From contig NZ_NUGT01000034.1 in NCBI RefSeq assembly GCF_002574545.1, forward strand, positions 25,243-89,242: DNA of 64,000 nt, written 5' to 3'. Shown here in pieces: positions 1 through 64,000 of this stretch. Position numbers and translations under genes: made by a program. The stretch comes from Bacillus sp. AFS055030 (lineage in GTDB: Bacteria; Bacillota; Bacilli; Bacillales; Bacillaceae_G). Position 1 is the stretch's first letter. Each line of letters opens with the position of its first letter. Below the pieces are notes generated by a model. That model had not been told where the DNA came from. It worked only from the letters and a program-made list of their open reading frames with translations, and searched no databases.

Positions 1-15
1 GTCGTTTTTATTATG

Positions 16-1326
16 CTATTGAATTATGGACGGTTTACCAACAGGGTAATATTCGATTTTCATACAATCTCTTACTTTTTCTTCCTTCAGACAGTTTCTT
101 CCGTCAAAAATAATTGGATTCTTCATCTTCTTGAATATGTTCGGTAAGTCAAGTTCTCTAAATTCTTGCCACTCAGTAATAATAAAAATTGCATCTGTAT
201 CCGTAACACATTCATTTATTGAACTAGCGAACGTTAAATTGCTACCTAGTATTTTTTTTGCGTTTTCAATTGCAACAGGGTCATATGCAATTACTTCTGC
301 TCCTAACTCAGTTAAAGATTTTATGATAGTTATAGAAGGTGCTTCTCTCATATCATCTGTATCTGGTTTAAATGATAAACCTAGACATGCGATTCTTTTC
401 CCTATTAAACTACCGAATCGTTCAATCGCTTTTTTTACGAGCAATTCACGTTGATTATTATTAATATAAATGGTTTCCTTTAGAAAACCGAATTCAACCC
501 CATTTAACTCGGCTGTATGCAATAATGCTTTCACATCCTTTGGGAAACAAGAGCCACCATAACCTATTCCAGCATATAAAAATGCCTCACCTATTCGTTT
601 ATCTTTTCCCATTCCTTTCGCTACATCTTCTACATTTGCACCGAGTGCTTCACAAAGATTTGCAATTTCATTTATAAAACTTATTTTGCTTGCTAAAAAT
701 GCATTGGATGCATATTTGATCATTTCTGCACTTCGAATACTAGTTATTAAGATTGGTACATTTAATGGTTTATATATTTCTTCAACAATTCTAGCGGACT
801 CTTGATTATTACTACCTATAATGATTCGATCTGCTTCCATCGTATCCTTTATTGCGGAGCCTTGTCTTAGGAACTCTGGATTTGAGACAACGTCCACTAC
901 AATTTCTTTACTGCAATTTTGTTGAATCATTTCCTTTACTAGTTCATTCGTTCCAACTGGAACAGTACTTTTTATCGCAATAATTACGTCTTGTTTAATA
1001 TTTTTTGCAATATCAATCGCTGCACCCTCAAGATAGGATAAGTTTGCGGAGCCATCTTCCCTTTGAGGGGTACCTACTGCAATAATAATTACTTTCGCAT
1101 CTTCTAACCCCTTATCATATGAGGTTGTAAAGGATAATCTTCCTGACTGTATATTATTAGCTATTAACTCCTCAATTCCTGGTTCGTATATTGGAGAAAT
1201 ACCTGCACATAAGTTTTTTATTTTAAGTTCATTTATATCAATACAAGTTACCAAGTGACCAATCTCTGCTAAACAGACTCCTGTTGTTAAACCGACATAG
1301 CCCGTACCTAATATCGAAATTTTCAA
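16..1326 (-). CDS. ugd: UDP-glucose 6-dehydrogenase
   Basis: Oxidises UDP-glucose to UDP-glucuronate with two NAD+ in the cytosol. The 436-residue length is normal for the family. The N-terminal Rossmann motif GTGYVGLTTG is at residues 7-16, and the catalytic cysteine lies in GGSCFPKD (Cys260); the C-terminal UDP-binding domain contains CLGLSFKPDTDDMREAPS. The start is TTG, one base after the gtaB stop, with a GGAAGTGG-like ribosome site inside gtaB, so the two genes are translationally coupled. With gtaB it supplies UDP-GlcA; the nearby epimerase and coat glycosyltransferase suggest use in spore-surface polysaccharide, as proposed for YtcA of B. subtilis, although TuaD-like teichuronic acid supply cannot be excluded. 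Confidence 0.95.
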   Translation of the reverse strand: MKISILGTGYVGLTTGVCLAEIGHLVTCIDINELKIKNLCAGISPIYEPGIEELIANNIQSGRLSFTTSYDKGLEDAKVIIIAVGTPQREDGSANLSYLEGAAIDIAKNIKQDVIIAIKSTVPVGTNELVKEMIQQNCSKEIVVDVVSNPEFLRQGSAIKDTMEADRIIIGSNNQESARIVEEIYKPLNVPILITSIRSAEMIKYASNAFLASKISFINEIANLCEALGANVEDVAKGMGKDKRIGEAFLYAGIGYGGSCFPKDVKALLHTAELNGVEFGFLKETIYINNNQRELLVKKAIERFGSLIGKRIACLGLSFKPDTDDMREAPSITIIKSLTELGAEVIAYDPVAIENAKKILGSNLTFASSINECVTDTDAIFIITEWQEFRELDLPNIFKKMKNPIIFDGRNCLKEEKVRDCMKIEYYPVGKPSIIQ

Positions 1327-1327
1327 G

Positions 1328-2239
1328 TCAATCCACTTCCTGATTCTTCATATTTAGAGCATGATCAGATATGACCTCATTTAAAAAAGTAATTACCTCA
1401 TCTTTTATATCTTCTCTATTAATCGCAAAATCAATTGTAGCCATTATAAATCCGATTTTATTTCCGATATCATATCGTTTACCTTCGAAATTGTATGCTA
1501 ACACAAATTGATTTTTATTTAATTCATTAATCGCATCGGTTAATTGTAATTCACAACCTTGTCCCACAGAAATCGTAGATAAAATATCAAAAATCTCTGG
1601 AGTAAGAATGTATCGTCCCATAATTGCATAATTTGATGGGGCATCTTTCAATTTTGGTTTTTCTACTAGGCACTCTACTTGAAATAGATTTGTATTTGCA
1701 TCGTAAGTACTTTCTTTTTGTTTAATAACGCCATATTTGCTTACCTCTTCATCAGGAACATTCTGAACAGCAATAACCGGGGCATTATATTTCTCGTATA
1801 CATTAATAATTTGCTGTAAGCAAGGTGTTGTAGACATTACGATGTCATCCCCTAACAAAACAGCAAATGGTTCATCTCCTATAAAACTCTTAGCACATAA
1901 AATGGCATCCCCTAATCCTTTAGGTTCTTTTTGACGAACATAAAAGATTTTCACCATATTAGATATTTTCTGCATTTCTTCCAAAACAGTTAGCTTGTTT
2001 TTTCGAGATAATGATTCTTCTAGTTCATATGATTTATCGAAATGATCCTCGATTGCTCGTTTACCTCTACCACTAATAATAATGATTTCTTCAATTCCAG
2101 AAGCTACTGCTTCTTCAACGATATATTGAATAGTTGGTTTATCAACTATAGGTAACATTTCTTTTGGCAACGCTTTTGTAGCTGGCAAAAAACGAGTCCC
2201 GAGACCAGCAGCGGGAATAATAGCCTTGCGGATTTTCAT
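1328..2239 (-). CDS. gtaB: UTP-glucose-1-phosphate uridylyltransferase
   Basis: Makes UDP-glucose from UTP and glucose-1-phosphate, the precursor for UDP-GlcA and glucosylated wall polymers. The 303 residues begin with the nucleotidyltransferase signature AAGLGTRFLPATKALPKEML and include VEKPK (about residue 192), typical of GalU/GtaB. It has a good ribosome site (TGGAGG, 8 bases before ATG) and runs directly into ugd with a one-base gap, so it is the first gene of a gtaB-ugd pair. A separate gtaB for teichoic acids may exist elsewhere; this copy sits in a spore-coat neighbourhood, so a sporulation-dedicated role is an inference from position only. Confidence 0.95.
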   Translation of the reverse strand: MKIRKAIIPAAGLGTRFLPATKALPKEMLPIVDKPTIQYIVEEAVASGIEEIIIISGRGKRAIEDHFDKSYELEESLSRKNKLTVLEEMQKISNMVKIFYVRQKEPKGLGDAILCAKSFIGDEPFAVLLGDDIVMSTTPCLQQIINVYEKYNAPVIAVQNVPDEEVSKYGVIKQKESTYDANTNLFQVECLVEKPKLKDAPSNYAIMGRYILTPEIFDILSTISVGQGCELQLTDAINELNKNQFVLAYNFEGKRYDIGNKIGFIMATIDFAINREDIKDEVITFLNEVISDHALNMKNQEVD

Positions 2240-2372
2240 TTAACTTGCCTCCAAACATTTGTTCATTATACTTTATATGTAAATGAAGGAGGACTTGTCA
2301 CCATATATACCTATTATGATTAGAAAGTTTATCTTTACCACATCATCAAACAATCATTTTCAAATGAAAAAA

Positions 2373-2402
2373 GGCTATCTCAAAAGTCTTATGAGATACC
2401 CT
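2373..2402 (-). terminator. Rho-independent terminator after cotS-cotSA
   Basis: The arms GGCTATCTCA and TGAGATACC form a stem with one bulge, followed on the minus strand by a T run (A run at 2365-2372 on the plus strand). It lies just downstream of the cotSA stop and separates the coat pair from gtaB-ugd. Confidence 0.75.
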
Positions 2403-2441
2403 CTTTGATCGTTAGACACATTCCTCAGGAAATATGATTGT

Positions 2442-4058
2442 TTAACTAGTTCTAGCTCTATGCAATTCAGTGACGCTAGGAATTTTCTTTAATTTAAAAG
2501 GTTCTGATTTTGCAGTGTTAGCTAGATTATTCGATCTATTTTCTACACTACTTACTTCATCTAAAGATGATCCTTCGTTTAGGATTAAATTTGAGGTTTC
2601 ATTATTTACGACCTGATCAGTTACTCTTCTAATTCGTCTTAATACTCTTGGTGTCGTATTAATTGGAAATTCTGCGACTACTTTTTCTTTAGGAACTGAT
2701 TTTGCTTTCTCTACTAGGACTTTTAGCATTTCTTCAATAGAATTTATATCGGACTGAGTTACCGATTCTGATAAACTTTCTGTAGATTCAACAGTCGGTT
2801 CGATTACTTCAGGTATATTATTTTCTACATTCAACTGTGTAGTATTTTGTACTGCAGTTTTAAATAATGTTTGAGGTTCATATTGTTCTAATTGTTCTGG
2901 TGAAAGTGATGAAGCATATTCTGTTTGGCTCCATGTAGATAGTATTTCATTTGCTACACGACTCCATAAATACTTAGTAACTGCAAGTTCTCTACCTTTT
3001 ATTCCCATATTCTTCATTAGTGTTTTGTTTGATAATATTTCTGAGATTTTTGTGGCGAATTCATCTGGATCAACTGGATTTTCTACGATTAAACCATTCT
3101 CACCTGGAATAATGACTTCAGGATTTCCACCTCTGGCAGTTGTTACAATTGGAAGGCCTGCTGCCATCGCTTCATAATGAACCCTTGCAAGAGGTTCTTG
3201 CCATAATGAAGTACATACAAATAAATCTGCTACTGCAAACCAGTTGTGTATTTCAAAAGGTGATACAAAACCTGTTGTAATAATCGGTACATCCTGTTTT
3301 TTGGCAATTGCACGAATATAAGCAACATAGTCTGTAACATTATTTTGACTAAACCAATTGCTTCCTACGATAACTAAAGCTAGATCTTTGAAGGTTTTTG
3401 AAAGGGTTGGCAATGCTCTTATTAGACGGTCAACCCCTTTGTTTTCTGAAAGTCTGCCAGCAAATAAAATAACCGTTTTATTTTCTAAACCAAACTCTTT
3501 TCTAAGTGCGTTTCGTGTACTAATCATTTTAGGATCATTACCAGGTAAGAAGCGGTCAGAATCAACCCCCGAGTAGATTGTTCTGATTTTATTAGCACTT
3601 TGAGGATAAAGTTCACGAATAACATTTCCTACATAATCACTTACCGTAACGATACTAGAAACTTCTTCTAATACTAAATTCGCTTCATCAACAGCAATTT
3701 TCCCAATATTAAACATGTCATTATGCATACTTAATGTGATTTTTGAATTTGGTGCTACTTTTCTAATCGGAAGGACAAGTCGTGGTCTGTTAAAAATGTG
3801 GATTAAATCAAATTGGTTTCCTTTAATGTATTCAACTACGCCTTCACGATATAGTTCTAGTACTTTACCTGGTACACGGACATAATGAACACCATCAATT
3901 GTTTCTTCATCTGGTAATGATGGATCATTGACACCTAATACGGTTATATCGTGTACTTTACTTAAATAAGGTAAACTTCCTGCAATATAAGTTTGAATCG
4001 CACCACCTAAAACTGGAGGTACTGGTAGGTTTTCGGTACATACCATTAATATTTTCAT
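2442..4058 (-). CDS. cotSA: CotSA-like spore coat glycosyltransferase, family GT4
   Basis: A GT-B fold sugar transferase. Residues 1-375 are the catalytic part: N-terminal MKILMVCTENLPVPPVLGGA, the donor-site core ILFAGRLSENKGVDRLIRAL near residue 200, and the E-x7-E type region EPLARVHYEAMAAGLPIV around 290, typical of retaining GT4 enzymes. The start ATG overlaps the preceding kinase-like gene by four bases (ATGA), so translation is coupled, as in the B. subtilis cotSA-cotS pair. Unlike CotSA (about 377 residues) it carries some 150 extra C-terminal residues rich in Ser, Glu, Asn and Val with no recognisable fold, ending in a basic stretch. The acceptor and sugar are unknown; coat or crust glycosylation is inferred. 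Confidence 0.85.
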   Translation of the reverse strand: MKILMVCTENLPVPPVLGGAIQTYIAGSLPYLSKVHDITVLGVNDPSLPDEETIDGVHYVRVPGKVLELYREGVVEYIKGNQFDLIHIFNRPRLVLPIRKVAPNSKITLSMHNDMFNIGKIAVDEANLVLEEVSSIVTVSDYVGNVIRELYPQSANKIRTIYSGVDSDRFLPGNDPKMISTRNALRKEFGLENKTVILFAGRLSENKGVDRLIRALPTLSKTFKDLALVIVGSNWFSQNNVTDYVAYIRAIAKKQDVPIITTGFVSPFEIHNWFAVADLFVCTSLWQEPLARVHYEAMAAGLPIVTTARGGNPEVIIPGENGLIVENPVDPDEFATKISEILSNKTLMKNMGIKGRELAVTKYLWSRVANEILSTWSQTEYASSLSPEQLEQYEPQTLFKTAVQNTTQLNVENNIPEVIEPTVESTESLSESVTQSDINSIEEMLKVLVEKAKSVPKEKVVAEFPINTTPRVLRRIRRVTDQVVNNETSNLILNEGSSLDEVSSVENRSNNLANTAKSEPFKLKKIPSVTELHRARTS

Positions 4059-5152
4059 TCTTTTCCACTCCAGTCGTTGCGAACTTCATTCAATGTTGCC
4101 CACTTTGACTGCTCTAAGTCAACGATTGATTGAATTAATTGTTTAGTCGATTCACCTAAAAATAATTCTGGTTCATAAAGTACTTCTTTAATGTTTTTAT
4201 AAAACTCATTTGGCATTGAAAAATCTATCATTAATACTTCATATAATTCTTTTGAAATTGGATTTGCTTCGTGATATGCGTTAATCATTTCTCTTACCCA
4301 TGTTACATCCCAAGCGTATAAATCAGACATTGTACCAGATATTAGTTTTCTAAGATCACGAATTGGCAAATCATATGCCACCCCGTCCAAATCAATAATC
4401 CACATTCCATTTGGACCCATTTGACCATTTGACCATCCGTAATCTTGGTGAACTAATCCCCAGCTTGCATTGCCCTCATTCACCATATTAAAGTAATTAG
4501 AATTATTTAAGTCTTCCATACTCTTTCTTGCTTGTTCTTGAAATAGATCTACTACATTTAATAAATCCTGACTAGCAGGCATTTCTTCATATGCCAAGGC
4601 AATTGTTCTAAACCAATTCATTTTGTTATATATTTTTTCATAGCTTTTTGGCCATTTGTGCAATCTTGATGCAACTTCTGCTTGAATTGGTGGTTCATAC
4701 CCTTTACTTAAACGATGAAACTCACCAAGTGCATAGCATAGCTGCTTAGCACCTTCTAAATCTTTCGAAACTGGTGCCAACTCTTCAATCCATTCTGCAA
4801 TGAACCATAGCTTTCCACCAGCTTCTACATATTCCTCTCCATCTCTAGTTCGAACAATGCTTGGAACTCTAGCCTGTTGAACTTCAACTAAATACTTCTG
4901 AGCCCCTAGACTAAACATACTTCTAGTAGGTCTTCTGTGTAAAAGCTTAAAACTTTTTGGACCCTCGTTTGTTTCAATTTTCCAAATCGCTCCGCCTTTG
5001 TCAGCTTTTGTTGTAATTACTTGCATACTACTTACTTGAAGGTCATAAAACTTAAGTACTTCAAGTCCAATTTTTTCAATATATTCAGGCACATAGAATT
5101 CATCATGAATAAGCTCATCGACAATCCATGGTTCAATTAATATATTATTCAA
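4055..5152 (-). CDS. cotS: CotS-family kinase-like spore coat protein
   Basis: Belongs to the CotS/CotI/YutH group within the aminoglycoside-phosphotransferase-like kinase fold. Catalytic-type motifs are kept: HQD at residues 235-237 (LVHQDYGWSNG) and the metal-binding DLDG at 254-257, so unlike many coat relatives it could still bind ATP and phosphorylate a small molecule or sugar. The ATG 27 bases upstream has no ribosome site, whereas AGGAGGG lies six bases before an in-frame TTG; I take the TTG as start (365 residues). It is first in an operon with the overlapping cotSA. An inverted repeat lies about 40 bases upstream of the TTG. The substrate is unknown. Confidence 0.85.
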   Translation of the reverse strand: MNNILIEPWIVDELIHDEFYVPEYIEKIGLEVLKFYDLQVSSMQVITTKADKGGAIWKIETNEGPKSFKLLHRRPTRSMFSLGAQKYLVEVQQARVPSIVRTRDGEEYVEAGGKLWFIAEWIEELAPVSKDLEGAKQLCYALGEFHRLSKGYEPPIQAEVASRLHKWPKSYEKIYNKMNWFRTIALAYEEMPASQDLLNVVDLFQEQARKSMEDLNNSNYFNMVNEGNASWGLVHQDYGWSNGQMGPNGMWIIDLDGVAYDLPIRDLRKLISGTMSDLYAWDVTWVREMINAYHEANPISKELYEVLMIDFSMPNEFYKNIKEVLYEPELFLGESTKQLIQSIVDLEQSKWATLNEVRNDWSGKE

Positions 5153-5190
5153 TTTCTCCCTCCTACGTTTAGAGCCCATAAAAAAATTTC

Positions 5191-5212
5191 ACATTTCTTT
5201 TTTAAGAAATGT
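5191..5212. promoter_or_regulatory. Perfect 9-bp inverted repeat upstream of cotS
   Basis: ACATTTCTT and AAGAAATGT are perfect complements separated by TTTT. It lies about 40 bases before the likely TTG start of cotS, probably in its leader, and could be a protein operator or an mRNA stem. No known regulator consensus was recognised. Confidence 0.4.
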
Positions 5213-5367
5213 AATATACAGTTACTAATATACTTTTATTGCTCTTAGTGTATTAAGACCTAATGTAATAATATGATTTTGTCCAAGTTTTGTGAGGGTA
5301 TATGTGTATTCTATTAAAAAAGTATTTTCCCTAAACTAGTTAAATACATATTTCTATTTGTATTCGA

Positions 5368-5395
5368 ACTTTGTCCCCTTCTCCATCATATGATA
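5368..5395 (+). promoter_or_regulatory. Possible sigma-K promoter for the epimerase gene
   Basis: CATATGATA at 5387-5395 matches the sigma-K minus-10 pattern CATANNNTA exactly, and an AC dinucleotide lies 17 bases upstream (5368-5369). A start of transcription near 5403 would precede the AAGGAGG ribosome site at 5414-5420. Because the minus-10 box covers the ATG at 5390, that ATG is unlikely to be the translation start. Confidence 0.5.
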
Positions 5396-5446
5396 TTCCA
5401 ACTCTTGTTAGATAAGGAGGTTTTTAACATTAAGAAAGCTAATACT

Positions 5447-6421
5447 ATGCGCATTCTAATCACTGGATGTGCAGGATTTATTGGATTTCATCTAAGCAGA
5501 CGTCTATTAGAAGAAGGTTTTTTGATCATTGGAATAGATAATATAAATGATTACTATGACAGACGTCTAAAATTTGATAGATTGGAACTTTTAAAGAAAT
5601 ATGAGCATTTTCGTTTCATAAATGGTTCAATTCATGAAATGGAACTACTAGATCAGCTCTTTGTGCAATATAATTTCGATCTAGTCATTAATCTAGCAGC
5701 ACAAGCTGGAGTGAGATATAGCTTAGAAAATCCAGGGTCATATATCCAATCAAACCTTGTAGGTTTTGCCAATATATTAGAGTGTTGTAAAAACCATCAA
5801 ATAAAACACCTCATATACGCCTCTTCTAGTTCTGTTTATGGTAATAATAAAAAAACTCCCTCTTCAATTAATGATCGAGTTGACCAACCAGTAAGTTTAT
5901 ATGCTGCCACAAAAAAATCAAATGAATTAATGGCATATTCATATAGTCATACATTTAACCTACCTACTACTGGCTTACGTTTTTTTACGGTCTATGGACC
6001 ATGGGGTAGACCCGATATGGCATTATACAAATTTGCTAATTCAATCATTAACGGAAAACCAATAGAAGTTTATAACTATGGAAATATGAAACGCGATTTT
6101 ACTTACATTGATGATGTAGTTGAATCGATTGTAAGAATCATTAAAAATGGACCACCTAAAGAATCTTCTTCGTATTATAAGCTTTATAATATTGGTAACC
6201 ATAGCCCAGTAAAATTAAATTATTTTATAGAGATTCTAGAAAAGGAACTTCGTAAAAAAGCAAAAATACAATTCATGCCAATGATTCCAGGCGAAGTACT
6301 TGAAACATATGCTGATATTGATCAACTTATAAATGACATTCAATATAGTCCAACTACTTCCATTGAAGACGGTATTGCCAAATTCGTTGAATGGTTTAAG
6401 GAATATAAAAAAATAGAGTAA
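5447..6421 (+). CDS. ytcB: NAD-dependent UDP-glucuronate 4-epimerase-like protein
   Basis: An extended short-chain dehydrogenase/epimerase. It begins MRILITGCAGFIGFHLSRRL with the GxxGxxG NAD site, has the catalytic Ser-Tyr-Lys set (YASSSSVYG, then YAATKKSNE) and the substrate region RFFTVYGPWGRPDMALYKF that is characteristic of UDP-GlcA 4-epimerases. It would use the UDP-GlcA made by gtaB and ugd on the other side of cotSA-cotS. ATG 5447 is the start that fits homologues, but the only good ribosome site (AAGGAGG, 5414-5420) is placed for an in-frame ATT at 5429, so an ATT start with six extra residues is possible. A sigma-K-like box upstream suggests mother-cell expression. Confidence 0.88.
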   Translation: MRILITGCAGFIGFHLSRRLLEEGFLIIGIDNINDYYDRRLKFDRLELLKKYEHFRFINGSIHEMELLDQLFVQYNFDLVINLAAQAGVRYSLENPGSYIQSNLVGFANILECCKNHQIKHLIYASSSSVYGNNKKTPSSINDRVDQPVSLYAATKKSNELMAYSYSHTFNLPTTGLRFFTVYGPWGRPDMALYKFANSIINGKPIEVYNYGNMKRDFTYIDDVVESIVRIIKNGPPKESSSYYKLYNIGNHSPVKLNYFIEILEKELRKKAKIQFMPMIPGEVLETYADIDQLINDIQYSPTTSIEDGIAKFVEWFKEYKKIE

Positions 6422-6452
6422 AACTTATATAAAAAAGAATAAAAATGAAACT

Positions 6453-6481
6453 AACCACAAGGATTAATTTTCCATGTGGTT
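6453..6481. terminator. Bidirectional terminator between convergent genes
   Basis: AACCACA and TGTGGTT form a stem in the gap between the epimerase gene and the convergent HTH-TPR gene. The surroundings are A/T rich on both sides, so it could serve both. Confidence 0.6.
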
Positions 6482-6531
6482 TATTTGTCTAATGTAGAAA
6501 ATATTTTAAAACTATTACTAATCAGCCCAAA

Positions 6532-7812
6532 TTAAAGGCCCACTGCATATAAATTAGTCGGCTGATTCCGATCCTCACTTAGCATTTGAATATAATCTTC
6601 ATTTAATTGATCGGTTAAATAATCTCTATAATGCCAAATTGATAATAAGCATTGTTTAAACTTTTCAATAATACCAAGATTTTCAACTTTTCTAGCTACC
6701 TTTATTAAATCATTTAGCCCTTCTATATACTGCTTATTTTCACATTTTAAAAGTGATTGTGCGTAACAGAAATCCAAATACAATTGTTGTTTATACAAGT
6801 TTGTACTATATGCCATTTCATGAATTACTTTTTCATGCTGATTGATTAAAGCTAAAGCATCTTCTAATCTTCCTAATTTTACATAGGTTTCAATAATTCT
6901 CGGTATACCTACATATAAATCATCTCGATCTTTTATCCAACCGTAGTACTCGTCAACATACTGTAATTTTCCAAAATCAAGGAATGTTACATAACGATTA
7001 CCGATTGCAGCCTCCGCAAAAAAATCATTAATCTTACTATATTTCTTTATAATGTCAAGCACTTCATCGATTGAATTACTTAACCTATTTAAAGCAAAGC
7101 CTTGGTATACTAATGCATAACCAAAATGTTTTTCATTTTTTGCCATTTTTTCTAAACGCTTCGCATAATGAAGAACTTTGTCCCATTCTTTTAACATATA
7201 GTAAGTAGCCGTAATATATAAAATTGTCAGTTCCTGAAAATCATCTGGCATATAGCTCACATATTCTAAAACATGGACAAGGGTAGCTGGTCCTTCCTCC
7301 GATAATCTATTTAAATAGTACTTTCTAAAATAACTAATAGCGACCTCTTCTGCTGTTTGATCTGGCATGTGATGAATAATGATTTCATATAAAGGTAAAG
7401 CCTCATTCTCTTTCCCTTTTGCAAATAACTTTTCAGCAATCTCAAATAAATTTTGTAAATTTTTAGTCCGTATAGTCTTTGATTTTTCTTCTAACATTTC
7501 AGATATGATAAAGTTTAATTCTTTTTTAAATCCCTTAATTGCACATTTATAAATAAACGCTACACTTCTTCGTTTATCTAAATACCGTTTCTGATTAAAG
7601 CATAATTGTGTATAGCTCGAGTAAAAATATCCTTCTGTCAAACCAAACGCTTCTGTAATTGCATCTAAATAATGCAAAGAAAGCGGCTTTTTATTATTAA
7701 ATACTCTACTTATATCACTAATATGGATTCCAGAATATTTAGCTAAATCAGCTTTATTCCAATTTTTGTCATTCATAAATGTAAGAAAATCATATAGAAG
7801 TATCTGATTCAT
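6532..7812 (-). CDS. HTH-TPR regulator of RRNPP type
   Basis: Residues 6-60 are a Xre-type helix-turn-helix (KADLAKYSGIHISDISRVFN). From about residue 105 to the end the chain is all helical, with degenerate tetratricopeptide repeats of about 38 residues, for example LFEIAEKLFAKGKENEALPL and the repeat around VKLGRLEDALALINQHEKVI. This layout and the 426-residue length match peptide-sensing RRNPP proteins (PlcR, NprR, AimR). Such receptors normally have a short propeptide gene directly downstream on the same strand, but none is visible in 6421-6532. It faces the gerA operon, so sporulation or germination control is possible but unproved. The ribosome site AGAGGAAGG precedes the ATG. Confidence 0.75.
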   Translation of the reverse strand: MNQILLYDFLTFMNDKNWNKADLAKYSGIHISDISRVFNNKKPLSLHYLDAITEAFGLTEGYFYSSYTQLCFNQKRYLDKRRSVAFIYKCAIKGFKKELNFIISEMLEEKSKTIRTKNLQNLFEIAEKLFAKGKENEALPLYEIIIHHMPDQTAEEVAISYFRKYYLNRLSEEGPATLVHVLEYVSYMPDDFQELTILYITATYYMLKEWDKVLHYAKRLEKMAKNEKHFGYALVYQGFALNRLSNSIDEVLDIIKKYSKINDFFAEAAIGNRYVTFLDFGKLQYVDEYYGWIKDRDDLYVGIPRIIETYVKLGRLEDALALINQHEKVIHEMAYSTNLYKQQLYLDFCYAQSLLKCENKQYIEGLNDLIKVARKVENLGIIEKFKQCLLSIWHYRDYLTDQLNEDYIQMLSEDRNQPTNLYAVGL

Positions 7813-8122
7813 AAGCCTTCCTCTCCATATTCGGTAATCATTATTTTAATTCTTCGTCCCCAACCTTTTGTCTAGATAAAAAGCGGACAACTAGGTATTA
7901 TCACATATTTTCTATTAGGTTAATTATACTATTTTGTCATTTTTTTAAAATAAGAAATATTCAATAATTTAATTAAAATTAGTTAATGATTTATCTATAC
8001 CGTCTCATTGGCTAAAGTTTTATTTCAGTGAATATATTACTTTCCCAACTCTTCTGCATGCTTTTCCTGTAATGGGAAATAATACCTCTATATTTTATAA
8101 ATTAGTTAATGGGGATGTTTTA
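7813..8122. other. AT-rich divergent intergenic region
   Basis: About 310 bases between the HTH-TPR gene and the small membrane peptide. It must hold promoters for both directions. I looked for sigma-G (TGAATA then CATACTA) and found TGAATA at 8029-8034 but no minus-10 at proper spacing. No other structure seen. Confidence 0.4.
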
Positions 8123-8248
8123 ATGTTAAAAAAGATTATTTCATATATACCTGAATATCCAATTTTCATTCAAGCTTTTGTTACCTTTATCATTCCTGTA
8201 GGTTTATCAAAATTTTTTAAATGGGTTCATTTTATGGAGAAAGAGTGA
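8123..8248 (+). CDS. 41-residue membrane peptide preceding gerA
   Basis: A short open frame beginning MLKKIISYIPEYPIF with one hydrophobic segment at about residues 13-32 and a charged C-terminus. GGGGATG lies eight bases before its ATG, and its stop is five bases before the gerA-type A subunit start, so it is very likely the first gene of the germinant-receptor operon. I do not recognise a family. A small receptor accessory peptide is a reasonable inference from position; an alternative is that translation of this frame merely helps ribosomes reach gerA. Confidence 0.55.
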   Translation: MLKKIISYIPEYPIFIQAFVTFIIPVGLSKFFKWVHFMEKE

Positions 8249-8253
8249 TTTAA

Positions 8254-9816
8254 ATGAAGCGGTGGAGATCCGATAAAAGTTCAGAAAACAGGACATCTCT
8301 AAATAATGAAGCTCAAAATAATGATGAGAACTTATCTAATGATCTACAAGTAAATTTGGATTGGATTTTTAATGAAATTGGACAGAATTCTGATGTTAAA
8401 TTTAGAGAATTTCTATTAGGTGAAACAGATATTCAAGGTGCAATTATTTTTATTGATGGCTTGGCAAACGCGGACTTAATTCAAAGACATATATTGGGAG
8501 AATTAATGACTGGAATTACGACCATTGCCACCAATCAAATAAGTAATGGGCAATCTGTAAATTTAGAAGAAATTAAAAGATGTATTAAAGATCAATCACT
8601 CACTGTTTGTACAATAGAAGAAATCAGTACTTATAAAAAATTAAAAACAGATGTTCTATTTGGCTCAATTGCTCTGTTAATAGATGGTATTTCTGAGTGC
8701 TTTTTACTAGGTGAAGCCCTTACAAAGACAAGAGATATAAAGGAACCTGATTCTGAGGCACTCGTTCGTGGACCGAGACTTGGATTTGTTGAATACTTAG
8801 CTGATAATACAGCCATGTTAAGACGTGCCGGAAAAAATCCAGATTTAACAATGATTGGTTATGAAGTTGGTGAGGTTTCAAAAAAACAATTAGTTATCGC
8901 ATATATCTCAACTATTGCGGATTCTCAGCTCGTTGAAGAAGTAAAAAAAAGAATTAAAAGAATTAAAATTGATAGCCTTCCTGATTCTGGTTATATTGAA
9001 CAATTAATAGAAGATGATTATTTAAGCCCGTTTCCTCAGATTCAAAGTACCGAACGTCCAGATCGGGTTATGAGCGCTTTAATGGAAGGAAGGGTTGCCA
9101 TTTTATTAGATGGTTCTCCATTTGCGCTAATTGCACCTGTAACTTTTCAGATGTTACTTCAATCTCCTGAGGATTATTATGAACGATGGATCGCAGCTAC
9201 TTTAGTTCGATTATTACGATATTTAGCTTGTTTTATTTCATTGTTTGGTCCATCTTTATACATTGCATTTATTTCATTTCACCAAGGGTTAATTCCTACA
9301 AAGTTAGTATTTCATATAGCAGCCACTAGAGGAGGAGTACCATTTCCACCACTAATTGAAGCACTAATAATGGAGATATCGATTGAGGTATTAAGGGAAG
9401 CTGGGCTTCGCTTACCGAAACCGATTGGACAATCATTAGGAATTGTTGGAGGATTAATTATTGGTCAAGCCGCAGTTGAAGCAGGCATTGTGAGTACAAT
9501 CATGGTTATTGTCGTTGCAGTAACTGCCATTTCCTCATTTACTTTACCACAATATAATGTTGGAATTGCGCTACGTATGCTTCGTTTTATATCCATGCTT
9601 TTTGCAAGTGTATTTGGTTTATATGGCGTTATTTTATTTTTCTTACTGCTTTGTAGTCATTTAGTAAAACTCAAAAGCTTTGGTGTTCCTTATCTAAGTC
9701 CCGCTGCTCCAACTCGATTTAGTGATTGGAAGGATTTCCTAGTTAGAGCCCCAATATTTATGATGAAAAGACGTCCAAAAAGTTTGCAAGCTAAAAAAAC
9801 AAGAAGGATGAACTAG
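8254..9816 (+). CDS. GerA-family germinant receptor subunit A
   Basis: Integral inner-membrane subunit of a spore nutrient receptor. Residues 1-270 are the soluble two-part N-terminal domain; the family core SPFPQIQSTERPDRVMSALM begins near residue 250. It is followed by about five membrane spans, including the conserved FPPLIEALIMEISIEVLREA and LRLPKPIGQSLGIVGGLIIG. The 520-residue length is normal. The C-terminus is basic. It is followed by B and C subunit genes with 19-base and overlapping junctions, so the set is a complete gerA-type operon, as in gerK of B. subtilis. The germinant cannot be told from sequence. Confidence 0.95.
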   Translation: MKRWRSDKSSENRTSLNNEAQNNDENLSNDLQVNLDWIFNEIGQNSDVKFREFLLGETDIQGAIIFIDGLANADLIQRHILGELMTGITTIATNQISNGQSVNLEEIKRCIKDQSLTVCTIEEISTYKKLKTDVLFGSIALLIDGISECFLLGEALTKTRDIKEPDSEALVRGPRLGFVEYLADNTAMLRRAGKNPDLTMIGYEVGEVSKKQLVIAYISTIADSQLVEEVKKRIKRIKIDSLPDSGYIEQLIEDDYLSPFPQIQSTERPDRVMSALMEGRVAILLDGSPFALIAPVTFQMLLQSPEDYYERWIAATLVRLLRYLACFISLFGPSLYIAFISFHQGLIPTKLVFHIAATRGGVPFPPLIEALIMEISIEVLREAGLRLPKPIGQSLGIVGGLIIGQAAVEAGIVSTIMVIVVAVTAISSFTLPQYNVGIALRMLRFISMLFASVFGLYGVILFFLLLCSHLVKLKSFGVPYLSPAAPTRFSDWKDFLVRAPIFMMKRRPKSLQAKKTRRMN

Positions 9817-9835
9817 CATAAGAAAGGAGGAGTAC

Positions 9836-10945
9836 ATGATTATGGTTCCAAAGCCTATTGATCAAATATCGACGAATCAAACTGTGATGCTGATCGTAAA
9901 TTTTATTTTTGGTGCAGGTATTTTATTATTACCAAGAAGTGTTACAGCTAAAGTAAAAACGCCAGACGGATGGATTTCAGTTATCATATCTGGCTTGCTC
10001 ATAACCCTTTTAGTCTTTTTACTCGTTATGTTGTGTAAACAATATCCGAACGAAACATATTTTCAATTTACTCAAAAAATTATTGGTAAATGGTTAGGAA
10101 TTCCATTAAGTATCATTATCATTATTTATTATATTTCGCTTTCAGCATTAGAGGTTCGAGTAATGGCAGAAACGACTAGGTTGTTCTTACTACAAGGTAC
10201 TCCTACTTGGGCTATATTAATCCCTTTTTTGTGGATTGGTTTATATTTAGTACTCGGTGGAATCAATCCAATCGCAAGAATATTGGAAATCATTTTCCCA
10301 ATCACTGTCTTATTTTTTCTATTAGTTATTTTTTTAGGATTAGGAATTATTGAAATTGATAACTTACGTCCTGTACTAGGAAATGGCATCAAACCTGTCA
10401 TTAATGGACTCAAAACAACTTCCCTTTCATTTTCAGGTTTTGAGATAATTCTATTTATCTTTATGTTTATGAAGGATAAAAAGAAAGTATCAAAAACAAT
10501 TATTCTCGGAATAGGTATTCCATTTATTTTTTATGCGATTACGGTTGTTGCTGTAGTTGGTGCTTTTTCAGTAGACGGTGTTTTATTGCAAACTTGGCCG
10601 GTACTTACATATATTCGCAGTTACGATATTCAAGGTCTTTTTGTAGAAAGATTTGACTCATTACTGCTTGTTATTTGGATTATGCAAATTTTTGCTACAT
10701 ATATCATTGCATATTATATTTGCACCCTTGGAATGGCCCAAATTTTAAATAAAAAAAGTCTAAAGCCGTTTCTTTTTGGTACATTACCATTTATTTACGT
10801 TATCTCAATGATCCCCAAAGATATTAATCAGACTTTTATAATGGCTGATTCAATCGGTAATGTTGCATTCTATTTATTTGGTATCGTCCCTCTTCTCTTA
10901 CTAGTCATTTCGTTTGTGAGGAAAAAATTAAATGAGAAAGTATAA
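9836..10945 (+). CDS. GerB-family germinant receptor subunit B (permease-like)
   Basis: A 369-residue, ten-span APC-superfamily protein of the endospore germination permease family; this subunit carries the presumed germinant-binding site. The opening ISTNQTVMLIVNFIFGAGIL and the glycine-rich first helix are typical. An AGGAGGAG ribosome site lies five bases before the ATG; a second ATG two codons later is an alternative. It overlaps the C subunit gene by 14 bases. Confidence 0.94.
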   Translation: MIMVPKPIDQISTNQTVMLIVNFIFGAGILLLPRSVTAKVKTPDGWISVIISGLLITLLVFLLVMLCKQYPNETYFQFTQKIIGKWLGIPLSIIIIIYYISLSALEVRVMAETTRLFLLQGTPTWAILIPFLWIGLYLVLGGINPIARILEIIFPITVLFFLLVIFLGLGIIEIDNLRPVLGNGIKPVINGLKTTSLSFSGFEIILFIFMFMKDKKKVSKTIILGIGIPFIFYAITVVAVVGAFSVDGVLLQTWPVLTYIRSYDIQGLFVERFDSLLLVIWIMQIFATYIIAYYICTLGMAQILNKKSLKPFLFGTLPFIYVISMIPKDINQTFIMADSIGNVAFYLFGIVPLLLLVISFVRKKLNEKV

Positions 10946-12095
10946 GTATAAGAGAATTTTAATCATTTCAATTTTTAATTTAAGCCTATTAATATTATTA
11001 TCGGGATGCTGGAGTAGTAAAGCAATCGAGGATTTAAATATTATATTAGGATCTTCTTTAGATAAAGATGATAATGGAAATATAATATCGACACTACAAT
11101 ATGTAGTCCCTGAGGCAATGACAACAAGTTCAGGTGGTGTTAATCCCGAAAAACCTTATATAAATGTAGCCGGCGAAGGGATTTCCTTAGAACCTTCTGG
11201 ATGGGAGACAACTTTAAGTAGGGAAGGATACATTTTTGGATCACATCAAAAATGCGTTATCATTAGTGAAGAACTTGCAAGAGAAATTGACCTTCGTGAG
11301 CTGACTGATTTATATTTCCGCGATATTGATCTTCGTGGAAGCACCTTAATTTTTATCTCCAAAGGGAAAGCTTACCATGCTTTAGAAACAAAAGAAAAAA
11401 ATACCATCCCTTCAATACGAATTGTTGAAATTGCAAACCAATCATCAACTTCAGAAATTGTCACCAAAACACCGTTAATTAGAATTGGTGGATTAATGAA
11501 CTCAGGCTCTAGCTTCCTCCTCCAATTATTAGAAACGACTGATAAAGGAGCGAAATTTTCTGGCGGAGCAATTTTTGGCAGTAAGAACAATAAAATGATT
11601 GGCACTCTTAATCCTCAGGAAGTATTAGGAATTAATTTGATATCAGCTAGGGTAAAAGGAGGTTCAGTTAAGGCATACATAAAAAAATCGGATGGACCCA
11701 CTTGGTTTCAAATTGAATCAATGAAAAGTAAAATTACACCACATATAAAAGGTAACAAGATCTCTTTTGACGTAAAATTAGAGGCTGAAGGTAGAGTTGC
11801 AGAATATTGGAATCCTAAATTGAAACCCTTATTTAAAGAGAAGAACGTTAAAAGAGTAGAGAAAGCAACTGAAAAGGAAGTTACAAAAATAATAGAAAAT
11901 GTAACAAACAAGCTTCAAAATGAATATAAAACAGATGTTGCTGGATTTGGAAACGAAGTAAGAATTCAAAATCCAAGAAAGTGGAAAAAAATGAGTAAGA
12001 ATTGGGATGAATTATTTAGTAAAGCTAAAATAAACTATGATGTTAAAATTATTATCAGAGACTATGGAATGATAGGAAAGAAAAAAGCAAAATAA
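10932..12095 (+). CDS. Ger(x)C-family germinant receptor lipoprotein subunit C
   Basis: Outer-face lipoprotein subunit of the receptor. A basic N-terminus, a hydrophobic stretch and the lipobox LLSGC (Cys26) indicate diacylglyceryl attachment by Lgt. It is followed by WSSKAIEDLNIILGSSLDKD, the conserved opening of the family, and three mixed alpha/beta domains up to residue 387. The start overlaps the B subunit gene, which fits co-translation. A strong terminator follows. Confidence 0.94.
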   Translation: MRKYKYKRILIISIFNLSLLILLSGCWSSKAIEDLNIILGSSLDKDDNGNIISTLQYVVPEAMTTSSGGVNPEKPYINVAGEGISLEPSGWETTLSREGYIFGSHQKCVIISEELAREIDLRELTDLYFRDIDLRGSTLIFISKGKAYHALETKEKNTIPSIRIVEIANQSSTSEIVTKTPLIRIGGLMNSGSSFLLQLLETTDKGAKFSGGAIFGSKNNKMIGTLNPQEVLGINLISARVKGGSVKAYIKKSDGPTWFQIESMKSKITPHIKGNKISFDVKLEAEGRVAEYWNPKLKPLFKEKNVKRVEKATEKEVTKIIENVTNKLQNEYKTDVAGFGNEVRIQNPRKWKKMSKNWDELFSKAKINYDVKIIIRDYGMIGKKKAK

Positions 12096-12100
12096 AAAAT

Positions 12101-12138
12101 AAAGCTCGAATCCATAAATTAAAGGGGATTTGAGCTTT
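12101..12138. terminator. Bidirectional terminator between gerC and the CotS paralogue
   Basis: AAAGCTCGAATCC and GGATTTGAGCTTT pair with one mismatch between convergent genes, with A/T runs on both sides. Confidence 0.85.
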
Positions 12139-12149
12139 ATCATTTTAAG

Positions 12150-13184
12150 TCATCGACCATAAAGTGCTTCATTTGTTTGTGAAAAGACAGTAGAAATTGC
12201 TCTTTCTTTACTCAGTTCCAAAGTAATTATTTTTTTCATTTTTGAAATTAAACTAGGATCAACAATTATTATTTCCATACTTTCGTAATATGCCGAAAAT
12301 ACGTCATAAAATAAATGAGGAAATAATAAATCAGCTTTTAGTAACTTGTACTGCAAACATGCTAATGGATTGGTTTCATGATATGCGATGATGATTTTCT
12401 TCATTAACTTTGGATTCCAATTTTTTTCTTTTTTCATAACAATATTTAAAATTTTTCTCAGATCATGAATCGGCAATTCGATTATTAATGCGTTCATATT
12501 TAAGAAATATAAATTCCCATCTTCTCCAATAATAAGACCATTTTCATCGAAATTCTGATAACATAATGTTTTCGTTGTGTCTTCTAGTGCTTCACCAATA
12601 CATTTATCAATTATTGCTAAAGCTTTTTCACATTGCATTAAAACCGAATTAATATTTTTTAAATACAGTTTATCGATTTCATTTTGATGTTTTAACTTAG
12701 TTCGTTCTTCTTTCCACTTAGTTAATTTTAAAAATTTATTTTCTAAATCTTTTTTCCAGTTTGATTCAATGGATGAAACTTGCTCATTCGTTAATTCAAT
12801 TCCTATTGAGGCTTTATGAAAAGAAGCAATACCATTCATTATCAATTGAAGATCTTCTTCACTATCAAAATTTGGACTTCTACCATTTACGGCTTCAAAT
12901 AACATAAAATATTCATCTTGCTTCTTTACAAAACCGTCACCCAATTTTGTTGTTAATACTTCTGGAGTAAATATGCCATTATCTCTAAGATGGTCAATTG
13001 CATAGATCATCAGTTCAATATATCCTTCATCAATTAAAACTTTCTTCAAAAATACTTCACCGACATTCGTATCAATGGGCCACATAGCTTTTTTTTCATC
13101 AATGTATTCAAAAAATCTATGTTTTACTTCTAAAGGGTAATTTGCAATTACATTTTTTACTAAATCACTAAAAAAAGCGTCCAA
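12150..13184 (-). CDS. Degenerate CotS-family protein (probable pseudokinase)
   Basis: Clearly related to the CotS-like protein encoded at 4055-5152: both share the block ending in LPIHDLRKIL / LPIRDLRKLI and the helix AYHETNP / AYHEANP. The catalytic HQD of that paralogue is replaced by YQN (residues 209-211), and the metal-binding DLD by NMN (229-231), so phosphotransfer is not expected. A structural spore-coat role is likely; from memory B. subtilis CotS is itself degenerate here. The ATG at 13211 touches its AGAGG with no spacing, whereas GGGAGG lies eight bases before an in-frame TTG at 13184, which I choose (344 residues). A sigma-K-like minus-10 box lies upstream. Confidence 0.8.
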   Translation of the reverse strand: MDAFFSDLVKNVIANYPLEVKHRFFEYIDEKKAMWPIDTNVGEVFLKKVLIDEGYIELMIYAIDHLRDNGIFTPEVLTTKLGDGFVKKQDEYFMLFEAVNGRSPNFDSEEDLQLIMNGIASFHKASIGIELTNEQVSSIESNWKKDLENKFLKLTKWKEERTKLKHQNEIDKLYLKNINSVLMQCEKALAIIDKCIGEALEDTTKTLCYQNFDENGLIIGEDGNLYFLNMNALIIELPIHDLRKILNIVMKKEKNWNPKLMKKIIIAYHETNPLACLQYKLLKADLLFPHLFYDVFSAYYESMEIIIVDPSLISKMKKIITLELSKERAISTVFSQTNEALYGR

Positions 13185-13218
13185 AAAGGATACCTCCCAA
13201 ATAATACTCATCCTCTGT

Positions 13219-13227
13219 TAATCTATG
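13219..13227 (-). promoter_or_regulatory. Sigma-K-like minus-10 box
   Basis: On the minus strand this reads CATAGATTA, an exact match to CATANNNTA, placed so that transcription would start just before the GGGAGG ribosome site of the CotS paralogue. No clean AC minus-35 is present at 16-17 bases, so this is only suggestive. Confidence 0.35.
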
Positions 13228-13510
13228 AATATGTACATGTTTAGGGACGGCTAATCTACTAATTATATTAGGAAGTAAAATATTTTCTACTAATAAACTT
13301 CTTGTTTGATTTTCAAAATGTATAAAATGATCTTCTTCTATTTAATTTTACTTTTAATTTCCTAATACATTACAACAAAAACTCTATATTTTATTAAGTG
13401 TTATAATACTTCCTGAAATAGTAATTGATGATTTTAAGCACGCACTTTTTATAAGTAAAGAAATAAAAAAATTAGCACAATATTGCAATTCACTATTTAT
13501 ATTTTGTGGA

Positions 13511-13701
13511 CTACCCACCACTTAACACCCTTTCAGGTCGTTTGAAGTGGGGGCTTCTTGGAAAGTAGATAATTTTAGTAGCTAATTTGATTCCACGACT
13601 GAACAGTACTTAATACAAATAAAAAACCATAAGCTATCGCCTAACCGAAATACCCCCCTCCTTATTCTTGGGCTTTGCCCTACACTGAATTGAAGAAGGG
13701 G
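13511..13701 (-). mobile_element. IS200/IS605-like palindromic mini-element (no transposase)
   Basis: Read on the minus strand, 13562-13511 gives AAGAAGCCCCCACTTC...AAGTGGTGGGTAG, which closely resembles the right-end hairpin and guide-RNA region of IS605/TnpB elements; the arms are CCACTT (13518-13523) and AAGTGG (13545-13550). At the other side (13655-13701) is a second strong palindrome: CCCCTCCTT pairs with AAGAAGGGG, enclosing GGGCTTTGCCC. Two terminal hairpins about 190 bases apart with no tnpA or tnpB between them fit a palindrome-associated non-autonomous element or a decayed remnant. Homology is from memory of the family, not from a search. Confidence 0.5.
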
Positions 13702-13945
13702 AATTTTTCCGGAATATGTTAAATATAGAAAATTATGCTATTTATTACCAATTATTAAATCAAAAAATATTACTTCTAGGGAAAAATTAGCTATTTTCAT
13801 AAAAAAGTTGGGAAACGTTTAAAATCAACAAAATTCAATTTTTTACTATGTTTTCTGACATTATTTCTTAATTTTTTTAGAAAAAAGTAAGATTTGTATT
13901 CATGATTTTGAAAAACGTTGATTTTATAGGGTACAAATAACCCAA

Positions 13946-13974
13946 TTGACTGCCTGTCGAAAATTCTCAATAAT
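13946..13974 (+). promoter_or_regulatory. Sigma-A-type promoter of the Vpr-like protease gene
   Basis: TTGACT (13946-13951) and AATAAT (13969-13974) are separated by 17 bases, placing the transcription start near 13981, about 27 bases before the ribosome site. Confidence 0.6.
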
Positions 13975-14024
13975 CTGAATATAAGGATAACTCCTTAAGT
14001 TAAATTTGAAAGGGTGTATTGTAT

Positions 14025-17000
14025 TTGAAGAGTCATTTTGTAGTGCCACTGAAAGTTGTTTCTACAAGTTTTATAGCAGCTAGTTTGCTATTTTCTAGTC
14101 ACACATTTGCTTCGGTTGATTCAACTTCTCAAGTTGGCAACTCATACGTAGAACAGTATTTAAAAAATCTAACAAAAGAGGATCGAAATCGCGTACATAA
14201 TGGTGTTGAAACGACAGATCCAGAAAAATATTTAGCACCTAAGCTTAATACAACTAGTCATAATCCAGTAAACATCATTGTTCAATTTGCTCAAGACCCT
14301 GCTAAAACAGATGTTAAGAAAAACGAAGAAAACGGAATTGAAGTCTCTTTAGATGAGGCAAAAAATAAAGTAGAAAAATCTCATCAAAATTTTAAACAAA
14401 AAATTGGACAAGCAAAAAAAGCCATACCTTCAATTAAAATTCGTAAAGAGTACCGTCAAGCATTTAATGGTGTTGCGATGACTGTTCCAGCTAATGAAGT
14501 ACATAATATTCTTGCGATGGATGAGGTAAAAGCAATATTTGAAGATAAAGTAATCAAAGTTGACCCATCGCCTTCAGAAAAACAAACAACAAAATCAACT
14601 ACTCATTCTCCAGCAGTAGATAGTACAGAAAATATAGGAGCAACAAAACTTCATGAGGAAGGTGTTACCGGTAAAGGTGTCAAGGTTGCTGTACTCGATA
14701 CAGGGATTGATTATCATCATCCAGATTTAAAAGATGTTTATAAAGGCGGATATGATTTCGTAAATAACGATTCTGATCCAATGGAAACTACTTATGATGA
14801 TTGGAAAAAATCTGGAGAACCCCAAATCAGTCCATTAGGTGGATCTACCTATTATACTTCCCACGGAACTCACGTATCTGGAACAATTGCTGGGCAAGGT
14901 AAAAATAAAACTGATTATGCCGTCACCGGAGTTGCACCTGGAGTTGATCTTTATGCATACAAAGTGCTTGGCCCATATGGATCTGGATTTTCAAGTAACA
15001 TCATCGCTGGAATTGAAAAAGCAGTAGAAGACGGAATGGATGTTATTAATCTATCATTAGGTTCAGATTATAATGATCCACTTGATCCAAATGCAATCGC
15101 AATAAATAATGCTGTACTAGCTGGAACAACTGCTGTTATTGCAGCTGGTAACTCTGGAAGTGATTTATATTCACTTGGTTCACCTGGTACTTCTCCACTA
15201 GCTTTAACAGTTGGTGCAAGTGATTTTTCTATGACCATCCCTACTGCTACTGGTACGGTTAGTTCAGCTAATGATCTATCACTTTCGAATTTAAGACTTC
15301 TAGCAAAGAGCTATGATGATGATTTAAATACTTTAAAAGATCGATCCCTACCTATCGTTTTTGTTGGACTTGGAAATAGTGAAAGTGATTACAACGGCAA
15401 GGATGTTAATGGGAAAATTGCACTAATTGAGCGTGGAGTCCTAAGCTTAAATGAAAAAGTAATGCTTGCTAAGAAACATGGAGCAAAAGCAGTTTTAATG
15501 TATAATAATAACCCAACAGAAGGCCAAATTCCTCATTATCTTGGAAACGGCTTTGACTTTATTCCTTCATTCACTCTTACAAATGAACAAGGATTAAACG
15601 TTTTAGAGAAAGTAAAACAAGGTAATGCCACATTTACTTTAAACTCAATTGGTGAGATGAAAACTAGCGGAGATACATTAGCTGACTTTAGTTCTCGTGG
15701 TCCTTCAAACAGATATTATGATATTAAACCGGAAGTGACCGCACCAGGTGTTGCTGTATTCTCAAGTGTACCAGCTTATGAAAACGGTCCGAATCATCTA
15801 ACCGATTATACGAATGCATATATGAGTGCATCTGGAACATCTATGGCTACTCCACATGTAGCTGGAGCTTGTGCCCTTCTTCTACAAGAACATCCAGAAT
15901 ACAAACCAGAAGATGTTAAAGCCGCCTTAATGAATACAGCTGATCCGCTACAAAAAGATTATAGTGTATTTGAAGTAGGTGCTGGAAGAATTGATGTTTA
16001 TGAGGCAGTTCATTCTGATTTGCATATTAAAGTATTAGATAAAACGATCAGTACAAAAAATGACCAAGATATCACCATTCCAGACGTAACAGGCGCATTA
16101 AGCTTTGGTCCACAAGTAACTGCAGGTAAGGAAAAAACGGACACTCGAGTGGTTTCTATTTCGAATACAAGTAACAAAAAGAAAACATTCTCTGTTCAAG
16201 TTAAATTTAACCAAAATGTAAAAGGTGCAAAAGATGCACAAGCAAATCATGTGACGATTGATCTCCCGGATAAGATTACAATGAATGCCAATAAAACAAT
16301 TAAAATTAAACCAATGATTCATATCCCTGCATCTGCAGAGTTTGGTAATTACGAAGGATATATTTATATTACAAACAGTAGTAATCCGAATGAAATTTAT
16401 CAAATACCATTTGGATTCAAGCATTTACAAGAAGGAATTAATAAAATCAATGTGTATGCAGACGCCTTCACAACGCGTCGTGATTTAAATCATAGTTTCC
16501 CATCTGGAACGGGCATTGAATTCTCCTTAAATAGCCCGATGGAAACTGTAGATTTTATTTTAAAAGATGCGAAGACTGGTAAAGAACTAGGTTTAGTTGA
16601 TGCATATCAAGGTCTTTTTACAGAAGATTTTATGTTCGAAACTGAATACGGATTTAATGGACTTTATAATGCATTTACGGGGCATAAGGATCATCCGATT
16701 TCTTATTCAAAAAGGCTTGCTCCTCCAGGAAAATATGAATTAGAACTAATCGCAACAAACCGAGAAGGTAAAACATTTAAAAAATCTGATGTATTTTATA
16801 TCGAAAATTCTAACCCTATTGTAAAAATGCAACAACCAGGTGGAGTTTACGAAGTAACCGGGGACGGTATGACTGTAAAAGGTAACATCTATGACCAACA
16901 AGTAGATATTATGAATCGAAATGGATTTAATTGGGATCAGTCTTCTAATTTGGTTAACTTAATGAATAAAACAAAATACTCTTCAACACCTTTAGCAATT

Positions 17001-18152
17001 GAAAAAAATGGTGACTTTGAATTTAAAACTAGTCTTTTAGACGGTAAAGATGTAACAAAAATCACCTTAGATGCATTTGACTACGCAGGAAACGGTATGC
17101 AGGATCACCCTGATTTCTCATACACACTAGTTAAAAAAGGACTACCATACGCAAAATTAGTTGCTAACAAAAATGACGTAAAATATGGTGAAAACGTAAC
17201 CCTTTCACTTAGTGCAAATAATATTAAAGATTTAACAGGTGGAGAATTTACATTATCATTCCCTTCTACGGTATATGACATTGCAAATGTATCTTTAAAT
17301 AAGGATTATGTTTCTTATGCTAAGTCAAATGGTTTAAATGCTGATCTTAAAATAATTGAGCAAACGGCAAGTAAAATTACACTTAATACACATTTAACTG
17401 GCGATTCAATCCAGCCGATCCAAACGAATATGCCATTAATCGATATTACATTTAAAGTGAAGGAAAAACCTACTAACTATGTTAAATGGATTCAAACGAT
17501 TGATCTCACAAAATCTACTGCATTCTCTTTAAATCAAGCACCTGCAACAATTGAAGGTTTTGGTCAAGGAATAAATATTGTTCCAACATACTCTCAACTT
17601 GAAGGTGGTATTCTTGCTGATGGATTCCTAGACGATTGGGGTATTTGGTTAGACTACAAAAAAGATTTTTCGAAAGCAGGCATGAGTTTAACATTAGTTT
17701 CTAAAAATGGAAAGACATATACAGGAGAATTTAACAGCAGCGCACGTTACTTTGTTAAAAATCTTCCAGCTTCAGATGAAGATTACGATTTAACAGTCAA
17801 AATACCAGGACATTTCGATCGACACGTAACAGTGAACGATTTATATGATCTAGCGAATGGTGAAACGGTAGGTCGCTTATCTTACATTTTATATGCACCT
17901 GTTATGGGTGGGGATGTAAATAACGATGATGTCATCGATGTATTAGATGCAGATTATATTAAAACATACTGGGGCACTAACAAGCGTGCAGCTGATATCA
18001 ATTTCGATGGAATTGTTGACGATAAGGATATGAGTTTCGTACAAAAGAATTATTTAACTCCAAACCCTGATGTCCAAGACGTTCCAAAAGGTAAAAAGAA
18101 AATTAAAGGTCAAACTTTAGAAGATATTTTGAAGGATTTAAACATTCAATAA
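14025..18152 (+). CDS. vpr: Secreted Vpr-like subtilisin-family protease with cohesin- and dockerin-like modules
   Basis: A 1375-residue exported serine protease. A signal peptide ends near SSHTFA (residue 27); an I9-type inhibitor prodomain follows (about 80-190). The S8 catalytic set is Asp225 (VLDTGID), His280 (SHGTHVSG), Asn376 (AAGNSG) and Ser606 (GTSMATPH), with a PA insert near 460-500. Beyond the usual Vpr fold (about 800 residues) it has beta-sandwich domains, a cohesin-like region (1050-1147) and a dockerin-like pair of calcium loops, GDVNNDDVID and ADINFDGIVDD (1295-1345). There is no cell-wall anchor. Two TTG starts are possible (14019, 14025); AAAGG spacing favours 14025. A paralogue with the same core lies at 48188-56218. 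It probably feeds on protein; the added modules suggest assembly on a surface or with partners. Confidence 0.9.
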   Translation: MKSHFVVPLKVVSTSFIAASLLFSSHTFASVDSTSQVGNSYVEQYLKNLTKEDRNRVHNGVETTDPEKYLAPKLNTTSHNPVNIIVQFAQDPAKTDVKKNEENGIEVSLDEAKNKVEKSHQNFKQKIGQAKKAIPSIKIRKEYRQAFNGVAMTVPANEVHNILAMDEVKAIFEDKVIKVDPSPSEKQTTKSTTHSPAVDSTENIGATKLHEEGVTGKGVKVAVLDTGIDYHHPDLKDVYKGGYDFVNNDSDPMETTYDDWKKSGEPQISPLGGSTYYTSHGTHVSGTIAGQGKNKTDYAVTGVAPGVDLYAYKVLGPYGSGFSSNIIAGIEKAVEDGMDVINLSLGSDYNDPLDPNAIAINNAVLAGTTAVIAAGNSGSDLYSLGSPGTSPLALTVGASDFSMTIPTATGTVSSANDLSLSNLRLLAKSYDDDLNTLKDRSLPIVFVGLGNSESDYNGKDVNGKIALIERGVLSLNEKVMLAKKHGAKAVLMYNNNPTEGQIPHYLGNGFDFIPSFTLTNEQGLNVLEKVKQGNATFTLNSIGEMKTSGDTLADFSSRGPSNRYYDIKPEVTAPGVAVFSSVPAYENGPNHLTDYTNAYMSASGTSMATPHVAGACALLLQEHPEYKPEDVKAALMNTADPLQKDYSVFEVGAGRIDVYEAVHSDLHIKVLDKTISTKNDQDITIPDVTGALSFGPQVTAGKEKTDTRVVSISNTSNKKKTFSVQVKFNQNVKGAKDAQANHVTIDLPDKITMNANKTIKIKPMIHIPASAEFGNYEGYIYITNSSNPNEIYQIPFGFKHLQEGINKINVYADAFTTRRDLNHSFPSGTGIEFSLNSPMETVDFILKDAKTGKELGLVDAYQGLFTEDFMFETEYGFNGLYNAFTGHKDHPISYSKRLAPPGKYELELIATNREGKTFKKSDVFYIENSNPIVKMQQPGGVYEVTGDGMTVKGNIYDQQVDIMNRNGFNWDQSSNLVNLMNKTKYSSTPLAIEKNGDFEFKTSLLDGKDVTKITLDAFDYAGNGMQDHPDFSYTLVKKGLPYAKLVANKNDVKYGENVTLSLSANNIKDLTGGEFTLSFPSTVYDIANVSLNKDYVSYAKSNGLNADLKIIEQTASKITLNTHLTGDSIQPIQTNMPLIDITFKVKEKPTNYVKWIQTIDLTKSTAFSLNQAPATIEGFGQGINIVPTYSQLEGGILADGFLDDWGIWLDYKKDFSKAGMSLTLVSKNGKTYTGEFNSSARYFVKNLPASDEDYDLTVKIPGHFDRHVTVNDLYDLANGETVGRLSYILYAPVMGGDVNNDDVIDVLDADYIKTYWGTNKRAADINFDGIVDDKDMSFVQKNYLTPNPDVQDVPKGKKKIKGQTLEDILKDLNIQ

Positions 18153-18173
18153 TCAACTTGATAGAATAATAGA

Positions 18174-18202
18174 AAACGTCGGATCTATAGACCCGACGTT
18201 TT
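18174..18202. terminator. Bidirectional terminator after the Vpr-like gene
   Basis: AAACGTCGG and CCGACGTTT form a GC-rich stem followed by TTTTCTTTT on the plus strand; the convergent symporter gene ends just beyond. Confidence 0.85.
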
Positions 18203-18209
18203 TCTTTTC

Positions 18210-19691
18210 TTATTGCTCAGCTAATTGATCGATTCCCTTATTCGTTGACATACTATTTCTTGTAATAAGACTAACAGCAACCATTACTAGCGCATTAATA
18301 ATTAATGCAATAATCCCTACATTTAAGTCTTTCACTAACTGTGGAAAGTGTGGAAACGCTTGAGCAAATGTCTTTTCACCTAAATCAAAAATTGAAACAA
18401 TAACACCACCAAATATGATTCCAGTTATAGCGCCTTGCTTTGTTACAAAGTTCTTTTTCATTAAACTTAAGAAAAATGGTGGAGCTAGCTGCGTTATAAA
18501 ATTATACGCCACAATTGCAATACTAAATAATGAGCTACCACCTTTAAAAGTAAAATATAAACCAATTAAAGTAATAAAAGGAACAATTAATTTGATTAGT
18601 TTTGTAATATGTTCTTCTGATTTAGCAGGGGCTATTACTTGGTATATATTTTTAACGAATAATGTGGATATTACCATTAGAATCAAAGAAGCAGGTACTA
18701 ATGCAGCTAATACCCCTGTTCCACCTATTAAACCGACGAACCATGGATCAAAAGTCTTTTTCGAAAGAAGTAATAAAATTTTGTCACTATCACTTCCTTG
18801 TACCCCTTTAATTTGTAAGATTGCTGCAAAGCCCACGAAAAAAGCAAATAATAAAATTAACTGATATAAAGGCATTATAATTGCGTTTTTTCTTAAAACC
18901 TTTGCATTTTTCGCTGCAAAAATAGGAGGAAATGAGTGAGGCCACATATACATCCCAATCCCACTTAATATAATAGTAGAAATATACCAAGTTAAATTCA
19001 TCCCATGTTCTGGTAGAATTGTAAAGTTTGGCTTTGCTTGTTCAATAGCCTGATACATCGGCTTAATACCGCCATAAAAATGAATCGGAAAATAAATACC
19101 TAAAAATAAAATGATAGCAAGAATTAAAATATCCTTTAAAACAGAAGTCCATGCTGAACCATGAATTCCTGATAACATGACGAATAAAGTAACTCCGCAT
19201 GCGCCAAATAAAATAGCCATTTTTGAAGAAATAACCCCATACGATGTAATCTCAACGATATAGCCTAAGCCTATAAATTGTAATACTAAATAGCAAAATA
19301 AAGCTACGATTCCAACTATAGCAACAAGTACTCCAAGTATCGGACTACCATATTTCTTCGCCATAAAATCTGACTGAGAAATGAGTTTATGTTTTTTAGA
19401 GTATTTCCAAATCTCAGGAAAAGCCCAATAAGATATAATTGATGCAATACAGCCGTAGGATACGATACTAAATATGGAACCACCTTCACCGTATGCTGAG
19501 CCACTTGCACCTAAAAAGGTAAAGGTTGTATACATTTCGCCAGCTGATAATAAAAAGATGAAAAGCGTTCCCATTCCCCGTCCACCAACGGACCATTGTT
19601 CTAAGTTCATTTCTTTACCTTTTTTTGACCATATTCCAATAATGATGGAAACAGCGAAAAATAAGAATATAAATAATGTTCCTGTATTCAT
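18210..19691 (-). CDS. Sodium:solute symporter family permease
   Basis: A 493-residue, 13-span transporter of the SSS family, closest in feel to YhjB/PanF-type proteins: LFIFLLSAGEMYTTFTFLGA near residue 45 and the sodium-site helices around GIGMYMWPHSFPPIFAAKNA. Its start codon overlaps the small DUF3311 gene by four bases, and an M20 amidohydrolase gene lies 19 bases further upstream, so the three form one operon. The likely substrate is an N-acylated amino acid or related carboxylate hydrolysed by that enzyme; this is an inference from context. Confidence 0.88.
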   Translation of the reverse strand: MNTGTLFIFLFFAVSIIIGIWSKKGKEMNLEQWSVGGRGMGTLFIFLLSAGEMYTTFTFLGASGSAYGEGGSIFSIVSYGCIASIISYWAFPEIWKYSKKHKLISQSDFMAKKYGSPILGVLVAIVGIVALFCYLVLQFIGLGYIVEITSYGVISSKMAILFGACGVTLFVMLSGIHGSAWTSVLKDILILAIILFLGIYFPIHFYGGIKPMYQAIEQAKPNFTILPEHGMNLTWYISTIILSGIGMYMWPHSFPPIFAAKNAKVLRKNAIIMPLYQLILLFAFFVGFAAILQIKGVQGSDSDKILLLLSKKTFDPWFVGLIGGTGVLAALVPASLILMVISTLFVKNIYQVIAPAKSEEHITKLIKLIVPFITLIGLYFTFKGGSSLFSIAIVAYNFITQLAPPFFLSLMKKNFVTKQGAITGIIFGGVIVSIFDLGEKTFAQAFPHFPQLVKDLNVGIIALIINALVMVAVSLITRNSMSTNKGIDQLAEQ

Positions 19692-19888
19692 TCTATTTCC
19701 TCCTCTTTATTCGCAGGATCAAATAAATAGATTAAATCTAAAAATACAGTAGTAAGAAGTGACCATAGTACAATTGAGAAATGGAAAAATGGCATACCAA
19801 GTATGTAGGGAGTAACTTTATTTGAAAACAACGCACCTATTACAAAACCCATAACCGGAATAAAACCAAGTAAATAGATTTTTTTCAT
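19688..19888 (-). CDS. DUF3311 small membrane partner of the symporter
   Basis: A 66-residue protein with two hydrophobic segments (about 4-24 and 32-53), resembling YhjC-type DUF3311 proteins that are coded just before SSS symporters. AAGGAGAG precedes the ATG. It overlaps the symporter by four bases. It is probably an auxiliary subunit; no biochemical role is established that I know of. Confidence 0.8.
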   Translation of the reverse strand: MKKIYLLGFIPVMGFVIGALFSNKVTPYILGMPFFHFSIVLWSLLTTVFLDLIYLFDPANKEEEIE

Positions 19889-19907
19889 ACTCTACTCTCC
19901 TTCTTTT

Positions 19908-21101
19908 TTAATGATTTAAAATGTTCATTGCGCCTTGGACAAATATCTTTATTCCATCTTTTAAAGCTCTCTCATCAATATTAAATTTAGGATGATGGTG
20001 TGGAAATACGATCCCCTCTGCCTCATTTCTTGCACCTACAAAAAAATAAGTCCCTGGAACTTCATGAAGGAATGCTGAAAAATCTTCACTTCCCATTATT
20101 GGTTTCATTAATTCACGATTTTCTTCTCCAACTATTTCACAAACCGTTTTGTCTATTAAACTAGTTACTTCATTATCATTAATGACCGGTGAGTACCCGA
20201 AATGGTATTCGATCTCGTATTTAGCTCCATGAGCATCGGTAATACCTTCTACTATTTGCTCGATCAACTTCGGTATATTCTTGCGAACTTCGTGATTAAA
20301 GCTCCGAACAGAACCACCAATCTTAACAATACTTGGTATAATATTAACCGCTGTACCACCATTAAATTGTGTAACTGAAATGACAGCTGTATCAATTGGA
20401 TCAATCTTCCTTGAGATAATATGCTGTATGTTTGTTACAACTTGAGAACCAATCAGAATTGGATCAATTGTTTCATTTGGCAAAGAAGCATGGCCACCTT
20501 CGCCAATAATTGTGATTTTAAACATGTCCGCACCTGCCATAATTGGACCATAATTTAATCCAATTTTTCCGGTTTCCAAATTGCTTACTAGATGTGCTCC
20601 GATAATCAGATCAACTCCATCAAGCACTCCTGCATTTACCATCTCAATTGCACCACCAGGTGGTACTTCTTCTGCGTGTTGAAAAATAAATCGAATCTCA
20701 CCTTTTATCCTTTCTTTAAAACTACAAAGGAGTTTCGCAGCTCCTAATAGCATCGCCGTGTGTCCATCATGACCACATGCATGCATTATGCCATCCTTCT
20801 TAGAACGAAATTCAATCTCATTTTCTTCCTGTATTGGAAGTGCATCCATATCTGCTCTGATTGCAAGCACCTTTCCTGGAGCATTTCCTTTTAGTCTAGC
20901 AACTATGCTAGTCTTCGTTGGTCTAGAAATTTCTAAATCTCCAAATGATTTTAGTTTGTCATACACAAATTGAGCAGTATTTTCTTCTTGGAAAGATAAT
21001 TCAGGGTTTTCATGTAAATACCTTCTCCATCCAATTACTTCATCATTAATTGAACTTACTACATCATCTAATATTAATTCAGAAAAAACATTATACTTCA
21101 T
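19908..21101 (-). CDS. M20 family amidohydrolase (N-acyl amino acid or hippurate type)
   Basis: A cytosolic metallopeptidase-fold hydrolase of the M20D/AmhX-HipO group, about 397 residues. The metal and catalytic motifs are visible: MHACGHDGHTAMLLGAA (about residue 108), HAEEVPPGGA (about 142), GAHLVSN and the late MGSEDFSAF. A small dimerisation domain lies between about 185 and 300. GGAGG is seven bases before ATG 21101; the GTG three bases upstream is less likely. Forms an operon with the DUF3311 protein and symporter, suggesting uptake followed by deacylation of an N-acyl amino acid. Confidence 0.88.
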   Translation of the reverse strand: MKYNVFSELILDDVVSSINDEVIGWRRYLHENPELSFQEENTAQFVYDKLKSFGDLEISRPTKTSIVARLKGNAPGKVLAIRADMDALPIQEENEIEFRSKKDGIMHACGHDGHTAMLLGAAKLLCSFKERIKGEIRFIFQHAEEVPPGGAIEMVNAGVLDGVDLIIGAHLVSNLETGKIGLNYGPIMAGADMFKITIIGEGGHASLPNETIDPILIGSQVVTNIQHIISRKIDPIDTAVISVTQFNGGTAVNIIPSIVKIGGSVRSFNHEVRKNIPKLIEQIVEGITDAHGAKYEIEYHFGYSPVINDNEVTSLIDKTVCEIVGEENRELMKPIMGSEDFSAFLHEVPGTYFFVGARNEAEGIVFPHHHPKFNIDERALKDGIKIFVQGAMNILNH

Positions 21102-21180
21102 CACTGTACCTCCATGAGAATTTTAATTTTCTTTTAAGGAATATTTACGGTCTTTTTCCTTATATATGATTTTATAACTT

Positions 21181-21193
21181 GAAAACAGTTTCC
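21181..21193. promoter_or_regulatory. Imperfect inverted repeat upstream of the M20 operon
   Basis: GAAAAC-A-GTTTCC has 5 of 6 matching arm positions and lies about 80 bases before the M20 start, close to a TATAAAAT on the minus strand. It is a candidate operator for the adjacent regulator, with weak support. Confidence 0.25.
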
Positions 21194-21244
21194 ACAATAT
21201 ATTTTTGTTAAAAATTCAAAATATTTATGAAATTACACACAAAA

Positions 21245-21276
21245 AAATAAACACTCCAAATTTGAAATGTTTATTT
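21245..21276 (-). terminator. Terminator of the regulator gene, overlapping its stop
   Basis: AAATAAACA and TGTTTATTT form a 9-bp stem followed by T residues on the minus strand. The upstream arm includes the regulator stop codon. Confidence 0.6.
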
Positions 21277-22572
21277 TAAGCGATATATTTTACTAGGTCT
21301 CCCTCGGTAAGACAGGGATTCCTCTCCTATACATTCTAGTAATTCCACTTCACATAAATCTGCCACAATACGTCTAGCATTTCGTTCAGTCATATTAAGC
21401 TGCTCAGCTAAACTTTTTGTTGTAAAATCATTCCACCCCATTCTCTTAATAAGGTTTTCAACTTTATGAAATGTCTTTACACTAATATTTCCTAGTTTAA
21501 GCTTTTGCAGCAACTCTTGGTCATCTGTTCGATAAGCATATGTAATCTCTTCTACACTACCAAGTGACTCAATGATTTCACCGTTTTCTTGCACAATTAA
21601 TATTTTACGATCATTCAATTCTTTTGATTGTTGTATTGATTCAATCGCATTTTTCTCTGCAGAAAAAACAGTCTCACCAAATCCAATCCCAACAGAAACG
21701 ATTGAATCAGTTTCTAATGATAACTGCTCAATTGTATTTTCTAACATATTAATCTCTCTTTCAATTGCGCCCCTAGAACTATAAATTAAATATTTCCCAT
21801 ATCCTTTTTCAATCAAAGAACCATTTAATTGTTCGCAAAGTGTTAGAAGTACATTCTTGATACGAAGTTCGATATGCTGTAAATGATAAGGCGATTTTGA
21901 TTTCCTTATTATGCTCTCAAAATTCTCTATTTCAACCAACTCTACTCCAATTTGAGATTCTTTAAAATAAAGCCCTTTTACTTTCTCGATTATTAGCTTT
22001 AATGTATGTCGAATATCCACTTTACTAGTTGAAATCCATTCGACTGGAATTTCACGTTTTTTTAGTTCCTGAAATATAGATGGAAAGTTGGTTAAAACAC
22101 CTTCAGTTTTATTTGCGTTCCATAATTGAAGGTGAAATTGTAATATTTCCTCCAAATTAATTTCTTCTTCATCAAACTTTTTTATAAAAAGCTGATCAAA
22201 TGGTTTATTCAACTGCTCTAATGCATCGTCTAATAAATTAGAATATGTTGGCATATCTACGCTTAATTGTCTAATTAATCGACCATTAAGATACATAATA
22301 TTTAACAGACTTTTATAAACAGAAGACTCTGTATGAGGAACATACAATAATTTTTCATAGGAATATAGCGTTTTTTTTGCAATATTATATGGTAATTGTC
22401 CTGAAAAAAGCCAGACGTCAACATCTCGATCATGTTTCTTTATAATCTCTTTCGTTTCCGCAGGCTCATCATATGCAAATGGGAAAAATTCTAATTCCTT
22501 TTCATATTCTTTAGAAAAACTTAAAATTCGTTCTAAAGACCACTCTGGGCCGATCAGTCCAATACGATACAT
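21271..22572 (-). CDS. Probable winged-helix transcriptional regulator with large sensor domain
   Basis: I do not recognise the family. Residues 1-110 resemble a receiver- or PrpR-like alpha/beta sensing fold (YRIGLIGPEWSLERILSFSK), residues 190-340 contain a possible degenerate cyclase/GGDEF-like region (SIVSVGIGFGETVFSAEKNA), and the last 70 residues form a winged helix: FTTKSLAEQLNMTERNARRI with a final YRGRPSKIYRLK wing. Position upstream of, and in the same orientation as, the M20-symporter operon suggests it controls that operon. GGTAGGTG lies five bases before ATG 22572; an upstream TTG at 22587 is less likely. Confidence 0.65.
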   Translation of the reverse strand: MYRIGLIGPEWSLERILSFSKEYEKELEFFPFAYDEPAETKEIIKKHDRDVDVWLFSGQLPYNIAKKTLYSYEKLLYVPHTESSVYKSLLNIMYLNGRLIRQLSVDMPTYSNLLDDALEQLNKPFDQLFIKKFDEEEINLEEILQFHLQLWNANKTEGVLTNFPSIFQELKKREIPVEWISTSKVDIRHTLKLIIEKVKGLYFKESQIGVELVEIENFESIIRKSKSPYHLQHIELRIKNVLLTLCEQLNGSLIEKGYGKYLIYSSRGAIEREINMLENTIEQLSLETDSIVSVGIGFGETVFSAEKNAIESIQQSKELNDRKILIVQENGEIIESLGSVEEITYAYRTDDQELLQKLKLGNISVKTFHKVENLIKRMGWNDFTTKSLAEQLNMTERNARRIVADLCEVELLECIGEESLSYRGRPSKIYRLK

Positions 22573-22709
22573 TATTACACCTACCAATTACTCTAAAATT
22601 TATATGGACTATGATTTTTAATTTTATCTAGTACTTTATATGCTTATTATCATCTTAACAGTATTTCACTCGAAATGACCATGTTATTTACATATAGTTA
22701 AATAAAAAA

Positions 22710-22741
22710 ACTTTTCATCAAGGCGTTTCTTGATGAAAAGT
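22710..22741 (-). terminator. Strong terminator after the alpha/beta hydrolase
   Basis: ACTTTTCATCAAG and CTTGATGAAAAGT are a perfect 13-bp stem with a six-base loop and flanking A/T runs. Confidence 0.9.
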
Positions 22742-22759
22742 CTTTTTACTTCCTAAACA

Positions 22760-23554
22760 TTAAAACGAACTTAAAAAATTGTTCATTTCATTAATTAACT
22801 CTTTGGGAGCCTCATACATGCTCATATGTCCAGCACTGTTTAAAGTAACCGTTTTAATATTTTCTTTTTTGACTGAAAAAGTCTTTTCAGGTGGAATGAT
22901 CTGATCGTCTTTACCTGCCAGTAAAAGTACAGGTAAATTTGTATCGTTCAGTATATGGTTGCGATCGGGTCTATTTTTCATGCTTATTAAGGCATTAACC
23001 GTGCCATCTACAGTAGTTTTATATCCTATTTGCTTTGCTAAATCTATTTCTTTACTATTCGTTTGTATATTCTTTGGAGAGAAAAGTTTAGGAATTAATC
23101 CATCTACAACGTTTTTCACTCCTTCATTTTTCACTTTTTCACTAGTAGCTACTCTAGCTTTTTTTGCTTCTTCACTATCCGGATAAGCAGTCGAGTGGAT
23201 TAATGAAAATCCATTTAAATAATTAGAATATCTTTGTGCAAATGTAAGTGTAATATAGCCTCCTAACGAGTGGCCAAACATTGTTACTTGCTGAATGTTT
23301 AATTGATCTAAGAAATCTTTTATCACATCTGCATAATCTTCTATTGTATGCTCTTTAATAATAGCTGTAGAATCTCCATGCCCAGGTAAATCAATAGCGA
23401 TCACACGATAATCTTCAGATAGCTTTGGAACTACTTTTTCCCAATATGCATGACTTCCCATAAAACCATGAATTAAAACGATTGGCTTTCCTTTTCCTTG
23501 GTCCTTATAAGCAATTGTTAAATTTTCAAGTTCGACTATACTATTAATGATCAT
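22760..23554 (-). CDS. Alpha/beta hydrolase
   Basis: A 264-residue soluble alpha/beta-hydrolase-fold protein. The nucleophile elbow GHSLGGY (Ser near 96), the oxyanion stretch LIHGFMGS, a late acid in LAGKDDQIIP and catalytic His in SAGHMSMYEAP are all present, so it should be active as an esterase, lipase or related hydrolase. The substrate cannot be assigned. It is cut off from the upstream permease-kynureninase operon by a terminator, so a kynurenine-formamidase role is only a possibility. Confidence 0.85.
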   Translation of the reverse strand: MIINSIVELENLTIAYKDQGKGKPIVLIHGFMGSHAYWEKVVPKLSEDYRVIAIDLPGHGDSTAIIKEHTIEDYADVIKDFLDQLNIQQVTMFGHSLGGYITLTFAQRYSNYLNGFSLIHSTAYPDSEEAKKARVATSEKVKNEGVKNVVDGLIPKLFSPKNIQTNSKEIDLAKQIGYKTTVDGTVNALISMKNRPDRNHILNDTNLPVLLLAGKDDQIIPPEKTFSVKKENIKTVTLNSAGHMSMYEAPKELINEMNNFLSSF

Positions 23555-23709
23555 TCAACTCCATTCGAGAATATTAATATGAGACTATTTTTCATTTACT
23601 AAATACAACATACTTTTATTATATAAACTAACATAAAAGAATCTTATGAACAAAATTCTACACCTTATTATTTTTCCTTTCTTTCCTTTTATTAATCTTA
23701 AAATAGAAT

Positions 23710-23740
23710 AGGAGTGTCCCTAAAATGAGAGACACCCCTA
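23710..23740 (-). terminator. Terminator of the permease-kynU operon
   Basis: GGAGTGTCCC and GAGACACCCC form a stem with small mismatches, between the permease stop and the alpha/beta hydrolase start. Confidence 0.65.
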
Positions 23741-23782
23741 TTTACGTTATTACTATTTATCTACTTTCTTTTTTTTACAACA

Positions 23783-25171
23783 TCAATTTTTTTGGTCATT
23801 ATTTTTCTTTATAAATAAGTAAGCCACAGATAAAACAATTAACCACGGTATTCCGAATTGAAGCATAATTTTAAAGCCAGTAAACCATGAAGTAATGGTA
23901 AGTCCCAACAATAAAATCGCTCCTAAAATTGTGAAGTAAGGAAAACCAATCATTTTTACTGGTAATTTTCGCCCACCTGATTTTTCCCATTTCCTTCTAA
24001 AAAATAAATGTGAAATAAAAATTGACATCCAAGTAAAGATCGCACCAAACATTGAAATCCCCATCATAAACGCATATGAAGAATCTGGTAATACTGCATT
24101 TACGATTCCAGCAACTACTATACCAATGGTTGAAACTGCAAGAGCATTTACTGGAACACCTTTTTTACTTACTTTTCCTAAAGTGTTTGGTGCATGATTA
24201 GTTTTTGATAGTGAATAAACCATGCGAGTTGATGCATATAATTGGCTATTCATCGCTGATAAAGCTGCCGTTAAAATAATAAAGTTCATAAGGCCAGATG
24301 CAAAAGGTATGTTTAATATTTCCATGACCTTTACGAATGGACTTTCATCTACCCCGGCCGATTTCCAAGGAACGATAATCAGCATGATCCCGATCGTTAA
24401 TACATAAAAAATTGATAAACGAAAAACTGTTGCTTTAAGAGCTTTTGGAACAGCAATATCAGGCTCCTTTGCTTCACCCGCTGTAACAGCGATTATTTCA
24501 GTTCCTAGAAAACTAAATAACGAAATAAAGACAGCTACCCACATGCCCCACCATCCAAATGGCATAAATCCACCATCATTTGTTAAGTTCTCTACACCAA
24601 TATTTGAATGACTAGATTCTCCAAACAAGACATACGTCCCAAGTAGGATAAATCCAACAATTGCACTTACTTTAATCATTGAAAACCAATACTCAAATGT
24701 AGCAAATGTATTAACACTAGTAGCATTTATATAGATTAAGACTGCTGCAAAAAAGGCAATCCAAACGATTCCAGGTACAGTTGGAAACCAATATTTCATA
24801 TAAACTGCAATTGCACTTACTTCTACTCCAACAGCAAGTACTTGTGCCACCCAATATGAATAACGAACAAGATAGCCCGCCATAGGATGAATATATTTTT
24901 CGGCAATTGTTCCAAACGAACCGCTAGTAGGATGTGCAACAGTCATTTCAGCTAAGCACCCCATAAGCAGTAAAACGATGAATGCTCCGACTGCATAACT
25001 GAGTAATACACTTGGACCAGCTGTTTTAATTGCTAATCCACTTCCTAGGAATAACCCCGTTCCAATCGCACAACCCATTGCAATCATCGTTAGTTGACTT
25101 GTTTTCAATTCTCTTTTTAAGCCTTTTTCTCTCTCGTTTTCAATTTTATTATTAGCGGTGGATTTCTTCAT
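23783..25171 (-). CDS. Amino acid permease of the APC (AAT) family
   Basis: Twelve-span transporter, 462 residues. The consensus opening is LKTSQLTMIAMGCAIGTGLF with the unwound GTGLFLGSG of helix 1; helix 8 and later segments are typical of GABA/proline/aromatic amino acid porters. It lies 37 bases downstream of kynU in the same direction and before a terminator, so it most likely imports kynurenine, tryptophan or a product such as alanine. It is about 40 percent alike by eye to the permease at 33529-35016. Confidence 0.88.
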   Translation of the reverse strand: MKKSTANNKIENEREKGLKRELKTSQLTMIAMGCAIGTGLFLGSGLAIKTAGPSVLLSYAVGAFIVLLLMGCLAEMTVAHPTSGSFGTIAEKYIHPMAGYLVRYSYWVAQVLAVGVEVSAIAVYMKYWFPTVPGIVWIAFFAAVLIYINATSVNTFATFEYWFSMIKVSAIVGFILLGTYVLFGESSHSNIGVENLTNDGGFMPFGWWGMWVAVFISLFSFLGTEIIAVTAGEAKEPDIAVPKALKATVFRLSIFYVLTIGIMLIIVPWKSAGVDESPFVKVMEILNIPFASGLMNFIILTAALSAMNSQLYASTRMVYSLSKTNHAPNTLGKVSKKGVPVNALAVSTIGIVVAGIVNAVLPDSSYAFMMGISMFGAIFTWMSIFISHLFFRRKWEKSGGRKLPVKMIGFPYFTILGAILLLGLTITSWFTGFKIMLQFGIPWLIVLSVAYLFIKKNNDQKN

Positions 25172-25208
25172 AACTCATCCCCTTGTCCTTTTAGATAGCG
25201 AACTAAAC

Positions 25209-26495
25209 TTACGCCACAACTTCACGCTCATTTATAAATTTTTCATATTGCTTTTCAGTCATGATTTTCTTAAGTGTTTGTACTACTTTCCATACTTCCT
25301 CGTAAGAAGTATAAAGTGCAACTGGTGCAAGACGAATAATATTTGGAGCTCTGAAATCTGGAATAATATTGTTTTCTTTCAAAGACTTACAAATACGTGC
25401 TGCTTCTTCATGCTCTAAACTAACATGTCCGCCTCGTCTCGCATCTTCTCTAGGAGATCCAATGAAAAACCCCATATCTGGTAATTCTTGTTCAATACAA
25501 TCCATTAAAAATTGATTTAATCGAAGTGATTTTTCTCGAATCGCATCAATTCCAGCTTCTGTAAAAATCTCCAAAGATCCGATTAATGGTGCACAGCTTA
25601 ATACATGAGGTGTACCGATTTGATAAGCTCCAGCAGTTTCTGCAGGAGTTAGAGTGTGTTCCATATCAAATTGCTTATCTTTTCTAGAACCAAACCACCC
25701 TGCAAGCCCAGGCAATGCACCAAAATGTTTGCGATTAACAAATAATCCACCTACACCACCTGGTCCTCCATTTAAATGTTTATAATTACACCAGTAGGCA
25801 AAATCCACATCCCACTCACTAAAAGAATGTGGGATTGATCCAACTGAATGGCAACCATCAAAACCGATTAATATTCCTCGTTTATGAGCTTCTTCGGTTA
25901 ATCGCTTCATGTCTAAAATTTGACCACTGCGGTATAAAACCGTTGGTAAAATTATCAGAGCGATTTCTTCCGTCATTGCATTAATAATATCATCCTCATC
26001 TAAATAACGTCCATCTTTACTTTTTACGCAAATAAGATCTACCTCAGGATCTAATCCGTGAATACGGAGTTGACTTTGAAGGGCATATATATCTGATGGG
26101 AATGTAAGTTCATCAGCTAATATCTTTTTTCTATTCCCCTTTGGTTGGAAAAAAGTAGCTACTAACTGGTGTAAATTAACCGTAGTGGAACCGGTTACAA
26201 TTACCTCCTCTGATGAAGCACCGACTAACGGAGCTAATTTTTCTCCTAATTTTTCAGCCATGAAAAACCATGGATGATGTCCATTTGTCCAACCATCTAT
26301 TCCATAGTTCTTCCAATCTTCCAATGATTCTAGTAAAGTACGTTCAGCCCTTTTAGAAAGTAGACCTAATGAATTACCATCCATATAGATTGAATCAGGA
26401 TTCAAGTAAAACTCATCTCTAAACTCTCTAAGTGAATCAAGACGATCCATTTTTTTAGCGTACTCTAGTGTTGTTTCCGTAACTTTCGTATTCAT
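25209..26495 (-). CDS. kynU: Kynureninase
   Basis: PLP-dependent enzyme cleaving L-kynurenine to anthranilate and L-alanine. Length 428 is standard. The PLP lysine is in [13 protein letters not shown], and the phosphate-binding region [14 protein letters not shown] and [14 protein letters not shown] match the family. AGGAGG precedes the ATG. No tryptophan 2,3-dioxygenase or kynurenine formamidase gene is nearby, so it may act on imported kynurenine. Two TetR-type operators overlap the minus-35 of its promoter, and the divergent TetR gene is the probable repressor. Confidence 0.93.
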
Positions 26496-26541
26496 ACTGT
26501 TCCTCCTCTATTAATCTACTAATTAAATTGATTGTGAAAAA

Positions 26542-26584
26542 ATCATATCAAAATAACTGACACGATGTCAATGACATGATGTCT
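26542..26584 (-). promoter_or_regulatory. kynU promoter with two TetR-type operators
   Basis: On the minus strand TTGACA (26571-26566) and TATGAT (26547-26542) are spaced by 18 bases, a strong sigma-A promoter for kynU. TGACACGATGTCA (26558-26570) and TGACATGATGTCT (26572-26584) are two near-identical palindromes 14 bases apart, and the first covers the minus-35. They lie between kynU and a divergent TetR gene, which fits autoregulated repression relieved by kynurenine or anthranilate. Confidence 0.8.
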
Positions 26585-26681
26585 AATTTTCTGATAATAT
26601 AAAATATAGTTTTTCTGGCATTCTTCCATTTTCATTCATTTAGCTATATGCTAGAAGTAATATATTTTGGAGGATTGTAGT

Positions 26682-27293
26682 ATGAGTAATGACAAAGTAG
26701 AATCTAAGCGTCAATTACGTTCATTAATGACTAGACAAAAACTACTAGAAGCTGCTAGAGAAGTCTTTCTTGAAGAAGGATTTCAAAAAGCTACTATCAC
26801 ACAAATGATCAAAAAAGCAGATATCGGTTATGGAACAGCATATGTACACTTTAAAGGCAAAGAAGAGCTTTTAATTGTGTTAATGGAAAATGTAATGGAA
26901 AGGTTTTATGAAATTGCAGAAACTCACTTTTTTCCAGAAACGAAAGAATCCGCTGAATCGATTATTTATAAACAAGCTACTTCTTTTCTAAAAATGGCAG
27001 AAGATGAGCGAAATATGATGCAAATTTTTGAACAGGCCATCGGAGTATCTGAAATCATCTCAAACAAATGGAAAACAATTCGTGAAAAGTTTATTGACCG
27101 CATTTCACTCGATATTTCTTATGCTCAAGAAACTGGAATAGCAAGAAAAGAGTTAAATCATGAAATAGTCGCGCGTGCCTGGTTCTTTACAAATGAGATG
27201 TACTTATGGGAAATCGTTCGAAATGAACAACAATATACGATCGAAGAAATTGCAAAAACAATCACATCTCTTTATACAACTGGCCTTTATTAA
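26682..27293 (+). CDS. TetR/AcrR family regulator, likely repressor of kynU
   Basis: About 203 residues. The DNA-binding part covers residues 13-60 (TRQKLLEAAREVFLEEGFQK then TITQMIKKADIGYGTAYVHF), followed by an all-helical ligand and dimer domain. GGAGG at 26669-26673 sits eight bases before ATG 26682; the in-frame TTG upstream at 26667 overlaps that site and is rejected. It is divergent from kynU with paired operators between them. The inducer is probably kynurenine or a derivative, by inference. Confidence 0.88.
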   Translation: MSNDKVESKRQLRSLMTRQKLLEAAREVFLEEGFQKATITQMIKKADIGYGTAYVHFKGKEELLIVLMENVMERFYEIAETHFFPETKESAESIIYKQATSFLKMAEDERNMMQIFEQAIGVSEIISNKWKTIREKFIDRISLDISYAQETGIARKELNHEIVARAWFFTNEMYLWEIVRNEQQYTIEEIAKTITSLYTTGLY

Positions 27294-27307
27294 AAACCTA
27301 ATAAAAA

Positions 27308-27338
27308 AGCTCAAACTTTCACTTCTAAAGTTTGAGCT
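27308..27338. terminator. Bidirectional terminator
   Basis: AGCTCAAACTTT and AAAGTTTGAGCT form a perfect 12-bp stem with A and T runs on either side, serving the TetR gene and the convergent acyl-CoA ligase gene. Confidence 0.92.
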
Positions 27339-27349
27339 CTTTTTGCATT

Positions 27350-28882
27350 CTATTTTGAATTAGCACGACAATACATTTCTCTTAATTTAAACTTTTGGAC
27401 TTTCCCAGAAGCATTTCGAGGAAGCTGATCAATAAATTCTACTACTCTAGGAATCTTATAACCTGCCATTCTTTCTCGGCAAAAAGATTGAATCTCCTCT
27501 AGTGATAGTTGTTTTCCTGTTTTTAATACGACAATCGCTGTTACAACCTCTCCCCATTTAGCATTAGGCGTACCGATCACTGCAGCTTCCAAAATAGATT
27601 GATGCTCATATAAGGCATTTTCAATTTCAACTGAATATATATTTTCTCCACCAGAAATCAACATATCCTTACTACGGTCCACTAACGTAATATATCCTTT
27701 TTCATCTACTACAGCTAGATCTCCCGTATATAACCAACCATCTTTAATCGTGTCTGCTGTTTCTTTCGGCTTTTTATAATATTCCTTCATAATTGTTTCA
27801 CCTTTTAAGATCAATTCACCAACTTCACCAGGTAAAACTTCTTCATCTTGCTTATTAACTACTTTAATAATTGTATAGAGTAAAGGTGTTTTTCCTGATT
27901 TTCCTAAATGTTGTTCATGATCCTCTGGTGAAAGATAAAACCCTGTAGGCCCCCCTTCTGTTAATCCACATAAGCTGAAAAATTGATTTGTATTAAATAA
28001 TTTCATACTTTTCATTAAGATTTCAGGAGGCATAGGAGCTGCACCGTATGCACATCTTTTGATTGAGGATAGATCATATTGGTCAGCATTTGGTACTTGC
28101 TGTAAATAGTTATACATTGTAGGAACACCAAAAAATAAAGTAATTTTATATTTTTCGATATCCTTTAAAACATTTACCGGGTTAAATTCTCGATGAATAA
28201 TATTTGTCATACCTAAATATAAACCTGGTAATAAAAAAATGACGAGTTGAGCACAATGGAATAAAGGAGCAACATGTAAAAGCCGATCCTGACAGCTTTG
28301 CCCCATTACAGCGCTCAATCCATTTATGAGCTTTTCAATTCGTTTATAGTCAAAAAGCGCACCCTTTGGTTGTCCAGTCGTACCTGAAGTATATAGTAAA
28401 TGAAAATCATCGTCTTCTGAAATCTTTACTCGGGGATCTTCTTCAATCTGTGACATCACATCAAAGAAGCTTAAACAATTCGGCGATGAAGCTAAAGGAG
28501 CAGTAATAATCTTTTTTACGTTCGATGAAGATTTTGAAGCATCTAAAACGACTTTTTCTAGTTCTGAATCACATACAACAATCACACTATCCGACTGTTC
28601 TAAAATATATCCAACTTCTCGAGAAACAAGGCGGAAGTTAATCGGAACGACAACAGCACCTACTTTAACCGCAGCGCAATAACTAATTACAAACAAGTCA
28701 GAATTTGCCATCATTAGAGCTAGTTTTTCACCTTTTTTTAAACCTAGTTTCTGTAATCCCCAAGCAAAACGATTAACCACTTTATTGAATTCCATGTATG
28801 TGTATGTACGGTCTTGATAGACTAATGCTAATTTATCTGGGTGCCTTTGTGCGTTTAACGATAATACATTTCCAAAACTCAT
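27350..28882 (-). CDS. Acyl-CoA synthetase (AMP-forming)
   Basis: ANL-superfamily ligase that activates a carboxylic acid as its CoA thioester. The ATP loop LLYTSGTTGQPKGA is near residue 165, the aromatic region SLCGLTEGGPTGF is around 305, the hinge-region signature YTGDLAVVDEKGYITLVDRS near 390 and the C-terminal catalytic lysine region LPRNASGKVQKFKL near the end. Length 510 suits medium/long-chain or o-succinylbenzoate-like ligases. It follows the CoA-transferase gene with a 31-base gap, so the two probably act on the same unknown acid. Confidence 0.88.
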   Translation of the reverse strand: MSFGNVLSLNAQRHPDKLALVYQDRTYTYMEFNKVVNRFAWGLQKLGLKKGEKLALMMANSDLFVISYCAAVKVGAVVVPINFRLVSREVGYILEQSDSVIVVCDSELEKVVLDASKSSSNVKKIITAPLASSPNCLSFFDVMSQIEEDPRVKISEDDDFHLLYTSGTTGQPKGALFDYKRIEKLINGLSAVMGQSCQDRLLHVAPLFHCAQLVIFLLPGLYLGMTNIIHREFNPVNVLKDIEKYKITLFFGVPTMYNYLQQVPNADQYDLSSIKRCAYGAAPMPPEILMKSMKLFNTNQFFSLCGLTEGGPTGFYLSPEDHEQHLGKSGKTPLLYTIIKVVNKQDEEVLPGEVGELILKGETIMKEYYKKPKETADTIKDGWLYTGDLAVVDEKGYITLVDRSKDMLISGGENIYSVEIENALYEHQSILEAAVIGTPNAKWGEVVTAIVVLKTGKQLSLEEIQSFCRERMAGYKIPRVVEFIDQLPRNASGKVQKFKLREMYCRANSK

Positions 28883-28913
28883 TTGCTTACCCCCACATTA
28901 ACTAATTTTAGAT

Positions 28914-30095
28914 TTAATCAGTTGACCTAATAACTCCTTTTTCAACGAATTGATTAATTGTTTGATGATCATATCCTAAATTTAATAAAACCTCTTTTGT
29001 ATTTGTTCCTGGTTTTACACCAACGTGTTGATAGATCGGTTTAAACACTGAAGATTTAAAAGGTGAACCAATTTGCAATTGATTTGTACCATCACTCCTT
29101 TGAACGTTTACTAAAAGCCCCCTTTCTTTAATTTGGGCATGTTCACATGCTTCTTCAAAAGTTAAAACAGGCTCAACACATGCATCAAATTTACTAAAAA
29201 TTTCTTTTAACTCATTAAATGTTTTCCTACTAAATGCAAGCTTTACTTTATTTTTAAATAAATCGATTTCATCCTTCTCTTCACTAAAAGAATAAGGAAG
29301 AAACGGCATGATTTCTAATGCCTCACATAGCTGTTTTCGAAATGAAGGTTCAAGACTACCAACAGAAAAAAATCGCCCATCTGCTGTTTCGTAATAATCA
29401 TAAAACACGCCTCCATTTAAAAGATGTTCCTCTGGCTTTGGATTAATTTTTTGCGTTAACCAGCCAGAACCCATTAAAGATTGCAATGAAAAAGTACAAT
29501 CTGTCATGCTAATATCAATCCACTGCCCATCTCCGGTTTGCTGGCGATGAATGACAGCCGATAAAATACCAATAATCGCATGTAGCGATCCACCTACTTG
29601 GTCTGCAACTTGGATTCCCATCGGAACTGGACGCTCATTCTTTCTTGTTGAATAACTCAAAACACCAGTTACTGAAAGATAGTTATTATCATGTCCTGCT
29701 CGGTTTCGATACGGACCTGTTTGACCATAGCCAGTAATTGAACAATAAATTAGTTTCGAATTTATTTTCTTTAATTGTTCATAGCTTAATCCAAGCTTTT
29801 CCATAACTCCTGGTCGAAATTGCTCAATAACAATATCGAACTCCTTTACTAGCTTATAAATTATTTCAGTGCCTTCTTCGCTTTTTAAATCAAGGGTAAT
29901 AGATTTTTTAGAACGATTAATTGTGTGATGTGCTGCAGATTGCTCCCCATCAAATGGAGGTGAAGTTTGTAATAAGTCGGGATGATATGGAGATTCGATT
30001 CGTAATACTTCTGCACCTAAATCCGCTAGCATCATCGTTGCATAGGGACCTGGTAAAAGACGAGTAAAATCCAGAATTTTCAATTTATTTAACAT
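28914..30095 (-). CDS. Type III (CaiB/BaiF) CoA-transferase
   Basis: Moves CoA between carboxylic acids through an aspartyl intermediate. The opening LKILDFTRLLPGPYATMMLA and LGAEVLRIESP are family hallmarks, and GYGQTGPYRNRAGHDNNYLS (about 148) carries the expected catalytic Asp. Length 393 is normal. The ribosome site is poor (only TAGG upstream). It is first in a pair with the acyl-CoA ligase. The substrate is unknown; carnitine-, formyl- or 2-methylacyl-type acids are all possible. Confidence 0.88.
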   Translation of the reverse strand: MLNKLKILDFTRLLPGPYATMMLADLGAEVLRIESPYHPDLLQTSPPFDGEQSAAHHTINRSKKSITLDLKSEEGTEIIYKLVKEFDIVIEQFRPGVMEKLGLSYEQLKKINSKLIYCSITGYGQTGPYRNRAGHDNNYLSVTGVLSYSTRKNERPVPMGIQVADQVGGSLHAIIGILSAVIHRQQTGDGQWIDISMTDCTFSLQSLMGSGWLTQKINPKPEEHLLNGGVFYDYYETADGRFFSVGSLEPSFRKQLCEALEIMPFLPYSFSEEKDEIDLFKNKVKLAFSRKTFNELKEIFSKFDACVEPVLTFEEACEHAQIKERGLLVNVQRSDGTNQLQIGSPFKSSVFKPIYQHVGVKPGTNTKEVLLNLGYDHQTINQFVEKGVIRSTD

Positions 30096-30374
30096 ATAGT
30101 AAACCTACGATTCAATATGATTCCTCCCTCCATCTCTATACTGTCTCTTTGTAATTATTCTAGATTAATTGGGATCTCTCCTTTTTACTAACTTAAATAA
30201 ATTCACGACTAAGTTGTGGAAAATTATATTAGACGAAATTTTGCAAGTAGTATTGGACAAATTTACACTTTTTGAATATTTATTAAAATCTTACAATAAA
30301 TATATTGTGTTAAATATTTCTTAGCTTATTTAAAATTAGTAATTGTAAATTTCGTGCATTCAGGGAGTTAAACT

Positions 30375-30437
30375 ATGTATCATACAAACACTTATCCAAA
30401 CGATATTATCGTTATCGAACCTCAAAAAAAACGATGA
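30375..30437 (+). CDS. Possible 20-residue peptide gene
   Basis: ATG with GGGAG six to seven bases upstream opens a 20-codon frame beginning MYHTNTYPNDIIVIEP and ending in a Lys/Arg cluster. A good terminator on the same strand follows within 50 bases, and the neighbours are on the opposite strand or far away, so a short independent plus-strand transcript is likely. There is no signal or membrane segment. I do not recognise it; it could be a small coat or regulatory peptide, or a leader of an untranslated RNA. Confidence 0.4.
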   Translation: MYHTNTYPNDIIVIEPQKKR

Positions 30438-30483
30438 GTTCGAAGTGAATTGCGATTAATAAATATATACAATAAAACGCAAA

Positions 30484-30517
30484 AATGAACCGGTCAGAAA
30501 TGGTCGGTTCATTTTTT
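30484..30517 (+). terminator. Terminator after the 20-residue peptide
   Basis: AATGAACCG and CGGTTCATT form a perfect stem followed by TTTTTT on the plus strand. Confidence 0.85.
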
Positions 30518-30569
30518 ACAAGTTACATCACAAGAGATACCTTGCTTTAAAAAACACTAAAAGTGATTT

Positions 30570-30719
30570 TTAATCACGCATTGCTCCTGCCTCACGAGAA
30601 GTCATTGCTCCTTGGCCATGGCTTACATCATTTTGAATTTGCTGTTTTACTTTTTGTGGATTAGTTCCTGATTTCATATTACTTCCCATATTCCCTTTAC
30701 TTTGCTGATTTTGCGGCAT
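30570..30719 (-). CDS. 49-residue Gln/Met-rich small acid-soluble-like protein
   Basis: A short gene with AGGAGGG eight bases before its ATG. The product is hydrophilic, starts MPQNQQSKGNMGSNM and ends TSREAGAMRD, with six glutamines in the first 30 residues and no cysteine or membrane segment. Composition recalls small spore or stress proteins of Bacillus, but I do not see the SASP alpha/beta or gamma signatures, so the function is unassigned. Its strong ribosome site and clean codon use make it likely real. Confidence 0.6.
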   Translation of the reverse strand: MPQNQQSKGNMGSNMKSGTNPQKVKQQIQNDVSHGQGAMTSREAGAMRD

Positions 30720-30908
30720 AAAATCCCTCCTAATATTATTGTTAAACAATCATATTATTTACTAAAACACTTCGCATATCCGACAGAATTGACTAATTTC
30801 AAATTAAAAAGGTAGCAATAGCTAATCCTTTTTTCGAGCAAAAAATAAGAATCTTTTATAAATAATAGTTTGACTATTCAGATTTAACAAACTATAATCA
30901 AGTTAAAC

Positions 30909-30924
30909 TAACTACCGGTAGTTA
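30909..30924. promoter_or_regulatory. 16-bp perfect palindrome upstream of the agmatinase gene
   Basis: TAACTACCGGTAGTTA is self-complementary, and ACCGG recurs 14 bases downstream. It lies 34 bases before the agmatinase ATG, in the promoter region, and is a likely operator. The downstream TetR regulator is one candidate binder. Confidence 0.5.
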
Positions 30925-30957
30925 ATAACCGGAATTAAAAATTAGGAGATGATTTTG

Positions 30958-31896
30958 ATGAAATATCCACTTTCCCCTGATGTAAAACCTGAGTTTTGTA
31001 CAACTGGAACATTTATGAGACTACCTTCTGCAAGAGAAAATGCGAAAATAGCAATCGTTGGCATGCCTTTTGATACTGCAGCCTCATTTCGTGTTGGTGC
31101 GCGATTTGCTCCTCAAGCAATCCGACAAGCTTCTATGACTTTATTCCCATATCATCCGATTCATAAGGTATATCCATTTGACGACAGCAATGCCATCGAT
31201 ATTGGAGATGTATCCGTTATTCCTCATAATATCCATCGAAGCTATAAACTAATGGAAGATGCTATGTTTGAATTAATGGATGGTCATATTATCCCAATTG
31301 GTTTAGGTGGTGACCACTCGATTACTTTAGCAAACCTACGAGCTGCAGCTAAAAAATATGGCCCAGTTGCGATGATTCACTTTGATTCGCATACTGACAC
31401 ATGGGATACTTATTACGATGAAAAATATTGGCATGGTTCACCTTTTATCCGAGCACACGAAGAAGGACTTCTAATTCCAAATAAAGTATTCCAATTAGGA
31501 ATTCGAGGCACCTTGAATCATCCAGGAGACATAGATGCAAGCCATGAACTTGGTTACAATGTTATTACTACACCGGAAATGTATGAACGTGGTTTTGAAG
31601 GTATATTAAAAGAAATGAAAGAAGTTATTGGAGATACTCCATGTTTCCTAACTTTTGATATTGATTTCGTCGATCCTTCTTGTGCACCAGGAACTGGTAC
31701 TCTTGAAGTTGGCGGATACAATAGTATAGAAACATTAAAAATGATCCGCTCACTAACTGATTTCAATTTTATTGGATTTGATATCGTTGAAGTACTACCA
31801 TCCTATGATCCAACTCAAATCACATCACTATTAGCTGCAACACTAGTCCATGAATTTGCTAGTTTAGCTACATTACAAATTAAGAAAGAAAAATAA
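30958..31896 (+). CDS. speB: Agmatinase / guanidino-acid ureohydrolase
   Basis: Mn-dependent ureohydrolase that releases urea from a guanidino compound. The metal ligands are all present: GGDHSIT, the DSHTD motif in HFDSHTDTWD, and DIDFVDPS. The N-terminal FMRLPSA and the overall length (312 residues) match agmatinase, guanidinobutyrase and guanidinopropionase, which cannot be separated by eye. AGGAG lies nine bases before ATG 30958; the ATG at 30949 touches that site. It is a single-gene unit with a palindromic operator candidate upstream and a strong terminator. No arginine decarboxylase gene is adjacent, so a catabolic guanidino acid is as likely as agmatine. Confidence 0.88.
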   Translation: MKYPLSPDVKPEFCTTGTFMRLPSARENAKIAIVGMPFDTAASFRVGARFAPQAIRQASMTLFPYHPIHKVYPFDDSNAIDIGDVSVIPHNIHRSYKLMEDAMFELMDGHIIPIGLGGDHSITLANLRAAAKKYGPVAMIHFDSHTDTWDTYYDEKYWHGSPFIRAHEEGLLIPNKVFQLGIRGTLNHPGDIDASHELGYNVITTPEMYERGFEGILKEMKEVIGDTPCFLTFDIDFVDPSCAPGTGTLEVGGYNSIETLKMIRSLTDFNFIGFDIVEVLPSYDPTQITSLLAATLVHEFASLATLQIKKEK

Positions 31897-31908
31897 AAAG
31901 TAATTTAA

Positions 31909-31937
31909 AAAGCTCTGTTTCTTTTAGACAGAGCTTT
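31909..31937 (+). terminator. Terminator of the agmatinase gene
   Basis: AAAGCTCTGT and ACAGAGCTTT form a perfect 10-bp stem followed by T residues. Confidence 0.92.
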
Positions 31938-32009
31938 TTTCGAAGTATTGAGCTATCACATTGTCATGGGATTATGAATATGAAAACTATTTGTAGATTT
32001 ATTTTTTTC

Positions 32010-32114
32010 ATGAACCCTTTATGAGGAAAGATTAAGCAGATTTTCACCTTTTTCCTTCCTTATGAACCTATATGAGGAAGTGTCAACCAGTTTTTCGCTT
32101 TCTCTTTCCTCATG
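32010..32114. repeat. Two imperfect tandem copies of a 50-52 bp repeat
   Basis: The unit ATGAACC..ATGAGGAA...TTTCCT occurs at 32010-32061 and 32062-32111. Each begins with ATGAACC, then ATGAGGAA 9-11 bases later, and ends in a pyrimidine-rich CTTTCCT. The second unit plus the following bases can fold through ATGAGGAA with TTCCTCAT. There is no coding frame across it. Confidence 0.6.
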
Positions 32115-32244
32115 GCATCCTTAGAAATACTCCACCATAGTTCTCAAACAAAAGAAACAATGGTCTTTCTCCTCTAAACAAAGCTTTTTTACAAGAAATC
32201 TAAACAATATTTAGACTTCACAAAGATTCCAGTTTATAATCTAG

Positions 32245-32258
32245 CTAACAAGAGTTAG
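32245..32258. promoter_or_regulatory. Inverted repeat upstream of the second TetR gene
   Basis: CTAAC-AAGA-GTTAG lies 15 bases before the TetR start, next to a TATAAT-like sequence at 32235-32240, and is a plausible autoregulatory operator. Confidence 0.4.
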
Positions 32259-32273
32259 TTTCGGAGGATGAAG

Positions 32274-32855
32274 ATGACAAAGGATAAAATTATTGCAGCA
32301 GCACTTGCCCTGTTTTCAAAAAATGGCTATGAAGGTACAAGTTTAACTGAAATTGCTAAAGCAGTTGGCATTCAAAAACCATCTATATATAATCATTTTA
32401 AAAGTAAAGAAGAAATCTTTCTTACAATTTATGAGAACATTTTATGGCTTCATGTTAAAAAAGTTGATGAACTGATGGGAGAAATAAGAGGTCTATCTGC
32501 GAAGGAACAACTTTACCAAATTCTAAATTTAACATTTGAATATTATATTGAGTACGAGGAGCAATCTACTTTCGTGAATCGCGCTGTATTTTTTTCTCCA
32601 GAACCATTAAAGGAGCAATTACATACACAGTTCATGGAATCTGAGGAAGCAATGTCGACTATTTTAAGATCAGTGATTGATAAAGGGATTAAAAATGGTG
32701 AAATTCGAGCAGGGAATGTTGAAGATTTTCTGATGTCTTATTATTGCTTAATTGACGGCATCTTTATTGAACTGTCTTATTATGGGGCTGAAAAGATGAA
32801 GCCAAGGATTTCAAATATATGGAGAAATTTTTGGTACGGTTTTAAAAGTGAATAA
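32274..32855 (+). CDS. TetR/AcrR family regulator
   Basis: About 193 residues. The N-terminal helix-turn-helix reads ALFSKNGYEGTSLTEIAKAV then IQKPSIYNHFKSKEEIF, and the remaining helices form the ligand domain. GGAGG at 32263-32267 gives six-base spacing to ATG 32274; the ATG at 32268 directly abuts it. An inverted repeat lies just upstream. No efflux pump is adjacent, so its target is unknown; the agmatinase gene is the nearest same-strand unit. Confidence 0.86.
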   Translation: MTKDKIIAAALALFSKNGYEGTSLTEIAKAVGIQKPSIYNHFKSKEEIFLTIYENILWLHVKKVDELMGEIRGLSAKEQLYQILNLTFEYYIEYEEQSTFVNRAVFFSPEPLKEQLHTQFMESEEAMSTILRSVIDKGIKNGEIRAGNVEDFLMSYYCLIDGIFIELSYYGAEKMKPRISNIWRNFWYGFKSE

Positions 32856-32860
32856 ACAAA

Positions 32861-32888
32861 AAAGGCGTTCGATTACTCGAATGCCTTT
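32861..32888. terminator. Bidirectional terminator
   Basis: AAAGGCGTTCGA and TCGAATGCCTTT form a 12-bp stem with one mismatch and a four-base loop, between the convergent TetR and coat-like genes. Confidence 0.88.
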
Positions 32889-32897
32889 TTACAGTTT

Positions 32898-33152
32898 TTA
32901 CTGATTTGAAGTTAATTCAGATCTGAATTGCTGTACAATCTCTGGCGCTGCTGGTGCTGCTGGTTTGTAATAACCTTTTTGAAGTGCATAATTGTACAAT
33001 GTACGTTGACGTGCTTCATCTTGATTGCGTAATTGAATTAATGTTTGTCTGAGTTCAGGATTGTTTGACTCACTAATATACCCTGCATAACCTTTTAAGC
33101 TAGCGTTTAATCCTTCTAAATAATCATTAACCATGTCTTTATCTTGAAACAT
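32898..33152 (-). CDS. CotF-like spore coat protein
   Basis: An 84-residue protein of the CotF/YhcQ/YraF type: two helices, with the segment NDYLEGLNASLKGYAGYISE followed by LRQTLIQLRNQDEARQRTLY, which is the usual coat-domain hairpin. The C-terminus is Ala/Pro rich, then polar. The ribosome site AAGGAG precedes the ATG. It lies 12 bases after a related small gene, so the pair is an operon. A coat or spore-surface structural role is inferred from the family. Confidence 0.78.
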   Translation of the reverse strand: MFQDKDMVNDYLEGLNASLKGYAGYISESNNPELRQTLIQLRNQDEARQRTLYNYALQKGYYKPAAPAAPEIVQQFRSELTSNQ

Positions 33153-33164
33153 ATTCTAATCTCC

Positions 33165-33353
33165 TTATCCTAAAAAATTTAAGAGTTGTTCTCTAGATTG
33201 CTTTGCTGATTGGGCATCTCTTTCTAATAAAGCTTTCAATTCAGGATCGGTGCAATTCTGAGCATAAGCCTCTAATTTATTGGCGATTGTACCATGCCCT
33301 CCTATAATATGACGAAGATTTTCTAATTCTAGTTCTGTTATTGAATTGTTCAT
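33165..33353 (-). CDS. Small CotF-related spore protein
   Basis: 62 residues, mostly helical, with LENLRHIIGGHGTIANKLEA and a C-terminal DAQSAKQSREQLLNFL. It resembles the N-terminal half of CotF/YraG-like proteins and is encoded directly before the CotF-like gene. AAGGAG lies ten bases before ATG 33353; the upstream ATG at 33386 has no ribosome site. The product may form a heterodimer with the next protein. Confidence 0.7.
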   Translation of the reverse strand: MNNSITELELENLRHIIGGHGTIANKLEAYAQNCTDPELKALLERDAQSAKQSREQLLNFLG

Positions 33354-33487
33354 TTCATAATTTCTCCTTTCATAAAAAAAATACATATTTCACATTTTCG
33401 TCTGCCTGCGCTTTGTGTCCTTATCTAATCGACAGTCCACACATTGACATTATTAATTTTCCAAAATCGTGTAAAAAAATACGTAAA

Positions 33488-33520
33488 AAAGCTCAATCTA
33501 TACTTGATAGATTGAGCTTT
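33488..33520 (-). terminator. Terminator after the LysP-like permease
   Basis: AAAGCTCAATCTA and TAGATTGAGCTTT are a perfect 13-bp stem with A/T runs. Confidence 0.92.
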
Positions 33521-33528
33521 AGATTTAA

Positions 33529-35016
33529 TTAGATCTCACGGCTGAAGTCAGCTTCTTCTAATTTTACCATCTTCGTTTTCATTACTACTTTATAGCCAAG
33601 GTATCCAAGAATGAATAATGGTAGTCCAATATAAGAAACTGCAATACCATACCAGTCAACTTTTGGTCCGAAAAATGCTTGATAATTCGTTCCAAGCATT
33701 GCAACTAAACATAAAACTGTTGCTAAAATTGGACCAAGTGGGAACCATTTCGCTAAATAAGGTAGATCCTTTAAATTTCTTCCTTGGGCAATATACGCTT
33801 TTCGGAAACGGTAATGCGTAATAGAAATACCTAACCAAGAAATATAACCAGCTAAGCCTGCTGCATTTAATAACCAAGAGTATACTGTACCATCACCAAA
33901 TAATGAAGTTAAAAAGCAAAGTGCACCAATTAGAGTCGTCGCAATTAATGCACTAACTGGAACTCCACCTTTATTTACTTTTCTTAAGAACTTTGGTGCT
34001 TTTCCTTCTTCAGCTAGTACCCATAGAACACGAGAACCTACGTATAAGCTTGAATTACCCGCTGATAAAACTGAAGTTAATATTACTGTATTCATTGCAG
34101 CAGCTGCAAAAGCAAGTCCAGCATGTTTAAATACTAAAGTAAATGGACTAATCGCAATATTATCAACGTCTCCACCTAATAAGTTTGGATCTGTGTAGCT
34201 AATTAAACACCCGATAACGAAAATCGCTAAAACGTAGAATAATAAAATACGCCAAAAGATTTGTTTGATTGCTTTTGGAATATTCTTTTCAGGATTTTCA
34301 CTTTCCCCTGCAGTTACTCCGACCATTTCAGTTCCCTGAAAAGCAAAACCTACAATCATGAATACACTAAAGATTGATAAGAAACCACCTTTAAATGGTG
34401 CTTCTCCTTTTGTGAAATTTTCAAATCCACCTGTATGACCACTCATAATTCCGAAAATCATTAATAATCCAATTACAATAAAAATTATAATTGTAGCTAC
34501 TTTAATAATTGAAAACCAAAATTCAGATTCTCCATATCCTTTTACAGATAATACATTTAATCCAAAAATTAATACTAGGAATATCGAACTCCATACGATA
34601 CCTGGAGTATGTGGGAACCAATATTTCATAATTAAAGCTGAAGCTGATAATTCTAAAGCAAGGATGATTGCATTGTTATACCAATAATTCCATCCAACAG
34701 CAAAACCAAGTGCTGGATCGACAAATCTCGAAGTATATGTGCTAAAAGAGCCTGAAACTGGAATTAAAGTCGCCATTTCAGCTAAACTAGTCATTAAGAA
34801 ATAAACCATGATACCAGCAATTAAATAAGCAGCAAGAGCTCCACCTGGTCCTGCATCATGTATTGTTGCTCCACTCGCTAAGAATAAACCAGTACCAATC
34901 GTACCACCCATAGCGATCATTGTTAAATGTCTCGTTTTTAATTTTCTCTCTAATTGTTCTTTTTTAGGCGCGTTACTCTGAATAGTGAAATCACTTTTAC
35001 GGTTTGTACTTTGCAT
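33529..35016 (-). CDS. LysP-like amino acid permease (APC family)
   Basis: Twelve-span basic or neutral amino acid importer, 495 residues from the chosen start. The first helix LKTRHLTMIAMGGTIGTGLF and the segment FSTYTSRFVDPALGFAVGWN are typical of the LysP/AnsP group. GAGGTG lies just before ATG 35016; the longer frame from 35055 lacks a ribosome site. It is monocistronic with a strong terminator. Two cre-like boxes upstream suggest CcpA control, and a terminator-like stem in the leader may add attenuation. I saw no T-box or lysine-riboswitch core. Confidence 0.86.
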   Translation of the reverse strand: MQSTNRKSDFTIQSNAPKKEQLERKLKTRHLTMIAMGGTIGTGLFLASGATIHDAGPGGALAAYLIAGIMVYFLMTSLAEMATLIPVSGSFSTYTSRFVDPALGFAVGWNYWYNNAIILALELSASALIMKYWFPHTPGIVWSSIFLVLIFGLNVLSVKGYGESEFWFSIIKVATIIIFIVIGLLMIFGIMSGHTGGFENFTKGEAPFKGGFLSIFSVFMIVGFAFQGTEMVGVTAGESENPEKNIPKAIKQIFWRILLFYVLAIFVIGCLISYTDPNLLGGDVDNIAISPFTLVFKHAGLAFAAAAMNTVILTSVLSAGNSSLYVGSRVLWVLAEEGKAPKFLRKVNKGGVPVSALIATTLIGALCFLTSLFGDGTVYSWLLNAAGLAGYISWLGISITHYRFRKAYIAQGRNLKDLPYLAKWFPLGPILATVLCLVAMLGTNYQAFFGPKVDWYGIAVSYIGLPLFILGYLGYKVVMKTKMVKLEEADFSREI

Positions 35017-35234
35017 GAATACACCTCTTTTTTTTAAAATTGAAATTCCCCCCAAATACGAAAAAGGCTGATTAAATCTTTTTTAGCAGCTCACATTCCA
35101 ATTTTTCCAATGGCATGTATTCATTCGGTCAACTAAATACCTATATTAATACTAAGCCTGGAAACTGAGCGATGTAAAGATGAAAATCTTCCCTTCTGAT
35201 TTTAACAAAGGAACAAATCTGACACATTCAACGT

Positions 35235-35248
35235 TGATAGCGTTTTCA
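35235..35248 (-). promoter_or_regulatory. cre site (perfect consensus)
   Basis: Minus strand TGAAAACGCTATCA matches TGWAANCGNTNWCA at every fixed position. It lies about 220 bases upstream of the LysP-like permease start, so CcpA control of that gene is likely. Confidence 0.65.
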
Positions 35249-35463
35249 TTTTTTTTGCTTTCATCATCGAATTGTACTTAATATAAATTATCATAATATG
35301 GCGAAAAATAGAAGAAGTTTTTTCATTGTTTAGATAATTTAGAGTTATTTAAGAATAGTTAAATTTTCAAAAACCGTATATTTATTTGAAACAATAAATA
35401 TATATTAAATCTTAGTTCATCATACTTCAACTATAATTTTACAGATTGGAAAATATTATATGA

Positions 35464-35477
35464 TGAAAGCGCTTTGA
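35464..35477. promoter_or_regulatory. Second cre-like site
   Basis: TGAAAGCGCTTTGA matches the cre consensus at all but one fixed position and contains the palindrome AAAGCGCTTT. Confidence 0.5.
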
Positions 35478-35831
35478 TAGGGTGTAATATTGACTTCCTT
35501 TGTCTAATAGGCTCTCTACTAGATAGAAATTGCAAATTAAAGAAGCTGTATATAGGAAAATCATCACTCTTTTTTTAGTAAAAATGTCATGATTTTTTAT
35601 CAAAACTGTCAACGCCTTTATTCAAAAAAGTGAATAAAACTTGTTTGAAAATTTTCTGAATTTTAAAAACGTAAAATCCACAAGAAAAACACTCTCCATA
35701 ACTCTCGAAGAATGCTTTTTCCATTTATCTACAAACAATGATACTTCTGAATTGGGAGTTATTAAACCATGTATTCTCATTAAGGTGCCAAAAAACAACA
35801 TAAGTTATTAAACCGTTACTCTTTGTTAAAA

Positions 35832-37274
35832 TTATTTTTTATGAGGATATGTATGTTTACTATTAATAAGCTTCCTTAAATCTCCTCTAAATAGAGCATC
35901 TTTCATTTCTTTCGGATGAAATGGTATAAACGGTGCTAAATATGGAACACCCAATGATCTAATAGATGCCATATAAGCGATCATTAAAATAAATCCAATT
36001 AGCAGACCTTTCAAACCGAAAAAGTAGCCCAAAAATAAAAATACAAATCGTAATGTTAATACTGAACCGTATAATCCACCTGCTGCAATTGATATATTCG
36101 ATAGAAAATTTAAGCCTACTATGATTAAGGTAATTGAATGAATCAGTTTTGCAGTTACTGCAGTTTGTCCAACTACAATCGCTCCGATTAGTGAAACAAT
36201 AATAACCGTCGATTTTGGAATTCGTAGTGAAGCTTCTGTTAGTAATTGAAAAAGTAACATGACGAATAAAATCTCTACAATAACTGGAAGAAGTGTATCT
36301 GATTCCTTAAAAAATATTTTAGCAAAGTGTTTCGGTACCCAATCTTGATGAAAACGGACAACTGTAACATATGCTCCTAATAAAATGATTGAAAATAACC
36401 AACTAAATAAACGCATAATCCTGTTTCCGTAACGCCCCGACTTAGTATTATACTCATCTGGTTGATGAAAATAGTGAAGAAACAGTGTTGGAACAATTAG
36501 GCTATATGGAATGCCATTTACTAAGATTGCAACACGTCCTTCATATAACGCTGAAACGGTTACATCTGGCCGTTCGCTTGTAAATACAGTTGGAAAAAAC
36601 GTTTTTTTACCTTCTAAAGCATCTTCAATAACTCTTGCTTCTAGCAGGTAAGTAACATCTAGATTAGTAATCCTTTTTCTTGTTTCCTCTAAAATTTGTT
36701 GATCTACAAAACCATCCATATATAGTATTGATACATCCGTTTTCGTTTCATTTCCGACTTGTAAATTTTCAATCGATAATTTATGAGACTGAATACTATT
36801 ACGCATAATATTAACATTTACCTTTAGTTGTTCATTAAATCCAATTAAAGAACCCTTCATAGATCTTTGTGTATCAGGTTCAGTTACCGATCGCATTTGC
36901 CAATCGGCAGTATCTGCTAATATTCCTTCTTTATAACCATCGATTAATATTAATGACTTTCCTTTTGATAATCCATCCAATACGTCTTCATTTGTTGTCA
37001 CCTTAGCAACATCTGCTACCAAAAGATGACGTGTCATAAGTGCATCAATCGTTTCGAATTTGATAACTCTTAGTAATGGGGTAAGAATATTATCCTGAAT
37101 TGTTTGTGTATTTGTTATTCCATCTAAATACAAAACGGCACCGTCTCTGATGACTTCATCATTAACTGTTATTAGTCTAATTTTCAAATCAGTAGAGTGA
37201 TTATATTTTTCTTTTAAGTATTGAATATTCTTTTCTAAACTTACTACTAAAGTAGAATGTTCTGTGTTATTCAC
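35832..37274 (-). CDS. Orphan GerA-family receptor subunit A
   Basis: A 480-residue A subunit with the soluble N-terminal domain and membrane part (VTVSALYEGRVAILVNGIPY, then AYVTVVRFHQDWVPKHFAKI). The start is GTG with AAGGAGT six bases upstream. No B or C subunit gene follows: downstream on this strand are 800 non-coding bases. Several core positions differ from the two complete operons here, for example FPTVFTSERPDV in place of FPQIQSTERPDR and RLFSWLFSIILLG in the first span. It may lend its subunit to another receptor or be a relic; the frame is intact. Confidence 0.85.
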   Translation of the reverse strand: MNNTEHSTLVVSLEKNIQYLKEKYNHSTDLKIRLITVNDEVIRDGAVLYLDGITNTQTIQDNILTPLLRVIKFETIDALMTRHLLVADVAKVTTNEDVLDGLSKGKSLILIDGYKEGILADTADWQMRSVTEPDTQRSMKGSLIGFNEQLKVNVNIMRNSIQSHKLSIENLQVGNETKTDVSILYMDGFVDQQILEETRKRITNLDVTYLLEARVIEDALEGKKTFFPTVFTSERPDVTVSALYEGRVAILVNGIPYSLIVPTLFLHYFHQPDEYNTKSGRYGNRIMRLFSWLFSIILLGAYVTVVRFHQDWVPKHFAKIFFKESDTLLPVIVEILFVMLLFQLLTEASLRIPKSTVIIVSLIGAIVVGQTAVTAKLIHSITLIIVGLNFLSNISIAAGGLYGSVLTLRFVFLFLGYFFGLKGLLIGFILMIAYMASIRSLGVPYLAPFIPFHPKEMKDALFRGDLRKLINSKHTYPHKK

Positions 37275-37402
37275 TTATAAACTCCTTAAGCATATTTTTG
37301 CTTAGTTTGCCCGATGAATTCCAGACTATGTCATAGTAAGTGCAGTATTGGTAATTCAAAATTACAAGAATAATTTGTGTATCTACATTCAAATAGCATA
37401 AA

Positions 37403-37436
37403 AAAAGATGATATCGTCAATACGATATCATCTTTT
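37403..37436 (-). terminator. Terminator after the AI-2E family gene
   Basis: AAAAGATGATATCG and CGATATCATCTTTT are a perfect 14-bp stem with a six-base loop. Confidence 0.93.
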
Positions 37437-37439
37437 CAT

Positions 37440-38471
37440 TTATTCAGTCGATTCTACTTCTTTCGGATGATCTGTAACTTCCAATACATCTAATAAAAAG
37501 ATAAAAACTGGAATCCCGATAATCAGACCCCAAACGCCAAAAAACCGTTCAGAAAAAACTAGAATTAAAAACGTATAAAAAACCGGTAAATTCGTCTTAG
37601 CGGAAATAAGCTTTGGATTTAAAAAATAACTTTCTAGCGCATGTAAGATCAAAATCATGATGATCACATACATAATATGAGCCATTCCACCTATTGTATA
37701 GGCAATCGTACAAAGGGGGATTAATGAAATAAACATTCCTGCTACAGGGATTAATCCAAGTAAAAAAATCAAAAAGCCCAAACCGATTAACTGAGGAAAT
37801 CCCATAAATCTTAAAGCTATTACCGATAGAATACAATTCACAAATGCAATGATAAACTGCGCTTCAATCACTTTTCCAAAAGAACGCGAAAACCTTTCAC
37901 CAAAATAGGCCAATTCATTATAAAGAACTGCTATTTTACTATTTTTAAATTTTCTCGTAAATGCAATAATCCTAGGTTTTTCAAGTAGAAAAAAGAAACT
38001 CAGAACTAAAGCAATTAATACTTCGATCCCCCACTGGCTAATATTAGAGGCATACTTATATAAAAAATCTAATCCTTGCTCAGTATAACCTGAAATCTCG
38101 ACCTTTTTAATTGCTGTTACAATATAATTGATGAATTTCTCATCAGGTGGATTCATATAAAACGTTTTAATTTGTACGATTAGTTGGACAACTTGAGTGG
38201 TAATAACAGGTAAATAATTATAAATCCCTATGACTAAAGCTGCCACTATGACTATATACAAAGAATAGACAACTACTAGACGATTAACTGGCAATATCTT
38301 ATTTAGTCTATTAATAATAAATTTATGTATCCGATCCATTAAATAAGTAAAAATGAAAATAAGTAAGACTAAATTTATTATTTTTCGAATTAAAATTAAG
38401 ACAAGAATGATACAAAGCATCATCGCTAGGCGTCTAAATGTGCTACTTTGAAAAAATTTTTTGACCTCCAT
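37440..38471 (-). CDS. AI-2E family transporter
   Basis: Eight-span membrane protein of 343 residues, in the family once linked to autoinducer-2 export and now mainly with cation/proton exchange (TqsA, UPF0118). The conserved C-terminal LGLIPVAGMFISLIPLCTIA and IIGIPVFIFLLDVLEV are clear. AGGAGG precedes the ATG. It is a single-gene unit with a strong terminator. Substrate unknown. Confidence 0.85.
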   Translation of the reverse strand: MEVKKFFQSSTFRRLAMMLCIILVLILIRKIINLVLLIFIFTYLMDRIHKFIINRLNKILPVNRLVVVYSLYIVIVAALVIGIYNYLPVITTQVVQLIVQIKTFYMNPPDEKFINYIVTAIKKVEISGYTEQGLDFLYKYASNISQWGIEVLIALVLSFFFLLEKPRIIAFTRKFKNSKIAVLYNELAYFGERFSRSFGKVIEAQFIIAFVNCILSVIALRFMGFPQLIGLGFLIFLLGLIPVAGMFISLIPLCTIAYTIGGMAHIMYVIIMILILHALESYFLNPKLISAKTNLPVFYTFLILVFSERFFGVWGLIIGIPVFIFLLDVLEVTDHPKEVESTE

Positions 38472-38536
38472 TCCACAACCTCCTCACTTAGTTATTTTGC
38501 TCGAGTAGTATGGAAATCTTAATTTTTTTGATAAAA

Positions 38537-38715
38537 AACCACATCCCAAAGGAAGTGGTTCAAAAATGTTGCTTCTCTTCTCATTTTTATTTAATAAAAT
38601 CTTCAATTATGAATTTTCATTTAACAAATTCTTGATGTTAAAAAGCGCCACTTTATATTTTACCAATTCTACTACTAAAAATAAAGATGCAGCTAAACAA
38701 TTATGTCAAGCTGCA
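38537..38715 (-). other. Two orphan terminator-like hairpins upstream of the AI-2E gene
   Basis: AACCAC/GTGGTT at 38537-38560 and TGCAGCT/AGCTGCA at 38688-38715 each precede T-rich tracts on the minus strand, but no gene ends there. They may be leader attenuators of the AI-2E gene or traces of a lost gene. The rest of 38472-38811 shows nothing else. Confidence 0.4.
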
Positions 38716-38811
38716 CCTTTTAATTGAACTTTTTGTCAATATTTGTTCCTCTTCCCATTTCAATCACACTTGGGCACTTGGTGAATACTATAGCCATAAG
38801 GGTGTGATGCT

Positions 38812-39249
38812 ATGAATAACTTTAAGATTAAAGATGACCTCCGTATTATCGCTACACTTCAAAGAGATTTAAATGTCGCCACTGCAGCATTATTATTAAC
38901 TGGTCAAATTACGTTAATAGGCGCTTTTGTAACGTCAGGTGAATTTAGTCTTTCACTAAGTGGACCCTTATTAGGTAGAGAACGTATAGAAAGTAAATAT
39001 GGAGACCAATTTACAAATACTCTCATTGATGTAATCGATATAATGCTTGCTATTTTACTAATAATTGATGAAATTCGTGTTGTAAGCTCTGTTATAGGAC
39101 CCGGTAGATTCACACTCAATGTAAGTGGTCCTATTTTTGGTGCGCCAGTTAGCGAACCAACACTTCCTTTTCTAAAAAAAACGTATTACTTTTGTAAAAA
39201 AATTATTTCGAAACATTTTGATATTGATCCACGAATCTTTAGTAAATAA
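38812..39249 (+). CDS. Unrecognised 145-residue protein with an internal repeat
   Basis: I do not recognise this family. The chain has two similar halves: a hydrophobic stretch followed by SGEFSLSLSGPLLG (about residues 43-56), and again a hydrophobic stretch followed by PGRFTLNVSGPIFG (about 96-109). The helical segments around 23-40 and 75-90 could be membrane-associated or buried. The C-terminus is basic and includes two cysteines. AAGGGTGTG lies before the ATG. It is followed 13 bases later by a 40-residue membrane peptide, so the two form an operon. A spore-related role is only a guess from the neighbourhood. Confidence 0.7.
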   Translation: MNNFKIKDDLRIIATLQRDLNVATAALLLTGQITLIGAFVTSGEFSLSLSGPLLGRERIESKYGDQFTNTLIDVIDIMLAILLIIDEIRVVSSVIGPGRFTLNVSGPIFGAPVSEPTLPFLKKTYYFCKKIISKHFDIDPRIFSK

Positions 39250-39262
39250 AGGAATGGTGATT

Positions 39263-39385
39263 ATGTCTTTAACAGATCTCCCTACAGTAAAACCTACAGA
39301 TACCCAAGTTTTTCTTATGGCAATTACTGTCATTTCGTTTATTTTCTTCTTTACACAACGAAAATCTAATGACTCAACTCAGTAA
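39263..39385 (+). CDS. 40-residue single-span membrane peptide
   Basis: The frame starts MSLTDLPTVKPTDTQ, has one hydrophobic segment FLMAITVISFIFFF and a polar tail ending NDSTQ. AAGGAATGGTGA lies just upstream and the gene is 13 bases after the 145-residue protein, so co-expression is very likely. Too short for family assignment; it could be a membrane partner of the preceding protein. Confidence 0.6.
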   Translation: MSLTDLPTVKPTDTQVFLMAITVISFIFFFTQRKSNDSTQ

Positions 39386-39401
39386 TTAAGTAAATATTTA
39401 T

Positions 39402-39905
39402 TCATCCTTTTTTTGTTTCATAAGTTACTGGTTTTTCCCTTTTCTCGATAACAGATAAAACAGCTTCTTCAATTTCTTCATAGCATGTGCATCTACAAAT
39501 ATTAGAAGATAACCATTTTTTCATCGTTTCATATGTTGGATTTGGGTGATTCATTAAAAGGGAATGACAATTCATGATGAATCCTGGAGTACAATACCCA
39601 CATTGAAACGCAAAATTTTCAACAAATGCTTTTTGGATAGGTGAATCTTTTAACCCTTCAATTGTTGTTATTTTTTGACCAACTGTTTCGATGGCAAGCA
39701 TTATACACGATTTATATACTGTATCATTTACTACAACTGAACAAGCCCCACAATCTCCATTTAGGCAACCTGGCTTTGCACCCGTGAGACCGAGCTTTTT
39801 TCGTAGCACGAAAAGGAGTGTATCCGCTGGATGGATCTCCACTTGTCGAATTTCATCATTAATACTGAAAGAAACACTTAACTTTTTGCTTGGAGTCTGG
39901 TCCAT
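39402..39905 (-). CDS. Molybdenum hydroxylase small subunit, two [2Fe-2S] clusters
   Basis: Electron-transfer subunit of a xanthine dehydrogenase-family enzyme, 167 residues. The plant-type ferredoxin cluster motif is GCLNGDCGACSV plus a later Cys; the second cluster uses CGYCTPGF and CRCTCYEE. It is the last gene of a large-medium-small operon; its ATG overlaps the FAD subunit stop (TAATG). Confidence 0.92.
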   Translation of the reverse strand: MDQTPSKKLSVSFSINDEIRQVEIHPADTLLFVLRKKLGLTGAKPGCLNGDCGACSVVVNDTVYKSCIMLAIETVGQKITTIEGLKDSPIQKAFVENFAFQCGYCTPGFIMNCHSLLMNHPNPTYETMKKWLSSNICRCTCYEEIEEAVLSVIEKREKPVTYETKKG

Positions 39906-40738
39906 TACCTTCCCTCCATTTCAATCATGATCTTTTCTAATGTGTTTTTTAGTACAAATAATCTATACTCTTTTGAACCTTCAACATCATCAAGTATTTC
40001 ACCTGGAATAAATTGAATGGCTTTTTGGATTCTTTCTTCTACACTTGAGTTCGTATTATTTAGTTCAGTTTCCATTTGCTTTGAACGAAATGGAAAAGGA
40101 CATAGTCCACTAAAAGCAAAACGTAATTGATTATCCAATTTAATCGAAGCGATCGTCAGTAATGGATAACCCGTATCCCATTGCTGACGTATTTTAATGC
40201 TCATATTTGGGAGATTCATATATTTCTTTTCTGTTACAAGTTGGATTAGAAGTTGTCCGTCTTGGAGTTGTAGAGTTTGATTGAAGATTTGTTCGATTGG
40301 AAAAGCCTCTAAACCATTGTATCCGGCAACAATCACTTGGCTATCACAAAGAAGGAATGGTAAAATTGCTTCCCGGTAAAAAATTTGACCACATAAGTTT
40401 CCACCTAAGGTAATTTTATTTCTAGCAGTTCGATCAGCAATTTCCATAGACGTTTTAGAGAGTAATGGAAATAGGTTTTTCTCTTCTATTTCAGTAAGTG
40501 TAATAGAGGCACCAGTTATTAAGTAGTCCTGATTAACTTCTAACAATTGGCACTCTTTTAGATCTTTAATATCGATTAGTGAATCTGTTTCGACCAAGTT
40601 TAAACGACCTAATGTTAAGATTTCCGTACCCCCACTATAATAAATTGGCCGTTTATTATTAGCTTTTAAAAAATAAAATAGCTCCAATGCTTCTTTAATA
40701 GTCGCTGGTTTAAAGTATTCTATATTAGAAGATAACAA
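39905..40738 (-). CDS. Molybdenum hydroxylase FAD-binding subunit
   Basis: Medium subunit of the three-part hydroxylase. The FAD-binding N-terminal region includes YYSGGTEILTLGRLN near 34-48 and TLGGNLCGQIFYRE near 110, and a C-terminal CO-dehydrogenase-flavoprotein-like domain follows. I choose TTG 40738: AAGGTGG is eight bases upstream, while the GTG at 40750 lies inside that site. The start is one base after the large-subunit stop. Confidence 0.88.
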   Translation of the reverse strand: MLSSNIEYFKPATIKEALELFYFLKANNKRPIYYSGGTEILTLGRLNLVETDSLIDIKDLKECQLLEVNQDYLITGASITLTEIEEKNLFPLLSKTSMEIADRTARNKITLGGNLCGQIFYREAILPFLLCDSQVIVAGYNGLEAFPIEQIFNQTLQLQDGQLLIQLVTEKKYMNLPNMSIKIRQQWDTGYPLLTIASIKLDNQLRFAFSGLCPFPFRSKQMETELNNTNSSVEERIQKAIQFIPGEILDDVEGSKEYRLFVLKNTLEKIMIEMEGR

Positions 40739-40739
40739 T

Positions 40740-43058
40740 CTATATCCCACCTTCTTTTACTTTCCATAGTAGTTCAGGGATAATTGGTAAATGATTGACA
40801 TTTACAGATAATGCGGTAGAAAGGCAATTTCCAAGAGCGGCTGGCATTCCTAATAATCCATGTTCACCTACTCCTCGTGCACCAAAAACGGCATCTACTT
40901 GTGGTGTTTCAACAAACGCTACTTCATATTTAGGGTTCTCTCCAAACCGAATTGGCCGATAAGTTCGTAATTGCGGATTAAGCACCTTCCCTTGCGCATC
41001 AAAATAAAAGGTTTCTCTTCCTGCAAAAGATAATCCCATGCTCATTGCGCCTTTCACTTGGCCAGTTGCAGTTTTAATGTTAAGTACTTTGCCGATATCA
41101 ACAGCTGTAACAGCTTTTAGAATCCTATATTCATATGTTTTTGTATCTAATTCTACTTCTACTCCGTGTGCACAAACCGACCACTCTGGTCCTGGTTTTC
41201 CAGCACCTGTTTCTCGATTAATTTTTGTTAAACCCGTTAAAATATAGTGTCCCCTACCGATTATTTGTCCACCAATTGAATTTCCATTTGGAAATGTATA
41301 ACCATAAGCAATATCTTTTATCGGTATATTTTTAGTAGGTTCACTCCTTAAAAACACTTTTCCATAACCTACTTCTAAATCTTCAACGGGTGCACGCAAT
41401 ATAAAAGAAGCTAAATCTTTTAATTGTTTCATTAAATCTTCAGCAGCTGCTAGCAAAGCTCTACCAGCCATGAATGTTCCTCTACTAGCTACAGTTTTCC
41501 AATGCTCAGGTGTATATAATGTGTTAATCTTCATTTGAACATGTATATCATCTATGTCCATTTTCAGAATTTCTGCTAACATTTGAGCAAGAATAGTTTT
41601 TGTACCTTGACCAATCTCTACAACACCAGAGATTAAATTGATACTACCATCCGCGTTATAGATCAATATTACGCCTGAGCTTGCATTTGGTGTAATCGTA
41701 GAAGTTTTCCATGAACAACTTATTCCTTTTGCTCTTACTTTATGATTGCCTAAGTCAATAACTTGACCTTCCTGCCAATTGATTAATTCTTTCATTTTTT
41801 CGATACATTCTGGTAGATTTCCAACTGTACTAGAATTTAATGTAACTTGTGTAGGAGTTTGATCCCCCGGTTTAATTGCGTTCTTTTCTCTTAATTCAAT
41901 TGGGTCCATATTTAATTTTCTAGCAAGTATATCCATCGCTCGCTCAAATGCAAAATGTACTTCTGAATGACTAAACCCTCTAAAAGGTGCTGGGTATGGA
42001 TGATTTGTATACATACAAAAAGAATCACACCAAATATTTTCGATGTTGTAAGGTCCAGTACAATCAACTGCTCCCGCCCTTGTTAAATCAATTGATTTGT
42101 CTGCATATGCTCCCCCGTCCCATAAATATTGAATCTCTGCAACCTTGAGCATTCCCTCTTTTGTACATCCTAGTTTTACATTTGCCTCAAGTCCGATATG
42201 TCCTGGAGATGAAAGCATATCATTTTCACGAGTGTTATATATTTTTACTAGTCTACCATTTACAGCTCGTGAAGCAATAAAGGCTAAAAGCTCTAACTGG
42301 ACTGCCCCTTTTCCACCGTAGCCACCACCTACAAAAGGGGTATTAACAATAACTTTTCCAGGTTTAATGTCAAAATACTCTCCAATTAAGCCTTTAACCA
42401 TAAATGGGCATTGTGAAGACGTAGTAATCTCAATCGTGCCATCGTGATGAATATGTGCAAATGAGCATCTTGTCTCCATCGCAGCATGGTCAGATGGTCG
42501 AAATGCAAAACTCTCATCAACCATTACTTCACTTTCTCTCCAGCCTTTGTTAAAATCGCCTTTTCGAATTTTAATTCTTGTAGCAATATTTGTACCTGAC
42601 TCTGGATAAACCCCTTCCGTTTTTTCATACTCTCCTAGTTTAGGGTGTAAAAGAGGAGCATTTTGTTTAAGTGCTTCAGAAGGTGAGTTAACGACTGGTA
42701 ATAGCTCATACTCTACTTTTACTAGATTAGCCGCTTGCTGTGCAGCATGAAGAGTGTCAGCAACTACGACTGCAACTACTTCACCAAAAAAACGAACCCG
42801 ATCAAAAGCAATTGGGTAACGATCAAGAACTCCTTCCCCTGTTAAAGGTAGATTTTCACCAAATACTATTTTCTGTACTCCTTGAACACCTTGAGCCTCA
42901 GAAGAATCTATACTTTTAATAATCGCATGTGCATATGGACTTGTGACTAGATGGGCATGAAGCATATCACTTGTTTCAAAGTCATCTGTATATTTAGCAT
43001 AACCTGTCACTTTTTCGAAGGACTCTTTGCGGGGTATTCCTTTTCCTATGATATGCAT
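40740..43058 (-). CDS. Molybdenum hydroxylase large (molybdopterin) subunit
   Basis: Catalytic subunit of 772 residues in the xanthine dehydrogenase/aldehyde oxidase/CO-dehydrogenase family. Cofactor motifs are clear: TPFVGGGYGGKGAVQLELLA near 243, PYPAPFRGFSHSEVHFAFER near 355, and the catalytic glutamate in GARGVGEHGLL near 730. The motif AYRSFR of CO dehydrogenases is absent. The substrate cannot be told: purines, nicotinate, aldehydes and N-heterocycles are all used by relatives. No molybdenum-cofactor, XdhC-like maturation or purine genes lie in the window. The ribosome site is weak (AAGGGG about 20 bases upstream). Confidence 0.9.
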   Translation of the reverse strand: MHIIGKGIPRKESFEKVTGYAKYTDDFETSDMLHAHLVTSPYAHAIIKSIDSSEAQGVQGVQKIVFGENLPLTGEGVLDRYPIAFDRVRFFGEVVAVVVADTLHAAQQAANLVKVEYELLPVVNSPSEALKQNAPLLHPKLGEYEKTEGVYPESGTNIATRIKIRKGDFNKGWRESEVMVDESFAFRPSDHAAMETRCSFAHIHHDGTIEITTSSQCPFMVKGLIGEYFDIKPGKVIVNTPFVGGGYGGKGAVQLELLAFIASRAVNGRLVKIYNTRENDMLSSPGHIGLEANVKLGCTKEGMLKVAEIQYLWDGGAYADKSIDLTRAGAVDCTGPYNIENIWCDSFCMYTNHPYPAPFRGFSHSEVHFAFERAMDILARKLNMDPIELREKNAIKPGDQTPTQVTLNSSTVGNLPECIEKMKELINWQEGQVIDLGNHKVRAKGISCSWKTSTITPNASSGVILIYNADGSINLISGVVEIGQGTKTILAQMLAEILKMDIDDIHVQMKINTLYTPEHWKTVASRGTFMAGRALLAAAEDLMKQLKDLASFILRAPVEDLEVGYGKVFLRSEPTKNIPIKDIAYGYTFPNGNSIGGQIIGRGHYILTGLTKINRETGAGKPGPEWSVCAHGVEVELDTKTYEYRILKAVTAVDIGKVLNIKTATGQVKGAMSMGLSFAGRETFYFDAQGKVLNPQLRTYRPIRFGENPKYEVAFVETPQVDAVFGARGVGEHGLLGMPAALGNCLSTALSVNVNHLPIIPELLWKVKEGGI

Positions 43059-43318
43059 GATGTTTTCTCAACCCCTTTTCAATAAAACATTTGTATGAAT
43101 GACAATGGAAGAAACGTTTAAATTTCGTTTATATGAGATACTTTAGAAATTTATGTTTCGAAAACAAAAAAAATGCACGGATTAGTGAATCAAGGCTACT
43201 TTATAAATTAGATTTAAGGGAACCTTTGTTAATTTCAGGTTTAATTTCCATACATATCCAATTTAATTCAGGGAATAATACATTTATTCATCGCGGAGTT
43301 TTTAAGGAGTTGGTTTAT

Positions 43319-44701
43319 ATGGAAGTAATTGAACAAACCTCCATACTTGAAGCAGTACAAAACGCATTTCATGAAAGTTCAGATTTTAAATATAAAAAAT
43401 ATTCAATCGGTGAAGTAATTCTTCATTTATGTTATCTAGATACAATGATCGATTCAGAGATAATTCAAACACATATATTAGAACGGGTAGTTTCAAAAGA
43501 TCATTCATCTCGAATCATCACAACGATATTAGATTCTATTGATGTACATTCACTTGATGAATGTATACAAGCTATTCTTTCTGGAAATGTTATTGTTTTT
43601 AATGATCATAATAAGAATCAAGCAAAGTCCTATTCTGCACCTAGTAATAATAGCGATCGTTCAATATCAGAAACCGTTTCTGAAACGATAACATTAGGTC
43701 CTCATGACAGTTTTGTTGAGAGTCTTAATATCAATTTAACGTTAATTCGTAAAAGATTACGTACGAAAGAATTAATCATTAAAAATATGACAGTAGGTAA
43801 AAAATACCCTGTGACGCTTTGCATTATTTATTTAAACGATATTACTCCTCATTCAATGATTGAAACAATTGAACAGAAAATCAAAACGCTTGAGTCAAGT
43901 GGAAAAGTTGAACCTCAAAGAATGATTGAGTCTGTGCATATTCAAAACATTATAGAAGAGTATCCCTCTTCACCGTTTCCACAAGTAATGTATACTGAAA
44001 GACCTGATCGTACAGTTCGTCATTTATTATCAGGGAAACCTGCTATTATGCTTGACAATGATCCTAGTGCATTATTATTTCCTTATGATATTTATGGTTA
44101 TTTTCGAGCTGTAGATGATTATAATTTCCGTTGGCTTTTTGGTACATTTTTTTATTGTTTAAGAATTTTCGCATTTTGGGTAGCAGTCTTATTACCTTCA
44201 ATTTATATTGCAGTTACAACATATCACTCAAATATTTTGCCAGTTTCTATTTTTTATACTTTAAAACTATCTATTGAAAATGTACCACTACCACCATTAA
44301 TTGAGGCCTTTTCGATGATTATCATATTAGAGTTATTAAAGGAAGCGGCTTTAAGACTTCCAAATCCGATTGGGGCAACAATCGGTACTGTCGGAGCGAT
44401 TGTAATTGGGACTGCTATTGTACAAACGAATTTAATTTCAAATTCTATGGTCGTTGTGATTGCTGTCACTGCTGTTGCATCGTTCTCACTTCCATCAAAG
44501 GAAATGTCAGTTGCCGCACGAATTATGGGCATACCGCTTTTAGTTCTTGCTTCGATTTTTGGTTTTATTGGTATTAGCTTAGGCCTCTTTATGATTTTTG
44601 CTCACCTATCGAAAATTAGAGCATTTAGTTATCGATATGTGGAAAATCCAGGTTTCTCTGAATTTGTTCTTATAAAAAATAAGAAGGAGAAATCATCATG
44701 A
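43319..44701 (+). CDS. GerA-family germinant receptor subunit A (second full operon)
   Basis: The frame opens at 43133, but AAGGAG at 43304-43309 lies nine bases before ATG 43319, and the sequence from there (MEVIEQTSILEAVQNAF) looks like family N-termini, so I start it there (460 residues). It has the soluble domain, the core SPFPQVMYTERPDRTVRHLL, and the membrane domain with LPPLIEAFSMIIILELLKEA and LRLPNPIGATIGTVGAIVIG. It overlaps the B subunit by four bases. Confidence 0.93.
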   Translation: MEVIEQTSILEAVQNAFHESSDFKYKKYSIGEVILHLCYLDTMIDSEIIQTHILERVVSKDHSSRIITTILDSIDVHSLDECIQAILSGNVIVFNDHNKNQAKSYSAPSNNSDRSISETVSETITLGPHDSFVESLNINLTLIRKRLRTKELIIKNMTVGKKYPVTLCIIYLNDITPHSMIETIEQKIKTLESSGKVEPQRMIESVHIQNIIEEYPSSPFPQVMYTERPDRTVRHLLSGKPAIMLDNDPSALLFPYDIYGYFRAVDDYNFRWLFGTFFYCLRIFAFWVAVLLPSIYIAVTTYHSNILPVSIFYTLKLSIENVPLPPLIEAFSMIIILELLKEAALRLPNPIGATIGTVGAIVIGTAIVQTNLISNSMVVVIAVTAVASFSLPSKEMSVAARIMGIPLLVLASIFGFIGISLGLFMIFAHLSKIRAFSYRYVENPGFSEFVLIKNKKEKSS

Positions 44702-45768
44702 TTAATAATAAACACTTATTCTATTTAATTATTTTCACCCAATTCGGCGTCGCCATTACAAGCTATCCATATACTATGTATAAAATTTCAGGCCATGATG
44801 GTTGGATTTCTACTATTATAGGTGGCGTAATTGTTCAAATCATAATCTTAATTTATTATAGTTTATATAAAAAATTTCCTACCAAAAGCTTTACCGACTA
44901 TACAAAACTAATTACGAATCCATTTATAGGAACATGTATAAATATTTGTTATTTCATCTATTTTTTGTATGTTGTGCTCGTAGTTTCTATGAGATTTTCC
45001 GATATTATTACCATTTGGATTTTTCCAAAAAGCCCCTCTTGGCTTATACTCATTTTATTTTTATTTACAGCTTATATTGTTGCGAAAAATGACATTCTAA
45101 CAATTGCTAGAACTTATGTACTTTGTACTTTTATTTTTCTCATCTTTATTTTATTCCTATTATCTGCCTATGATAATGTACATGTTGGAAGAATATTGCC
45201 TATAGGTCACTCTCCTATTAAAAAGATTGGCTCAGGTGGATATTCATCATTTCTGGAAATGTTAGGTTTTGAAATCTTTCTATTTTTGGCACCAAGCTTT
45301 CAAGATACAAAAAAGAAATTATTTACTTTAACATTCGCCAATATTTTTACGACAATCTTTTATACCTTTATCATTTTCACGTCCTATATCAGATTAAGCA
45401 ATAAAGAAAATGGTTTTATCATAGATCCAATTCTTTATATTTTTAAAACATATAACTCAAAAATGATTGAAAGTTTAGATACAATCTTTTTAAGTTTATG
45501 GACTATTGTCATTTGTGCTACAGTAGTTAGTTATATTTATATCGTTAGTAAGGATGTTCATAATCGTTTATCTTTAATTGTTAAAAATAGAAAAAGTATT
45601 TTGTTTTTTATTATTTTATTAATTTTTGCCTTTTACCCTTTAATCTCTCTAAATGTTATAAAAAGAGAAACAATCGTTAATTTTGGAAGTTATTTGGACC
45701 CAATTTTCATTATCATTATTCCATTTCTTTTGTTCCTAATTAATAAAGTTAGGGGGCTAATAAATTGA
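44698..45768 (+). CDS. GerB-family germinant receptor subunit B
   Basis: Ten-span permease-like receptor subunit, 356 residues. AAGGAG precedes the ATG, which overlaps the A subunit stop (ATGA). The first helix LFYLIIFTQFGVAITSYPYT is typical. The stop overlaps the C subunit start. Confidence 0.93.
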   Translation: MINNKHLFYLIIFTQFGVAITSYPYTMYKISGHDGWISTIIGGVIVQIIILIYYSLYKKFPTKSFTDYTKLITNPFIGTCINICYFIYFLYVVLVVSMRFSDIITIWIFPKSPSWLILILFLFTAYIVAKNDILTIARTYVLCTFIFLIFILFLLSAYDNVHVGRILPIGHSPIKKIGSGGYSSFLEMLGFEIFLFLAPSFQDTKKKLFTLTFANIFTTIFYTFIIFTSYIRLSNKENGFIIDPILYIFKTYNSKMIESLDTIFLSLWTIVICATVVSYIYIVSKDVHNRLSLIVKNRKSILFFIILLIFAFYPLISLNVIKRETIVNFGSYLDPIFIIIIPFLLFLINKVRGLIN

Positions 45769-46901
45769 TGCGTAAGGCATTTAAAGTTATTTATTTACTT
45801 CTATCACTTTTATTAGTTAGTGGTTGCTGGGATTCAAGAACAATTACTGATAAAACATTAGTAAATGGGATTAGTTTTGATTTAAATCAAGATAAAAAAA
45901 TTGAAGTTAACGCATTAATACTAGACATTATCGGTAAAGGAGCTGGCGTTTTTGAATTCAAAACTGAGTCGGTTAACTCGGTAAGGGATTCGGTTTCCCA
46001 TGCTGGAATGGGAATCCAATCATTTTTACCTGGTGATATAACTACCTCAAAAACTAGAGTTTTATTATTAGGTGAAGAATTTTCCAAAACAAAATTTATC
46101 GATATTTTAAGTACATTTAGGCGTAGAACATTCTCAAATCTAAACGTATCAGTCGCAATAACAAATAAACAGCCTGCAAAAAATGTATTAGCAATAAAAA
46201 CGCTCGGAACTAAGCCTTTATCGTTTACTTTAAAAGATACAATTAAAAATGCTGAAGCAACCTCACTGACTCAAAAAATGCAACTATTTAATATTTTCAC
46301 AATTGCTTCCGAAACAGGTATAGACTTTACCTTACCTGTAGTTGATGTTACACCGACTAATCATGTAGAAGTTATTGGTGCTGGCTTAATACATAACGAT
46401 CAATATACTGGTCATTTTATTGATGCCGAACAATCCCCTCTTCTTTTAATGATGGTGGGACAATACGGGAATACTAGTAATTTTAATACAAAACTTCCCG
46501 AAAGATATAAAGAACCATTTAATACCGTTTCCTATGAAATCATAAGACCTAGAAGGAAATTATCAGTTTCTACTTCCAAGAATAAAATTGATGTTAAGAT
46601 AAAAATGAATGTAAATGTAAGAATAAACGAAATGACAACAATTAAAATGTTAAAGGAAGAAGAACTTCAGTCTACTATTCAAAAAGATTTAAATAAGCGA
46701 GCAAAAGAAGTTATAAAAGATATTCAACTTGCTAATAGTGATGTCCTTGGAATTGGTCGATATTTAAAAGAGCATCATCCTGAAAAATGGCGAAAACTTA
46801 ATTGGGATAAAGAGTTCCCTAAAATTAAAATCCATCCTAAAATAAAAGTAACCATTTTAAGCACAGGTGCAATTGGAAAAGAGTCTCAACTTGAGGAATA
46901 A
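45768..46901 (+). CDS. Ger(x)C-family germinant receptor lipoprotein subunit C
   Basis: Lipoprotein of 377 residues; the lipobox LLVSGC is followed by WDSRTITDKTLVNGISFDLN, the family opening. ATG 45768 overlaps the B subunit stop (TGATG); a TTG three bases earlier has slightly better spacing to AGGGGG. A terminator follows at 46908. It completes the second gerA-B-C operon. Confidence 0.93.
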   Translation: MRKAFKVIYLLLSLLLVSGCWDSRTITDKTLVNGISFDLNQDKKIEVNALILDIIGKGAGVFEFKTESVNSVRDSVSHAGMGIQSFLPGDITTSKTRVLLLGEEFSKTKFIDILSTFRRRTFSNLNVSVAITNKQPAKNVLAIKTLGTKPLSFTLKDTIKNAEATSLTQKMQLFNIFTIASETGIDFTLPVVDVTPTNHVEVIGAGLIHNDQYTGHFIDAEQSPLLLMMVGQYGNTSNFNTKLPERYKEPFNTVSYEIIRPRRKLSVSTSKNKIDVKIKMNVNVRINEMTTIKMLKEEELQSTIQKDLNKRAKEVIKDIQLANSDVLGIGRYLKEHHPEKWRKLNWDKEFPKIKIHPKIKVTILSTGAIGKESQLEE

Positions 46902-46907
46902 GAAAAG

Positions 46908-46953
46908 AAAAAGATAGTGTAGTCAGTTTAGAACCTGGCTTCACTATCTTTTT
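46908..46953. terminator. Bidirectional terminator
   Basis: AAAAAGATAGTG and CACTATCTTTTT form a perfect 12-bp stem between convergent gerC and LysR genes; the right arm includes the LysR stop region. Confidence 0.85.
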
Positions 46954-47851
46954 AATTACTTAAATGAAATTGTTTTTTTAATTCTTCAATAAATTCTTTT
47001 GCCAAAGGTGATAATGGTTTTGTCTGTAAATAAATTAACCAAAAATCCAGATCAAAAATTTCTTCATCCTTCATCGGTATTATTTTTATATCTCCGTTTA
47101 TGACCATTGGTCGATTTCGAATCGAAAATTCATGTAAATAGAGGATGGCTTGACTTTCTTTTACTAATTCAAAAAGTAAACTACTACGATTTGTTTTTAG
47201 CACAACATTTTTAGGATTCATTTTCGTAAATTTTAGTAACTTTTTATAATCCGAGTTTTTGTACATTACAATTTTTGCATTTATTAAGTCACTTGGAGAT
47301 ACAGAGTCGTAAGAATAAAAAGGTGATTTTTTCCCTACTGCAATACAAAAATGTCCATTATGTAAATGTTCAAATTCAATGAACTTTTCTTTTTTTAATT
47401 CTTCAAGCGTTGCTGGAATAAGTGCAAAATCATAATCTTGCTTTATAAAATTTTGAATCATATTAGCCGGATTTTCTTCCACTACTTCAAATGTAACTTC
47501 ATCTTGTTTCTCTTTAACATTTACGATTGTTTCTTGAAGTAGATACGTAAATGTAGGTGCAGTTAAGATTTTTAAATGAGTTTCACTTCTGTTTTTAATA
47601 TCATATATTTCCTTATTGAGATCCTTAATGGTGCTTAATAAAGTGATTGCCTTTGCTATGACTATTTTCCCTTCAAAAGTTGGTGTAACCCCTTGCTTCG
47701 AACGGTTAAAAATTTTTATGCCAAGCTCATTTTCTAATTGAGTAATTGATTGACTCATCCCAGAAGGAGAGATAAATAATTTTTCAGCAGCTTTTGTGAT
47801 TGACATTTCCTTTGCTGCATAGACAATATGTTCCATTTGTTCAAAATTCAT
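46952..47851 (-). CDS. LysR family transcriptional regulator
   Basis: Length 299. The N-terminal winged helix is MEHIVYAAKEMSITKAAEKL followed by FISPSGMSQSITQLENELGI, and the rest is a periplasmic-binding-protein-like effector domain. AAGGAG precedes the ATG. There is no divergent partner gene, so the target is not evident; the upstream space is occupied by the terminators of the giant protease gene. Confidence 0.9.
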   Translation of the reverse strand: MNFEQMEHIVYAAKEMSITKAAEKLFISPSGMSQSITQLENELGIKIFNRSKQGVTPTFEGKIVIAKAITLLSTIKDLNKEIYDIKNRSETHLKILTAPTFTYLLQETIVNVKEKQDEVTFEVVEENPANMIQNFIKQDYDFALIPATLEELKKEKFIEFEHLHNGHFCIAVGKKSPFYSYDSVSPSDLINAKIVMYKNSDYKKLLKFTKMNPKNVVLKTNRSSLLFELVKESQAILYLHEFSIRNRPMVINGDIKIIPMKDEEIFDLDFWLIYLQTKPLSPLAKEFIEELKKQFHLSN

Positions 47852-48007
47852 TTTTACAATTTCTCCTTAAGAAAACTAAATCGATTACTTTTTTACTGAT
47901 TTCAATTTTATCTTAACGATTAAAAAAAAAGCAATTATTTCTTATTATTAACATATTTAATGTCTACATGCGTTACTGACCTACTGGCGAATAATCTAAA
48001 AAAATAA

Positions 48008-48040
48008 GACAAGAATACTTTTTAAATTGTATTCTTGCCT
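48008..48040 (-). terminator. Second, distal terminator hairpin
   Basis: GACAAGAATAC and GTATTCTTGCC form an extended stem followed on the minus strand by TTATTTTTTTA. Confidence 0.6.
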
Positions 48041-48101
48041 TTCATTATTTTTAAGGGAAAGTTTTTAATTTGAAAAAAGTCAATCTAATCATTTTACTTT
48101 C

Positions 48102-48148
48102 AAAAAGGGTGTTTGAACCATCTTCTCAATATCATAAACACCCTTTTT
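48102..48148 (-). terminator. Terminator of the giant protease gene
   Basis: AAAAAGGGTGTTT and AAACACCCTTTTT are a perfect 13-bp stem about 40 bases past the stop codon. Confidence 0.92.
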
Positions 48149-48187
48149 GATGTTGGAATTAAAGAGTAAATTGTACTGCTTGTTATT

Positions 48188-51100
48188 TTATTTCTTTACA
48201 ACTTTGACAACTGTTGCAGAACTTTCATTTCCAGTTGAATCTTTTGCATAGACTGATATTTCTGTACCAACTTTTTGTTGTTTAATTTGGATCCTAAAAT
48301 TCCCTTTCGAATCAGCTTTTCCAGTTGCAATGGCAACACCATTGATTTTTACAGTAATCGTTGCATTCGCTAATGTTGTTCCTGAAATCTTTGGATCATT
48401 TTCATCGATTTCGTTAACATTCGGTTTATTTAGTGTCCATTTTGCGTAAATTGTTGTATCACTCGTTACTTTATCTGTTGCAAAATTCCATATTGTTTGT
48501 CCTGTTGCATCCTTGAACCATCCGGCAAAAGTATAGCCTGTTTTTGTTGGCACAGTTGGCTGAGAAATCATCGTGTTATAGTCTGTTTTGATCGCATTTA
48601 CAGCACTTCCACCTTGGCTATCAAATTTAACTGTATACGAGTTAATGCTCCACTTAGCAAATAACTCTGTATCTGCAGTTACTTTATCTGTTGCAAAATT
48701 CCATGGTGTTTTTCCTTCCGCATCTTTATACCATCCAACAAAAGTGTATCCAGTTCTTGTTGGCGCTGTCGGTGCTGTCATTGTCGTATTATAATCAACT
48801 TTCTTAGTTTCTACTAAGCTTCCATCTTGCTTGTTAAATTCTACTGTGAACTTATGAACTGACCATTTTCCATAAAGTGTTTTTGCAGAATAGATCGAGT
48901 TTGTAAAGTCCCAAGGAATTGTACATGCTTCATCTGCAAACCAACTTAAATCATATCCATAAGCAATCGGTGCAGTGATTCTTCGCACGACAATTCGATC
49001 TTTTGTTGCATCTTTTACTTCAGCTGGAGCACTATTTGGTAGTACAAAATGAACATTATATCCATTTACTACTTTTTGTACAACAGTCACATCAGCATAC
49101 TCTTTAGCTTTAATTGTAATCGTATAATCTTTAGCTTTTGTGAATAAACCTTGATTTAGAGTAATCAGACGATTTTCTTTATCTACAGTGTATTTCGATG
49201 CGTCTATTGGGAGACCGTTGACGTTAATGCCAGTAATCGCATTTGCCCAGTCTTTGTCACTGAACTCTAATACGATATCATTACCTACTGCATTATCCGT
49301 TGAATCAGCTGTCACAACAGAGCCAGCTAAAGCATATTTCGCATAAAGTGTAATTGGTTTTGTCACAATCGTATCAAAATCATATGGCATTGTTAAATTT
49401 TCATCCGTGTACCAACCATAGAATTTGTATCCCACTTTTGTCGGATCAATTGGTTTTGTTGCATTTCTGTCAACAATTTGAGCTGAAACTGGATCTCCAC
49501 CATTCGAATTAAATGTAACTGTATAACCAATTACTTGGTCAACAACTACAACATCTTTATATCCTTCTGAAACAATCGTCACATTGACTTTTTGTCCAAC
49601 TGTGAATAATGCTGCTTTAAGGATGATGCTATTATTAGTGATTGTGTAGTCTTTATTCAGTTCTAATGTTTTCGCACCAATTTTCACATCTTTGATGTTA
49701 TCTTTCCATGTCCCATCATCTGTAAACGGTAATGTAATATCGCTACCAACAATGTTTCCAGCAACATCTTTATTTACTGTAGGTGGAACTTTAATCCAAC
49801 ATAGATAGAAAGTTGAATTATCTGTTAGCACTTTAGGATTTGTCGTAATATCTGACTTCTTATCACTTGAATTTGCTGCATCCAAATATAGGTCATTACT
49901 AATCGTTAAATCACCATTTTTCACATGTACTGAACCCATACTCATAGTTGGTGCAGTTGTTTTTCCATTGACTAAAGTATCGGCAAAGAATGTGTCATTT
50001 GCATTCTTTAACGAACCGCCGTTTAAATCAATATGACGTCTATATCCAAGTTGAATACCTGGAATTGTAACATTTTCACCTGTTGTCGATGTTACAGTTA
50101 AATCATATCCTTTTACCCCACCAATATTTCCAAGTGATGGCATTTCACTGAAAGCAAACTTTTCACCTAAATTCGTTTGACCTGCTTTAACAGCTTGATC
50201 ATGTGTAGCTGTTGTGAAAGAAAGAATCCCATTACTTCCGTTAGATGACAAGTCATAAGTACTTGGGTCTAACGTATAAGTTGTTGGTGTCGTATCTGTT
50301 GAGCCATCGCTCTTCATCGCATAGAATTTCGCTTCAATTTTTGCAATTTTATCTTTACCTGTTAACCAAGAAACATTCGTTAAATAATCTGGGATATTGA
50401 TTTTTAAATCGCCTTCTCCTAGTACCCATCCTATTCCAGAAACTGCCCCGTTACTTCCATCGAATTTTAATCCATTAGGATTGTTTTTATCAACTGGTGA
50501 ATAACTTTGAGTTGTGTTCATTTGCCATTTTGCATAAACGGTTGCGTCTCCTGTTGCAGGGAACGATTGTGGATCCCACTGTGTTATACCTTCTGCTTCA
50601 TTATACCAACCTAGGAATTTATATCCAGGTTTAGTTGGTGCAGGTTTCATGAATGAGATTAATTCACTATTCGGACCATCCGTTCTACTGGATCCTGCCT
50701 TGAATCCTATCGCCATTGGTTTAATGGCTGTCCCTCCTTGGCTGTTAAACGTAACACTATATCCAACTGGTTGTTGACCTGTGTAGACTGGATCAGAACC
50801 AGCAATTACATCCGGGTAAACAGTGCCATCTTCACCTTGTGAGCCAATTGTAAATTTGTAAAGTTGTGGTAAATAACTTGTTCCACCAGGATTTACAGTT
50901 GCAGCATTATAGGTAGCACCATTTTTCGGATCTAGTGTTGAATTCGTCATAAATGTTTTCGCATTAAACGTAATTTTTCCTGGTTGACTAATATCGTAAT
51001 ATTTTTCATTTGTATCTGGATTAATTAAATTACTAATATCCATACTCTTACCACTATTCGTTGTTACAATTACCTTATTGATTCCGTTTCTCCACTTCGC

Positions 51101-54100
51101 ATCTTCTGGGAAAGTTAATGTTAAGTCCTTCCCAATATGCGCTACTGCTGGATCCGTAATAATTGGGATTGCAGGCGTTGGAATCGGTACCGATGATACT
51201 GTTAGAGATTTTGTTACATCTTGATAGCCTGTCGCTTTTACTGTAACTGTGTAATTCGTTGCCGTCGGGAATAATGAACCTGGGAACGTAATTTTTGATG
51301 GCATAGTTTGCTGTACACCATTCGCGTCATAATAAGTGTACCCTGGGTTGATTTTAACTAAATCCGTTACATCCGTTGAGCCTAACATAATTTTTGTAAT
51401 TGATTTTCTCCATACTACATCATCAACGAACACCGTGCTTGAAGGTGACATTGAGATTGTTGCTCCATTTTGCAAGTCTTGTAACTTTGGTGCTATGATG
51501 TTTTCTTGTGCTGGAGCTGCAAAATTAAGCTTTTGCATGACTTGCTCTACTGTGTCATCTTTATTTAACGTGATTGAACCCGCATATTGAGTAGTTATAG
51601 TTGTATCTTGTTCTACTTTTGTTTGTGCTGCTGGAACATCTAGCCCTGCATCAATAGCACTTTGATTTTGTTTACCAAAGTTTTTAAAGATGAAATAGAA
51701 GTCATTATAATCAATTCCATAACCAAATCCACTTGGCTTAATCCAGTATATATCTGCATCACGGTTCGTGTTTAAGAATGCCGTTTTGTTTGCTAGTTTA
51801 TTATCTGGATTATTCACATTATTTAAGTTTTTATATTGATAATACACATCGATTTCTTTCAGTAAATCCTTCATGTCGATAACGTTATCACCGTTAACAT
51901 CTCCACCTAAAAGGATCGGGAATAGACCTCGAATATCCTTTATAGTACCTGATTGATAACCATATTTATTTTCACCAATTACAGGTGTTTTTTCATATCC
52001 TTTAAAATGGCCTGGTACACTTGCTTCAACAGAATATGGCTTGTCACTAACACCCATCGTCAACGCATAATATGGGTTGATAAACGTATAAGCCATTGTA
52101 TTATTAAATGATGTCGGTTGGTCCGTTGTATATTTATTCCCTTTATCATCCGTAGCAGTTACCTTCGCACCAGAATCAACCGTAAATTGTGGATATTGGT
52201 TGTTTACGTTATTTCTAGAGAAAGATTCCGCTGCCACTTGTCCTCTAAGTACAGAGATGTTCTGTCTTACATAAGGTACATTAGTTGGAAACCAAGCGAC
52301 TTTTGTATTTTCACCTGACAAAGTTAAATTCGCTTGTAGTAATTGATACGGGAATTGACCTGTTATTGGATCAGGGTTGTTATAAGTCACATCTGCTTCT
52401 ATTATTGGCATATCATGGTCAAGAGCACCCTCTGATGCAATATTTGAAAGCGTCACATCTGTTGTTTTACCCTTTTGATAGATTGGATGAACATATGGTT
52501 CACCTACAGTAAGAACTTTAGTTGGATCTATTCCCTTATTAATAAGGTATTTTTTATAATCCTCTGTTAAGCGGATATTACTGAATTCATAAACACTATT
52601 ATCATTCAGCATAAATTTACCGCCTGTCATTCCTACTCCATACTTTGTTGTCAATGTCATCTTGAAAGGTTTATTATTATCAACAACTACCTTATCTTCG
52701 GTACCTGGTCCTGCATCTACTCCATTAGATGAAGTTAGCGTGACATACGGATTTCCTTTTTTAATAAAATAATAAGTTTGTCCGTTTAAACTGAAGTCAC
52801 TCTCACCTGAATAATCAACAGGATCAATATCAAATTGACTTCCCATTTTATTTGCAACGTCCTCAGCCGTCACACCAAAATGGAAACGACCATTCGTATC
52901 GGTTTTGAAGTAGACTGTAGGGAACATACTGTCTTGATAACCTACAACACTATTCAAGCCTTGATCAACAGGAACTGGTGACCCATCCTGAGGGCTTGGC
53001 ACTGACGTTTCCCCGTTAGATTTCATTACCTCTATGTTTGAGTCATAAACTTTACCACGGAAACCTTTAATTTCTTGTCCAGGTAGATACCCTGTCGGAT
53101 CAATTTCATAAATCCCGCCCTTAGAGTCTGAATCCATCGTCATAGTTGGTGGTGTACCGTCAACATATAGCGTATCTTCTGCAGTATAACGTTTTCCATC
53201 TTTACCATTTGCGATCAACTCAAGAGAATATGCGCCTTCTTTTAAAACTTGTACTTCGTTTGAAATACCAGATGCGTCATACGTACCATCGTATTCCTTT
53301 GTAAATGGAAGATACCATCCATTAAAAAGAGTTATACGTGGGCCGTATTGAACACCAGGGATGATACCACTACCGTTGGATAAGGTGTTAGCTACCCCTA
53401 TATATTTTCCGTCTTTGTTTTTTACTAGAATATAGTAGTTATCCATTTCGTTATTTACTGAGAAGTTATAAGCAGAAAGATTTCCTACACTAGTCGCTTT
53501 TAACGCGACTTGGAAATTATTAATACCTTTTTCAGCAACTGTAATCGTAAACGGAACGCGATAAGACTCTGTTGAATCAGCAGTGTTTACTAGGTTAATA
53601 TACCCTTCGTAAGTGCCCTCTAATGAATTTGACGGAACTGTAATTTTTGCTGTTGCTTTAACAGTACTTCCACCGCCAACATTAATGTTTGTCACATTTT
53701 GTCCACCGACAGTAAAATCAACTTTTACATCATTTCCAGTGCCTGGACCCACTTTATTCGATCCAGCAAATTTTGTTGAAATAAACTCAGTACTTACTTT
53801 AAATGTTTTACTGCTATTTCCTTGGTTAGAAACATTAAAATCTTTTGATGAAACCACATCATCTGAGCCGTTCGTTGCACCTTCTCCTCTTCCTTTAAAA
53901 CCAAAGAACATGCTTCCTGTAAGGTTTTCAACCTCTTTCAGAGTATTATCTGAATCAGCTGCGTATGCTTTATCTAAAACTTGGATTTTTACATTTGTTC
54001 CAATAGCACGAGCAGGATCAACACGTCCAGCACCTACTTGGTAAACACTATATTTCTTTGAATCTGTGTCAATACTTTTAGCTGTATTCATTAATGCTGC

Positions 54101-56218
54101 TTTAACATCTGCAGGCGTATAGTCAGGATGTGCAGCTAAAATTAATGCTGAAATACCAGCAACATGTGGTGTTGCCATTGATGTACCAGACATAATCTGA
54201 TAACCAAGTTTATAATCATGTTCTTGATTTGGCTCCCAAATATCGAATGGAGCTGTTGAAGCAATATCAACACCAGGAGCTACTACATCTGGCTTAATCG
54301 TCCAATCTTTAACTGGACCTGTTGAGCTAAAGCTTGCTAATTCATCTCCACTTTTACTAATAGGAGCATCAAGAGTAGAAGGGAATGTAATGCTAGCCGT
54401 TTTAGGATCTTGTTTAATTGCATCAGAAAGAGCTTGTCCCTGTACTTGTGTTAATGAGATGGAATAAACATTATCGATGCTGACACCTAAGAAATTAGGA
54501 ATATATCCTTGCGTATCCGAATCATCCGTATTATCCCAGATCACCATACCTGCTGCATTCGCATTTTTAGCATTTGTCATTTTTGTCTGTAAGTAATCCC
54601 CGCCACGTTTTACTAGAACAAGTTTACCTTTCACATCAATTCCACTATAATCTGCTTCACTTCCTAAACCAACATCAACGATTGGAAGTGTTTGACCTTT
54701 ATAAGCATCGTCTGATTGTGAAAAGTTTTTCCCGAATAAACGTGCTTTATAAGAAACTGAACCATTCTTAACGGTCATTGTTGCAATTTCTTCGGGGATT
54801 GTACTTGCACCTACAGTAATTGCTAGTGGCGAAGTTCCCGGTGAACCAACTGTAGCTTGTCCAGGGCCACTATTACCTGCAGCAACATCACACACAACTC
54901 CAGCTAAAGTAGCATTGTTAATGGCAATACTTGTTGGGTATAGTGGATCATTAATTGTTGCACCAAGTGATAGGTTAATAACATCCATTTGATCTTTTAC
55001 AGCTTGATCGATCCCACCTAGTACTGATTCTGATGTTCCATGTCCTCCTGGTCCTAGTACACGATAACCATGAAGCTCTACATCGGGTGCTACCCCATTT
55101 GCGGAATAAACATCGTTATTATCCGTCGTGTTTGCTGCAATCGTTCCAGCAACATGAGTTCCATGCGAAGTAATATATGGCTTATAAGTTGAAGGTGGTG
55201 TTCCCCAAACTGAACCTGGATTCGCCTTATCAGCTACCCAATCATCATAAGTCGTTTCCATAGGGTCATGGTCATCAACGTATTTTATATTTCCTTCTGC
55301 ATCAAATCCTTCATTATTAACTAGGTCATGTCCACCATATAATTTTCCATTTTCATCATGTGTAACTTTATAAAGATCAGGGTGGTTGTAATCGATACCT
55401 GTATCCAATACACCCACTTTAACCTTCTCACCAGCACGTGGACCTTTTTTAATGATACCTGTATTCCCTTCAGCTTGAAGCTTGTCTATCCCTAAAAATG
55501 ATAACCCTGTTGTAGGCTTACCAGCAGATTTTGCTGTCATTGATTTTTGAGAAGTTGAAATTCCTTCATCAGGTAAGGAATATTCTACTTGAGACCAGAC
55601 AGCCGCTACATCTGGACTTTCTGCAAGTTTTTGAACTAAATTTGCAGGTAGTGTTAATGAAACGCCATTGAATGCATCTGTAAATTCTCGTGTTATACTG
55701 ATTTCTGTTTTAACAGTTTTCCCGCCAACAATTGTAGTTTTAGGCTGTTTATTTAAAAAGCTCTTAAAGTTTGCATGTGAATCTTTAACTTTATTTTTAG
55801 CATCTGAATATTCGCTATCAAAAGCCTGACTATTCGCAGTTGCTCCACCTTTAGCTAAAGATTGCTTAATGATTTGTATTTTAGCTGGATCTTGTTTAAA
55901 TTGAACGATAACATTAACCTTTTTTGAACCGATTAAATCCTTTTTGTCTAAACGGATTTTTTCAGCTTGATCTGCTCCAGTAAGCTTATCAATATTTGCT
56001 TTTTGTTCAGCAGTAAGCCCGTCAAGAATACGGTTAACTTCTTTTGCACTAAATGTATTACTAGATAAACCTTGTTCGTTTAGTTTCGCTTCAGCATTAT
56101 TAACACTTGCGAAACTTTGAGGAATCACAACATTTAAAAACATCGAACTTAAAGCAAAGATCGAAAGTATTTTTTTTGTTGGCCTCTTACTCTTATGAGA
56201 CGTTTTTTTCTCTTTCAT
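48188..56218 (-). CDS. Giant secreted subtilisin-family protease with cohesin-, dockerin-, HID- and InlB-type repeats
   Basis: 2676 residues. After a signal peptide (to about 38) and I9-type prodomain comes an S8 domain with Asp272, His352, Asn449 and Ser680 and a PA insert. Then follow beta-sandwich domains, a cohesin-like region (about 1180-1300), and a dockerin-like module with one good calcium loop (GDVNGDNVIDMKDL, near 1435) and a stretched second loop. The tail alternates domains resembling DUF1533/HID (about 1576-1676, 1678-1796, 2146-2229, 2298-2381) with InlB/Listeria-Bacteroides repeats (1820-1900, 2231-2296, 2383-2451, 2454-2523, 2526-2594) and ends in a Big_6-like Ig domain. No LPxTG or SLH anchor is seen. 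ATG 56218 is preceded by GGGGGGGG. Paralogous to the protease at 14025. Confidence 0.9.
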   Translation of the reverse strand: MKEKKTSHKSKRPTKKILSIFALSSMFLNVVIPQSFASVNNAEAKLNEQGLSSNTFSAKEVNRILDGLTAEQKANIDKLTGADQAEKIRLDKKDLIGSKKVNVIVQFKQDPAKIQIIKQSLAKGGATANSQAFDSEYSDAKNKVKDSHANFKSFLNKQPKTTIVGGKTVKTEISITREFTDAFNGVSLTLPANLVQKLAESPDVAAVWSQVEYSLPDEGISTSQKSMTAKSAGKPTTGLSFLGIDKLQAEGNTGIIKKGPRAGEKVKVGVLDTGIDYNHPDLYKVTHDENGKLYGGHDLVNNEGFDAEGNIKYVDDHDPMETTYDDWVADKANPGSVWGTPPSTYKPYITSHGTHVAGTIAANTTDNNDVYSANGVAPDVELHGYRVLGPGGHGTSESVLGGIDQAVKDQMDVINLSLGATINDPLYPTSIAINNATLAGVVCDVAAGNSGPGQATVGSPGTSPLAITVGASTIPEEIATMTVKNGSVSYKARLFGKNFSQSDDAYKGQTLPIVDVGLGSEADYSGIDVKGKLVLVKRGGDYLQTKMTNAKNANAAGMVIWDNTDDSDTQGYIPNFLGVSIDNVYSISLTQVQGQALSDAIKQDPKTASITFPSTLDAPISKSGDELASFSSTGPVKDWTIKPDVVAPGVDIASTAPFDIWEPNQEHDYKLGYQIMSGTSMATPHVAGISALILAAHPDYTPADVKAALMNTAKSIDTDSKKYSVYQVGAGRVDPARAIGTNVKIQVLDKAYAADSDNTLKEVENLTGSMFFGFKGRGEGATNGSDDVVSSKDFNVSNQGNSSKTFKVSTEFISTKFAGSNKVGPGTGNDVKVDFTVGGQNVTNINVGGGSTVKATAKITVPSNSLEGTYEGYINLVNTADSTESYRVPFTITVAEKGINNFQVALKATSVGNLSAYNFSVNNEMDNYYILVKNKDGKYIGVANTLSNGSGIIPGVQYGPRITLFNGWYLPFTKEYDGTYDASGISNEVQVLKEGAYSLELIANGKDGKRYTAEDTLYVDGTPPTMTMDSDSKGGIYEIDPTGYLPGQEIKGFRGKVYDSNIEVMKSNGETSVPSPQDGSPVPVDQGLNSVVGYQDSMFPTVYFKTDTNGRFHFGVTAEDVANKMGSQFDIDPVDYSGESDFSLNGQTYYFIKKGNPYVTLTSSNGVDAGPGTEDKVVVDNNKPFKMTLTTKYGVGMTGGKFMLNDNSVYEFSNIRLTEDYKKYLINKGIDPTKVLTVGEPYVHPIYQKGKTTDVTLSNIASEGALDHDMPIIEADVTYNNPDPITGQFPYQLLQANLTLSGENTKVAWFPTNVPYVRQNISVLRGQVAAESFSRNNVNNQYPQFTVDSGAKVTATDDKGNKYTTDQPTSFNNTMAYTFINPYYALTMGVSDKPYSVEASVPGHFKGYEKTPVIGENKYGYQSGTIKDIRGLFPILLGGDVNGDNVIDMKDLLKEIDVYYQYKNLNNVNNPDNKLANKTAFLNTNRDADIYWIKPSGFGYGIDYNDFYFIFKNFGKQNQSAIDAGLDVPAAQTKVEQDTTITTQYAGSITLNKDDTVEQVMQKLNFAAPAQENIIAPKLQDLQNGATISMSPSSTVFVDDVVWRKSITKIMLGSTDVTDLVKINPGYTYYDANGVQQTMPSKITFPGSLFPTATNYTVTVKATGYQDVTKSLTVSSVPIPTPAIPIITDPAVAHIGKDLTLTFPEDAKWRNGINKVIVTTNSGKSMDISNLINPDTNEKYYDISQPGKITFNAKTFMTNSTLDPKNGATYNAATVNPGGTSYLPQLYKFTIGSQGEDGTVYPDVIAGSDPVYTGQQPVGYSVTFNSQGGTAIKPMAIGFKAGSSRTDGPNSELISFMKPAPTKPGYKFLGWYNEAEGITQWDPQSFPATGDATVYAKWQMNTTQSYSPVDKNNPNGLKFDGSNGAVSGIGWVLGEGDLKINIPDYLTNVSWLTGKDKIAKIEAKFYAMKSDGSTDTTPTTYTLDPSTYDLSSNGSNGILSFTTATHDQAVKAGQTNLGEKFAFSEMPSLGNIGGVKGYDLTVTSTTGENVTIPGIQLGYRRHIDLNGGSLKNANDTFFADTLVNGKTTAPTMSMGSVHVKNGDLTISNDLYLDAANSSDKKSDITTNPKVLTDNSTFYLCWIKVPPTVNKDVAGNIVGSDITLPFTDDGTWKDNIKDVKIGAKTLELNKDYTITNNSIILKAALFTVGQKVNVTIVSEGYKDVVVVDQVIGYTVTFNSNGGDPVSAQIVDRNATKPIDPTKVGYKFYGWYTDENLTMPYDFDTIVTKPITLYAKYALAGSVVTADSTDNAVGNDIVLEFSDKDWANAITGINVNGLPIDASKYTVDKENRLITLNQGLFTKAKDYTITIKAKEYADVTVVQKVVNGYNVHFVLPNSAPAEVKDATKDRIVVRRITAPIAYGYDLSWFADEACTIPWDFTNSIYSAKTLYGKWSVHKFTVEFNKQDGSLVETKKVDYNTTMTAPTAPTRTGYTFVGWYKDAEGKTPWNFATDKVTADTELFAKWSINSYTVKFDSQGGSAVNAIKTDYNTMISQPTVPTKTGYTFAGWFKDATGQTIWNFATDKVTSDTTIYAKWTLNKPNVNEIDENDPKISGTTLANATITVKINGVAIATGKADSKGNFRIQIKQQKVGTEISVYAKDSTGNESSATVVKVVKK

Positions 56219-56223
56219 GTTTT

Positions 56224-56231
56224 CCCCCCCC
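56224..56231 (-). promoter_or_regulatory. Eight-G tract acting as ribosome-binding site
   Basis: A run of eight G on the minus strand ends five bases before the ATG of the giant protease and is the only Shine-Dalgarno-like sequence. Such tracts are prone to slipped-strand change. Confidence 0.6.
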
Positions 56232-56549
56232 AAGTATAAACAAATAATAAAAAATTCTATTATTTGCCCGAATTACATAAATTTAAGAATTAAAATTTTT
56301 CTAAAAACTTAAATTTAAGTAAATTTTACTGCATGTATTGCTTGTCTTGTATTGGGGAAATTTAGCGATTTATACTTCATTTTTTTACGTATTAAAATTG
56401 AATAAATGTAGTTTCTTGACGTAAACTGTAGATATTTATCCTAAAAAACCTAATAAACTATGAAATTTTTGTAAATTTAAAATTTGGGGGAATTTGAGGT
56501 TTTTTATTAAAAAAATCAAATAATTTGAATATTCCTATTTTTGGCAAAA

Positions 56550-56589
56550 AAAGCTATCAAACTTTTAACAATAAAAGAATGATAGCTTT
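56550..56589 (-). terminator. Terminator of kimA
   Basis: AAAGCTATCA and TGATAGCTTT pair across a 20-base loop, with seven T residues following on the minus strand. Confidence 0.8.
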
Positions 56590-56650
56590 CTAATTAATTT
56601 AGTAAGTTTTTAATCTCTTCTTAAAAGTAAAGACTCTTTTCCTTAATTGT

Positions 56651-58555
56651 TTATTTTCTCAAATGATACGGAACCGTCGTAACGACTACATCTTTCTGAC
56701 TAATCAACCAAAGTCGAATTAAAAGTGCTGTTTGGTTATGAAGAAGATTATGCCACCATCTCTTAGGAATAAATTGTGGAATGACAATTTGGATGTGGCT
56801 ATCTTGATCATTTGCTTCAATTAACTTAATGAATCTTGAAAGAGGTGCAAGTACTGAACGGTACGGGCTTTTTAGAACGACTAAGCGACATGGATTACCC
56901 CACTCTTCCCATTTTTCTTCCATTCTTTCAATTGATTCATCATCAAATCCAACATAAACAGCGATTGGTTCTGTTGAAATCCCCTTTGCAAATGATAATG
57001 TATTGTGAACGACACGATGTGTACCAGAAACTAATACAACTGTTATAACTTTATTTGCTTCTGGTTTAAACGAACTTAAATCGATCCGTAATTCGCTTGC
57101 TACATTTTGATAATGTTTATAGATTGCTAAAGATAAGAATATAATTGTCGGAATTACGACTAAAACAACCCAAGCACCATCTACAAATTTTGTTACTGCA
57201 AAGATGACCGTAACAACAGACGTAACCATAAAACCTATTATATTGATCGCTAATTTAACTTGCCATTTAGAACCTTTCACTCGCTTCCATCTTCTTATTA
57301 ATCCTAATTGTGCAATTGTAAATGATAAAAATACACCGATTGCATACAGTGGTATAAGTGCATTAGTATGAGCTTGGAATGCGATGATTAAAATACTCGC
57401 AGCAGCAGCAAGCGCAATAATGCCATTAGAATATCCTAAACGATCACCTCGGTTTGTAAACCCTCTAGGTAAAAACCCATCCGTTGCTACTAATGCAGCT
57501 AACTGAGAAAACCCAGTAAATGACGAGTTCGCTGCTAAAATTAAAATAATAAAAGTGAACCAAATGATGCCTTGATATATTATCCCATCACCAAAATACA
57601 CCTTTATTAATTGTGATAACATCGTATCATTTGGGTTCGGTGAAATTCCGTTTACATATAAATGATAAGCAAAGCCTAAAAGTGTAATTGAAGTAATGAC
57701 TCCTAGTGCTATATATGTTTTAATCGCATTTTTTTGACGAGGTTCTCTAAAAACTGGTACTGCATTTGAGATTGTTTCAATACCTGTTAAAGCAGAACAT
57801 GCTGAACTAAATGCTTTCAGTACAATTAAAATACTTAAACCTTGTGGTACTGTACCAAACGTCGGTGTATGGTGTTGTATAAAACCATTTTGGAATTCGT
57901 CAAAAAATCCTGTAAAAATCAAAAGAAACATACAAATCATAAAGCCAAATGTTGGCCACGCAAATATTTTAGCTGATTCGGCAACCCCACGTAGATTGAC
58001 AACTAATAATAAAAAAACACAAAATATCGCTAAAACCGTTTCATAAGGCACAACTGCTGGGTAAGCTGATGCCACTGCTTCAAGTGCAGCTGATACTGAA
58101 ACCGCTACAGTCAAGATATAATCAACTAATAATGAGCTTGAAGCGATTAATGAAACCCAACGAGGTTTAAAATTGTCCTTAGCAATTGCATAAGCCCCAC
58201 CACCATTAGGATAAGCTAAAATCCCCATAATGTAGGAAAGAATAAGAATTCCTAATAAAATAACAGATGCGATTGTAATCGGTATAATATACCAGTGTGC
58301 TTTTACACCTAGAACTATCAACTCGGTCATTCCAGCCTCTGGTCCATAAGATACGGATGAATACAAATCAGCTGCAAGAATTGGCAGGGCGATGAACCAA
58401 ATCAATTTATTATGTTGTGCATGTATTTCAGCTGTCCTCATAGGTCTACCAATAAATACGCGTTTTACGCTATTAAAATTTGAGATTGAATAATAAATCC
58501 CAAAAATCGCTAAAATAAAAAGTCCAATTTCTATATATACGGACGGATGATACAT
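56651..58555 (-). CDS. kimA: KimA-type high-affinity potassium importer
   Basis: K+/H+ symporter of the KUP-like APC branch (formerly YdaO), 634 residues, with twelve spans and a C-terminal cytosolic domain from about residue 470. Transport helices include YIMGILAYPNGGGAYAIAKD and SACSALTGIETISNAVPVFR, both family hallmarks. AAGGGG lies before the ATG. A c-di-AMP riboswitch, its terminator and a promoter lie upstream, the same control as for B. subtilis kimA: when c-di-AMP is high (K+ replete) transcription stops. The product is itself known to be inhibited by c-di-AMP in B. subtilis. Confidence 0.93.
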   Translation of the reverse strand: MYHPSVYIEIGLFILAIFGIYYSISNFNSVKRVFIGRPMRTAEIHAQHNKLIWFIALPILAADLYSSVSYGPEAGMTELIVLGVKAHWYIIPITIASVILLGILILSYIMGILAYPNGGGAYAIAKDNFKPRWVSLIASSSLLVDYILTVAVSVSAALEAVASAYPAVVPYETVLAIFCVFLLLVVNLRGVAESAKIFAWPTFGFMICMFLLIFTGFFDEFQNGFIQHHTPTFGTVPQGLSILIVLKAFSSACSALTGIETISNAVPVFREPRQKNAIKTYIALGVITSITLLGFAYHLYVNGISPNPNDTMLSQLIKVYFGDGIIYQGIIWFTFIILILAANSSFTGFSQLAALVATDGFLPRGFTNRGDRLGYSNGIIALAAAASILIIAFQAHTNALIPLYAIGVFLSFTIAQLGLIRRWKRVKGSKWQVKLAINIIGFMVTSVVTVIFAVTKFVDGAWVVLVVIPTIIFLSLAIYKHYQNVASELRIDLSSFKPEANKVITVVLVSGTHRVVHNTLSFAKGISTEPIAVYVGFDDESIERMEEKWEEWGNPCRLVVLKSPYRSVLAPLSRFIKLIEANDQDSHIQIVIPQFIPKRWWHNLLHNQTALLIRLWLISQKDVVVTTVPYHLRK

Positions 58556-58632
58556 AAATTTTTCCCCTTTTCTTATAAAAACAAATGATTTATTGGCAAT
58601 TAATTACCAATTTTTACTTTTTTGCATACAAA

Positions 58633-58657
58633 AAACACTAAGCTTTACTTAGTGTTT
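58633..58657 (-). terminator. Expression-platform terminator of the kimA riboswitch
   Basis: AAACACTAAG and CTTAGTGTTT form a perfect 10-bp stem followed on the minus strand by TTTTTT, between the aptamer and the kimA start. Confidence 0.9.
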
Positions 58658-58684
58658 AAAAACAATACTAAATAAACCCCCTTC

Positions 58685-58795
58685 TTTAAATGCTTACGAG
58701 GTTAGCTGTCGGATTCGGGATTAAAGAATACCCCTACCTTTACAAAAAAGGATTCACCCCAATAAAGAAATGGTTCCCCCGCTCTTTTTAAGATT
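58685..58795 (-). promoter_or_regulatory. c-di-AMP riboswitch (ydaO-yuaA class)
   Basis: Read on the minus strand the conserved blocks occur in order: GCGGGGGAACCA, TTGGGGTGAATC, GGTAGGGG, CCGAATCCGACAGCTAACC and CTCGTAAGC. These are the signature elements of the ydaO-yuaA class. Its place ahead of a terminator and kimA makes this an OFF switch for potassium uptake. Confidence 0.95.
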
Positions 58796-58840
58796 AAGCA
58801 ACTATGGTTTTGAAATAGAGAAATATAGAATTTAAATGTA

Positions 58841-58869
58841 AATATATAACTTTAGGATAAATTTGTAAA
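58841..58869 (-). promoter_or_regulatory. Sigma-A promoter of the riboswitch-kimA transcript
   Basis: On the minus strand TTTACA (58869-58864) and TATATT (58846-58841) are 17 bases apart; transcription would start near 58834, about 40 bases before the aptamer. Confidence 0.6.
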
Positions 58870-58910
58870 GGGACTTTTTTTAAAATTTACAATCGAATTT
58901 TAAATTATTT

Positions 58911-59099
58911 TTAGCGTACTTGATTCCAAATGATTCGTTGAGTCTGATCCTTAGATAAAGTGTTCGTTAATACCTTTTGCACTTCTGTTTGATTAAACGT
59001 AGAATATTCTTTATTAGCATCTGACCTATTCGTTTCGTACCCTGTCAGCAAAATAGAAAATCCACATCCTACTACTAATGATAAAATTACTTTTTTCAT
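58911..59099 (-). CDS. Small exported protein, copy 2 of a tandem duplication
   Basis: 62 residues: basic start and hydrophobic core (VILSLVVGCGFSILLTGYET), then a polar 40-residue tail with FNQTEVQKVLTN and a C-terminal IIWNQVR. The cleavage region reads LLTGYE, a lipoprotein box in which Cys is Tyr (TAC), so lipidation is not expected; Sec export with another processing site, or membrane retention, is possible. GAGGAG precedes the ATG. About two thirds of positions match copy 1. No family recognised. Confidence 0.65.
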   Translation of the reverse strand: MKKVILSLVVGCGFSILLTGYETNRSDANKEYSTFNQTEVQKVLTNTLSKDQTQRIIWNQVR

Positions 59100-59133
59100 T
59101 TTGTTTTCTCCTCTCGATTTTTTTCAAATAAAA

Positions 59134-59159
59134 AAACCATGACCAAATGGCCGTGGTTT
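59134..59159 (-). terminator. Terminator-like hairpin between the tandem copies
   Basis: AAACCATGACCA and TGGCCGTGGTTT form a 12-bp stem with one mismatch, followed by seven T on the minus strand, in the leader of copy 2 and downstream of copy 1. Confidence 0.75.
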
Positions 59160-59209
59160 GACGTTTGTTTTTAAACGTAAGACCAGTCAAAGGAAATTCA
59201 TACGACTAA

Positions 59210-59398
59210 TTAGCGTCCATGATTCCAAATGATCTCTTTTGATTGATCAACTGCTACAATGTTTGTTAACACGTTTTGTACCTCAGTTTGATTAAACATA
59301 GAAATCTCTTTATTAACTTCTGACTTATTCGTTTCGTACCCTGTCAGTAAAATAGAAAATCCACATCCAACTACTAAAGATAAGATTACTTTCTTCAT
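59210..59398 (-). CDS. Small exported protein, copy 1 of a tandem duplication
   Basis: 62 residues from ATG 59398 with AAGGAG upstream (an in-frame ATG at 59416 lacks one). The first 25 residues are identical to copy 2, including the LLTGYETN cleavage region that lacks a lipobox Cys; the tail differs at many sites but keeps FNQTEVQNVLTN and ends IIWNHGR. A promoter, a terminator-like leader and two cre boxes lie upstream. The pattern of a constant signal part and varied short tail resembles exported propeptides, though this is speculative. Confidence 0.65.
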   Translation of the reverse strand: MKKVILSLVVGCGFSILLTGYETNKSEVNKEISMFNQTEVQNVLTNIVAVDQSKEIIWNHGR

Positions 59399-59433
59399 TT
59401 TGTTTTCTCCTTTCATGTTTTATAAATATAAAA

Positions 59434-59458
59434 AAACCATGACCAATGGCCGTGGTTT
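59434..59458 (-). terminator. Terminator-like leader hairpin before copy 1
   Basis: AAACCATGACCA and TGGCCGTGGTTT with seven T following on the minus strand, nearly identical to the hairpin before copy 2. It lies between the predicted start of transcription (about 59478) and the gene, so it could act as an attenuator. Confidence 0.65.
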
Positions 59459-59484
59459 GACGTTCGTTTTTAAACGTAAGAACA

Positions 59485-59513
59485 ACTCTATCATGATAAA
59501 AACCACTCGTCAA
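59485..59513 (-). promoter_or_regulatory. Predicted promoter of the tandem small genes
   Basis: On the minus strand TTGACG (59513-59508) and TAGAGT (59490-59485) are 17 bases apart. The minus-35 is good and the minus-10 weak, consistent with an activated promoter. Confidence 0.5.
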
Positions 59514-59536
59514 ATGGTGATTTTTGGAATTACTAA

Positions 59537-59550
59537 TGTAAACGATTACT
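59537..59550. promoter_or_regulatory. cre-like site
   Basis: TGTAAACGATTACT matches the cre consensus at all but the last fixed position. It is centred about 65 bases before the predicted transcription start, a position seen for CcpA activation. Confidence 0.5.
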
Positions 59551-59581
59551 TGAAATGAATGATTTTTAAAGGTGTTTTTTT

Positions 59582-59595
59582 GGAAATCGTTTACA
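59582..59595. promoter_or_regulatory. cre-like site
   Basis: GGAAATCGTTTACA matches cre at all but the first fixed position, centred about 110 bases before the predicted transcription start. Confidence 0.5.
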
Positions 59596-59622
59596 TATTT
59601 TATCAACTTTTCATAAAGAAAA

Positions 59623-59643
59623 GACAACTAAAAAATAGTTGTC
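59623..59643 (-). terminator. Terminator of arsB
   Basis: GACAACTA and TAGTTGTC form an 8-bp stem followed by TTTTCTTT on the minus strand. Confidence 0.8.
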
Positions 59644-59656
59644 TCAAACAGTTTTA

Positions 59657-60952
59657 TTAATGTATTTTCAGGCTAATAAATAGGCCTAATAAAGTAAATA
59701 ATAGGACAGGAATCGTTAATATGATTCCGATTTTTAAATAAGTGCGATATGAAATTTTGATCCCTTTTTGGGATAATACGTGTAGCCATAATAAGGTAGC
59801 TAATGATCCAATTGGCGTCATCTTTGGTCCTAGATCCGAACCAATTACATTTGCATAAACCAGTCCTTCTTTAATAAGATCTGATGTATGGATATTTTCA
59901 ATAGCAAGTGATGCAATCATAACAGTAGGAAGATTATTCATAATTGCAGAAAGAATGGCTGAAATAAACCCCATCCCTATCGTTGCAACCAGTAAGCCTT
60001 GATGCGCAACAGAATCAATTAAATGAGCTAATGCATTTGTTAAACCAACATTTTTTAATGAATAGACAACTATATACATTCCTATGGAAAACACAACAAT
60101 CGTCCACGGTGCTTCTTTTAATACCTTTTTTGTATTTACAACCTTACTTCTTCTCCCCATGAATAAAAAGATAATAGCAGCACTTCCAGCAATAATCGAA
60201 ACCGGAATTTCAAGTAATTCTCCAATAAAGTATCCCGCTAATAATAACAATAGTACTAACCAAGAAATGTAAAACATCTTTTTATCTTTAATGACATCCT
60301 TTGGAACCTTTAAATTTCCAAGATCATAATTTTTCGGTATTTCTTTTCGAAAATAAAAATACAATACCAAAATACTAGAAACTAGTGAGAAGACATTTGG
60401 AATGATCATTTCACTCGTATATTCTAAAAAGCCAATTTTAAAATAATCAGCAGTGATAATATTCACTAAGTTACTTACAATAAATGGAATTGATGTTGTA
60501 TCTGATATAAAACCACAAGCGATAATAAACGGAAAGACCATTCGTTCATCCAATTTCAAGCTACGAACCATTGCTAAAATGATTGGGGTAAGAATTAGCG
60601 CTCCTCCATCATTTGTAAAAAAAGCGGTAACAATAGCTCCGAGAACATTTATATAAACGAACATCTTGATCCCGTTTCCATTTGCTGCACTTACCATATG
60701 CAAAGCAGCCCACTCAAAAAAACCAATTTCATCTAATATCAATGAAATGATAATGACAGCTATTAATGCAAATGTCGCATTCCAAACAATACTTGTTACT
60801 ACGACGACATCATGGAGATCAACAAGCCTTAATATGAAAGATAAGGCCGCTCCTCCGAATGCGATCCAACCAATTGAAATGTTTTTCGGTTGCCAAATGA
60901 CTAAAATAAGAGTAATGATAAAAATTAATGATGCAAGAATGATTGAAACCAA
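59657..60952 (-). CDS. arsB: ArsB-type arsenite/antimonite efflux permease
   Basis: A 431-residue member of the ArsB branch of the ion-transporter superfamily: about eleven spans, with the conserved [20 protein letters not shown] near 112, [13 protein letters not shown]-like [16 protein letters not shown] near 143, and the late INVLG...[20 protein letters not shown] near 370. The start is TTG with a weak ribosome site. No arsR or arsC gene is adjacent, so arsenic control is not visible here. Confidence 0.88.
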
Positions 60953-61287
60953 TTAACAATACAGCCCTTCTAATTTAACTTTAAATTTCAAATTTCATTA
61001 TCGCATGAATAATTAAAGTTTATCTAGTATAAAAATATTAAAAAAACCTAAGCTTTTTTTAATTTTGGAATCGTTTTTTATAAACTTTTATTTTTACTTA
61101 TTAAGGAGCACAGTTCATTTCTTTAAATGAATAGTGCTCCTTTTAGTTAGATAAAAAGGATCGTTTATGTATCTAACAATTTGTCTAATCGTATTAGGAT
61201 AATATAGTCCCTTCAGTAATATTAATAAGTATAGTTACAAAAATGAGATTCCATAATACTAGAATATTGAAAGTTGGTGACAATTTA
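60953..61287. other. Divergent region with an orphan terminator hairpin
   Basis: Between arsB and the aminotransferase gene. It contains a strong hairpin at 61103-61142 (AAGGAGCAC...GTGCTCCTT, stem extended by TTCATTT/AAATGAA) followed by TTTT on the plus strand, although no gene ends here, and an inverted repeat CTAAT-CGT-ATTAG at 61185-61197. The hairpin may end a short unannotated RNA; the repeat is a candidate operator. Confidence 0.5.
61185..61197. promoter_or_regulatory. Inverted repeat upstream of the aminotransferase gene
   Basis: CTAAT-CGT-ATTAG is a perfect 5-3-5 palindrome about 90 bases before the start, immediately followed by GATAAT. It is a candidate operator at the promoter. 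Confidence 0.4.
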
Positions 61288-62661
61288 ATGAATGATAAAA
61301 CCGTAAAAGTAAATCATTCTACTTCTCTTTCTAAAGAAGAGCTTCTTGAATTAGACCAAAAGTATGTATGGCATCATATGTCGCCTCACAATCCAAATCC
61401 ATTGGTTCTTGTTTCTGGTAAAGATAGTACAGTCACTGATCTTGATGGGAAAAATTATTTAGACGGTATGTCGGGATTATGGTGTGTGAATGTAGGTTAC
61501 GGTCGTGAAGAAATTGCTAAGGCAGCAGCTGACCAAATGCAAGCAATTCCTTATGTTCCAATGTCACAAGGTAATGTTCCTTCCATCTTATTAGCTGAAA
61601 AGTTAAATGAATGGTTAGGTGGAGACTATCGTATTTTTTATTCAAATTCCGGATCGGATGCTAATGAAGTAGCTTTTAAGATTGCTAGACAATTCCATCA
61701 TCAAAATGGTGAGCCTTTACGTTATAAGTTTATATCTAGATATCGAGCATATCATGGCAATTCGATGGGAGCTTTAAGTGCTACTGGTCAAGCTAATCGA
61801 AAAGTGAAATACGAACCTCTTTCTTCGGGTTTCCAGCACGTGGCACCACCTTATTGTTATCGATGTCCTTTTGGTAAAACATATGGAGATTGTGGCATCC
61901 AATGTGCAAATGCAATTGAAGACGTCATTAATTTTGAAGGCGCTGAAACGATTGCTGGAATGATAATGGAACCGGTTATAACTGGTGGAGGAGTGATTGT
62001 ACCTCCTGCCGAATACTTAACAAAAGTTCGTGAAATTTGTGATAAATATGGCATTTTGTTAATCGTTGATGAAGTAATATGTGGCTTTGGCCGATCTGGA
62101 AAACAGTTTGGACATCAAAACTTCGGTATAAAACCAGATATCGTCACAATGGCTAAAGGAATGACAAGTGCCTATTCACCTCTTTCAGCAACTGCAGTCA
62201 GTAGTAATCTATATGAAGTATTTAAACAACAAGGGACAGATCAACATTTTCGTCATGTTAACACATTCGGAGGAAATCCAGCCTCATGCGCAGTTGCATT
62301 GAAAAATTTAGAAATCATTGAAAGAGAAAATTTAATTGAGCGTGCAGCTTATTTAGGTGAAAAGCTCCGTAAAAAATTAGATCGTTTACTAACTTATAAA
62401 AATGTTGGGGACATCCGCAGTTTTGGTTTTATTGCAGGAATTGAGATGGTTGAAGATAAAAAAAGTAAAAAACCTGCTAGTCCAGACTTGGTGTTAAAAA
62501 TAATCACTGAATGTAAGGCAGCGGGACTAATAATTGGTCGAAATGGAGATACGGTACCAGGCTATAATAATATCCTTACTCTTTCTCCTCCATTTACAAC
62601 ATCTGATGAAGAGCTTGATTTTATCGTAACTACATTAAACAAAGCATTCTCAAAACTATAA
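61288..62661 (+). CDS. Omega-amino acid:pyruvate aminotransferase
   Basis: Class III PLP aminotransferase, 457 residues. The PLP lysine is in TMAKGMTSAYSP and the cofactor region IVDEVICGFGRSG is near 260. PPYCYRCPFG (about 185) occurs in taurine- and beta-alanine-pyruvate transaminases. GGTGA lies before ATG 61288; the ATG at 61243 has no ribosome site. It is followed 18 bases later by a CoA-acylating semialdehyde dehydrogenase, so the pair likely turns beta-alanine into malonate semialdehyde and then acetyl-CoA; taurine is an alternative substrate. Confidence 0.88.
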   Translation: MNDKTVKVNHSTSLSKEELLELDQKYVWHHMSPHNPNPLVLVSGKDSTVTDLDGKNYLDGMSGLWCVNVGYGREEIAKAAADQMQAIPYVPMSQGNVPSILLAEKLNEWLGGDYRIFYSNSGSDANEVAFKIARQFHHQNGEPLRYKFISRYRAYHGNSMGALSATGQANRKVKYEPLSSGFQHVAPPYCYRCPFGKTYGDCGIQCANAIEDVINFEGAETIAGMIMEPVITGGGVIVPPAEYLTKVREICDKYGILLIVDEVICGFGRSGKQFGHQNFGIKPDIVTMAKGMTSAYSPLSATAVSSNLYEVFKQQGTDQHFRHVNTFGGNPASCAVALKNLEIIERENLIERAAYLGEKLRKKLDRLLTYKNVGDIRSFGFIAGIEMVEDKKSKKPASPDLVLKIITECKAAGLIIGRNGDTVPGYNNILTLSPPFTTSDEELDFIVTTLNKAFSKL

Positions 62662-62679
62662 ACTTTCGGGGTGATATTC

Positions 62680-64000
62680 TTGTCTACACAAACTAATATA
62701 AAGATTTTAAAAAATTTTATAAATGGTGAATGGATTGAAGCTTCACCTAATGCCAAAACAATCCCAGTTCCAAATCCTGCTACTGAAGAACTATTAGCAT
62801 TTGTACCTCTCTCAACTAAATCAGATTTAGAAACCGCAGTAAAAGCAGCAAAAAAAGCTTTTACTACATGGAGTAAAACCCCTGTTCCTAAAAGAGCAAG
62901 AATACTATTTTCATATCAACAATTACTAATTAAACATTGGGATGAACTTGCTAATTTAATCACGATTGAGAATGGTAAAAGCTATAATGAGGCATACGGA
63001 GAAGTTCAACGTGGAATTGAATGTGTAGAATTTGCTGCCGGTGCGCCGTCATTAATGATGGGGAAACAATTACCTGATATTGCGACAAATATTGAATCAG
63101 CTATGTATCGATATCCTGTTGGAGTTATTGGGGGAATAACACCTTTTAATTTCCCAATGATGGTACCTTGCTGGATGTTTCCATTAGCAATTGCCTGTGG
63201 AAACACGTTTATTCTAAAGCCTTCCGAACGTACGCCACTACTTGCAAATCGTTTAGCAGAGCTCTTTACCGAAGCAGGTCTTCCAAAAGGTGTATTCAAT
63301 ATTGTTCATGGTGCACATGAAATTGTAAACGAGTTACTTCAAAACAAAGATGTTCCGGCCATTTCATTCGTAGGCTCTCAACCAGTAGCAGAATATGTAT
63401 ATAAAACTTCATCTGCAAATGGTAAGCGAGTTCAAGCTTTAGCTGGTGCTAAAAATCATAGTATCGTTTTACCAGATGCAAATTTAGATGAAACAGTAAA
63501 ACAAATTATCACAGCTGCATATGGTTCGGCAGGCGAAAGATGTATGGCATGCTCAGTTGTTGTAGCAGTAGGTGAAATTGTCAATCCATTAATAGAGAAA
63601 CTAAAAAAGGAAGCTAATAACCTTACAATTGGAAATGGATTAGATGAAGATATATTCCTAGGCCCGGTCATTCGAAAAGAACATCGCGAACGAACAGAAC
63701 TATATATTGAATGTGGAATTCAAGAAGGCGCAACTTTATTACGTGATGGTCGAAATGATTTAATTCGAAAAGAAAAAGGCTATTTTATTGGGCCTACAAT
63801 TTTTGATCACGTCACTCCATCAATGAAAATTTGGAAGGAAGAAATTTTTGCACCAGTGCTTTCGATTGTTAGAGTAGATTCTTTAGAAGAAGCAATTGAG
63901 CTAACCAACAAATCGGACTTCGGAAACGGAGCCTGCATCTTCACAGACAGTGCAGCAAGTATACGATATTTCAGGGAGAATATTGAAGTAGGAATGCTTG
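62680..64000 (+). CDS. mmsA: CoA-acylating methylmalonate/malonate-semialdehyde dehydrogenase, partial
   Basis: The frame is open to the end of the window: 440 codons of an expected 485 or so. The NAD-binding [11 protein letters not shown] and the active-site region [12 protein letters not shown] with the catalytic Cys identify the MmsA/IolA group, which form acetyl-CoA or propionyl-CoA with CO2 release. The start is TTG with GGGGTGAT six bases before it. It forms an operon with the aminotransferase. Confidence 0.9.

Follow-up and report, generated by a model that had tools for sequence, protein, structure and literature searches.

Cohesins and dockerins have been studied mostly within cellulose-degrading machines built on scaffoldins, such as CipA, a non-catalytic scaffoldin with many cohesins. 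Related designs that join these modules to an enzyme have already been published for cellulosome-bearing clostridia and for one Paenibacillus. In Acetivibrio and Clostridium alkalicellulosi, scaffoldins of the ScaO/ScaP type combine a peptidase (S8 in Acetivibrio), a cohesin and a dockerin in each chain, and ScaP2 bears Coh2 with an X-Doc2; the type II cohesins tried against this X-dockerin are reported to have interacted with it (PMC6780208, PMC3413522, PMC11557425). The subtilase described here likewise unites peptidase, cohesin and dockerin in a single chain; unlike its family, however, the ScaO/ScaP proteins as described there number four in C. alkalicellulosi, have extra modules (GalOx, Rhs, PPC) and belong to hosts with full cellulosomes. 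Paenibacillus guangzhouensis is described as having 28 monovalent adaptors with a single dockerin-cohesin pair and often an N-terminal enzyme, nearly all of its dockerins residing in cohesin proteins (PMC11557425). These adaptors resemble the present family in both respects, the one pair and the frequently N-terminal enzyme, but where those enzymes are named they are glycoside hydrolases, and that organism is credited with five SLH-anchoring scaffoldins, whereas we found none. NP_691157.1, presumably from Oceanobacillus iheyensis, has the same front end as our subtilase plus a dockerin. A 2008 serine-protease survey lists this one protein as Subtilase-PA-Dockerin and nowhere uses the word cohesin (PMC2605481).

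We analyzed a stretch of 64,000 nucleotides from Bacillus sp. AFS055030 (the window), which encodes a subtilase that we take to be Vpr-like. Its features are as follows, with residue 1 in all module ranges being the TTG at 14019:

14010–14016, plus strand: probable ribosome-binding site AAGGGTG, 8 bases ahead of TTG 14025 (by eye)
14025–18152, plus strand: whole subtilase gene, 1375 amino acids counted from 14025
14025 to about 14111, plus strand: signal-peptide-like N-terminus (by eye)
14277–14561, plus strand: inhibitor I9 propeptide, residues 87–181 (Pfam, 36.8 bits)
14670–15986, plus strand: Peptidase_S8 catalytic domain, residues 218–656 (Pfam, whole protein)
15378–15596, plus strand: PA domain inside the S8 catalytic domain, residues 454–526 (Pfam)
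16059–17138, plus strand: middle region, residues 681–1040 (Pfam on slice 16101–17201)
17136–17519, plus strand: cohesin-like module, residues 1040–1167 in the family alignment (Pfam slices, six-frame search, family profile, AlphaFold)
17157–17495, plus strand: Pfam Cohesin match (Pfam)
17529–17885, plus strand: X-module-like beta domain between cohesin and dockerin, residues 1171–1289 (structure-profile match, AlphaFold)
17910–18047, plus strand: dockerin (Pfam Dockerin_1)
17913–17948 and 17994–18029, plus strand: predicted dockerin calcium loops (sequence)
18069–18149, plus strand: conserved C-terminal tail with a short predicted helix, residues 1351–1377 (alignment, AlphaFold)

A single open frame at 14019–18152 of the plus strand encodes the protein (open-reading-frame listing); within it, the start at TTG 14025, chosen in the first-pass annotation, is preferred over TTG 14019 because its 8-base gap to AAGGGTG fits better than the 2-base gap of the upstream codon. 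D227, H282, N378 and S608 of the S8 domain are all present in 113/113 aligned relatives, and the product is probably a secreted, active S8 subtilase, as predicted from its sequence. The middle region scored 31.3 bits with DUF4625 on the slice 16101–17201 and 23 in the whole protein (cut-off 27), while fn3_5 reached 21.6 bits on the same slice, below its cut-off of 27.6. An NCBIfam search with the subtilase returned no family above its cut-off.

The first-pass annotation had claimed that this one protease carries both a cohesin-like module (residues 1052–1147) and a dockerin-like module (residues 1295–1345), and profile searches bore this out, with matches at residues of about 1047–1159 and 1298–1343 that agree with those ranges. 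Cohesin (PF00963) scored 34.6 bits (E 2.7e-8) on a 130-residue slice, 32.2 bits on a 350-residue slice (cut-off 24.1) and 34.2 bits for this gene in a six-frame search, but was not reported in the whole-chain Pfam scan, whereas Dockerin_1 (PF00404) was found in the whole chain at 30.5 bits (cut-off 22.9). A family cohesin profile, built from the 22 paralogs introduced below, matched scaffoldin cohesins among the solved structures, best 3l8q (E 4e-9); its 25 matches also include designed Ig-like proteins (E 0.0016–0.0019) and other beta proteins, and its alignments to structures span mainly the first 50 positions, the exception being the CipC cohesin (12–111). The cohesin fold is a nine-strand jelly roll, and the module consists mostly of strands in a confident AlphaFold model. 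As solved cohesins are the best profile matches, a generic Ig or Fn3 identity of the module is disfavored.

The dockerin comprises two 12-residue calcium loops, whose ten ligand positions are D or N in 112–113 of 113 full-length relatives. Its Pfam scores range from 30.5 to 34.1 bits over whole-chain, slice and paralog scans, and with all 22 paralogs above the cut-off and the calcium ligands conserved, a chance or miscalled dockerin can be ruled out. Upstream lies the X-like domain, in which CarboxypepD_reg gave a weak match in four of the 22 paralogs (best E 0.0054). A profile of the C-terminus aligned to PDB 3kcp chain A (E 4.6e-6), named Cellulosomal-scaffolding protein A in the structure match, in one alignment running through cohesin, X and dockerin (8–304 of 332); with PDB 2b59 chain B, the alignment covered the X and dockerin modules (175–304; E 5.4e-4). 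The X module directly precedes the dockerin and resembles a solved X-dockerin, which identifies an X-dockerin dyad; we take it to be of type II. The modules of 3kcp are, we assume, CohI9-X-DocII of CipA from Clostridium thermocellum. The CipA C-terminus thus has cohesin, X and dockerin in the same order as the subtilase, in which, by contrast, one such trimodule is fused to a protease. Judged from these sequence comparisons, the final 340 residues form one unit of cohesin, X, dockerin and tail that corresponds by homology, module by module, to the clostridial scaffoldin C-terminus.

Counting the subtilase itself, its genome encodes 22 full-length paralogs, each matched by the family cohesin profile; this family and the X module lay beyond the view of the first-pass annotation. 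Pfam Cohesin, run on individual paralogs, matched four of the 22 even at E up to 1. Genome-wide, the dockerins numbered 25: subtilase frames account for 24, a 115-residue fragment carries the last, and none is on a polysaccharide-degrading enzyme. The 24 cohesin-like modules found with the family profile fall in 24 different subtilase frames, one in each, so that no multi-cohesin scaffoldin was seen; all three six-frame matches of Pfam Cohesin lie within those same frames. Neither PF00963 nor the family profile revealed a scaffoldin, searches that a divergent cohesin could escape. The pattern recurs in eight one-member genomes of the order, each with one dockerin and one cohesin-like match, both in the subtilase-family member, and with no Pfam cohesin outside it. 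In the genomes examined, cohesins and dockerins form a closed set without a detected scaffoldin, and self-association, the homotypic chaining raised in the first-pass annotation, would therefore be the simplest reading of a cohesin and a dockerin in each protease. The calcium-loaded dockerin of one molecule would bind a cohesin-like module in a second copy or in a paralog, and the proteases would thereby join as chains or small oligomers, needing no scaffoldin. We put such scaffoldin-free assembly of the proteases through dockerin and cohesin forward tentatively, as a possibility somewhat short of an even chance.

The other partner proposed in the first-pass annotation, a second protease in the window (48188–56233, minus strand), is poorly supported. 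This protein can be aligned to the subtilase through the whole C-terminal region, but Pfam detected neither cohesin nor dockerin in it at E ≤ 0.1, the family cohesin profile did not match it, and an insertion splits its dockerin into parts of 12.8 and 5.9 bits. With the cohesin undetected and the dockerin split, pairing with this protease is disfavored.

Among 91 distinct full frames (75 loci; protease at least 400 bits and middle region at least 100 bits), 90 contain cohesin, X and dockerin, and the sole exception is a fragment of a disrupted gene. Elsewhere in the genus, a genome may hold up to 61 trimodules. Across the 13 genus genomes, PF00963 gave 54 matches, 50 of them within frames of 1350–1486 residues; the other four are in G004 (829 residues), G007 and G012 (1244 residues each) and G011 (580 residues), and partial stretches of the G004, G007 and G012 frames, inspected by eye, contained no dockerin or subtilase. 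On a wider view, spore formers could possess a protease-only, scaffoldin-free extracellular assembly, in which up to about 60 trimodules in one genome, carrying a plug and a socket apiece and a common, conserved dockerin code, would mix into chains in any order and one-copy species would chain with themselves; we regard this extension as rather doubtful.

The 1:1 co-retention of cohesin and dockerin in the 90 proteins and the eight one-member genomes would also fit a clamp in cis, in which the dockerin bends back onto the cohesin of its own chain to form a closed, calcium-locked loop. AlphaFold confidently predicted a fixed arrangement of the trimodule (pLDDT 95.7, pTM 0.84), with both dockerin helices, on whose presence the first-pass annotation had made its reading depend, and this too favors a clamp. 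However, the X domain, about 110 residues long, lies in between, the linkers between the parts are very short (medians 3 and 4.5 residues in the 90 proteins), and a chain's own cohesin and dockerin do not covary (see below), all of which make a clamp improbable. The same short linkers and high pTM are what one would expect of a rigid, calcium-stabilized stalk or cap that aids folding or stability of the protease through the cohesin-X-dockerin-tail unit as a whole, with no cohesin-dockerin bond.

Sequence conservation bears on these readings as well. Mean identity in the 113 relatives is 27% for cohesins and 64% for dockerins, leaving no obvious conserved cohesin surface for the conserved dockerin. 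Between orthologs, the cohesin is under purifying selection (dN/dS 0.06–0.30 in five comparisons), and the dockerin more strongly so (0.02–0.05 in three comparisons, two more being saturated). Cohesin and dockerin distances correlate at 0.64, a value that falls to −0.006 after allowing for the protease, middle and X regions. Direct-coupling analysis, weak either way with 68 effective sequences for 338 columns, did not clearly favor cohesin-dockerin pairs (32 of the 200 top-ranked, 16%, vs 14.7% of all pairs); weak coupling-pair signals link the tail to dockerin helix 3. Conserved dockerins, divergent cohesins and the lack of covariation speak against self-association through a simple common interface, and the divergence and missing covariation would again suit a stalk or cap. 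But the dockerin helices outside the calcium loops are 56.5% identical, close to the 60% of the catalytic domain, which seems more conservation than a cap alone would require, and we consider a purely structural role rather unlikely, though less so than the clamp. Of the non-catalytic modules compared, the dockerin and the tail show the highest conservation, and none of the family's own cohesins is conserved strongly enough to stand out as a common receptor; both observations could point to a shared non-cohesin partner, such as a wall component or a surface protein, that anchors the proteases to cell or substrate. No candidate receptor emerged from searches, which used cohesin models only, and we hold such anchoring to be about as improbable as the clamp.

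Self-association of the proteases and its alternatives have different consequences. In the genome of this Bacillus and the eight one-member genomes, cohesin-dockerin pairs, at 1 to 24 copies per genome, turned up in subtilases and nowhere else, apart from one dockerin fragment. If the modules do not bind, both would be kept for structure, a warning against deducing cellulosome-like assembly from Pfam hits. If they do bind, the family would be a protein-degrading analogue that assembles scaffold-free, and may offer a simple natural system for the origin of cohesin-dockerin assembly.

Two genes of the window are discussed here:

14019–18152, + strand: open frame of the S8 subtilase (window protein), preferred start 14025
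48188–56233, − strand: a second, large subtilase (second window protease)

By Pfam, the window protein comprises an I9 propeptide, an S8 domain with a PA domain inside it and a long C-terminal extension, an order of domains that we take to be Vpr-like; an NCBIfam scan of the protein gave no family above cut-off. The first-pass annotation had placed both a cohesin-like and a dockerin-like module in this subtilase, and both were borne out when slices of the extension were scanned (Pfam Cohesin, 34.6 bits, cut-off 24.1; Dockerin_1, 34.0 bits, cut-off 22.9). A Pfam scan of the entire protein did not report Cohesin, probably because of HMMER's filters, and a six-frame search of the genome recovered the module at 34.2 bits.

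With the window protein as query, the 4.39 Mb assembly of its own genome (91 contigs) yielded 22 full-length paralogs, itself included, and three further proteins: L034, a longer form; L035, which is the second window protease; and L036, also long. In an alignment of these 25 proteins, all 22 paralogs share one order of modules: protease, middle region, cohesin-like domain, X-module-like β domain (X), dockerin and tail. Dockerin_1 scored above cut-off in every one of them, and Pfam Cohesin matched the C-termini of four, with E up to 1. A family cohesin profile built from these paralogs found 24 modules in the genome, each in a separate subtilase frame, namely the 22 paralogs, L034 and, weakly (E 1.1e-4), L036. 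The genome's 25 Dockerin_1 matches fall in the same 24 cohesin-bearing subtilases and in one 115-aa fragment. The product of the second window protease gene, 2681 aa long, combines the subtilase with Listeria-Bacteroides repeats, Shr-like HID repeats and Big_6; it has an X module (38.5 bits) and a dockerin split by an insertion, and no cohesin was detectable in it.

By their coordinates, 12 of the 22 paralog genes cluster head to tail in five groups, neighbours within a group being no more than 1717 bases apart; no other family member lies that close to the window gene. In a FastTree tree of protease and middle regions, many own-genome paralogs adjoin copies from other species, and much of the repertoire therefore predates these species; several others sit on long, unsure branches. 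Two copies (L053 and L044), each split into a number of frames, show that the repertoire decays as well. The 115-aa frame at L001 (G000:C66:38589-38732) encodes a dockerin and tail with no signal peptide seen by eye, and appears to be what is left of the 3′ end of a lost copy; further 3′ pieces occur at L075, L090, L091 and L114.

The C-terminal end resembles a known scaffoldin end from cohesin to dockerin. 3kcp, listed as Cellulosomal-scaffolding protein A, is the CohI9-X-DocII end of CipA, and the profile of the 22 paralogs aligned to its chain A in one stretch (8–304 of 332, E 4.6e-6); against 2b59 chain B, the profile covered X and dockerin (E 5.4e-4). An AlphaFold model of the 338 residues of this end, based on 81 sequences, reached a pLDDT of 95.7 and a pTM of 0.84 and predicts two helices in the dockerin and one in the tail; the high pTM suggests that the three domains would hold fixed relative positions.

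Relatives were encoded in 177 stretches, of which 80, representing 75 loci, were retained. The named ones are mostly Gottfriedia and unnamed Bacillus, others including Peribacillus, Neobacillus, Rossellomorea, Sutcliffiella and Paenisporosarcina; among the loci compared, the nearest named relative is in Gottfriedia luciferensis. At genus level, all 13 genomes matched at E<=1e-3 (3–65 matches each) and 12 at E<=1e-30 (5–61 each); at family level, 14 of 19 did so at E<=1e-30. Three genomes in 1–3 contigs each (G003, G012, G016) carry 99 dockerins, 87 of them in frames of 1341–1462 aa and 12 in frames of other sizes. At E<=1e-30 the family is missing from one genus-level genome only, G004; it has a single, stronger Pfam cohesin (L117, 70.6 bits) early in a protein that also contains a long Ser/Asn/Gly repeat. 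Two genus-level genomes have a cohesin-like segment in 1244-aa frames (L118, L119) that are non-subtilase in the stretch seen. On a 250-kb plasmid (CP053689.1, L136) filed as Arthrobacter citreus NEB 577, 13 sites resemble the window protein. The best of them spans 99% of that protein with 42% identity, and three, within the part examined, carry the annotation S8 family serine peptidase. That species name may be wrong, because the relatives fetched were all from Bacillaceae or near kin. We suggest that such plasmid-borne copies are a route of spread.

An order-level sample gave matches in 24 of 249 genomes, spread over 10 of 105 genera; eight of the 24 had a single family match. Copy numbers here are lower bounds, at most 8 candidates having been scored per genome. 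In each of these eight one-match genomes, with all candidates scored, Dockerin_1 and the family cohesin profile matched exactly once each at E<=0.01, although a cohesin too divergent for both this profile and Pfam would escape. Pfam Cohesin (E<=0.1) matched in three of the eight, always at the place of the profile match, and in all eight loci cohesin and dockerin share one frame. Among 91 distinct full frames from the 75 loci (protease at least 400 bits, middle region at least 100 bits), 90 have cohesin, X and dockerin, the other being a piece of a broken gene. This set is biased, since loci were found via the C-terminus; among 22 neighbours not used as a match, 21 have all three modules, the 22nd being that same piece. 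The tail profile missed five of the 90 proteins, in which a similar end is visible by eye.

Several signs point to function. All 113 aligned relatives have D227, H282, N378 and S608, and each of the ten calcium-ligand positions holds D or N in 112–113 of them. Against orthologs in L042, L045 and L049, dN/dS was 0.06–0.22 for the cohesin and 0.02–0.05 for the dockerin; the cohesin gave 0.30 against L043 and 0.11 against L051, dockerin synonymous sites being saturated in both.

Conservation and covariation argue against self-assembly, in which the proteases would plug into one another. Mean identity among the 113 relatives was 0.60 for the protease, 0.385 for the middle region, 0.27 for the cohesin, 0.31 for X, 0.64 for the dockerin (0.565 outside its loops) and 0.46 for the tail. 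Cohesin and dockerin distances had a raw correlation of 0.64 but one of -0.006 given protease, middle region and X, while that between cohesin and X, given the others, was 0.42. A common, conserved dockerin facing highly different cohesins would be compatible with a role as a stalk or with another partner. In a coupling analysis, dockerin-tail pairs made up 9 of the top 100 as against 2.8% of all pairs, several joining dockerin helix 3 to the tail helix; weak as it is, the signal would be consistent with a terminal clasp like the one described for another dockerin in work that PMC5864761 cites and remarks on.

Known systems share parts of this design. ScaO/ScaP is published as having peptidase, cohesin and dockerin on a single chain; in Paenibacillus guangzhouensis, an enzyme with a dockerin-cohesin pair is published among 28 monovalent adaptors; and one subtilase-PA-dockerin protein appears in a 2008 paper. 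Our searches of open-licence literature turned up no paper describing this Bacillaceae subtilase family in its title or the opening of its abstract. As far as our searches go, what is new is a closed cohesin-dockerin pair borne by a protease without a detected scaffoldin, its growth to dozens of copies, and genomes in which it exists as a single copy.
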